Assembly: GCF_017881085.1 (NCBI RefSeq)
Contig: NZ_JADGRI010000007.1
Span: 1-39,482, forward strand
Reading direction: 5' to 3'
Length of the DNA: 39,482 nucleotides
From: Bradyrhizobium sp.
GTDB lineage: Bacteria > Pseudomonadota > Alphaproteobacteria > Rhizobiales > Xanthobacteraceae
Position 1 is the stretch's first letter; every line of letters starts with the position of its first letter. The position numbers were made by a program, and so were the translations under genes. The notes beneath the pieces were generated by a model, which had not been told where the DNA came from, searched no databases, and saw only the letters and a program-made list of their open reading frames with translations. Of this stretch, positions 1-39,482 are shown piece by piece.

Positions 1-435
1 GGAGCAGTTTTTCGCGCAGGCGCCGCGCGGATCCCACCACGGCACGAATTGATCGGGTCCATTGAATTGCGTTACCACCACCGGGCGCGGGCGGCCCCAA
101 TAGCTCTTGAAGGTAAGATTGGTGAGGATGCCCGCGGACAGCATGAGCGTGACCAGCAGGAAGACGATCGCGCGCCCGGAGATCAACAGCGGCCGGTCCG
201 GCCGCGCCAGCTTTACCACCAAAGCGACGATCGCCGGCAGCGCCAGCCCCCACGCGATCCACATCGCGCCGTCGCGCGCGATCGCCGCGAGTGTATTGAG
301 TTTCAATGGAAACGATTTGGACGTCGCATCATAGAACAGACCTGCGAGCTTGAGATCGAGTTCGGGATAAATCCCGAACAGCAGTCCGACAGCAAGCGCC
401 ATGGCGAGCGCAATGAAGAGTCCGGTCCGGTTCAT
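1..435 (-). CDS. PAP2-family phosphatase (lipid A phosphatase-like), 3' end truncated by window edge
   Basis: Manual reverse translation from CAT at 433-435 gives MNRTGLFIALAMALAVGLLFGIYPELDLKLAGLFYD...LTNLTFKSYWGRPRPVVVTQFNGPDQFVPWWDPRGACAKNCS; KxxxxRxRP-like motif and several TM segments; open to the window edge so absent from the ORF track. Confidence 0.75.
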   Translation of the reverse strand, partial: MNRTGLFIALAMALAVGLLFGIYPELDLKLAGLFYDATSKSFPLKLNTLAAIARDGAMWIAWGLALPAIVALVVKLARPDRPLLISGRAIVFLLVTLMLSAGILTNLTFKSYWGRPRPVVVTQFNGPDQFVPWWDPRGACAKNCS

Positions 436-490
436 GGCGCGGGGTTTAGCCGAGGAGGTTCACGATGAAAAGGCTTCGGAGTGCGCTTCT

Positions 491-988
491 TCACGATGCC
501 GGCGGTGAAGGTGAATGCGACGGCAGCGGGGGCGGCGGCCTCACGGGGCGCGGCGGTTCGCGCCAGGCGCCGGCATTGCGGCCCGCGATCAGCCAGTAGA
601 CCATGCCGGCGACGATGCCCGCACCGGTCATGATTTCGAGATGACGCCGGACGATGCCTTCGAAGCGAAACGTATCGGTGTCGAACGGAACCAGGCCGAG
701 ATAGCAGGCGAGCCCGACCAGTCCACCGCCGACCGCATAGGTCAGCGCACCCCTGACATAAAAGGCTTCGGTGATCAGCGCCACGAGCATCGCCGGCAGC
801 AGGGCAAAGCCGCTGATGAAGATGAAGCCGAAACCGAGCATGACGTTCAGCGCGCCCTGATCGACGGGGCCGGCCCCGAGATCGCTGAATTCCGGAAACA
901 AGACCGCGCCGACCACGATCATCCCCGCCACCAGGCAGGCGGCGAGGAAGGCGAAGAGAATGACGAACAGCCGGCCGATCAATGCCAT
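491..988 (-). CDS. Hypothetical multi-pass membrane protein
   Basis: 165-aa ORF with about four hydrophobic segments and a Pro-rich C-terminus; ends just downstream of rlmN on the same strand. Confidence 0.7.
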   Translation of the reverse strand: MALIGRLFVILFAFLAACLVAGMIVVGAVLFPEFSDLGAGPVDQGALNVMLGFGFIFISGFALLPAMLVALITEAFYVRGALTYAVGGGLVGLACYLGLVPFDTDTFRFEGIVRRHLEIMTGAGIVAGMVYWLIAGRNAGAWREPPRPVRPPPPLPSHSPSPPAS

Positions 989-1001
989 GAAGTTCGCACC
1001 C

Positions 1002-2231
1002 TCAATCCGTCATCGCCATCGCGCGCAGCGCCTGGCGCTCGCGCGCCGACATTTTCTCGGTCTCCGATTTCAACTGGCCGCAGGCGGCGAGGATGTCGCG
1101 GCCGCGCGGCGTGCGCACCGGCGAGGAGTAGCCGGCGTTGAAGATGTATTCGGAGAATCTTTCGATCTGCTCCCAGTCCGAACATTCGTAACGCGTGCCC
1201 GGCCACGGATTGAACGGAATGAGATTGATCTTGGCCGGAATGCCCTTGAGCAGCTTCACGAGCAGCTTGGCGTCATCGAGCGAATCGTTGACGCCCTTCA
1301 GCATCACATATTCGAAGGTGATGCGCCGCGCATTGGAGGAACCGGGATAATCGCGACACGCCTGCAGCAATTCGGCAATCGGATATTTCCGGTTCAACGG
1401 TACCAGCTCATTGCGCAATTCGTCGCGCACCGCGTGCAGCGAGATCGCCAGCATGACGCCGATTTCTTCTCCGGTGCGGATGATGTTGGGCACCACGCCC
1501 GAGGTCGACAGAGTGATGCGGCGGCGGGAAATGCCGATGCCCTCATTGTCGGAAACGATCAGGAGCGCATCGCGCACCGCGTCGAAATTGTACAGCGGCT
1601 CGCCCATGCCCATCATTACCACATTGGTGACGAGTCGGCCGCCGGTCGGCGTATCGCGGTCGGCCCAGTCGTTGAGGCGATCGCGCGCCACCATGATCTG
1701 GCCGACGATCTCGCCCGCGGTGAGGTTGCGCACCAGCCGCTGGGTGCCGGTATGGCAGAACGAGCAGCTCAGGGTGCAGCCGACCTGCGAGGAAACGCAC
1801 AGCGTGCCGCGATCGGTTTCCGGTATATAGACGCACTCGACTTCATGGGCCTTCTCGACCGAATCGCCGCTCGGCAGGCGCAACAGCCATTTGCGGGTGC
1901 CGTCGGCGGAGATCTGCTCGGCGACCACTTCGGGCCGTGCGACGGTGAAATGCGCTTCGAGTGTGCCGCGCATTTCCTTGGAGATGCTGGTCATCTCGTC
2001 GAAATTCGCAGCACCCCGGACATAGATCCAGTGCCACAACTGCTGTACGCGCATCTTGCGCTGCGCCGGCGCCACGCCGATCTCCCCCAGCCGTTCCGCG
2101 ATCTCGGCGCGCGACAGACCGACCAGCGAGGGCTTTGCCGGCGGCACATAGGTCTCGAGCGCGATCTTTTCCAAAGGCGCGCTGGCGCCGGAACCGGGTT
2201 CGATCGAAGCAGAGGTCATGGTTTCGTTCAT
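1002..2231 (-). CDS. rlmN: 23S rRNA (adenine(2503)-C(2))-methyltransferase RlmN (radical SAM)
   Basis: Radical SAM motif [44 protein letters not shown]. Confidence 0.97.
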
Positions 2232-2303
2232 GGAACATCAGATAGGCCTTCCAGGGTCGGCTGGAAAGGCTTCAAAAGTACGGATATTGACGTGAAAAGC
2301 CGC

Positions 2304-2954
2304 CTAGCGCCTGCAATCCTGGGCCAGCCGGTCGAGCGCCTGGGCAAGTCCCTTCAGCGAGAAGGTATCCGCGGTCTCGGTGCCCTTGGCGGACACGCCC
2401 TTGACCACGGCATCGGCGGACTTGCGCATCGCCTCGACCATCCGTTCTTCTTCGGCGGCGTTCTTGATCCAGAGCCCATCGCCCTGGGTGTACATCGCAT
2501 AGGTAGCGCCACCGACTTCCAGCGTCGATTCCGACCCCGGCTTCAGCGCGTAGCCGATCATGATCGAAACTTCGTTGGTGACTTTCTCCGCCGGACGCGT
2601 GGAGACGAAAGCATAGGCCGGGTCGCGCGGCCTGTTCGGCGGATTGGTTTTCGACGATGAGGGCTTTGCCAGCGCAAAGCACACCTTCTTGCCATTGGGC
2701 GTTGCGGTATAGGCGCCCCAGGTGCCGTACTGACCGATCAGCGTGGGTTCGGCACCGCCGCTGACGGCGGTGGCGGCCGCCGCTGGCTTGGATTCCGGTT
2801 TTGCAACTTCCGGCTTTGCAGGCGGCGGCTTGGCTGCTGCACCCGCTGCACCCTTGGCGGCTTTCGGCGACGCGCTCTGCGCCTGCACAAGGCTTGCCGC
2901 CCCGCACATCGCGCTAATCGCCACCAGAGCTGTCAGGATTCGCCGCACGGACAT
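2304..2954 (-). CDS. Invasion-associated locus B (IalB) family protein
   Basis: Signal peptide MSVRRILTALVAISAMCGAASLVQAQ, then WGAYTATPNGKKVCFALAKPSSSKTNPPNRPRDPAYAFVSTRP typical of IalB; ORF track start 3014, likely start 2954. Confidence 0.85.
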   Translation of the reverse strand: MSVRRILTALVAISAMCGAASLVQAQSASPKAAKGAAGAAAKPPPAKPEVAKPESKPAAAATAVSGGAEPTLIGQYGTWGAYTATPNGKKVCFALAKPSSSKTNPPNRPRDPAYAFVSTRPAEKVTNEVSIMIGYALKPGSESTLEVGGATYAMYTQGDGLWIKNAAEEERMVEAMRKSADAVVKGVSAKGTETADTFSLKGLAQALDRLAQDCRR

Positions 2955-3088
2955 CACCAAATCTCGTTCCCTCAATATTGTGACTGGAAGATGGCTCCGA
3001 CTCCGTACCGTCACGCGGGCGATGGATAGCCGGGAAATGGCTTTTTGGGAAGGCGGTTACAAACGCACGCGAACTCCGTCGCGCGCGC

Positions 3089-3928
3089 TCAAGCTTTCGT
3101 TCGCGCCGCGCGCTGCTTCTCCCACTGCGCGTCGGTCCATTGCAGCAAATCTTCCGCGCCGGAACTGCGCAAATGCGCGCCGCCGTCCTGCACCACCATC
3201 TCGCCATTGATGTAGCCGGCGGAATCCGAAATCAGGAAACTCGCCAAATCACAGAGCTCGCGATGTTCGCCGGCGCGGCCGAGCGGATTCCTCGCGGCCC
3301 AATTACCGTCACGGCTTTCCGGGCGAAGCTGACCGGATGCGCCGGGGGTAGGAAACGCGCCGGGCGCGATCGCCACCGTTCGGATGCCCTTCGGCCCCCA
3401 TTCCACGGCGAGACTCCTGGTCATCGCGAGAATGGCCGACTTCGCCATCGCGGAAGGCACGGTGAAGGCGCGGCCGGTGATGGTCGAGGTCGAGAGGGTG
3501 CTCAGCACCACGCCCTTGTGTCGTCCCTCGATCCAGCGCTTGCCGGCGCCGAGCGTGCAATACATCGCGCCATGCAGCGTCGGCGCGAGGATCGCGTCCG
3601 CCGCGCGAAACGACAAATGCTCGGTCTGCGCGATGAAGGTGGCAGCCGCGTTGTTGACCAGCACGTCGAGTGGCGCGTCGCGCCAGACCTGCTCCAGCAT
3701 GGCCTCGACATTGGCGCCGTCCCGAATGTCGCACCGGATCGCGGTCACCTTGCCGCCGAAATCGTCACGGATCCGGGCCGCGGTCGTCTCCAGCAATTCA
3801 AGCCGGCGGCCGCAGATGGTCAGTTCGGCGCCAAGCTCGACGAAGCGGCGTCCCATCGCAGCCCCCAGCCCGGAGCCGCCGCCGGTGACCAATATCCGCT
3901 TTCCCGTCAGCAGGCCTTTTTCAAACAT
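3089..3928 (-). CDS. SDR family oxidoreductase
   Basis: Rossmann motif ILVTGGGSGLGAAMGRRF, NNAA motif, C-terminal GEMVVQDGGAHL; likely start MFEKGLL at 3928. Confidence 0.9.
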   Translation of the reverse strand: MFEKGLLTGKRILVTGGGSGLGAAMGRRFVELGAELTICGRRLELLETTAARIRDDFGGKVTAIRCDIRDGANVEAMLEQVWRDAPLDVLVNNAAATFIAQTEHLSFRAADAILAPTLHGAMYCTLGAGKRWIEGRHKGVVLSTLSTSTITGRAFTVPSAMAKSAILAMTRSLAVEWGPKGIRTVAIAPGAFPTPGASGQLRPESRDGNWAARNPLGRAGEHRELCDLASFLISDSAGYINGEMVVQDGGAHLRSSGAEDLLQWTDAQWEKQRAARTKA

Positions 3929-4080
3929 CGTTTCATTCCTTACCCGTTCCCGTCCCCGTTCCCGTTTCGCGCCCCGGAATGAGGCGCCTTCTTCGGCTTT
4001 CGAATCAGATTGTAGCGCGGCTGCAAATCCGGCATGAAGCATCCCAGCCTCAACAGTGCGTCCGAAAACCAGGTGTGTCC

Positions 4081-5055
4081 ATGAAAGCCATTCTCTGCTC
4101 GCAATATTGCGGTCCCGACGATCTCGTACTGGCTGAGGTGCCCGAGCCCGTGGCCGGGCCCGGCGAGGCCGTGATTGCGATCAAGTCCGCGGCGCTGAAT
4201 TTCTTCGACCTCCTGATGATCCAGGGCAAGTACCAGATCAAGCCTCCGTTTCCGTTTTCGCCTGCGGCCGAAGTCGCGGGCGTGATTGAAAGCATCGGCG
4301 ACGGCGTCACCGGCTTGAAGGTCGGCGACCGCGTGGTGGCGTCCTGCGGCCACAACGGCGCGCGCGAGAAGATTGCGCTGCCGGCCAATTCGATCGTCAA
4401 GATTCCGGACAATCTTGATTTCGATCGCGCCGCGGGGATCATCATTATCTACGGCACCGCGCTGCACGCATTGGAAGATCGCGCCAGCCCCAAGCCGGGC
4501 GAGACGCTCGCTGTGCTGGGAGCTGCCGGCGGCACCGGGCTCGCCGCCTGTGAACTCGGCAAGCTGATGGGACTGAAGGTGATCGCCTGCGCATCATCGG
4601 AGGAGAAGCTCGAATTTGCCAAAGCCCATGGCGCTGAACTCGGGCTGAACTATGCCAAGGAAGATTTGAAGGAAGGCTTGCGCCGGCTCACGGGCGGCAA
4701 GGGCGCCGACATCATATTCGACCCTGTCGGCGGCAGCTATGCCGAGGCCGCGTTGCGTGCGATCGCATGGGAAGGCCGTTTCCTGGTGATCGGCTTCGCC
4801 GCCGGTGACATTCCGAAGATGCCGCTCAATCTGGCGCTGCTGAAGGGCTGCGATATCCGCGGCGTGTTCTGGGGCGCGTGGACGCGGCTCAATCCGGAAA
4901 AGAACCGGGCCAATCTCGAAAAGCTGGTGAAGTGGACCGCCGAAGGCAAGATCTCGTCGCACGTCGATCGGACCTTCCCCTTGGCGCAGACCGCCGACGC
5001 GCTGAAAGTACTGGCCGGCCGCCAGGCGATGGGCAAGGTGATCCTGCATCCGTGA
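4081..5055 (+). CDS. NADPH:quinone oxidoreductase family protein (zinc-independent MDR superfamily)
   Basis: MKAILCSQYCGPDDLVL..., LAVLGAAGGTGLAACELGKLMG, KGADIIFDPVGG; ORF track start 3979. Confidence 0.93.
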   Translation: MKAILCSQYCGPDDLVLAEVPEPVAGPGEAVIAIKSAALNFFDLLMIQGKYQIKPPFPFSPAAEVAGVIESIGDGVTGLKVGDRVVASCGHNGAREKIALPANSIVKIPDNLDFDRAAGIIIIYGTALHALEDRASPKPGETLAVLGAAGGTGLAACELGKLMGLKVIACASSEEKLEFAKAHGAELGLNYAKEDLKEGLRRLTGGKGADIIFDPVGGSYAEAALRAIAWEGRFLVIGFAAGDIPKMPLNLALLKGCDIRGVFWGAWTRLNPEKNRANLEKLVKWTAEGKISSHVDRTFPLAQTADALKVLAGRQAMGKVILHP

Positions 5056-5074
5056 TGGTGTGAATCTTCGGCGC

Positions 5075-5099
5075 CATGCGCGGGCTTGGCCCGTGCATG
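5075..5099. repeat. Extragenic palindrome CATGCGCGGGC-TTG-GCCCGTGCATG
   Basis: 11-bp arms with one mismatch, 3-nt centre, 20 bp after the preceding stop codon. Confidence 0.6.
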
Positions 5100-5496
5100 C
5101 GTTGACCTTCACGATATCCGTTATCCGTTCGAAGCAGGGATTGCGGGTCCCGGGAATAACGAGATTCGAAGCTTCCGCTGGCGGGCTTCGCACGATTTGC
5201 GCGCCGACACATGCACTCGGCTGACTGTCAGTTCGACGATTAACGTTAAATTGCTCGCGCTTCTTCCGTCAACTTGACCTCGAATCCCATCCTTGTGACA
5301 ATGAAATGACGGTGCGCTGCCCCAAGTGCGCCGCAATGAAATCAAAAGATCTCCCAAATCGCGCCGGTGATTGTCGCTTTTTGGTCTGATTCAAAATGCG
5401 ATCTAGGGGCTCGGTAGCGGGGGCGCTGGGCCGACAAGTAACAAGAACCGAATGCCCAGATGCCCCCGTGTTGCGTAGTAGCGTGGAGGCATCATC

Positions 5497-6393
5497 ATGG
5501 CGCGAAATACGAGGTTCACCCCATACGACGAAGACAGAGTCGGGGCGTATGACGAAGAGCCAACCGATCCCGAATTCATGGCATACGGATCTACGCCTTC
5601 GATGGCGGCGGAGGACTACCCGTTCTCCGAAGAACCGATGCCGCTCTTTCTTTCCGGTGGCGACGAAGAACCGAGACAACGGGGCTTCGGGACTGGCGGG
5701 GAAGGGTTTGAGGATCGAGCGGTTGTCTGGCCAAGGATTTTCAAGGCGGCCGCAGTCGCGGCATCGGCGGCGGCGATCGCCTTCGCTATCCTGACGATAG
5801 GCAATCCGCTCGCACTGTTTGCCGACGCCAAGGCTTCGCTGCCCAACGCAACTGCGGACCAGTCCGACACCGCGCAAACCATCAATCCGCAGCCCGCGGC
5901 CGCGCCGCAATTGGCTAACGCCGGTCCGACGCCGGTCCTGCCGCAAAGCGCCGCTGTCCGGGCTGCGTCGACGGCCCCGAGGGTCACGCGCGACGATATC
6001 GCGCTCGCGCTCCGGGCCGCCCAGCAGAACCAGGGCCAGATACAACCCGATCCGGCGCCGCCTGCCGCGGCTGCGCCGGTAACGCAGGCGGCACCGCCAG
6101 CGCCGGCAAGAAAGCTCGAGGCCGACGAACTCGCGATGTTGATGACGCGGGCGAAGGGCATGATCGCAATCGGCGACATTGCGTCGGCGCGGCTGCTGCT
6201 CGAACGGGCGGCGGACGCACAGGAGGCCACCGCGGCGCTGCTGCTGGCACAGACCTACGATCCGGCCGTACTCGGAACCCAGGATATGCGCAGCATTACG
6301 CCGGATCCGGCCATGGCGCGCGACTGGTACCAGAAAGCGGCCCGGCTCGGTTCGACCGATGCAAGGCAGCGCCTGGCTCAGATGCAGAATTAG
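5497..6393 (+). CDS. Single-TM protein with Pro/Ala-rich region and C-terminal Sel1/TPR-like repeat
   Basis: Acidic N-terminus, one TM (AAAVAASAAAIAFAILTIG), C-terminal PAMARDWYQKAARLGSTDARQRLAQM Sel1-like. Confidence 0.8.
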   Translation: MARNTRFTPYDEDRVGAYDEEPTDPEFMAYGSTPSMAAEDYPFSEEPMPLFLSGGDEEPRQRGFGTGGEGFEDRAVVWPRIFKAAAVAASAAAIAFAILTIGNPLALFADAKASLPNATADQSDTAQTINPQPAAAPQLANAGPTPVLPQSAAVRAASTAPRVTRDDIALALRAAQQNQGQIQPDPAPPAAAAPVTQAAPPAPARKLEADELAMLMTRAKGMIAIGDIASARLLLERAADAQEATAALLLAQTYDPAVLGTQDMRSITPDPAMARDWYQKAARLGSTDARQRLAQMQN

Positions 6394-6418
6394 CTTTCAG
6401 ATAAGCAGGGGGATACAA

Positions 6419-7621
6419 ATGCGACGACTGGTTGGAGTGGCGTTATTCGCCATGATGATGGCGTTTGGGCTCGTAGCGTTCGGCTTCGGAGCGAAGGCCG
6501 AGGAAACCGAATTTGATCCGGCAAAGGTCAGCGAGAGCCTCAAGGCGATATTCCAGTTCGGATCCACCTCTACCAAGCAGGCTCTGAATGCCAACACGGT
6601 GACGCTGATCTCCGGCACCATCGGCGGCACCTATGTTCAGTTCGGCGCCGATCTCGCTTCGGTCCTCGACGACGGCAACCAGCTGCGCATCCTCCCCATC
6701 GTCGGCCGCGGCTCGGTGCAAAGCGTCGCCGACATCCTGTTCCTTCAGGGCGTCGACCTCGGGATCGTGCGGGCCGATACGCTCGATTATCTGGAGCGGA
6801 AGGGCTTCGCCAAGGACATCAAGAAGCAATTCACCTACATCACCAAGCTCTACAATGAAGAGGTGCATGTCATCGCGTCGAAATCGGTCCGCAATCTCAG
6901 GGATCTCGACGGCAAGACCATCAGCGTCGACCTTCCGAATGGCGGCACCTTCGTCACCGCGCTGACCGTGTTCGAGCGGCTCGGAATGAAGCCGAAGGTC
7001 GTCTACATCGAGCAGCGCATCGCGATGGAAAAATTGAAGCGCGGCGAAATCGACGCCGTGATCGTCTGCGGCGGCAAGCCGTACAAGTCCGTGAGCAGCT
7101 TCAAGGACGACCGGTTCCATCTGGTGACGGTCAATTACGACAAGCCGCTGCAGGCTGATTACCTGCCGGCGACCCTGTCGGCGAAGGATTATCCCAACCT
7201 GATTTCGGAAGGCGAACAGGTCGACACCATCGCGGTGCCGGCGGTGCTGGCGGCCTACAACTGGGCGCCCAAGACCGACCGCTATCGCAAGGTCGCGCTG
7301 TTCGTGGATAATTTCTTTGCGAAGTTTCCCACCTTCCAGAATCCGCCCTTCCATCCGAAGTGGAAGGAAGTCTCCCTTTCGGCCCCGCTGTCCGGCTGGC
7401 AGCGCTTCCCAGCCGCCCAGCAATGGCTCGACAGCCACGGCATCGAGCCGGTGGCGCGCGGCCGGTTCGAGGAATTCCTCAAGCAGAATCCGGCGCCGGC
7501 GGGAAAGCAGCCCTCCAGCGCCGAGAAGGAAGCCTTGTTCAAGCAGTTTCAGGCGTGGCAGGCCGAGCAACAAAACAATGCCAGGGCCCAGGTCCGACCT
7601 GCTGCGCAAAACCAGCGGTAG
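6419..7621 (+). CDS. TAXI family TRAP transporter solute-binding protein
   Basis: Signal peptide MRRLVGVALFAMMMAFGLVAFGFGAKA; LISGTIGGTYVQFGADLASVLDDGNQLRILPIVGRGSVQSVADI typical of TAXI proteins. Confidence 0.9.
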   Translation: MRRLVGVALFAMMMAFGLVAFGFGAKAEETEFDPAKVSESLKAIFQFGSTSTKQALNANTVTLISGTIGGTYVQFGADLASVLDDGNQLRILPIVGRGSVQSVADILFLQGVDLGIVRADTLDYLERKGFAKDIKKQFTYITKLYNEEVHVIASKSVRNLRDLDGKTISVDLPNGGTFVTALTVFERLGMKPKVVYIEQRIAMEKLKRGEIDAVIVCGGKPYKSVSSFKDDRFHLVTVNYDKPLQADYLPATLSAKDYPNLISEGEQVDTIAVPAVLAAYNWAPKTDRYRKVALFVDNFFAKFPTFQNPPFHPKWKEVSLSAPLSGWQRFPAAQQWLDSHGIEPVARGRFEEFLKQNPAPAGKQPSSAEKEALFKQFQAWQAEQQNNARAQVRPAAQNQR

Positions 7622-7666
7622 GGTCTGAGACGTTATCTTCAGGCCAAGATCTTCAGGCCTGAGCGC

Positions 7667-8062
7667 CTAGGCTTCGGACTCGGGCTGATCCCGACCGGCG
7701 CCGCCCATCCGCTTCAACGCGGCGCGGGCGGCGTCGCGATGTTCCGGTGTGATGTGGGTCGCCACCATCCGGATCGCGGTGGCGAGGATGGCGGCATCGT
7801 CGGTGAAACCGAGCACCGGCAGCATGTCCGGAATGAAATCGAACGGCAGGATGAAGTAGGCGATGGCGCCGAGCAGCGCGGCCTGCACGTGGCGCGGCGT
7901 GTGCTTGTCGAACGCGCAGTAATAGGCCGCGAGCAGATCCTCGGCGAAGGGCAGCTGCGCCACCACCCGCTTGAACTTGGTCCAGAAACGCCGGCGCACG
8001 CTTTCGCGGTCCTCGGCCAGCCTGTCGGCCGGCTCAAAACCCACGGTATGTTCTGACGCCAT
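7667..8062 (-). CDS. YkvA family (DUF1232) protein
   Basis: LLGAIAYFILPFDFIPDMLPVLGFTDDAAILATAI is the DUF1232 signature; start MASEHTVGF at 8062. Confidence 0.92.
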   Translation of the reverse strand: MASEHTVGFEPADRLAEDRESVRRRFWTKFKRVVAQLPFAEDLLAAYYCAFDKHTPRHVQAALLGAIAYFILPFDFIPDMLPVLGFTDDAAILATAIRMVATHITPEHRDAARAALKRMGGAGRDQPESEA

Positions 8063-8162
8063 TATCGGGGCTCCCTGAGAGCCCGCGCGGCGGATCGCCG
8101 CATCGGACATCCCTGAAAAATGGGGATGGCGCGCTCCGCCTGCAAGATTGCGGCGGGCCGTA

Positions 8163-8468
8163 TCAGGCAACGCCAAGCTGGCCCGCGATCGTATTCATCG
8201 CCGTCGCCAGCTCGATATCGAGCGCGGTGACACCGCCGGCGTCGTGTGTTGCCAGCACCACTTCCACCGTCTTGTAAACGTTGCGCCATTCGGGGTGATG
8301 GTCGCGTTTTTCGGCCACCAGCGCCGCGCGGGTCATGAATCCGAAGGCTTCGTTGAAATCCTTGAACGTGAAGGTTCGCGCGATCGCCTCGCGACCGGCC
8401 ACTTCGCTCCACCCCGGCAACCCCTTCAAGGCCGCCTTCCGCGCCTCCGCCGACAGCCGTTCCGCCAT
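8163..8468 (-). CDS. phhB: 4a-hydroxytetrahydrobiopterin dehydratase
   Basis: [56 protein letters not shown]. Confidence 0.95.
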
Positions 8469-8639
8469 GACAACCTCCCGTTTCATTGCAATTTTACCCT
8501 AACACCGGAGGGGACAGCCGGGATATCAGCCGAAATTGGGCGTCAAGGCCGGTCCGGAGCGCTCCAGTAACCATGACGCAGATGTAACCCCGCGCCGGGA
8601 GGAAATTTGCTACAATGTTCTTCTAACCGTATTGGCAAT

Positions 8640-10094
8640 ATGAAATTGGACCTCAAACGATTATTTGCCAGATCGATGACGGGCGGCCTTGAGCTCGCCG
8701 GACCGCCGGCGCCGCCATCGCCGCGCTCGGCCAAGCAGAAGACGATGTTCGTCACACTCGCCGGGAGCCTCGCCCTGATCGGCGCGGTCGCGGGCGCCTA
8801 CTACTTTGCGATGCGGCCGGTGACCCTGCGGATCGCAGTTGGTCCGGCCAACAGCGACGACATCAAGGCGGTCCAGGCGCTGACCCAGGCCTTCAGCCAG
8901 GCGCGCGGCTATATCCGTTTGCGCCCGGTGCAGACCGATGGCGCGGCCGCGAGCGCCAAGGCGCTTGAAGACGGCGCGGCCGACCTCGCCATCATTCGCG
9001 GCGATCTCGACGTGCCGAAAAACGCGCAGGCCGTAGCGACGCTGCGCAAGAACGTCGCGGTGCTGTGGGTGCCTCCGCCCGCGAAGGGCAAGGGCAAGAA
9101 ATCCGGCCCGAAGATCACCAAAATCGCGCAGCTTGCCGGTCGCCGCATCGGCGTGGTCGGCCGCACCCCGGCCAATGTCAATTTGCTCAAGGTGATCCTG
9201 CAGCAATATGGCGTCGACCCCGGCAAGGTCGAGATCATTCAGTTTCCCGCCGCCGAGGCCGCGGACGCCATCCGCAACCAGAAGGCGGACGCCTATCTCG
9301 CCGCGGGTCCCGTCAACAGCAAGATCACCGCCGATGCGATCAATGCGTCGACCCGCGACGGCGGAACGCCGACCTTCCTCGCGATCGATTCGGCCGAGGC
9401 GATCGCGCAAAACCATCCGATGTACGAGGCCTCCGAAATTCCCGCCGGCGCGTTCGGCGGCTCGCCGGACAAGCCCGACGACGAGGTGAAGACGATCAGC
9501 TTCTCGCACCACATCGTCGCGCGCAAAGGTCTGTCGGAATCGACGGTCGCGGCCTTCACCCGGCAGTTGTTCGCGATCCGGCAGCAGCTGATGACGGAAT
9601 TCCCGCTGGCTGCGAAGATCGAGACCCCGGATACCGACAAGGACGCCGTCATTCCCGTCCACCCGGGCGCCGCGGCCTTCGTCGACGGCGAGGAAAAGAC
9701 CTTCCTCGATCGCTACAGCGATTACATCTGGTGGGGCCTGATGGCCCTGTCGGCGATGGGCTCCGCCGGCGCGTGGTTCGCGGGCTACCTGAAAAAGGAC
9801 GAGCGGAGCAACAACAGCTCGCTGCGCGAACGCCTGCTCGACATGATTGCGGGCGCGCGCCGCAGCGAATCCATCGAAGAACTCGACCGGATGCAATCGG
9901 ATGCGGACGAAATCCTGCGCGATACGCTGCGCTGCTTCGATGATGGCGCCATCGAGGAGGGTGCACTGACCGCCTTCAGCATCGCGCTCGAGCAATTCCA
10001 CAACGCGGTCGCCGACCGCAAGACGTTGTTGAACAGCATGCCGCAAAATCTGCAAAGGGCAGGCGCGCAGTTCCGCGCCGCCGCCACTTTGTAA
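8640..10094 (+). CDS. Membrane-anchored TAXI-family solute-binding protein with C-terminal TM and cytoplasmic tail
   Basis: N-terminal TM (MFVTLAGSLALIGAVAGAYYFAM), periplasmic-binding region LRIAVGPANSDDIKAVQAL..., second TM YIWWGLMALSAMGSAGAWFAGYL, charged helical tail; start ATG 8640. Confidence 0.82.
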   Translation: MKLDLKRLFARSMTGGLELAGPPAPPSPRSAKQKTMFVTLAGSLALIGAVAGAYYFAMRPVTLRIAVGPANSDDIKAVQALTQAFSQARGYIRLRPVQTDGAAASAKALEDGAADLAIIRGDLDVPKNAQAVATLRKNVAVLWVPPPAKGKGKKSGPKITKIAQLAGRRIGVVGRTPANVNLLKVILQQYGVDPGKVEIIQFPAAEAADAIRNQKADAYLAAGPVNSKITADAINASTRDGGTPTFLAIDSAEAIAQNHPMYEASEIPAGAFGGSPDKPDDEVKTISFSHHIVARKGLSESTVAAFTRQLFAIRQQLMTEFPLAAKIETPDTDKDAVIPVHPGAAAFVDGEEKTFLDRYSDYIWWGLMALSAMGSAGAWFAGYLKKDERSNNSSLRERLLDMIAGARRSESIEELDRMQSDADEILRDTLRCFDDGAIEEGALTAFSIALEQFHNAVADRKTLLNSMPQNLQRAGAQFRAAATL

Positions 10095-10184
10095 GCGGCC
10101 TCCCCTGTAATCCAGCCGTCACAGAATCTTCCTAGGTCTGTCGGGACCCTCGGTGCAACCTGTTGCCCGATCAAGGAGGTCTGC

Positions 10185-11768
10185 ATGACGATCAGGATTT
10201 CCCGCAACGCTGCCCGCGGACTTTCCCGCCGGCGCTTCCTTTCCACTGCAGCAGCGACCGGCGCCGGTGCGCTCGGCGCCATCGCGATGCCTTATCTCAG
10301 CCGCGCCGCCGACCGGCCGCAGATCAGCCATGGCGTGCAATCCGGCGACATCGGCGCCGACGGCGGCGTGGTGTGGGCGCGCGCCGACCGCCCGTCGCAA
10401 ATGATGGTCGAGGTCGCCACCACGGAATCCTTCAACAATGCACGACTTCTGCCGCCGGTCGCGGCATTGCCCGAGAGCGACTTCACCGCGAAAATGCTCC
10501 TGGAAAATCTTCCCGCCGGGCAGGACATTTTCTATCGGGTCCGGTTCCGCGACCTTTCGCATACCGATGTGTCGAGCGAGCCCATGGTCGGCCGCTTCCG
10601 TACCGCACCGGCCGACCGACGCGACGTCAGCTTCGTCTGGGGCGGCGATGTCGCGGGCCAGGGCTGGGGCATCAATCCCGACGATGGCGGCATGGTCACC
10701 TTCGCCACCATGAAGAAGCACCGGCCGGATTTCCTGCTGCATTCCGGCGACACCATCTATGCCGACGGCGTCATTTCATCCGAGGTGAAATTGCCCGACG
10801 GCAAGATCTGGAAGAACGTCACGATACCGGAGAAAGCCAAAGTCGCCGAGACGCTCGACGAATTCCGCGCGGCGCACAAGTACAATTTCCTCGACGAGAA
10901 CGTGCGCGCCTTCAACGCCGAGGTGCCGATCTTCGTGCAGTGGGACGACCACGAGGTCATGAACAACTGGTCGGCGTCGAAGGAAATCCCCGCAGCCTAC
11001 AAGGTGCGCGATATCTCGTTGCTCGCCGCGCGCTCTGCCCGTGCGTTCCACGAGATGTATCCGATGCGGGAAAGCATCGTCGAGCCGGGCCGGGTCTATC
11101 GCACCCTCAGCTACGGGCCGCATCTCGACGTCTTCATGCTGGACGAGCGCAGCTATCGCGGCCCCAACGGTCCGAACCTGCAAACCACTTATGGCCCCGA
11201 CAGCTATTTCATCGGGCCCGATCAGCTCGCCTGGCTGAAGCGCGGGCTATTGAATTCGCGCGCCACCTGGAAGGTGATCGCCTCCGACATGCCGCTCAGC
11301 CTGATCGTCTATGACGATGCGGCCAACAAGAAGGGCTCCGAGGCATTCGCGCAGGGCGACGGCCTGCCGCGCGGCCGCGAGCTCGAAATCGCCGATCTGC
11401 TGCGCTTCATCAAGACGTCGGGCGTTGCGAATACGGTGTGGCTGACCGCGGATGTGCATTACGCTGCCGCACACTACTATCATCCCGACAAGGCGCAGTT
11501 TCAGGATTTCGAGCCGTTCTGGGAATTCGTCTCCGGCCCCCTGCACGCCGGAACCTTCGGACCAAACGAACTCGACAACACCTTCGGACCGGAAGTGAAG
11601 TTCATAAAGGCGCCGGGTCTGGACAAGCAGAACCTGCCGCCGTCAGCCGGGATGCAGTTCTTCGGTCACGTCAGGATCGACGGCGCAAGCGGGCAGTTGA
11701 CGGTGACCTTGCGCGACCGCGCCGATGTGGCGCTGTGGTCGACGACGCTCGATCCCAAACTGGGATAA
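10185..11768 (+). CDS. phoD: Alkaline phosphatase D family protein (Tat-exported)
   Basis: Tat signal SRRRFLSTAAATGAGALGAIAMPYL; SGDTIYADG, WDDHEVMNNW, WLTADVHYAAAHYYHPDKA motifs. Confidence 0.93.
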   Translation: MTIRISRNAARGLSRRRFLSTAAATGAGALGAIAMPYLSRAADRPQISHGVQSGDIGADGGVVWARADRPSQMMVEVATTESFNNARLLPPVAALPESDFTAKMLLENLPAGQDIFYRVRFRDLSHTDVSSEPMVGRFRTAPADRRDVSFVWGGDVAGQGWGINPDDGGMVTFATMKKHRPDFLLHSGDTIYADGVISSEVKLPDGKIWKNVTIPEKAKVAETLDEFRAAHKYNFLDENVRAFNAEVPIFVQWDDHEVMNNWSASKEIPAAYKVRDISLLAARSARAFHEMYPMRESIVEPGRVYRTLSYGPHLDVFMLDERSYRGPNGPNLQTTYGPDSYFIGPDQLAWLKRGLLNSRATWKVIASDMPLSLIVYDDAANKKGSEAFAQGDGLPRGRELEIADLLRFIKTSGVANTVWLTADVHYAAAHYYHPDKAQFQDFEPFWEFVSGPLHAGTFGPNELDNTFGPEVKFIKAPGLDKQNLPPSAGMQFFGHVRIDGASGQLTVTLRDRADVALWSTTLDPKLG

Positions 11769-11804
11769 CGACCGGCCGATTCCGAAACCGGCAGACGTGC
11801 CCGA

Positions 11805-12236
11805 TCAACCACGGGCGCCGTCGCCGGGTCGGCGTTTCAGCAAGGCGTGCAGCGCGTCGGTCGAACACGGCTTCGGCAGCGTTGGCTTATCTGCGAACGC
11901 TGCCGGAAACGCGCCGCTGGCGCCGTAACCGGTGACGAAGACGAACGGAATTTTCAGCGCGTCCAGCCGCTCGGCGACCGCAAAGCTCTTTTCTCGGACC
12001 AGCCCGACGTCGAGCAACGCAAAATCCGGCTTGCGGTCGGCGATCATTTCGAGCGCCTTGGCCACGCTCCCCGCGGTCCGCACCGTCTTCACCCCAAAGC
12101 CCAGAATCGTATCCTCGAAGTCGAGCGCGATGATCGGGTCATCCTCGACAATCAGCACGTCTTCGGGGATGCGGTCGAAAGAGGCGGCTTCCATGGTTTC
12201 GCTGACAAACGCCCAGAAATCGCAATCCGAGCCCAC
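11805..12236 (-). CDS. Stand-alone response regulator receiver domain protein
   Basis: VLIVEDDPIIALDFEDTI, FALLDVGL, PFVFVTGYG, LPKPCS; no output domain; start may be 12194. Confidence 0.88.
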   Translation of the reverse strand: MGSDCDFWAFVSETMEAASFDRIPEDVLIVEDDPIIALDFEDTILGFGVKTVRTAGSVAKALEMIADRKPDFALLDVGLVREKSFAVAERLDALKIPFVFVTGYGASGAFPAAFADKPTLPKPCSTDALHALLKRRPGDGARG

Positions 12237-12391
12237 CTCGAACCGCGCCCGGTGCCGGCGCCAAAAAAAGCGCGCCGGTCGGTTCCCAATATGAAACCAT
12301 CACATCGTCCGTTCGTTTGTCTGTGCACTTGTGGACTTAACAATTTGAAGTGAGCGGCTATCGTGACGGCCGCGAGGCAAGGAAACCGGGG

Positions 12392-13159
12392 ATGGTCCGA
12401 CGTGAAAGCGAAGCCAACAGCAGCGAACGCCCCTGCAACAACCTGTTGCGGCGGCTGAGCGCGGGCGACTTTGCCCTGATCGCGCCGCATCTTGCGCTGG
12501 AGGAGGCCCGGCCCAACGACCTGCTCTACAATCCCGGTGACGACGTCGAGATCGTCCACTTTCCCTGCGGACCTTCGCTTGCGTCTTACCTGGTGGCCAA
12601 TGAGGACGGCCGCGATGTCGAAACCATCCTGGTCGGCCGCGAGGGCGCCGTCGGTGGAATTGTCAGCCAGGGATATCTGCCGGCCTATACCCGGATCATG
12701 GTCAAGTTCGGCGGGTCTTTCGCGCGCCTGCATGTCAGCAAGCTGGATGCCGCAAAAGCAAAGTCTTCCACGCTGAGTAACGTGTTTTCGCGTTACGCGG
12801 ACTGCATGCTTGCCCAGATCTTCCAGTCGACGGCCTGCAATGCGATCCATTCGATCGAGCAGCGCACCGCGAAATGGATCATCTCGGCGATGGAGCGGAC
12901 CGATGGCGCGGACGTCGTGCCGCTGACCCACGAGCAGCTCGCGACCCTGCTCGGGGTCGGCCGCAGCTATACCAGCCGGGTAATGCAGACATTCAAGGCG
13001 GAAGGGATTCTGGAGACCCGCCGCGGCTCGATCCTGGTGCGCAACCGCGAGGCGCTGCAGACCCGGGCCTGCCTTTGCAACGAATCCGTCAAAAATCACT
13101 TCGACGAGGTGCTGCGCGGGGTCTACCCGACCGAAGAGTCGCACGCGGCGGTGGGGTAG
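12392..13159 (+). CDS. Crp/Fnr family transcriptional regulator
   Basis: cNMP-binding-like region (LLYNPGDDVEIVHFPCGPSLASYLVANEDGRDVETILVGREGAVGG) and HTH LTHEQLATLLGVGRSYTSRVMQTFKAEGI; SD AAGGAA before ATG 12392. Confidence 0.9.
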   Translation: MVRRESEANSSERPCNNLLRRLSAGDFALIAPHLALEEARPNDLLYNPGDDVEIVHFPCGPSLASYLVANEDGRDVETILVGREGAVGGIVSQGYLPAYTRIMVKFGGSFARLHVSKLDAAKAKSSTLSNVFSRYADCMLAQIFQSTACNAIHSIEQRTAKWIISAMERTDGADVVPLTHEQLATLLGVGRSYTSRVMQTFKAEGILETRRGSILVRNREALQTRACLCNESVKNHFDEVLRGVYPTEESHAAVG

Positions 13160-13243
13160 CGCCAGGGCTGGTTGCCATCATTTTCAGCTGAATCGTGCTG
13201 TCTCAACCGTGTTCGGGTGGCGGCTTTGCGCCGTTGGTGGCCG

Positions 13244-13265
13244 CCGGCCTCGCGGTCGGTTTTTT
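13244..13265 (+). terminator. Rho-independent terminator after the Crp/Fnr gene
   Basis: CCGGCC-TCGC-GGTCGG followed by six T. Confidence 0.65.
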
Positions 13266-13392
13266 CGGTGTGATGATGATCCGGGCCGCGTCCCACAGCC
13301 GAAGGCCATGAGATGTGACCGAATGAGCCCGGCGGCGGCCAAAATGACGCCGGTATGACGGAAAATCGGTCAAGCACCCCCTCAACAAGCCA

Positions 13393-13420
13393 TTGTTTTT
13401 TAGCGTTTTCTGACTATATT
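13393..13420 (+). promoter_or_regulatory. Sigma70-like promoter upstream of typA
   Basis: TTGTTT - 16 bp - TATATT. Confidence 0.45.
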
Positions 13421-13441
13421 GCAGCGCAACGAGTAAGGTGT

Positions 13442-13471
13442 GCCCGGTCCTTTTGGCCGGGCTTCCTTTTT
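13442..13471 (+). terminator. Terminator-like hairpin in typA leader
   Basis: GCCCGG(T)CC-TTTT-GGCCGGGC followed by TTCCTTTTT; a second hairpin AGGTGC-CTT-GCACCT follows at 13472-13486. Confidence 0.5.
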
Positions 13472-13504
13472 AGGTGCCTTGCACCTTCCAGAATTTCAGG
13501 TTTT

Positions 13505-13553
13505 GAGCGTGATCCGGAAAAGTGGGTCCCGGTTTTCCGGTGAGATCGTGCTC
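13505..13553. repeat. REP-type palindrome GAGCGTGATCCGGAAAAGTGGGTCCCGGTTTTCCGGTGAGATCGTGCTC
   Basis: Imperfect inverted repeat across its whole length; resembles a repeat I recall as common in Bradyrhizobium-type genomes. Confidence 0.75.
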
Positions 13554-13582
13554 CAGCCATTGTCCGAGCCAGAAGAACAGCT

Positions 13583-15409
13583 ATGAACCTCCGCAACGTC
13601 GCCATTATCGCCCACGTCGACCACGGCAAAACCACTTTGGTCGATCGCCTGCTGCAGCAATCCGGCACCTATCGCGACAACCAGCGGGTGGTCGAGCGTG
13701 CCATGGACTCCAACGATCTGGAGCGCGAGCGCGGCATCACCATTCTCGCCAAGGCGGCCTCGGTGCAGTGGAAGGACACCCGCATCAACATCGTCGACAC
13801 TCCGGGCCACGCCGATTTCGGCGGCGAGGTCGAGCGCATCCTGAACATGGTGGACGGCGCGCTGGTGCTGGTGGACGCCGCCGAAGGCCCGCTGCCGCAA
13901 ACCAAATTCGTGGTGTCGAAGGCGCTCAAGGTCGGGCTGAAGCCGATCGTGGTCATCAACAAGGTCGACCGCCCCGACGCACGGCCGACCGAAGTCATCA
14001 ACGAGGTGTTCGACCTGTTCGCGGCGCTGGACGCCACCGAAGAGCAGCTCGATTTTCCGATTCTCTACGGCTCGGCCAAGCAGGGCTGGATGGCGGAAAG
14101 CCCGGATGGTCCGAAGGACGCCGGCATGCAGCCGCTGTTCGACCTGATCCTGCGTCACGTCGCGCCGCCGACCGTCGAGGAAGGGCCGTTCCGCATGATC
14201 GGCACCATTCTGGAGGCCAACCCCTATCTCGGCCGCATCATCACCGGCCGCATCACCTCCGGCACCATCAAGCCGAACCAGGCCGTCAAGGTGCTGGGCG
14301 GCGACGGCAAGCTGATCGAGACCGGGCGTATCACCAAGATCATCGCCTTCCGCGGCATCGAGCGCACGCCGCTTGAAGAGGCCGAAGCCGGCGACATCGT
14401 CGCCATTGCCGGCCTCACCAAGGGCACCGTCGCCGACACGTTCTGCGATCCCTCCGTCGATGTGCCCTTGAAGGCGCAGCCGATCGATCCGCCGACCGTG
14501 TCGATGTCGTTCATCGTCAACAACTCGCCGCTCGCGGGCACCGAAGGCGACAAGGTGACCAGCCGCATGATCCGCGACCGCCTGCTGCGCGAAGCCGAAG
14601 GCAATGTCGCGCTGCGCGTCACCGAAGCCGACGACAAGGATTCCATGGAAGTCTCGGGCCGCGGCGAATTGCAGCTCGCGATCCTGATCGAGACCATGCG
14701 CCGCGAAGGTTTTGAACTGTCGGTATCGCGCCCGCGCGTCGTGATGAAGAAGGACGACGCCACCGGCGAGTGGCAGGAGCCGATCGAAGAAGTCGTGATC
14801 GACGTCGACGAGGAGCATTCCGGCGTCGTCGTGCAGAAGATGAGCGAACGCAAGGCCGAGATGATCGAGATGCGTCCCTCCGGCGGCAACCGGCTGCGGC
14901 TGGTGTTCTATGCGCCCACGCGAGGCCTGATCGGCTATCAGGGCGAACTCCTGACCGACACCCGCGGCACCGCGATCATGAACCGGCTGTTCCACGGCTA
15001 TGCGCCCTACAAGGGCAACATCCAGGGCCGCCGCAACGGCGTATTGATCTCCAACGATCAGGGCGAGGCGGTCGCCTACGCCATGTTCAAGCTGGAAGAC
15101 CGCGGTCCGATGATGATCGAGCCCGGCTGTAAGGTCTACAAGGGCATGATCGTCGGCGAGCACACCCGCGAGAACGATCTGGAGATCAATATCCTCAAGG
15201 GCAAGCAGCTCACCAATATCCGCACCACCTCGAAGGACGAAGCGGTGCGCCTGACCCCGCCGATCCAGATGACCCTTGAAAAGGCGCTGGCCTATATCGA
15301 GGACGACGAACTGGTCGAGGTCACCCCGAAGTCGATCCGGCTGCGCAAGAAGTTCCTCGACGCCAACGAGCGCAAGCGCGCGGAGAAGACCAAGGAAGCG
15401 GTGGCGTAA
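13583..15409 (+). CDS. typA: Translational GTPase TypA/BipA
   Basis: NVAIIAHVDHGKTTLVDRLL, ERERGITILAKAA, DTPGHADFGGEVERIL, NKVDRPDARP. Confidence 0.98.
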   Translation: MNLRNVAIIAHVDHGKTTLVDRLLQQSGTYRDNQRVVERAMDSNDLERERGITILAKAASVQWKDTRINIVDTPGHADFGGEVERILNMVDGALVLVDAAEGPLPQTKFVVSKALKVGLKPIVVINKVDRPDARPTEVINEVFDLFAALDATEEQLDFPILYGSAKQGWMAESPDGPKDAGMQPLFDLILRHVAPPTVEEGPFRMIGTILEANPYLGRIITGRITSGTIKPNQAVKVLGGDGKLIETGRITKIIAFRGIERTPLEEAEAGDIVAIAGLTKGTVADTFCDPSVDVPLKAQPIDPPTVSMSFIVNNSPLAGTEGDKVTSRMIRDRLLREAEGNVALRVTEADDKDSMEVSGRGELQLAILIETMRREGFELSVSRPRVVMKKDDATGEWQEPIEEVVIDVDEEHSGVVVQKMSERKAEMIEMRPSGGNRLRLVFYAPTRGLIGYQGELLTDTRGTAIMNRLFHGYAPYKGNIQGRRNGVLISNDQGEAVAYAMFKLEDRGPMMIEPGCKVYKGMIVGEHTRENDLEINILKGKQLTNIRTTSKDEAVRLTPPIQMTLEKALAYIEDDELVEVTPKSIRLRKKFLDANERKRAEKTKEAVA

Positions 15410-15412
15410 GTC

Positions 15413-15472
15413 GGCGAATAGGGAGTAGCGAATGGCGAGTAGACGAGCCATATAAGCAACGTTCTATTCGCC
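15413..15472. repeat. Inverted repeat between typA and the FAD oxidoreductase gene
   Basis: GGCGAATAG (15413-15421) and CTATTCGCC (15464-15472) perfect 9-bp arms; related GCGAATGGCGAGTAG units between. Confidence 0.5.
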
Positions 15473-15492
15473 ACTCACCATCGCCTCACCTC

Positions 15493-16761
15493 ATGTCCCT
15501 CCCCTCCGAAGTCGATGTCGCCATCATCGGCGCCGGCGCCGCAGGCCTCGGTGCCGCCCACGCGCTGAACAATTCCGGCCTCTCGATCATCGTGCTGGAA
15601 GCGCGCGATCGCGTCGGTGGCCGCGGCCATACCATCATGGCGGCGCCGGAAATTACCTTCGACGTCGGCTGCGGCTGGCTGCATTCGGCGGACAGGAATT
15701 CGTTCGTCGGGATCGCCGAGCAGCTGAATTTCGAGATCGACAAAACCCGCCCGCCGTGGCGCGAGGAGGCATTCGATGAGGCCTTTCCGCCCCGGGAGCG
15801 CGCCGACTTCATCGGGGCGCTGGAAGATTTTTACGACCGCGCCGAGGAGGCCGCCAGAAGGTTGGCAAAGAGTGGCAGCGACAGCGCCGCGAACGCCTGT
15901 CTCGAGCCCGGCAATCGCTGGAATCCGATGATCGATGCGATCTCGACCTATGTGAACGGCTGCGAACTCGACCAGGTCTCCATCCTCGACATGGACGCCT
16001 ATGAGGACACCGAGATCAACTGGCGGGTGCGGCGCGGCTACGGCGCACTGATGGCGGCCTATGGCGCGTCCTGCCCGCTGGCGCTGAACACGCAGGTCAC
16101 CCTGATCGACCATTCCGGCAGGCGCGTGCGGATCGAGACCTCGCGCGGGACGCTTTCCGCCGGCAAAGCGATCGTGACCGTGCCGACCAACCTGATCGCC
16201 GACGAGACGATTCGCTTTCACCCGGCACTGCCTGCAAAAGTCGACGCCGCGTGCGGCCTGCCGCTAGGGCTCGCCGACAAGGTCATGCTGGCGCTGGATC
16301 AGCCGCAAGATTCTAATGACGCGTTGCCGAAAGACGGCAATCTGCGCGGCGCCACCATGCGCACCGCGATGGGCACTTTTCATCTGCGCCCGTTCGGCCA
16401 GCCCTGCATCGAAGGCTTCTTCGGCGGCCGCTTCGCGCAACAATTGGAAGATGCCGGCGACGGCGCGCTGGCCGCGCAGTCGATCGACGAGATCGTGGCC
16501 CTGCTCGGCTCGGATTTCCGCCGGCGATTAAAACCGCTGGCGGAATCGCGCTGGGCCCACGATCCCTTCGCGCGAGGTTCATACTCGCACGCCTTGCCCG
16601 GCCACGCCGGCCAGCGCGCCGTGCTGGCCGCGCCGGTCGACGGCCGGCTGTTCTTCGCTGGTGAAGCCACCTCGCCGGAGTTTTTCTCGACGGCGCATGG
16701 GGCGCGGGACAGCGGGGAGCGGGCGGCGGAAGAGGTGATGGGCACGCTCGCGAAGGGATGA
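15493..16761 (+). CDS. FAD-dependent oxidoreductase (flavin amine oxidase family)
   Basis: VAIIGAGAAGLGAAHALNNSGLSIIVLEARDRVGGRGHT; C-terminal LFFAGEATSPEFFSTAHGARDSGERAAEEV. Confidence 0.93.
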   Translation: MSLPSEVDVAIIGAGAAGLGAAHALNNSGLSIIVLEARDRVGGRGHTIMAAPEITFDVGCGWLHSADRNSFVGIAEQLNFEIDKTRPPWREEAFDEAFPPRERADFIGALEDFYDRAEEAARRLAKSGSDSAANACLEPGNRWNPMIDAISTYVNGCELDQVSILDMDAYEDTEINWRVRRGYGALMAAYGASCPLALNTQVTLIDHSGRRVRIETSRGTLSAGKAIVTVPTNLIADETIRFHPALPAKVDAACGLPLGLADKVMLALDQPQDSNDALPKDGNLRGATMRTAMGTFHLRPFGQPCIEGFFGGRFAQQLEDAGDGALAAQSIDEIVALLGSDFRRRLKPLAESRWAHDPFARGSYSHALPGHAGQRAVLAAPVDGRLFFAGEATSPEFFSTAHGARDSGERAAEEVMGTLAKG

Positions 16762-16772
16762 TTGCCGATCTC

Positions 16773-16858
16773 GTCATTCCGGGATGGTCCGGAGGACCAG
16801 ACCTCAGATGTGCAATTGCACATCGTAGTTCGATGCTTTCGCATCGCCCCGGAGTGAC
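16773..16858. repeat. REP-type extragenic palindromic element
   Basis: GTCATTCCGGG...CCCCGGAGTGAC outer arms; inner palindromes TGGTCCGGAGGACCA, GATGTGCAATTGCACATC (perfect 18 bp), CGATGCTTTCGCATCG. Confidence 0.8.
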
Positions 16859-16861
16859 AGC

Positions 16862-17284
16862 TTACTCGATCACCCTCGCCCTCAACTGCGCATCCGGCAC
16901 GAAGCACTCCTTATACTTCCCGAAAATCCGATAGCGATTGCGGGCAACGAGGCTGTAGACGGCGTCGCGGAGCGGTTTTGGTATCCCGCGCAACACGCGC
17001 ACCCATCTCCAGCCCGGCAGCTCACCCAGCACGATCAGCGCGGCGTCGGATTTGAACCAGGCGACACCGCCGTGAACAACTGCATTGGTGTCGGGATCGT
17101 CCGGATCGATGCCGAACGCCTGCGCCAGCCGCGTGCCATAGCCGGATTGAATCGCGGTGAAGCGGAATCGCTGCGCCACGTCGCGCGTCGCGACGAAGCG
17201 GACCCAGCGCGAGCAGAACACGCAGACGCCGTCGTAGAGGATCACGTCATCGTCCGGCCACGGGTTGGTCGCGGGCGCCGTCAT
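16862..17284 (-). CDS. DCC family thiol-disulfide oxidoreductase (DUF393)
   Basis: VILYDGVCVFCSRWVRFVATRDVAQRFRFTAIQS; 4-bp overlap with the upstream hydrolase gene. Confidence 0.92.
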   Translation of the reverse strand: MTAPATNPWPDDDVILYDGVCVFCSRWVRFVATRDVAQRFRFTAIQSGYGTRLAQAFGIDPDDPDTNAVVHGGVAWFKSDAALIVLGELPGWRWVRVLRGIPKPLRDAVYSLVARNRYRIFGKYKECFVPDAQLRARVIE

Positions 17285-18180
17285 GGCTTTCTGTCCCGTC
17301 TCGGGCTCGCCAGCTTCAGCGCGCGCTCCAACTCCGGTCCGGCGATCTTCACGCCGGATTCGGTTTCCGCCAGCCAGTGACCTTCGCCGCCGGACGCCGG
17401 CAAAAGATAAAACTCCACTTTGTCGCCCCCGCTGCGGAACGCGTCGGCGAGCCTCCGTGACAGATCGGGCGGAAAATAGCTGTCATTGGCCGCCACCAGC
17501 CAGGTCACCGGCACGCGCGCCCCCTCGCCGAATTCGGCCGCCGACGCGATCAGCGTGTGCAGCGCGCAGACCTGGTTGGGGAAATCATTCGCATGGCCGC
17601 CGCGGCCGGCCGCGAATGCGACAATCGCCGCCAATCCTTGCGGATTTTCGCGCGCCAGCGCCAGCGCGCCCCAGGCGCCGGCCGAGTGGCCGAGAACGAT
17701 GGCGCCATCCCGCCGGATGAAGGATTGTCCGCGCAGATAATTCAGCGCCGCCGCGATCTCGTCCGCGGTGGCACGGCCTGAATGCGAATAATCGGCCTCG
17801 TCGCAGCCGCCTTGATCTTCGAGATATTTTCCTCCCGTCGCGCCATGGCCCGGCCGTTCCGGCACCAGCACCGCAAAGCCGCGCGCCACCAGCCAGGCCG
17901 CCAGCGCGCGGTATTCGGGCTGCGGCATTTGCGCGCGACGCAAGACGTTCTGGGTCGAGGCGTGCGCGATCACCGCCAGCCGGAACGGCCCGTCGCCTGG
18001 CGGACGAAACAGCACGGCATGTGCTGATGTGGCCGGGTCCGGCGACGGCACCAGCCATGGCTGCATCCTGTTCGGTTCGGCTTCCGCGCCTTGCGCACCG
18101 AATGGGGCTTGCGCCGTCGCGCTTTGCGCACACACCATTCCGAGCACAACCAGAGCGGAAAGCGCCTTGAACGATTGCAT
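17281..18180 (-). CDS. Alpha/beta hydrolase (dienelactone hydrolase-like), secreted
   Basis: Signal peptide MQSFKALSALVVLGMVCAQSATAQA; GHSAGAWGALALA nucleophile elbow; ORF track start 18228. Confidence 0.87.
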   Translation of the reverse strand: MQSFKALSALVVLGMVCAQSATAQAPFGAQGAEAEPNRMQPWLVPSPDPATSAHAVLFRPPGDGPFRLAVIAHASTQNVLRRAQMPQPEYRALAAWLVARGFAVLVPERPGHGATGGKYLEDQGGCDEADYSHSGRATADEIAAALNYLRGQSFIRRDGAIVLGHSAGAWGALALARENPQGLAAIVAFAAGRGGHANDFPNQVCALHTLIASAAEFGEGARVPVTWLVAANDSYFPPDLSRRLADAFRSGGDKVEFYLLPASGGEGHWLAETESGVKIAGPELERALKLASPRRDRKP

Positions 18181-18458
18181 GGATTTGCCTGACGCGGATG
18201 GGCTCGGACTGCCCAAGAGAATACGCACGGCGAATCAAATCCAGCGCATTTTTCCGTGAAGGTGACCCGGCCCGGTCGGGTTTTGGACCTGCCGACACCG
18301 GCCCGTCCCGCCAATCCTTCGCTCAACGGCCGCCTCAGACGGCTCCTTGTCCTTTTTCGGTACAGGCAGAGGCAAAAACTGATGCCAAAAATCCACAGGT
18401 TAACCCATAATTAAGGATAGACCTTGAAGCCGGGGCTGCGACTTGCTTTGATTGGGTC

Positions 18459-18968
18459 ATGAGCACAACCCTGATCGAGGTTCGACCGGCCAAAGCTGCG
18501 GATGCGGCAGCGGTAGCGTCCACCCATGATGAAGCCTGGCGTTCGGCCTATCAGGGCATCATCCCCGGCGCCGAGCTGGAGAAGCTCATCAACCGCCGCG
18601 GTCCGCAATGGTGGGACAGCGCGATCCGCAAGGGCAGCCGCGTCAGCGTACTGGTGTTCGGCGACAAGGTCGCGGGCTATGCCAATTACGGCCGCAACCG
18701 CGCCCGCAGCCTGCACTTCGAAGGCGAGATCTACGAGCTTTATCTGCGCCCGGAATTTCAGGGCCTCGGCTTCGGCCGCCGGCTGTTCACGGCCGCACGG
18801 CGCGACCTGTTGCAGAGCGGCCTGAAGAGCATGGTAATCTGGGCGCTCTCCGACAACGATCCCGCGACCGAGTTTTACCGCGCCCTCGGCGGCCGCATGG
18901 TCGCGCGCTCCTCGGAGAAGTTCGGGCCGAAGTCGCTCGACAAGGTCGCCTTCGCCTGGACCAGCTGA
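18459..18968 (+). CDS. GNAT family N-acetyltransferase
   Basis: EIYELYLRPEFQGLGFGRRLFTAARRDLLQSGLKSMVIWAL acetyl-CoA binding motif. Confidence 0.92.
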   Translation: MSTTLIEVRPAKAADAAAVASTHDEAWRSAYQGIIPGAELEKLINRRGPQWWDSAIRKGSRVSVLVFGDKVAGYANYGRNRARSLHFEGEIYELYLRPEFQGLGFGRRLFTAARRDLLQSGLKSMVIWALSDNDPATEFYRALGGRMVARSSEKFGPKSLDKVAFAWTS

Positions 18969-19069
18969 GACCGGTTCGCAATGCGCGCCGGAGCCTTGAC
19001 CGGCAGAAGCCTTGACCGGCCGGTGTGCCCATTGCCAGGACTTAACTTCAAAGCCCCGCGGAGCCCTCC

Positions 19070-19606
19070 ATGCGTATTGACGCCATCTCGATCGGGAATG
19101 ATCCGCCGCGTGAGGTCAACGTCATCATCGAAGTGCCGGTCGGGGGCGAGCCGATCAAATACGAGATGGACAAGGAGGCTGGCACGCTGGTGGTCGACCG
19201 GTTTCTCTATACCGCCATGCGTTATCCCGGCAATTACGGCTTCATCCCGCATACGCTCTCGAACGACGGCGACCCCTGCGACGTGCTGGTCGCCAACACC
19301 CGCGCCATCGTGCCCGGCGCCGTGATGAGCGTGCGGCCGGTCGGGGTGCTGCTGATGGAAGACGAGGCCGGCGGCGACGAGAAGATCATCGCCGTGCCAT
19401 CCTCGAAACTGACCCAGCGCTACGACAAGGTGAAGACCTACAGCGATTTGCCCGACATCACGCTGGCCCAGATCCAGCACTTCTTCGAGCATTACAAGGA
19501 CCTAGAGCCGGGCAAATGGGTGAAGGTGCTGCGATGGGGCGGCGCGGACGACGCCCACCAGCTGATCGCGGAAGGCATCGCGCGGGCAAAGGCGAACGCG
19601 AAGTAG
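19070..19606 (+). CDS. ppa: Inorganic pyrophosphatase
   Basis: [54 protein letters not shown]. Confidence 0.98.
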
Positions 19607-19642
19607 GCGGTTGCCGGCGGAATGGCTCGTTATAGCGAATCT

Positions 19643-19779
19643 CGTCATGCCCGGCCTTGTGCAGCCTTGTGCCGGGCATCCACGTCTTTAAAGCTTGCGG
19701 CGAGAGACACGTGGATGGCCGGGACACAGGCAAGCGGAAGCGACGTCGTCCTTCGGACGGCTTTGACCCGGCCATGACG
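19643..19779. repeat. REP-type long palindromic element between ppa and M20 peptidase
   Basis: CGTCATGCCCGGC...CCCGGCCATGACG outer arms; ATCCACGTCTT / CGTGGAT inner arms; GTCGTCCTTCGGACGGC hairpin. Confidence 0.8.
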
Positions 19780-19798
19780 GAGAAATCGGGGAAAACCC

Positions 19799-21280
19799 AT
19801 GCGCCGGCTGCTGAAGATCATCCGCAACACCCTGCTGCTCGCGATCGCGGCGATCGTCGTTGTCGCCGGCGTGCTGGCGTTCAACGTGGTCACCCATGGC
19901 TCGCGGCAGCTTCTGGTCGCTTCCGTGCCGCGCGCGGCGGTCGACGAGTCTGGCGCAGCCACGCGGCTGAGCGAGGCGATCCGCTTCCGGACCATTTCGA
20001 GTTTTGACAATCCGGACCAGGACACCGAGGCGCTGCGCGGCCTGCAGGCGCACATCCTGAAGAGTTTTCCGGCCTTTCATGCCGCCGCCAGGCGCGAGCT
20101 CATCGCCGGCTACAGCCTGCTCTACAGCTGGGAAGGCACCGACCCGAAGGCGCTGCCGATCGCGCTGCTCGCGCATCAGGACGTGGTGCCGGTCGCGTCG
20201 GGCACCGAGAAGGACTGGCTTAAGCCGCCCTATGACGGCGTCATCGCCGACGGCTTCATCTGGGGCCGGGGCTCCTGGGACGACAAGGGCAACCTCTATT
20301 CGATCCTGGAGGCCGCCGACGCGATGGCCAGGCAGGGCTTCCGCCCGAAGCGCACCATCTATTTCGCGTTCGGCCATGACGAGGAAGTGGCGGGCACCCG
20401 CGGCGCCAAGGCGATTGCGGCCGCTCTCGCCGCCCGCGGCATCCGGCTCGACTTCGCGATTGATGAGGGGCTCCTGATCGCCGAAGGCCTCATCAAGGGC
20501 CTCGACAAGCCCGCGGCCTTGATCGGCGTCGCCGAGAAGGGCTATGCCACGCTGGTACTGACCGCGCATGCCACGCCCGGCCATTCCTCGATGCCGCCGC
20601 GCGAGACCGCGATCGGCATGATGAGCGCGGCGCTGACCAAACTGGAAGAGCATCGCCTGCCGATGCAGATGAGCGGCGCGGCCGCCGAGATGTTCGACAC
20701 GCTGGCGCCGGAGATGCGCGGCTTCAATCGCGTCGTGCTCTCCAACCTCTGGCTGTTCAAGCCGCTGTTGCTGCGCGAGTTCGAAAAGACCGGTCCCACC
20801 GAGGCGATGGTGCGCACCACCACCGCGCTGACGATCTTCAATGCCGGCGACAAGGACAACGTGCTGCCCGGCAACGCCTCGGCCAGCGTCAACTTCCGGC
20901 TGATGCCGGGCGACAGCCAGGCCAGCGTGATCGACCATGCCCGCCGCACCATCAACGACGACCGCATCACCATCGAGCCGTTTGCCGGCAATGCCGAACC
21001 GACGCCGGTGACGGACATCAATCGGGCCGCCTATCAGACGCTCAACCGCACCATCCGGGAGATTTTTCCCGACGTCGTCGTCGCGCCCGGCCTGATGCTG
21101 GCGGGGACCGATTCGCGGCACTACGTCGGCGTTGCCGACAACATTTTCCGCTTTTCGCCGGTGCGCGCCAACGCCGACGACCTGAAGCGATTCCACGGCA
21201 CCAACGAGCGCCTCAGCATCGACGGCTATGCCGACATGATCCGGTTCTACCGGCGCCTGATCGAAAACGCGGCGGGGTGA
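19799..21280 (+). CDS. M20 family peptidase (PM20D1/CPS-like carboxypeptidase)
   Basis: LLAHQDVVPV, WGRGSWDDKGNLYSILEAAD, AFGHDEEVAGTRGAKAI. Confidence 0.95.
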   Translation: MRRLLKIIRNTLLLAIAAIVVVAGVLAFNVVTHGSRQLLVASVPRAAVDESGAATRLSEAIRFRTISSFDNPDQDTEALRGLQAHILKSFPAFHAAARRELIAGYSLLYSWEGTDPKALPIALLAHQDVVPVASGTEKDWLKPPYDGVIADGFIWGRGSWDDKGNLYSILEAADAMARQGFRPKRTIYFAFGHDEEVAGTRGAKAIAAALAARGIRLDFAIDEGLLIAEGLIKGLDKPAALIGVAEKGYATLVLTAHATPGHSSMPPRETAIGMMSAALTKLEEHRLPMQMSGAAAEMFDTLAPEMRGFNRVVLSNLWLFKPLLLREFEKTGPTEAMVRTTTALTIFNAGDKDNVLPGNASASVNFRLMPGDSQASVIDHARRTINDDRITIEPFAGNAEPTPVTDINRAAYQTLNRTIREIFPDVVVAPGLMLAGTDSRHYVGVADNIFRFSPVRANADDLKRFHGTNERLSIDGYADMIRFYRRLIENAAG

Positions 21281-21289
21281 CGGCCTTCT

Positions 21290-22174
21290 TCACACGGCCG
21301 GCTTCGGCAATCCGTGAATCGCGCAAGCCGCGCGCAGGGTGTTGACCAGGAGGCACGCCACCGTCATCTGGCCGACGCCGCCAGGCACCGGCGTGATGGC
21401 GCCGGCGACGTTTTGCGCCTCGGCGAAGGCGACGTCGCCGACCAGCCGGTCCTTGCCGCCGGCGCCGGGCATCCGGTTGATGCCGACGTCGATCACGGTG
21501 GCGCCGGGCTTGATCCAGTCGCCGCGCACCATTTCCGGTCGGCCTACGGCGGCGTAGACCAGATCGGCGCGGGCGCAGAGTTCTCTGAGGTCGCGCGAGC
21601 GCGAATGCGCGATCGTCACCGTGGCGTTTTCGTTCAGCAGCAACTGCACCAGCGGACGGCCGACCAGATTGGAGCGGCCGATCACGATGGCGTTCATGCC
21701 TTCCAGCGAGGCGTGCACGCTCTTGGTCAGAATGATGCAGCCGAGCGGCGTGCAGGGCGACAGCGCGTTGAAACCGCCCGCAAGCCGTCCGGCATTGTTC
21801 GGATGCAGCCCGTCGACATCCTTGGCGGGATCGAGGGCGTTGATGATGGTTTCGGTATGCAGCGATTTCGGCAGCGGCAATTGCACCAGGATGCCGTGCA
21901 CGGCGGGATCGCGATTGAGCTTGGCAATCAGCGCCAGCAAATCGTCCTGCGCGACATCGGCGGAAAGCACGTGCTCGAACGACGCCATGCCCGCGGCCTG
22001 GGTCTGCTTGTGCTTGCTGCGGACATAGACCTGGCTGGCGGGATCGCTGCCGACCAACACCACCGCGAGCCCAGGCGTCAGCCCGTTTTCGCGTTTGATG
22101 CGCGCGACCTCGTCGGCAACGCGGGCGCGAAGCTCCGCGGCAATGACCTTTCCATCGATGATCCGGGCCGTCAT
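21290..22174 (-). CDS. folD: Bifunctional methylenetetrahydrofolate dehydrogenase/cyclohydrolase FolD
   Basis: [67 protein letters not shown]. Confidence 0.98.
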
Positions 22175-22515
22175 TTCTGTCCTTTGTCTTCAGATGAGTC
22201 CGGCTTTGCCGCGATGAGCTTTCGCAAGGCGTCGCCGAGCTTTGCCGGGTCGCCGTCCACGGCAATCTGTTTCAGGCGTGAGGTCGCGCCGGAGAGAATC
22301 CGCACTTTCGCCTTGGGTACCCCGAGCGCCTTCGCCATCAGCTCGGTCACCGCGCGGTTGGCCTCGCCGCCATCGGCGATGGCCCGAACCCGCACCTTGA
22401 CCACGACGCGGCCGTCCGCGAGCGTCTCAAGCCCGTCGATGTCGTCACGACCGCCGCGTGGCGTCACCCGGAGCGCCACGCTCACGCCTTGGGTGGAGTA
22501 GCGCCAGGGATCCAT
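22171..22515 (-). CDS. DUF167 (YggU) family protein
   Basis: [17 protein letters not shown]...[44 protein letters not shown]; 4-bp overlap with folD. Confidence 0.93.
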
Positions 22516-22543
22516 GAGGCGTCCATCAGGCGTTCGCCCGCGG

Positions 22544-22834
22544 TCAGAATACGCTGGGATAGATGTAGTACGTGATCACCCGCTGGATGAACATGATGAT
22601 CAGGATCAGGATGATCGGCGAGATATCGAGCCCGCCGAGATTCGGCATGATGGAGCGGATCGGCGCCAGCAGCGGTTCGGTGATCCGGTACAGGAATTCC
22701 GCCACCGCCGACACGAACGCGTTGCGCGTGTTCACGACATTGAAGGCGATCAGCCAGGACAGGATGGCGGAGGCAATCAGCAGCCAGACATAAAGGTCCA
22801 GAACGATAAGAACGATGTCGAGAACGGCACGCAT
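22544..22834 (-). CDS. YggT family membrane protein
   Basis: Two hydrophobic segments; [41 protein letters not shown]. Confidence 0.95.
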
Positions 22835-22953
22835 GGGCAGGCTTTACTCGCGGTTCGGTCGCGGATTCGACTTCTTGCTAGATATCGGTTCCACCCCCCG
22901 CAAACAAGGGAAGTTCCGGGCAAATAAAGCCGAAAACGGCGATTTCGCCGTTC

Positions 22954-22982
22954 TTGACTTGACCTTGGCGCGGATTGTAAAT
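22954..22982 (+). promoter_or_regulatory. Candidate promoter for tRNA-Ala
   Basis: TTGACT - 17 bp - GTAAAT, 40 bp upstream of the mature tRNA 5' end. Confidence 0.4.
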
Positions 22983-23022
22983 GGCGCCAATCGCTGGCCG
23001 ACTCTCACGAGGCGGTCACGAT

Positions 23023-23097
<75 letters not shown>

Positions 23098-23098
<1 letters not shown>

Positions 23099-23168
23099 GC
23101 CTTCGTTTGCTTCGCAAGCTACGACTCGGCAAGCCACACCGTGCCGTAGCGAAGCAAGCCAAGGCTGC
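23098..23168. repeat. Inverted repeat immediately 3' of tRNA-Ala
   Basis: AGCCTTCGTTTGCTTCGCAAGCTACG ... CGTAGCGAAGCAAGCCAAGGCT imperfect arms. Confidence 0.55.
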
Positions 23169-23219
23169 CGCGGCGTGGCCCGCAGGGCGAAGCCGGGCCT
23201 CTGCAAGCCCCGCGCCCCC

Positions 23220-24065
23220 TCACTTCCCCGTAAACCTCGGCGGCCGTTTCTCCATGAAACTTGCCACGCCTTCGCGGAAATCGCTGCCGCGCAGCGCCAC
23301 CACCATTTCCCGGTTGGCGTCGATGGTCGCTTCGGCGAGCGTCTGGAACGGCACGTCGTAGAGCTGCCGCTTGATCACCGCGATCGCGCTCGGCGAGACG
23401 AAATCGGCCAGATCGCGCGCGTAGGCATAGGTCTGCTCGCGCAGTTGTTCGGGCGGGTACAGCCGATTGACCAGACCGATGCGCAGCGCCTCTTCGCTGG
23501 ACACCCGGCGCGCCGACATCAGCAAGTCCATCGCATTGGCATGGCCGACGATGCGCGGCAGCATCCAGCTGATGCCGTGCTCGGCGATCAGCCCGCGCCG
23601 CGAGAACGCGGTGGTGAAAACCGTATTGTCGGCGGCGAAGCGCAGGTCGCAATACAGCGCGTGCACGAGCCCGATGCCCGCGGTGGCGCCGTTCAGCATT
23701 CCGATGACGGGCTTGGGAATCGACGGATAGTAGGCATAGCGCGCCTGCCAGTCGGGCCTGCGGTTCATGTCGAACGGCGGCAGGCTCGTGGCGCGCCTGA
23801 TGTCGTCGGGATCGAGGCCCTTCAGCGCGTCCATGTCGGCGCCGGCGCAGAACGCGCGCCCTGCTCCCGTGAGCACGATGACGCGGACATCGTCGGCGGT
23901 GGCGGCGGTCTCCATGGCGTGGCGAACGTCGCGCTCCATGATTGGCGTCCACGCATTCATGCGGTCCGGCCGGTTGAGCGTGATGGTCGCGACCTTCTCG
24001 CTCACGTCGTACAGAATATGCTGATAGGTCACCCGCGCTCTCCCTGTGCTTGTCGTCTTTTTCAA
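23220..24065 (-). CDS. Enoyl-CoA hydratase/isomerase family protein
   Basis: ATITLNRPDRMNAWTPIM, VLTGAGRAFCAGADM, PVIGMLNGATAGIGLVHALYCDLRFAAD; true start may be an internal GTG near 24032. Confidence 0.94.
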   Translation of the reverse strand: MKKTTSTGRARVTYQHILYDVSEKVATITLNRPDRMNAWTPIMERDVRHAMETAATADDVRVIVLTGAGRAFCAGADMDALKGLDPDDIRRATSLPPFDMNRRPDWQARYAYYPSIPKPVIGMLNGATAGIGLVHALYCDLRFAADNTVFTTAFSRRGLIAEHGISWMLPRIVGHANAMDLLMSARRVSSEEALRIGLVNRLYPPEQLREQTYAYARDLADFVSPSAIAVIKRQLYDVPFQTLAEATIDANREMVVALRGSDFREGVASFMEKRPPRFTGK

Positions 24066-24090
24066 CGACGTCTTGTTGTTGATTGCTGTT

Positions 24091-24600
24091 TCATACGCGC
24101 CGCCTGGCGCGTGCCCCGGCTGGTCGCGCCAGATAGGCCACCGTTTCCGGCCGTTCCTTCAGCCAGCCGCTCCAGCGCATGAACACCTTTGTCATGCGCT
24201 CCGGCTCGACCCCGAGCTGAGCCATCGCGACCCCGCCGTTAACGGATTCACGGTATTCGGCGATCAGACCGTCGCGGACGATGAAGCGGCTCATGCCGTC
24301 GATCACGACGGGCTTTCCCTGAAATTGCGGGATCTTCGACGTGAAGCTCGACAGCGACCACGCATATCCCATTTCGCCGTCGAACACGGGATCAAACATT
24401 TCCCAGCGATAGTCGGCGGCGTCCCGGTGAAACAGATCCTGCATCATATGCGCGATGCCGCCGCGGCCTTTATGCGGACCGTAGATATAGTCGTGGTAGA
24501 TGGCGTCTTCGGTGAAGTGGTTGGCGAAACGCGCGCCGTTTCCGGATTCCGCCGACAGCGTGAAGTCGTCCAACAGCTGCGCGAACTCGCTGCCCGTCAT
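24091..24600 (-). CDS. SnoaL/NTF2-like family protein
   Basis: FAQLLDDFTLSAESGNGARFANHFTEDAIYHDYIYGPHKGRGGIAHMMQDLFH; start MTGSEFAQ at 24600. Confidence 0.85.
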   Translation of the reverse strand: MTGSEFAQLLDDFTLSAESGNGARFANHFTEDAIYHDYIYGPHKGRGGIAHMMQDLFHRDAADYRWEMFDPVFDGEMGYAWSLSSFTSKIPQFQGKPVVIDGMSRFIVRDGLIAEYRESVNGGVAMAQLGVEPERMTKVFMRWSGWLKERPETVAYLARPAGARARRRV

Positions 24601-24680
24601 GTCGCCTCCCGCGTCGCTTGCTGATATGCCGCAAGCTTGTTGGGCCGACACTATCATATTTGCGGAAATGGAAAGGTGGG

Positions 24681-25496
24681 CTATTCCGCGGCTTCCGACA
24701 TCGCCGACAGCGGCGCTCTGGCGAGCCAGCCATCGATGAATTGCTTCAGCCAGGCGCGCTCGGTCACGTCATGTACCGCACGATCCGCGAAGTGATGATG
24801 GCGTGGCCGCGCGCCCGGCAATTCGAGGCGGGCATGGCCGCGCGTGGTCCAGCGATGCATCATCGCGTAGGTGACGTCGGGGTGGAACTGGAAGCCGAAC
24901 GCATGGTCCAGCTGGAACGCCTCGACTGGAAAATCGCTTCCTTCCGCCAGCAATTCAGCGCCGTGGGGAAGTTCAAATCCCTCGCGGTGCCAGTGGTAGA
25001 CATGATCCGGCCAATTCGGACAGATCTTCAGCCCCGCGGGCGTGGGGCGGATCGGGTAATATCCGATCTGCGCGCGGCCTTCGGGGTGCGGCGCCACCCG
25101 CGCGCCGAGCTGCATCGCGAGCATCTGCGCGCCCAGGCAAATCCCCAGGAACGGCCGCCGCTCCTGGAGCGGCACCTCAATCCAGTCGATCTCCTGGCGG
25201 ACGTAATCATCCGGATCGTTGGCGCTCATCGGGCCGCCGAAAATGACAGCGCCGGCATGACCTTCCAGCGTTTCCGGAAGCAGGTCGCCGAACCGGGGAC
25301 GCCTGATATCGAGGGGATGCCCAACCGCCCGCAGCACATTGCCGACGCGGCCCGGCGTCGAGGTTTCCTGGTGCAGGATGATCAGAACCGGCAGCAACGG
25401 CCCGGCGGAGGAAGGCGCGGCAGAAACCGTTCGCACTCTATCGGGAAGATGCAGCACGTTTTCGGCGTCAGATTTGATCGAATGGCACGACATCAA
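24681..25496 (-). CDS. Class I glutamine amidotransferase family protein
   Basis: GAVIFGGPMSANDPDDYVRQEIDWI, PFLGICLGAQMLAMQLGARV, FGFQFHPDVT; Cys/His catalytic motifs. Confidence 0.93.
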   Translation of the reverse strand: MMSCHSIKSDAENVLHLPDRVRTVSAAPSSAGPLLPVLIILHQETSTPGRVGNVLRAVGHPLDIRRPRFGDLLPETLEGHAGAVIFGGPMSANDPDDYVRQEIDWIEVPLQERRPFLGICLGAQMLAMQLGARVAPHPEGRAQIGYYPIRPTPAGLKICPNWPDHVYHWHREGFELPHGAELLAEGSDFPVEAFQLDHAFGFQFHPDVTYAMMHRWTTRGHARLELPGARPRHHHFADRAVHDVTERAWLKQFIDGWLARAPLSAMSEAAE

Positions 25497-25623
25497 TTGA
25501 TCTTCGCTTTCCCGCCTATCAAGCCAGAATCGCCCTTAATGCATCCTTAATTCCGTGGGGCGGTCGCAGAAATTGACATGCAGGTTCAAGCAAATTGCGG
25601 GCCAAGGAAAGGAGATGGACGCC

Positions 25624-26409
25624 TTACCGTCGCTTCCTGAGCTGGAACCTGCCAACCGCCGCGAGGATGAACCCGCGCGGAAACAGCCGGAGCAGGAACG
25701 GCAGGACCTTGATGCCGACGCCGGGCAGCACCGCGCGCTTGTTGGCCATTAGCCCGCGATACCCTGCCTTTGCGACATTAGCCGGGGAGACGTTCAGGAT
25801 CGCGGAGTCAAATCCGGGTTCAAACCCCGCCCGCTCCTGAAATTCCGACGGCACCGGCCCCGGACATAGCGCGGTCACCCGCACGCCGCGCGGGGCGAGT
25901 TCGCGGCGCATCGCCTCGCTGAACGAGAGAACATAGGCCTTGGAGGCGTAATAGACCGCCATTCCCGGTCCGGGCAGGAAGCTGGCGATCGAAGCGACGT
26001 TGAGGATGCCGCCGCGGTGCCGGATCAGCTGATCGGAAAACCGCAGCGACAATTCGGTCATGGCGCGGATGTTGACGGCGATCATGCCAAGCTGCGCCGC
26101 GCGATCCAGCTCGATCGCATGACCGAACAAGCCAAAGCCTGCATTGTTGACGACGTATTCGATCTCCACCCCTTCGGCGGTCAATGCCGCCGCGATCCGA
26201 TCGCCGGCATCGGGCTGTTCGAGATCGCACACGATCACGATCGGCGCAGCAGCGCCGCCGGCAGCGGCGATTTCGTCCGCCAGCGCCGTCAGTCGATCCG
26301 CGCGCCGCGCCACCAGAGCCAGGCGATGGCCTTTTGATGCGAAAACGCGCGCCAGTTCGGTGCCTATCCCCGCCGAGGCACCGGTAATTAGCGTTACACG
26401 CTCGGTCAC
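25624..26409 (-). CDS. SDR family NAD(P)-dependent oxidoreductase
   Basis: VTLITGASAGIGTELARVFASKGHRLALVARR, VNNAGFGLFG, YYASKAYVLSFSEAM. Confidence 0.95.
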   Translation of the reverse strand: MTERVTLITGASAGIGTELARVFASKGHRLALVARRADRLTALADEIAAAGGAAAPIVIVCDLEQPDAGDRIAAALTAEGVEIEYVVNNAGFGLFGHAIELDRAAQLGMIAVNIRAMTELSLRFSDQLIRHRGGILNVASIASFLPGPGMAVYYASKAYVLSFSEAMRRELAPRGVRVTALCPGPVPSEFQERAGFEPGFDSAILNVSPANVAKAGYRGLMANKRAVLPGVGIKVLPFLLRLFPRGFILAAVGRFQLRKRR

Positions 26410-26679
26410 GATTCAATGCTCTTAAAATTATTGCAGGATAGGCGGCTAACGCATTCGAGAAAGCATACGCCTTAGGTGGGATGCAAGCCACCCGCAAGCA
26501 TGGCGGCGCGCTCAGACGCACAATGCTACCGCGTTAAATCAAGACATTTCGGGGCTAATCGCATCGGCGATTGGTCAATTGACATAGACATTAAAATTTC
26601 GTCATGTCCGGCAACGCACACGCCAAGGGGCGCGAAGCCCAGGCCCCGCAGCGTGGCACATTGCCGCGCCGCGATATTT

Positions 26680-27159
26680 TCAGCTGCCCGCGGTCGCCGC
26701 TGCCTGCCGGGCGGCCACGCTATGCTTGAGATCGATCCGGTCGCGCGCGGATACGCCCAAGAGATCAGCCGCGCGCCACACCACATTGTCCTCGAACTCG
26801 CTGACCTGACCGTCGGCATAGACCAGCTCCCACATCATCTCGACGATGCGGAGCCTGCCGGCCTCGTCCACCGAACGCATGATGACGCTGGTGAAATGAT
26901 AGAGATCGACTGCCTCGCCCTCGACCAGCGTCGCGGACGCGATCAACTGATCCGCCTTGCCGGGATCAAGTCCGAAGCGGCTTTCGATCATGCTGTGAAG
27001 TTTGCGCTTTTCCGCGGCCGACGGTTCGCCGTCAAGCGAAATGACGTGAATCAACAGCGCGGTCGCCGCCAGACGATAACCGGTATCGTCAAACGATTGC
27101 TGCCCACGCGCGGTTGGCGAAACAACATCGGCAATGAATTGGCGAAGTCCGTCCAGCAT
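26680..27159 (-). CDS. TerB-like family protein
   Basis: LAATALLIHVISLDGEPSAAEKRKLHSMIESRFGL...EMMWELVYADGQVSEFEDNVVWRAADLLGV; likely start MLDGLRQF at 27159. Confidence 0.9.
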   Translation of the reverse strand: MLDGLRQFIADVVSPTARGQQSFDDTGYRLAATALLIHVISLDGEPSAAEKRKLHSMIESRFGLDPGKADQLIASATLVEGEAVDLYHFTSVIMRSVDEAGRLRIVEMMWELVYADGQVSEFEDNVVWRAADLLGVSARDRIDLKHSVAARQAAATAGS

Positions 27160-27272
27160 TTTTCCTACCGAAATCCCGCGAAGTCCGTTGGTTGCTATGG
27201 CCGATATATGGGCCGGAAAGCCAACCCGCGCAATCCACGCGGTTTCGGCGCCCGCATTACGTTTCGGCAATC

Positions 27273-28682
27273 TCAGGGGATTTCGTAGACCACGATCTTG
27301 TCGGCAATGCCGCGCAGCGCCGCCTGCTTCTGGATCGGCTTGATCGCCTCCCGATCCAGGATCGCGGCGACCGCCGGGGCCTCGATCACCGGGCCGGTGA
27401 TGTGGATCGCCTGCGAGGTCGAAAGGCCCTGCACCCGGGCTGCGATGTTGACTGTCTGGCCGAAATAGTCCTGGCGCTCGTTGAGCATCACGGCGAGGCA
27501 GGGGCCTTCATGAATGCCGATCTTGACCACCAGATCGTCGGTGCCGCGCTCGGCGTTGAGCGCATCCATGGCGGCGCGCATCCGCAAACCCGCCGCGATC
27601 GCATGTTCGGGCCGGATGAAGGTCGCCATCACGGCGTCGCCAATGGTCTTCACCACGGCGCCTTTCTCCGAAGAGATGATCTCAAGCAGCGCATGGAAAT
27701 GCGCGCGCACCAGATCGAAGGCGGCGAGATCGCCGACCCGCTCGTACAGCGCGGTGGACCCCTTGAGGTCGGTGAACAGGAACGTCAGCGACGTGATCTT
27801 GAGCCGCTGATCGATGTTGAGGTTGTCGGCCTTGAAGACGTCGCGGAAGGTCTGGTTGGTCAGCATCCGCTTGGCGGTGAGGAACGGCTTGCGCTTGCCT
27901 ATCAGATGATGGAGCGCTTCGGCCGCGACGAACACCGACGGCAGCACCCGCACGCCGGCCTGATTGTCGAGCGACAGCCGCAGCGGGCCCGGGCGCAGCG
28001 TCATGGTTCCGGTCGGCGCCTGTAGCCTGTTGTAGATCAGCGACAGCTGCTGACGCTCCTTGGTCGGCTCGCCCTGCACGTCGATGAATTGCGCGGCGTG
28101 CGTCACCGGCTCGAATACGATGATGAAATCCGGCGGCAATTGCAACGACATCGTCGCCTTCTCGCCCGCCGGCAGTTCGAGCGCGTCCAGCACGACGTCA
28201 TTGGAGAGTGCCGCGAACGATTCCTCGTTGAAATCGACGCCCGAACTCCAGAACACTTGCTTGAAGTATTCCCAGAGCGGCAGCGTATTGGGATCATGCG
28301 CCGCGATGCGGCGGACCCGCGGACTGACCGTGAAGGCGACTTCGACCTGTTCGTCGACGGACGCTTCGTAACCGCAGGCGCACAGCCCGCAATGATAGTC
28401 GTCGTGACGCAGCGATTTCAACGTGGAGTGGGCGTCCAGCACGCCGCCGCAGCCGGGGCACAGCACGTTCCAGGTGAGGTCGAACAGCCCGAGCCGGGAC
28501 GCATGCAGAAAGCCGGAAATCACCCGCTCTTCGTCGAGCCCGGTCCGCGTCGAAAAATCCAGCAGATTGATGCGGTTGAGCTCGTGGTCCTGGCCATTTT
28601 CGATCAGCTCGCGGATGGCGTCGGCCACCGCCGGGTCGGCGGTCTGTTTCAGTACCGAAAACTGCGCCTGGGTTTCACTCAT
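27273..28682 (-). CDS. Class III adenylate/guanylate cyclase with N-terminal regulatory region and Cys cluster (DUF5939-type architecture)
   Basis: LTFLFTDLKGSTALYERVGDLAAFDLVRAHF...VKTIGDAVMATF...VKIGIHEGPCLAVMLNERQDYFGQTVNIAARVQ; CPGC...CGLCAC cluster. Confidence 0.92.
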   Translation of the reverse strand: MSETQAQFSVLKQTADPAVADAIRELIENGQDHELNRINLLDFSTRTGLDEERVISGFLHASRLGLFDLTWNVLCPGCGGVLDAHSTLKSLRHDDYHCGLCACGYEASVDEQVEVAFTVSPRVRRIAAHDPNTLPLWEYFKQVFWSSGVDFNEESFAALSNDVVLDALELPAGEKATMSLQLPPDFIIVFEPVTHAAQFIDVQGEPTKERQQLSLIYNRLQAPTGTMTLRPGPLRLSLDNQAGVRVLPSVFVAAEALHHLIGKRKPFLTAKRMLTNQTFRDVFKADNLNIDQRLKITSLTFLFTDLKGSTALYERVGDLAAFDLVRAHFHALLEIISSEKGAVVKTIGDAVMATFIRPEHAIAAGLRMRAAMDALNAERGTDDLVVKIGIHEGPCLAVMLNERQDYFGQTVNIAARVQGLSTSQAIHITGPVIEAPAVAAILDREAIKPIQKQAALRGIADKIVVYEIP

Positions 28683-28729
28683 GAGTCGAACCTAAGGCAG
28701 ATTGCCGTAACGTCCAAGCAATGCCTTCG

Positions 28730-30133
28730 TCACCGGCGTATGATGCGGAACATCGGGGAGCGATCCGGCTGCGTCGTCACCACGCCGATCGGCATCACCG
28801 GCGTCTTGTCGAGCAGTTCGACCCGGAACGCAGCCATGATCCTGGCCAGCGCCAGCGTTGCTTCCACCAGCGCGAAATGCGCGCCGATGCAGATCCGCGC
28901 GCCGACGCCGAACGGCAGATAGGCGAAGCGGTCGGGAGGCGGTGCAGGCGGCATGAAGCGCTGCGGAATGAACGCGTTCGGATCGCGCCAGAGCTTTTCG
29001 TGCCGGTGCAGCAGCCACGGCGCGATCAGGATGACGTCCTTGGGTTCGACGGGCAGTCCCGCCACGGTGTCCGCCCCAGAGGCGGCGCGTGCGATCAGGA
29101 AGGCCGGCGGATAAAGCCGCATCGTCTCGTCGATCACCGCGCGGGTGAACTTCAGCCTTTCGACGTCGGAGCGGCCGGTTGCGTCGATACTATTCACCTC
29201 GGCGGCCAATTCATCCTGTGTCGCCGGATCGAGCGCTAACAAATACAGCGCCCAGAACAGCGCGGTCGCTGTGGTCTCGTGGCCGGCGAGGATCATGGTC
29301 GCCACTTCATCGCCGAGTTGCTCGTCAGTGAAGGCATTGCCGGTCTCGGGATCGCACGCCGCTCCCATCAGATCGAACAGGTCGCGCGGCGGCGCGTCCG
29401 CTTTCTTGCCGGCCGCGCGCCGTTCCGCCATCAGCATCGCAACGAACCTGGTCCACCGTTTGCGGAAGCGCGCGCGTGAGAAGTCCTGCGGGGTAGGCCA
29501 GGACAGCGGCAACAGCAGGTCGAGGAAATGTGGTCTCGCCAGCCGCGCACCGTACTCCATGACGAAGTCGCGCAGTGCCGCACCGTGCCGATCCATCCCG
29601 AACGAAAACATCGTGCGCCCGGCGATCTCGAGCGTCATCCGCTGCATGATCTCGCGCAGATCGACCGGCTGACCGACATTGGTCGTGAGCTTGGCAATGG
29701 TTTCCTCGGTCACCGCGATCATGTGCGGAACCAGCATCGACACCGCGCGCGGCGTGAACGCCGGCGCGAGTGTGCGCCGCTGATGCTTCCAGGCCTTGCC
29801 TTCGGCGATCAGCAAACCTTCGCCAAGCATCGGGCGCAACACCCGGATGCCGACCGGCGTCCGGGTATAATTCTCGTAGTTGTCGACGAGCACATGCCTG
29901 ATGGCATCGGGCGTGTTGAGGATAAAGCTGCTTCGCCCGAAAAAGCGGCCTTGGACGATATCGTCCTCGTAGGCGCGGCGGCCCCAGGTGTTGATCGGAC
30001 TCTCGCGCATCGCCGACATCCGCCCGAACGCGGTCATATTGTCCGGCGCGCGGGGCGGGCAGGGCGGCACCAACGGCCGGCGGGTGGCCGGCGCGTCCAG
30101 GGCTTCCACTCCCAAGGCTTCGGCTATGCTCAC
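28730..30133 (-). CDS. Cytochrome P450
   Basis: I-helix AGHETTATALFWALYLLA, ExxR (DETMRLYPP), heme motif FGVGARICIGAHFAL. Confidence 0.97.
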   Translation of the reverse strand: MSIAEALGVEALDAPATRRPLVPPCPPRAPDNMTAFGRMSAMRESPINTWGRRAYEDDIVQGRFFGRSSFILNTPDAIRHVLVDNYENYTRTPVGIRVLRPMLGEGLLIAEGKAWKHQRRTLAPAFTPRAVSMLVPHMIAVTEETIAKLTTNVGQPVDLREIMQRMTLEIAGRTMFSFGMDRHGAALRDFVMEYGARLARPHFLDLLLPLSWPTPQDFSRARFRKRWTRFVAMLMAERRAAGKKADAPPRDLFDLMGAACDPETGNAFTDEQLGDEVATMILAGHETTATALFWALYLLALDPATQDELAAEVNSIDATGRSDVERLKFTRAVIDETMRLYPPAFLIARAASGADTVAGLPVEPKDVILIAPWLLHRHEKLWRDPNAFIPQRFMPPAPPPDRFAYLPFGVGARICIGAHFALVEATLALARIMAAFRVELLDKTPVMPIGVVTTQPDRSPMFRIIRR

Positions 30134-30166
30134 AGGCAGCCTCGCGAAAGATGACGATGACAGTAG

Positions 30167-31567
30167 CTAGTAAGTGAACTCGGCGACCGCAATCCTGTTT
30201 TCCGACGCCGGCCAGGCCCGCGCGACAATCCGCTCCTCATTGAACACGGCGGCCACCGGGCGTCCGGCTTCCGCGGCTGAAAACCGCAGCGTGCTGATGG
30301 AATCGCCGGGCACACCCGGCTTCACATCGGAGGGTTCCTTACCGTCGAACAGCACGGTATCGCGCGGAAGACCGAAATATCCACGCGGCCGCGACATCAG
30401 GACGACAGAGCCTGCGCCCGCGTCAGCGGGTCCCGGCGGACGCGCGGCGCGAAGATGCACGATATCGGATGAACGCGGAAACGGCGACCGATAGAAATGC
30501 GTGGTGATCGAACCGGCCGAGGTGAGCACCATTTCGAGATACCAGGCGGGATCGACCTTGGCCGGCCCCCAGCGGCCGTCGGTGCCGGTCTGCGAAGCGT
30601 AAATGGCGGGGCCCTGGCGTTCGCCGCTATCGGCAGAGACGCGATAGACCTCCACCGATGCGCCCGCCACCGGGCGATTGGTTGCAACGCCGCCCGGAGT
30701 ACCCGTCACCAGTCCGCTCAGCCTGACTTCCGCTTCCGGCGCAATCGCAACTCTGTCCGGCTCGCGCCCGGCGATGAACTTGTAGATCTCGCGGAATGCG
30801 CGCGGCGAAAACGCGGTCTCGCGATGATCGACCGCGCCGAGCGCGAGATTGGTGGCACCCTTGAGCGCCGGTCCTTCCGCGGTGACGCCCGTCGGGGTAC
30901 CCGGCTTGCCGACGAAGCGGCCGTCCGGTTGCGCGTATTTGTCCATGCCGTCGCTGCGCAGGGTCAGGAACGCGGTACCCGGCGTCACTTCGCTCTCGCC
31001 CTCGTTCAGCCCGCGCAGGAACGGGCCGCGGCCGTTAAACTCGTTATTCAGACCAGCGTCCCAATCATAAACGCCGTGATTGGGAACGCCGCACAGCACA
31101 GCGTGACTGACATCAGCGCCGCCGCCATTCTTGATGAGCCCCCGGATCGAATAGCCGCCGCGCGAATTGCCAACCAAAGCCACGCGCGGCGCGCCGGTGC
31201 GGCGCTTCAATTCCTGAATGGCTTCGCCGAGTTCGCGGCGCTGGTCTTCGGTCGAGGATTTGTTCGGCTCGGCCTTGGTATCGTCCGCGCGCGCCAGCGG
31301 ATCGGAGAAATTGATCGCGAACAGGCGGTCGCGCGGAACCCCGTTCGATTCCATCCGCCATAAAGCCGTCATCCACAGCGCCGCGTGGTCACCATTGCCA
31401 TGCACGAACAGGACAGGCGGGATTTCGGTCGCGCTCGGAGCGGCGGGGGCCGGCTGCGCCAGCGCGGCGAAGCCAAAATTGCCGGCTGCCAGAGGCAGGG
31501 CGCCAGCGCCCTTCAGAATCGTCCGCCGCGATATCCTCATATGGTACCTCCCCGTTATGATTTGCAC
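30167..31567 (-). CDS. Tat-exported alpha/beta hydrolase (lipase-like)
   Basis: SRRTILKGAGALPLAAG Tat-like signal; VLFVHGNGDHAALW; VALVGNSRGGYSIRG nucleophile elbow; C-terminal beta-rich region. Confidence 0.82.
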   Translation of the reverse strand: MQIITGRYHMRISRRTILKGAGALPLAAGNFGFAALAQPAPAAPSATEIPPVLFVHGNGDHAALWMTALWRMESNGVPRDRLFAINFSDPLARADDTKAEPNKSSTEDQRRELGEAIQELKRRTGAPRVALVGNSRGGYSIRGLIKNGGGADVSHAVLCGVPNHGVYDWDAGLNNEFNGRGPFLRGLNEGESEVTPGTAFLTLRSDGMDKYAQPDGRFVGKPGTPTGVTAEGPALKGATNLALGAVDHRETAFSPRAFREIYKFIAGREPDRVAIAPEAEVRLSGLVTGTPGGVATNRPVAGASVEVYRVSADSGERQGPAIYASQTGTDGRWGPAKVDPAWYLEMVLTSAGSITTHFYRSPFPRSSDIVHLRAARPPGPADAGAGSVVLMSRPRGYFGLPRDTVLFDGKEPSDVKPGVPGDSISTLRFSAAEAGRPVAAVFNEERIVARAWPASENRIAVAEFTY

Positions 31568-31683
31568 CTTAGCCGCGCTGTGTGACCGCTGATAGCGGGC
31601 TTAAGCACTGGACAGCGATGGACTTTCGCGGGCATCACTTCGGCCTGAAGAATCAAGCCGTAGCAGGCCAACCGGAACCGGAT

Positions 31684-33369
31684 ATGACCGAACCGCCGAA
31701 ACGCTCAACCTTCAACGCCGGCGGAATAGCCGCGCCTCTCCGCCATTCGGTATTCCGGCGCATCTGGCTCGCGAGCCTGCTGTCCAATTTCGGACTCATG
31801 ATTCAGGCCGTCGGCGCCGCCTGGGCGATGACGCAGATGACGTCATCCGCCGACAAGGTCGCGCTGGTGCAGACCGCATTGATGCTGCCGATCATGCTGA
31901 TCGCGATGCCGGCCGGCGCCATCGCCGACATGTATGACCGTCGCATCGTCGCGCTGGTGGCGCTCGCGATCGCGCTCGCCGGCGCGATTGCGCTGACCGC
32001 ATTGTCGTGGCTTGGCCTTGTCACGCCGAATCTGTTGCTCGCATTGTGCTTCCTCGTCGGCAGCGGCATGGCGCTGTTCGGCCCGGCCTGGCAATCCTCG
32101 GTCAGCGAACAGGTCCCACAGGAGACGCTTCCCGCCGCGGTGGCGTTGAACGGCATCAGTTACAACATTGCGCGCAGTTTCGGTCCTGCGATCGGCGGCA
32201 TCGTGGTCGCGACCGCGGGCGCGGTGGCGGCGTTTGCCGTCAATGCGGCGCTCTATCTGCCGCTCCTGGTCGTGCTGCTGTGCTGGCGTCGCGTCAGCGA
32301 GCCGTCGCGCCTGCCGCGCGAACGGCTCAGCCGCGCCATCGTGTCGGGCGTGCGCTACATCACCAATTCGCCTTCGATCAAGATCGTGCTGACGCGCACG
32401 ATGGTGACCGGCATTATCGGCGGCTCGGTATCGGCGCTGATGCCGCTGGTGGCGCGCGACCTGCTGCATGGCGGCGCGCAGACCTACGGCATCATGCTCG
32501 GCGCGTTCGGAATGGGCGCGGTGATCGGCGCGCTCAATATCAGCGAGGTCCGCAAGCGCTTGAGCGGCGAGGCGGCGATCCGCGCCTGCGCGCTCTCCAT
32601 GGGCGGCGCGATCGCAGCGGTCGCGCTGAGCCGGGAGCCGGTGCTGACCGCGGCGGCGCTGGTGGTGGCCGGCGCGGTGTGGATGCTGGCGGTCGCCCTG
32701 TTCAATATCGGCGTGCAACTTTCGGCGCCGCGGTGGGTCGCCGGCCGCTCGCTGGCGGCATTCCAGGCTTCGATTGCCGGCGGCATCGCCATCGGAAGCT
32801 GGGGCTGGGGGCGCCTGACCGACGCGGCCGGTGTGGAAACCGCGCTGCTGGTGTCCGCTGGACTGATGCTGGTCTCGCCATTGCTCGGCCTCTGGCTGCC
32901 GATGCCGCGGGTTGGCGCACGCAACGAGGATGCGGAAGTGCTCGCCGATCCGGAGGTGCAGCTCGCGCTGACCGGGCGCAGCGGTCCGCTGGTGGTGGAG
33001 ATCGAATACCGCATCGATCAGGAGAGCGCCCGCGCCTTCCACAATGTGATGCAGGAGGTGCAGCTCAGCCGCCAGCGCAACGGCGCCTATGGCTGGTCGA
33101 TCGCGCGCGATATCGCCGATCCCGAATTGTGGACCGAGCGCTATCACTGCCCGACCTGGTTCGACTATCTGCGCCAGCGCAACCGCTCCACGCAGTCCGA
33201 GCGCGCGCTGCACCAGCGCGCGATCGGTTTTCATCTCGGGCCCGATCCGGTACGCGTGCGCCGCATGCTGGAGCGGCCGTTCGGATCGGTGCGCTGGAAG
33301 GAAGAAACGCCGGATCGCGCCGTCAACGAGGTGCTGCCGGTCGCGACGGCGGCGGGCGGGAGTACGTAA
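31684..33369 (+). CDS. MFS transporter (PF05977-type) with soluble C-terminal extension
   Basis: About 12 TM segments; FRRIWLASLLSNFGLMIQAVGAAWAMTQM; C-terminal VVEIEYRIDQESARAFHNVMQEVQLSRQRNGAYGWSIARDIADPELWTERYHCPTWFDYLRQ. Confidence 0.92.
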   Translation: MTEPPKRSTFNAGGIAAPLRHSVFRRIWLASLLSNFGLMIQAVGAAWAMTQMTSSADKVALVQTALMLPIMLIAMPAGAIADMYDRRIVALVALAIALAGAIALTALSWLGLVTPNLLLALCFLVGSGMALFGPAWQSSVSEQVPQETLPAAVALNGISYNIARSFGPAIGGIVVATAGAVAAFAVNAALYLPLLVVLLCWRRVSEPSRLPRERLSRAIVSGVRYITNSPSIKIVLTRTMVTGIIGGSVSALMPLVARDLLHGGAQTYGIMLGAFGMGAVIGALNISEVRKRLSGEAAIRACALSMGGAIAAVALSREPVLTAAALVVAGAVWMLAVALFNIGVQLSAPRWVAGRSLAAFQASIAGGIAIGSWGWGRLTDAAGVETALLVSAGLMLVSPLLGLWLPMPRVGARNEDAEVLADPEVQLALTGRSGPLVVEIEYRIDQESARAFHNVMQEVQLSRQRNGAYGWSIARDIADPELWTERYHCPTWFDYLRQRNRSTQSERALHQRAIGFHLGPDPVRVRRMLERPFGSVRWKEETPDRAVNEVLPVATAAGGST

Positions 33370-33375
33370 GATCCG

Positions 33376-33588
33376 TTACTGCCCGTGATCGGTCAGAACC
33401 TTCTCGCAGGCCTTGCTGAGCCTGGCGCGATGTTCCTTCAGGCACGCCAGCACGATCTGGTCGCCGTCGTTCATGTGCGCGCGGCAAAAGCGCGAGACAT
33501 CCCGCGCGCAGGCGTCTTGTCCCTGCTGCTGCGCCGACGCCACCGAAGCCACGAGAATGAACGGAATGATGAAAAGGATTCTGGCCAT
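33376..33588 (-). CDS. Small secreted cysteine-rich-repeat protein
   Basis: Signal peptide MARILFIIPFILVASVASAQ; ACARDVSRFCRAHMNDGDQIVLACLKEHRARLSKACEKVL. Confidence 0.82.
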   Translation of the reverse strand: MARILFIIPFILVASVASAQQQGQDACARDVSRFCRAHMNDGDQIVLACLKEHRARLSKACEKVLTDHGQ

Positions 33589-33664
33589 GATGTTACGCCT
33601 TGCCGGTCGGTATATCCGTGCGTTCTAATGCGCGTAGACCGGCGCGGCAACGGTTTTTGCGTTA

Positions 33665-33708
33665 TCGGTCGTTCCGGGGCGCGCAGAGCGCGAGCCCGGA
33701 ATGACCGG
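33665..33708. repeat. Short REP-type palindrome
   Basis: CGGTCGTTCCGGG...CGCGCAGAGCGCG...CCCGGAATGACCG. Confidence 0.65.
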
Positions 33709-33713
33709 ATAAA

Positions 33714-33992
33714 TTACTTCGCCGCGACCTTCGGCTGCTGCGCGGCCAGATCGCGGTCCATCACGGTCCGGCAACCTGGGCTCAGATTGGCCCGATGCTT
33801 GTACATGCAGGCGGTGATGGCCGGAATGTCTGGGATTTCGGAGCTGCACAGGCGGAACGCGTCGCCGGTGCACATTTGCTGCGCCTCGGCGCTGAAGGCG
33901 AAGCTTGCGCTCGGCGACAGCGCGGTGACGCCGATCGCGAAGGCCGCGGCAAGGCCGGCGTGGCGGATGGTTCGGTTAAGAAAGGCGGTCAT
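33714..33992 (-). CDS. Small secreted cysteine-rich-repeat protein (paralogue-like)
   Basis: Signal peptide MTAFLNRTIRHAGLAAAFAIGVTALSPSASFAFSA; MCTGDAFRLCSSEIPDIPAITACMYKHRANLSPGCRTVM; start 33992 preceded by GGGAG. Confidence 0.85.
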   Translation of the reverse strand: MTAFLNRTIRHAGLAAAFAIGVTALSPSASFAFSAEAQQMCTGDAFRLCSSEIPDIPAITACMYKHRANLSPGCRTVMDRDLAAQQPKVAAK

Positions 33993-34067
33993 GATCGGCT
34001 CCCTCTGGCCCGGTGCGGTGGGCCGTTTCTGATGGGCTCGAGCGTGCCCCAATCGCCTGATTCCGAC

Positions 34068-34083
34068 TGTGACGTCCATCACA
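34068..34083. promoter_or_regulatory. CRP-like palindrome TGTGACGTCCATCACA
   Basis: Perfect TGTGA-N6-TCACA, 76 bp upstream of the start at 33992. Confidence 0.5.
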
Positions 34084-34210
34084 CTGAATAGGCCCTCCTG
34101 AAGCCGAGATTTGTCGCCGGGAACCGGCGCTCGTTGGCACTGCGTTAACGACTATTTCTCATTAATGACTTGGCGAAAGTTGCCGCGTCGTTTTTTAGGA
34201 ATGTGTAACC

Positions 34211-35242
34211 ATGCGTAACGCGTTAGGTCTGATGCTCGCGAGCGTCGTGACGGCTGTCGTGATATCGGCGGCCTGGTTCTTCTGGCCATCTTCTTCCCCG
34301 CGCCTCGCGCTTGCCGCTCCGAACACCATCGCCGCGCCACCCGCCGAGCGGCTTGCGGCGGCCGCTGCCGCGGCGAAGCCGGGTCCGGCGCGCGACGATC
34401 TCGAGATCACCGCTTCCGTCCCGGAAAAGCCCGCCGCGCCTCCGCCGCAGAAGAACACCTGCGCCAATCCGGACGCGCTCGGCGTGTCCCGCGTCGTGGT
34501 CATCGACACCACGGGCGGACCGGGTTTCGGTTTCCAGCATTTCAAGCAGCTCGACTTTCTGACCGACAAGGAGGTCGTGCTGACCTTCGATGACGGCCCG
34601 TGGCCGGGCAATACGCCCGCCGTGCTCAAGGCGCTGGCGGACGAATGCACCAAGGGGCTGTTCTTTCCGATCGGCAAGCATGCCACCTATCATCCGGAAA
34701 TCCTCAAGCAGGTGGCTGCCGCCGGACACACGGTCGGCGCCCACACCTGGTCGCATGCCAATCTGAATTCCAAGAAGATGACGGACCAGCTCGCCAAGGA
34801 CGAGATCGAGAAGGGCTACAGCGCCGTCAAGCTGGCGCTGGGTGCGGCACCCTCGCCGTTCTTCCGTTTTCCGGAGCTGCAGCACGGGCCCGCCGCGATG
34901 GCCTATCTCGGCTCGCGCGACATCGCGATGTTCTCCTGCGACCTCGACTCGTTTGATTTCCGGGCCAAGAACCCCGAGCAGATCGTCAATACCGTCATGA
35001 CCAAGCTGGACAAGCAGGGCAAGGGCATCATCCTGATGCACGACTTCCAGAAGCACACCGCGGAAGCCTTGCCGACCCTGCTTCGCCGGCTGAAGGCCGG
35101 CGGCTACAGAGTGGTGCAGATGAAGGCCAAGGCGCCGCTGCAGACGCTCGCCGAGTATGACGAGGGTCTGGTCAAGGACATGAAGCTCCCGGTCGCCACC
35201 GCGCGTGCGGTGGGCAGCGTGGTGCAGACGGTTTCGCAGTGA
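34211..35242 (+). CDS. Polysaccharide deacetylase (NodB homology domain) family protein
   Basis: VVLTFDDGPWPGNTPAVLKAL, GHTVGAHTWSHANL, PSPFFRFPEL, GIILMHDFQKHTAEALP. Confidence 0.95.
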   Translation: MRNALGLMLASVVTAVVISAAWFFWPSSSPRLALAAPNTIAAPPAERLAAAAAAAKPGPARDDLEITASVPEKPAAPPPQKNTCANPDALGVSRVVVIDTTGGPGFGFQHFKQLDFLTDKEVVLTFDDGPWPGNTPAVLKALADECTKGLFFPIGKHATYHPEILKQVAAAGHTVGAHTWSHANLNSKKMTDQLAKDEIEKGYSAVKLALGAAPSPFFRFPELQHGPAAMAYLGSRDIAMFSCDLDSFDFRAKNPEQIVNTVMTKLDKQGKGIILMHDFQKHTAEALPTLLRRLKAGGYRVVQMKAKAPLQTLAEYDEGLVKDMKLPVATARAVGSVVQTVSQ

Positions 35243-35253
35243 TCTGAGGCCGC

Positions 35254-35514
35254 TCAAACCCGGCGCGGGCAAGGTATCCGGCTTTTGACAGCCCGCATCG
35301 GAGCCGCCGAATTCGGCTCCGGTTTCGCGTCCGGCGCCGGCGCCATGAAGGTGCGCGAAAATTCCGCCCAGGCCTGATCGGACGACCAGTTCACATAGCG
35401 CACGAACGCGACCATCAGCGCCGCCAGCACCAGTACCTGCACCAGCAGGATCCGGAGGATTCCCGGCCAATCGAAGCGGCGATTTTGCGGGCTCTGGTTG
35501 CGCGGTGACGGCAC
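35254..35514 (-). CDS. Hypothetical single-TM protein
   Basis: 86-aa ORF with TM ILRILLVQVLVLAALMVAFVRYV. Confidence 0.55.
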   Translation of the reverse strand: MPSPRNQSPQNRRFDWPGILRILLVQVLVLAALMVAFVRYVNWSSDQAWAEFSRTFMAPAPDAKPEPNSAAPMRAVKSRIPCPRRV

Positions 35515-35658
35515 GGACGAATCCTTTCAGCGAAGACGCCACGTCAATAGACCGTTCGCCGGATTCCGGTGTGAACCCCTTCACAACTCTCGGGAAAGTG
35601 AAGCATCGGCCGGACCCGGGCGGGTCGGCCGATGCTGAAACTCGAATGGGACGGCGCG

Positions 35659-36024
35659 TTACCAATAGATGCCGTGGCGATGCAGTTCGCCGATGATGCG
35701 CGCCTCGGTCCAGTCGCGCCGGGGTTTTCGCCGTTCAGCCTTCGGCGCCTGCACGGCTACCGGTTTGACCGCATCCGTCTTCGGTGCGTCCGTGGCCGTA
35801 TTCACGGCGGCGGGCCGGTCGACATATTTCGGGGTCTCGACAGGTTTTGCCTCGTCAACCGTCTTGGGTGTTTCGACGGCCTTGGGCGTTTCGACCGGCT
35901 TCGACGGCTCGGCCGCCGTCGCGGTCTGGTCGTCGCTGGAGGCCAGGGTAAGGCCCCGCATGCCTGCGGCCTGCGCCGAGGCGGATGCCAGAACCAAGGC
36001 TGCGATCAGAATGAATTTGCGCAT
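35659..36024 (-). CDS. Small secreted hypothetical protein with ETPK(T/A)V(D/E) repeats
   Basis: Signal peptide MRKFILIAALVLASASAQA; PVETPKAVETPKTVDEAKPVETPKYVDRP; start 36024 within the long antisense ORF 35659-38265. Confidence 0.75.
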   Translation of the reverse strand: MRKFILIAALVLASASAQAAGMRGLTLASSDDQTATAAEPSKPVETPKAVETPKTVDEAKPVETPKYVDRPAAVNTATDAPKTDAVKPVAVQAPKAERRKPRRDWTEARIIGELHRHGIYW

Positions 36025-36092
36025 GTGAGGTCTCCGGTGTTGGCGTTGCGACTGACGTTGGCGGCACCCTAGGCCGGTCCCACGCAGGGTTA

Positions 36093-36108
36093 TGTGAGCA
36101 AGGTCACG
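36093..36108. promoter_or_regulatory. CRP-like site TGTGAGCAAGGTCACG
   Basis: TGTGA-N6-TCACg, 69 bp upstream of the start at 36024. Confidence 0.4.
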
Positions 36109-36154
36109 CAAAGCAGGCCGCCGGGGGCTTGCCTTTACTTTGCAGTTGCGTAAG

Positions 36155-36169
36155 CTTTGCATCGCAAAG
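36155..36169. promoter_or_regulatory. Inverted repeat CTTTGC-ATC-GCAAAG, candidate operator (copy 1)
   Basis: Perfect 6-bp arms; exact reverse complement of 37221-37235; 13 bp upstream of ATG 36183. Confidence 0.7.
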
Positions 36170-36182
36170 TGCGGGGCAACAG

Positions 36183-36800
36183 ATGCGCGATCTCGACAAG
36201 GCCTTGGCCGACATTTTCGCCATTCGCAGCCAGATTGCCGCCGGCACCGCGTTTCGCGGCTATGGCCCGGCGGCCGTCGCCGCCACCGGCGGTCTGGCGC
36301 TGCTGACCGCAATCCTTCAATTCCTCTGGCTCGACGATCCGACCGGCAGTCCCATGGAGTTCCTCGCCGGCTGGGCGGCGGCGGCGCTGGTGTCGGGCGG
36401 CATGATCTGGACCGAGATGCAGGCGCGCTCGCGGCGGCATCATTCGGGCCTCGCCGACGCCATGGTCCTGCAGGCGGTCGAACAGTTTCTTCCCGCCGGC
36501 GCCGCCGGCGTGCTGCTGGCGGCGATGCTGTGGAAGTTCGCGCCGGAAACGCTGTGGATGCTGCCCGGCCTGTGGCAGCTGCTGGTGAGCCTCGGCGTGT
36601 TCGCTTCGGTCCGCTCGCTGCCGCGCACGGTAGCGTTCGCGGGCGCCTGGTATTTCGTCGCGGGCTTTGGCTGCCTGCTGCTGGCAAGCCAGACTCATGC
36701 GCTGTCGCCCTGGACCATGGGCCTGCCGTTCGTGATCGGCCAGTTGCTGATGGCCGCGATCCTGCATTTTGCTTCCGGAGACCATGATGCCGAAGACTGA
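36183..36800 (+). CDS. Hypothetical multi-pass membrane protein
   Basis: MRDLDKALADIFAIRSQIAAGTAFRGYGPAAVAATGGLALLTAILQFLW; about 5-6 TM segments; overlaps the regulator gene. Confidence 0.82.
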   Translation: MRDLDKALADIFAIRSQIAAGTAFRGYGPAAVAATGGLALLTAILQFLWLDDPTGSPMEFLAGWAAAALVSGGMIWTEMQARSRRHHSGLADAMVLQAVEQFLPAGAAGVLLAAMLWKFAPETLWMLPGLWQLLVSLGVFASVRSLPRTVAFAGAWYFVAGFGCLLLASQTHALSPWTMGLPFVIGQLLMAAILHFASGDHDAED

Positions 36801-37194
36801 GATGAAGACCGACGGCAACGCCGCGCCGTTTTCCTATGACGGCCTCGACCGCGTGATTCACGAGAAGGCGCGGCTCGGCTTGCTGACCTCGCTGATGGCG
36901 CATCCCAAGGGGCTGGCGTTCGCCGATCTCAAGCAGCTCTGCGGCCTCACCGACGGCAATCTCAGCCGTCATCTCGGGGTGCTGCAGGAAGCAGGCCTTG
37001 TCGAAGTGACGAAGGGCTATGAGGGCAACCGTCCCCACACCTCCTGCCGCCTGACCAAGACCGGCCGCCGCCGCTTTCTCGATTATCTCGCCGTGCTCGA
37101 AGGGCTGGTGCGCGACGCCGCCAGAGCCGCGGGCAAAGAGATCGCGAGCAAGGACGCGGCTCCCGCCGCCCGGTTTCGCATCCTCCCCATCTGA
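36784..37194 (+). CDS. Winged-helix DNA-binding transcriptional regulator (ArsR/MarR-like fold)
   Basis: LDRVIHEKARLGLLTSLMAHPKGLAFADLKQLCGLTDGNLSRHLGVLQEAGLVEVTKGYEGNRPHTSCRLTKTGRRRFLDYLAVLE; start overlaps the upstream stop. Confidence 0.92.
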   Translation: MMPKTEMKTDGNAAPFSYDGLDRVIHEKARLGLLTSLMAHPKGLAFADLKQLCGLTDGNLSRHLGVLQEAGLVEVTKGYEGNRPHTSCRLTKTGRRRFLDYLAVLEGLVRDAARAAGKEIASKDAAPAARFRILPI

Positions 37195-37220
37195 AGCCCT
37201 TCCCTTTTTTTGCAAGGAAA

Positions 37221-37235
37221 CTTTGCGATGCAAAG
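37221..37235. promoter_or_regulatory. Inverted repeat CTTTGC-GAT-GCAAAG, candidate operator (copy 2), spans the start codon of the prenyltransferase gene
   Basis: Perfect 6-bp arms; ATG 37228-37230 lies inside; SD AAGGA at 37214-37218. Confidence 0.7.
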
Positions 37236-37974
37236 CGGTCTTCCATCCGAACTGCAAACCAAACTGCATGTCGGCATCATCATGGACGGCAACGGACGCT
37301 GGGCGATCAGGCGGCGGATGTCGCGGCTGCGCGGGCATGAGGCCGGTGTCGAAGCGATCCGCCGCGTCGTGGAGGCCGCGCCCAAGCAGGGCGTGGGCAC
37401 GCTGACGCTGTACGCGTTCTCCAGCGACAATTGGCGCCGGCCGAAGGCGGAGGTTTCCGCGCTGATGTCGCTGTTGCGGTTCTATCTCGCCAGCGAGGTC
37501 GAGGCGCTGGTGCGCAACGGCGTCCGCCTCACCGTGATCGGCCGCCGCGATCGCTTGCCTGCCGGGATCGCCGAGGCGATCGGCCGCGCCGAGGCGGCGA
37601 CTGCCGGCGGCGAAACCTTGAACCTGCGCATCGCCGTCGATTACTCCGCGCGTGACGCGATCCTCAACGCCGTGGCCAGGGCCGCAAGCCTCGGCGGTCT
37701 CACCCGCGAGAATTTTTCCGACCTCGTCACCGGCGAGGCGGGGCTGCGCGACGTCGACCTCGTCATCCGCACCAGCGGCGAGAAGCGCTTGTCCGACTTC
37801 CTGTTGTGGGAGAGCGCCTATGCCGAGCTGCATTTCACCGACAGGATGTGGCCGGATTTCGGGGAAGAGGATCTTCGCGAGGCGCTGACCGCGTTCCACG
37901 GCCGCGAACGCCGCTTCGGCGGATTGCAGCCGGAGGCGCTGGAGCCGCAGGGCGAACCGGCGCTGAGTGCGTAG
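37228..37974 (+). CDS. uppS: Isoprenyl (cis-prenyl) transferase, UppS family
   Basis: HVGIIMDGNGRWAIRRRMSRLRGHEAGVEAIRRVVE, LTLYAFSSDNWRRPKAEV, DLVIRTSGEKRLSDFLLWESAYAELHFTDRMWPDF. Confidence 0.96.
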   Translation: MQSGLPSELQTKLHVGIIMDGNGRWAIRRRMSRLRGHEAGVEAIRRVVEAAPKQGVGTLTLYAFSSDNWRRPKAEVSALMSLLRFYLASEVEALVRNGVRLTVIGRRDRLPAGIAEAIGRAEAATAGGETLNLRIAVDYSARDAILNAVARAASLGGLTRENFSDLVTGEAGLRDVDLVIRTSGEKRLSDFLLWESAYAELHFTDRMWPDFGEEDLREALTAFHGRERRFGGLQPEALEPQGEPALSA

Positions 37975-38010
37975 AAAAGATAAAAGACCGGTTTGGCGGG
38001 AAAAGTCGTT

Positions 38011-38131
38011 GTCGTTCCTGCGAAAGCAGGAACCCATACGCCGTGACGCTGATTGTGAGAGGCGCTGTTCGACGGCTTTCGCGCCACAACGAACGCCTGT
38101 GGTTATGGGTCCCTGCTTTCGCAGGGACGAC
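38011..38131. repeat. Paired REP-type inverted repeat
   Basis: GTCGTTCCTGCGAAAGCAGGAACCCATA (38011-38038) versus TATGGGTCCCTGCTTTCGCAGGGACGAC (38104-38131): 26 of 28 complementary. Confidence 0.88.
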
Positions 38132-38189
38132 ACGGCGTGTGTGGCGCGTTCGTCGCGATTTAAGACACCGTCAGACATGCGTATAAATC

Positions 38190-38640
38190 CCGCGGCGCGA
38201 TGCGCCCGAGGCTTGCAAGAACCATCCGCCCAGAGGGCGTGGGGAATGCCGGGTGCCCAACGCACCCGCAGCCGCGCGTGTAGAAAAAAACACGCGCGTT
38301 AGTCACCACGGATACGCCGGAAACACCCGGCATTCCCGCACGCGGCTGGTTTTACGGCTTACTTCGTGATCTCCCCGGCGATCGGGCTTTTTTGTCACCG
38401 TCGCCGGCAGCGTCCTAGCTGCCGACTTGACGCCAGCGTCGAGGCGTCAGGACCACACGACTTCACCGTCCGCGTCAGCGCTGTTCGTCAATAGCGCATC
38501 CGCGTCCACCGCATCCCGCCCCAACGTTCGTGACGATGGCCAACGCCCCTCAACGGGACAGGACGGCGGGAGTTAAGAAGCTGATTTGCCTGAAATGCGA
38601 AGCGGAATATTTTTTCGAACGGGACTGGACAGATAGAAAC
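38190..38640. repeat. Multi-hairpin non-coding element, likely dispersed repeat or structured RNA
   Basis: GCGTGGGGAATGCCGGGTG / CACCCGGCATTCCCGCACGC; CGCGCGTGT-8-ACACGCGCG; CCCG-GCGAT-CGGGCTTTTTT; CGGCAGC-6-GCTGCCG; TGACGCC-8-GGCGTCA; no convincing CDS. Confidence 0.6.
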
Positions 38641-38682
38641 AGTCTGAACGCGCAGGACAAATTCGATTTTACGCGCAAAAGC

Positions 38683-38768
38683 TGGATTGCTTCGTCGCTG
38701 CGCTCCTCGCAATGACGGCGGGACGCATCGCCGGACACCGTCATTGCGAGCGCAGCGAAGCAATCCAC
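38683..38768. repeat. REP-type inverted repeat
   Basis: GGATTGCTTCGTCGCTGCGCTCCTCGCAATGACG versus CGTCATTGCGAGCGCAGCGAAGCAATCC. Confidence 0.85.
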
Positions 38769-38795
38769 CGCTGGACCGACAGCTGCAAGTAGAGA

Positions 38796-39233
38796 TCAAA
38801 ACTGGAACGGCTTCACCGACACGGACGTCTTGCCGTCCGCCGCCTGCTCCACCCTGAAGTCCACTTCCTTCTGCACCGTCGTATCGCCAATCCGCAGAGA
38901 CAACAGCCCGGTGCACAGCGCCACGCCCTTGCTTTTCGAATTCACGACGATGGTATCGTCCAGCGAATAGACCGCGTCCTGCTTTGCCTTGTCCTTGATC
39001 GCCGCCTTTTCAGCGTCGGCCTTCGCATGGCTGAGCAATGCCGCGACCGCGTCCGAATTGTCGACCGCGAAATTGACCAGCCGATTATTCCGGTCATCCG
39101 CGATGCTCTTGAGCACGGAATTGCGCGCATCCGGAGTAGCGCAATCGGGTCCAACGTCGCCGCAGGCGCTCAATAAAAGCAGGACGGGAAGGCAACACAG
39201 AAATGAAGGCTGCCGCTTCCTGAACAGGTTCAT
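38796..39233 (-). CDS. Putative lipoprotein
   Basis: MNLFRKRQPSFLCCLPVLLLLSACGDVGPDC with lipobox LLSAC; ORF track start 39290, likely start 39233. Confidence 0.82.
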   Translation of the reverse strand: MNLFRKRQPSFLCCLPVLLLLSACGDVGPDCATPDARNSVLKSIADDRNNRLVNFAVDNSDAVAALLSHAKADAEKAAIKDKAKQDAVYSLDDTIVVNSKSKGVALCTGLLSLRIGDTTVQKEVDFRVEQAADGKTSVSVKPFQF

Positions 39234-39379
39234 CGGAATGCTCACGATATTTCCGTGCTCCGGCACCAACCGCAATTGCAACGTTGTCAACCGTGTTGGA
39301 AGGCGGCAGGCCTTCGTGGCTCTGTTGGCTGGGTTAACAGCTGCCAGTGCGAATTCATTTGGAGATAGTGGCTAGGTAC

Positions 39380-39455
39380 TGGTGCCGCAAACAGGACTCG
39401 AACCTGTGACCCCGTCATTACGAATGACGTGCTCTACCAACTGAGCTATTGCGGC
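39380..39455 (-). tRNA. tRNA-Thr (anticodon CGU)
   Basis: Reverse strand GCCGCAATAGCTCAGTTGGTAGAGCACGTCATTCGTAATGACGGGGTCACAGGTTCGAGTCCTGTTTGCGGCACCA folds as a cloverleaf with encoded CCA. Confidence 0.95.
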
Positions 39456-39482
39456 GGACCATGCGGCGCGATCGGCGAAGAT

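Follow-up and report, generated by a model that had tools for sequence, protein, structure and literature searches.

A candidate family of large structured RNAs dispersed between the genes of Bradyrhizobium and related genera

The window analysed here, a stretch of 39,482 nucleotides from a Bradyrhizobium draft genome, holds between uppS and a lipoprotein gene a tract crowded with inverted repeats, and the question that it raises is whether these hairpins belong to a functional RNA, to a mobile sequence or to palindromic DNA. The first-pass annotation had guessed at a structured RNA, which compensatory changes would support, or a long repeat that recurs between the genes of Bradyrhizobium-type genomes; BLAST and genome searches bore out the recurrence, and the covariation of consensus pairs bore out the structure. 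We propose, at a probability of roughly 0.6, that the tract belongs to a dispersed RNA gene family of ~470 nt, read from the minus strand, equipped with its own promoter in related genera and acting in trans with a partner. Comparison of the copies, at the level of sequence, shows a fold kept by compensatory change, copies that lie between genes only, constraint in place, spread and some decay.

The copy in the window occupies 38169-38640 on the minus strand, with its 5' side near 38640 and its 3' side near 38169. These boundaries were drawn from a profile match (38173-38639) set against the ortholog L079 and other copies, and the true ends are uncertain by some tens of bases; the tract is non-coding and multi-hairpin as first described, but the unit is larger than the hairpins then quoted. 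All its parts are given here on the minus strand. A conserved unpaired 5' block (38569-38632) comprises CTGTCCAG at 38625-38632, the A-rich AAAAAATATTCC at 38604-38615 and GCAAATCAGCTTCTTAACTCC at 38569-38589. The 5' arm of helix 2, GCGGTGG (38506-38512), pairs with 38342-38349 and closes a large multiloop. The most conserved core (38324-38467), matched by the covariance model R1 at 145.9 bits (E=4.6e-33), includes helix 7 (GACGC...GCGTC, 38429-38448, with the loop CTCGACGCTG at 38434-38443), the hypervariable hairpin of helix 8 (38403-38426), where both sides have changed in 7 of 9 pairs, and helix 9 (CGGTGA/TCGCCG, 38376-38400), which is 100% paired across copies and carries an A-run in its loop. 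Helix 10, formed by GTGCGGGAATGCC with GGCATTCCCCAC (38239-38341), encloses helices 11-12 and an inner hairpin at 38273-38298, and helix 13 (CTCGGGCG/CGCCGCGGG, 38189-38210) is the 3' terminal hairpin. The inverted repeats claimed at the outset are present in the window: the inner hairpin is paired at 9/9 positions (38273-38281 with 38290-38298), two compact hairpins lie at about 38403-38426 and 38429-38448, and the long outer pair is perfect over 14/14 positions (38242-38255 with 38324-38337), the 19 bp first attributed to it being reached only with mismatches. These repeats stand above chance, since the window copy is a member of a repeat family with covarying consensus pairs. Two further palindromic intergenic repeats lie on either side of the element, at 38010-38141 and 38683-38767 of the window, and the latter (TGGATTGCTTCG...CAATGACGG) is found again beside many element copies in other genomes.

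The fold was built on an alignment of 42 diverse copies, and its consensus comprises 76 pairs in 13 helices, 29 of the pairs showing double changes. Across this fold 96.9% of the cells are paired and 238 are double-changed, against 80.9 in shuffles, and none of 500 shuffles reaches any of the five measures; the shuffles ignore relatedness, so that these figures are not probabilities, the pair-count and pair-type measures being the robust ones. In slid controls the pairing drops to 38-50%, and covariation of the kind expected of a large structured RNA is therefore found above both the shuffled and the slid controls. The core yields 36 pairs when the kissing interaction is included, with 94.6% formed and double changes in 18/36, and neither its paired cells nor its covariation score is reached by any of 500 shuffles. 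A short kissing-loop pseudoknot between the helix 7 loop and the loop at 38382-38394 is supported by three predicted pairs, the first of which is C-G in 12 copies, U-A in 12 and G-U in 5. The strand is fixed by the wobble pairs: the predicted minus-strand fold contains 596 G.U against 98 A.C cells, and the plus-strand fold 267 against 247. This excess of G.U over A.C means that the structure is an RNA of the minus strand, opposite to the strand implied by the earlier reading of CCCGGCGATCGGG-CTTTTTT (38374-38391) as a terminator. That sequence is present, but on the minus strand its T-run (TTTTTT/TTTCTT) becomes the variable loop of helix 9. A plus-strand small RNA ending at CTTTTTT was rejected on the variability and loop position of the T-run together with the wobble bias, and a transcript end at 38391 is not implied by the minus-strand fold.

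Protein-coding sequence, ORF 38530-38715 included, was rejected on three results. Among 100 distinct copies there is no overlap with any gene predicted from codon usage, the variability across copies has no 3-periodicity, and the indels relative to the window copy are 89% out of frame (1353+313 out of frame, 210 in frame). The plus-strand ORFs had been taken for chance reading frames, a view that these results uphold, and the objection that an ORF such as 38530-38715 might be conserved falls with them, no conserved ORF having been found. Around the copies, no gene family recurs apart from the orthologous loci.

The window's own draft genome (5.36 Mb in 494 contigs) gave 43 matches to a BLAST of 38150-38720, mostly at 71-84% identity, and 41 to the core covariance model; the family can thus be put there at about 30-40 copies of a unit of ~470 bp. 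Many copies are cut by contig ends, so that the assembly breaks at the element repeat. The complete genome of a relative, G136, carries 17 strong and 4 weak copies, and within this one genome the core occurs in two length types, of about 140 and about 172 nt (L139, L145, L150, L223-L236). Multiple copies and strong covariation dispose of the objection that the tract might be single-copy and non-covarying. When 61 genomes were searched, 34 of them were matching congeners, the window's genome included, and most of the sampled congeners matched; among genomes of other families of the order, 1/24 matched, weakly. At the level of genera, matches occur in 17/47 of those sampled within the family, most of the tested ones at full length, with no convincing match in any sampled genus outside the family. 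Under stricter filters, the core model scored nothing outside the genus Bradyrhizobium in 199 genomes across the order, a listing in which just one genome represents another genus of the family; applied directly to other-genus copies, it matched 18/18, with E from 1e-5 to 1e-23. Phage records gave no match to the element, nor did a pattern search of viral contigs, and the sole match in the plasmid search was a partial fragment on a Bradyrhizobium plasmid; a phage or plasmid element was rejected on these grounds.

Constraint can be followed at a fixed locus between a ferredoxin oxidoreductase and a thiolase gene (names read from the predicted proteins), where the element is found in many congeners, including the window's genome, and is missing in others. 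In a tree of the copies at this locus, one orthologous clade takes in 19 and a second clade 10, the remainder grouping with copies from elsewhere; the split clades point to vertical inheritance within species groups and to independent insertion or replacement between them. Among the 19 orthologs the paired columns have a pairwise identity of 96.5% and the unpaired ones 84.9%; the former vary about five times less, and there are a few compensatory pairs. This comparison is biased towards conserved paired columns because the structure came from an alignment containing the 19 orthologs. The third codon positions of the neighbouring gene, with 86.2% identity, provide a yardstick independent of that bias; the first and second positions of this gene reach 98.6%. 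Since paired sites are more conserved than both unpaired sites and third codon positions, selection keeps the fold in place. Between the window copy and its ortholog in G025, identity is 84.6% over paired columns and 73.6% over unpaired ones; six pairs, mostly in helix 8, have changed on both sides and still pair. Several thiolase-upstream loci that do not carry the element (among L153-L222) hold another repeat, TTTGAAATCAA..CTACTGTGCATGGGGTTGTTTTCG...CTTGTGCCGTCGGGCAAAACACC; within the same species group, the end motif of this repeat is also seen at the element's 5' edge.

The way in which the element is expressed is suggested by copies from other genera, 14/15 of which carry, in a constant place immediately ahead of the first helix, a near-consensus sigma-70-type promoter (TTGACA or TTGACG, a spacer of 16-18 nt, and a box such as TATATT). 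The mean promoter score of these copies is 10.5 of 12, compared with 7.3 when shuffled, and its place would put the start of transcription at the AUCCCGCC...GGCGGGAU helix; the signature also occurs in Afipia birgiae and two MAGs. The element is on this account probably a stand-alone RNA gene, for which transcription is deduced from the promoter. Congener copies (n=70) score 7.3, equal to their shuffles at 7.3, and the window copy has no sigma-70 match; its 5' block lies at the position held by the promoter in other genera. Congener copies share instead an A-rich block and GCAAATCA...ATAAC, and no clear terminator was found in them. Their upstream gene is co-directional in a ratio of 45:11 (p=5e-6), against 3:5 in the genera with the promoter (Fisher p=0.019), and a simple scan places an intrinsic terminator between the upstream gene and the element in 5/57 cases. 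A simple reading is that copies without a sigma-70 promoter of their own may depend on upstream transcription. In Afipia clevelandensis (L317, ~1650-1710, minus strand) the same promoter and first helix occur with the remainder of the element unmatched, possibly a diverged or sister RNA. In other genera (L092, L093, L096, L097, L098, L106) a conserved GGCTGTTTGA(C/A)A..TGAATC tail stands tens of bases past the 3' hairpin, and similar TGTTTGA tails follow some copies of G000.

We propose that in the other genera the sigma-70 promoter of each copy drives its transcription, with a start at the first helix, and that in Bradyrhizobium-type genomes the other conserved 5' block would have replaced this promoter; copies there would be transcribed from that block, by read-through of the co-directional gene upstream, or by both routes. 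The RNA would act in trans and would most likely do so within an RNA-protein (or RNA-RNA) assembly, to which it contributes the RNA. Its strongly conserved unpaired or junction segments, near GUCGUGUGGUCC and GAGAGCACGAAGUAAGCCGUAAAACC, would form the working surface, and helix 8 would be a spacer kept only as a stem. The spread of copies would come from a copying process without visible duplication of the target. From conserved junctions, the promoter of the relatives, the lack of a common neighbour and the constraint in place, all of which it would fit, we infer trans action, probably with a protein partner.

The orientation bias of the congeners and the rarity of intervening terminators would also suit a cis-acting 3' UTR element, co-transcribed with the upstream gene and stabilising, processing or insulating its mRNA. 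We hold this to be improbable, as a 3' stabiliser would hardly need a conserved architecture of this length, the flanking genes are unrelated, and the copies of other genera have their own promoter and no orientation bias. It is far less probable still that the family is a repeat acting at the DNA level (a mosaic of REP/BIME type, a cruciform or a MITE) and devoid of RNA function: a high copy number, intergenic positions and frequent REP-like palindromes alongside are what such a repeat would display, but the asymmetry of G.U over A.C is expected of RNA and not of duplex DNA, and neither the covariation of a long-range multiloop and a kissing interaction nor the promoter of the relatives agrees with it.

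A further rival arises from mobility. G021 has copies at unrelated sites that match one another at 95-97% identity, and the recent ones, once aligned, have sharp edges (5' CTGTGTCG, 3' GTGTCT) with, by inspection, no inverted termini and no evident target duplication. Both ends occur together about 640 nt apart, bar one internally deleted copy of about 194 bp (C1:5853635-5853828, L278) in which the 5' and 3' ends are joined, and no larger ORF-bearing element with the same ends was found in that genome. At least 6 of the 16 listed G021 copies are at sites shared with G116, and a near relative keeps only a 5' remnant at one of the sites (porin). As read from these genomes, the near-identical burst and the remnants show mobility and loss, and the loss or decay of some copies implies that every individual copy is dispensable. 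At the uppS, thiolase and porin loci no exact, clean empty site with a target duplication was obtained, since these intergenic regions are full of other repeats and the porin site holds the remnant. An autonomous element or partner gene was found neither beside the copies nor in G021. Class C group II introns insert just after terminators; for the element such insertion was rejected on the 5/57 count given above. It may be asked whether the family is a purely selfish, non-autonomous mobile RNA element, its fold the substrate of an enzyme encoded elsewhere and its intergenic sites merely tolerated. The likeness of the G021 copies across different sites, the mini-copy, the scattering of locus copies over several tree clades and the dispersal with no partner gene are all in its favour. 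We nevertheless judge it unlikely. Dead copies should drift, but in 19 species at a fixed locus the paired sites stand far above both the unpaired sites and third codon positions; the missing terminal inverted repeats and target duplications, and the spacing of the ends (~640 nt) in G021, where no larger ORF-bearing element has them, also speak against it.

We thus retain the reading of a dispersed RNA gene family acting in trans. Tentatively, it can be extended to a mobile yet host-maintained 'ornate' RNA class of ~470 nt, multi-copy, with its own promoter in most genera and a kissing-loop and junction assembly (RNA-protein or RNA-only), which would spread by RNA copying and which selection would keep at its fixed chromosomal sites in the Bradyrhizobium family on account of a function in trans. 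Bradyrhizobium is intensively sequenced and agriculturally important, yet none of the RNA family libraries searched contains this ~470-nt RNA, which covaries strongly and is present in dozens of copies per genome. For studies of structure and function the element is a new large RNA, and it is also a rare case of a dispersed repeat demonstrably constrained in place, not debris, the paired sites at a fixed locus being slower to change than third codon positions; its promoter-bearing and promoter-less copies form a ready comparison.

The tract matches no known RNA family: a gathering-threshold scan of the window with Rfam 15 returned tRNAs only, and E-value scans of the region and 15 copies gave nothing credible on the element. 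A MITE was rejected on the missing terminal inverted repeats and target-site duplications of the recent G021 copies. HEARO, or the omega RNA of IscB-type elements, accompanies mobile DNA and frequently lacks the associated ORF, and the element resembles it as a structured RNA tied to mobility; it was rejected, there being no model match and no recurrent flanking nuclease, transposase or IscB/IsrB-type protein family. ORF-less group II introns are large mobile structured RNAs that leave no target duplication, and some insert downstream of genes; the element matches no Rfam group II model, no domain V was recognised and no adjoining gene recurs, and this class was also rejected. The Rhizobiales-1 motif, a candidate Rhizobiales RNA rated doubtful in a table and bearing no Rfam number there, may be the present family, as far as the table entry goes (PMC2864571). 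Br-REP1 and Br-REP2 are short palindromes of 20-40 nt, intergenic or in 3' UTRs of Bradyrhizobium and relatives, a setting that the element shares (PMC5082802), but its best copy mismatches Br-REP1 at 6/20 and Br-REP2 at 16/40 positions; the comparison concerns the palindromes alone, a 'larger repetitive element' around Br-REP2 being mentioned there as data not shown. Within the open-licence papers covered, the main text of a transcription-start study does not mention repeats (PMC4842269). Set beside OLE, ROOL and GOLLD, which are ornate large bacterial RNAs, the element differs in having no Rfam match, in being scattered through bacterial genomes at about 20-40 copies each and in being absent from phage records, GOLLD, and ROOL by comparison, being described as phage- or prophage-borne (PMC12286853). 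With these three RNAs it nevertheless shares an unclear function, a length of hundreds of nucleotides, a complex conserved fold, kissing loops and many conserved unpaired bases (PMC12286853).
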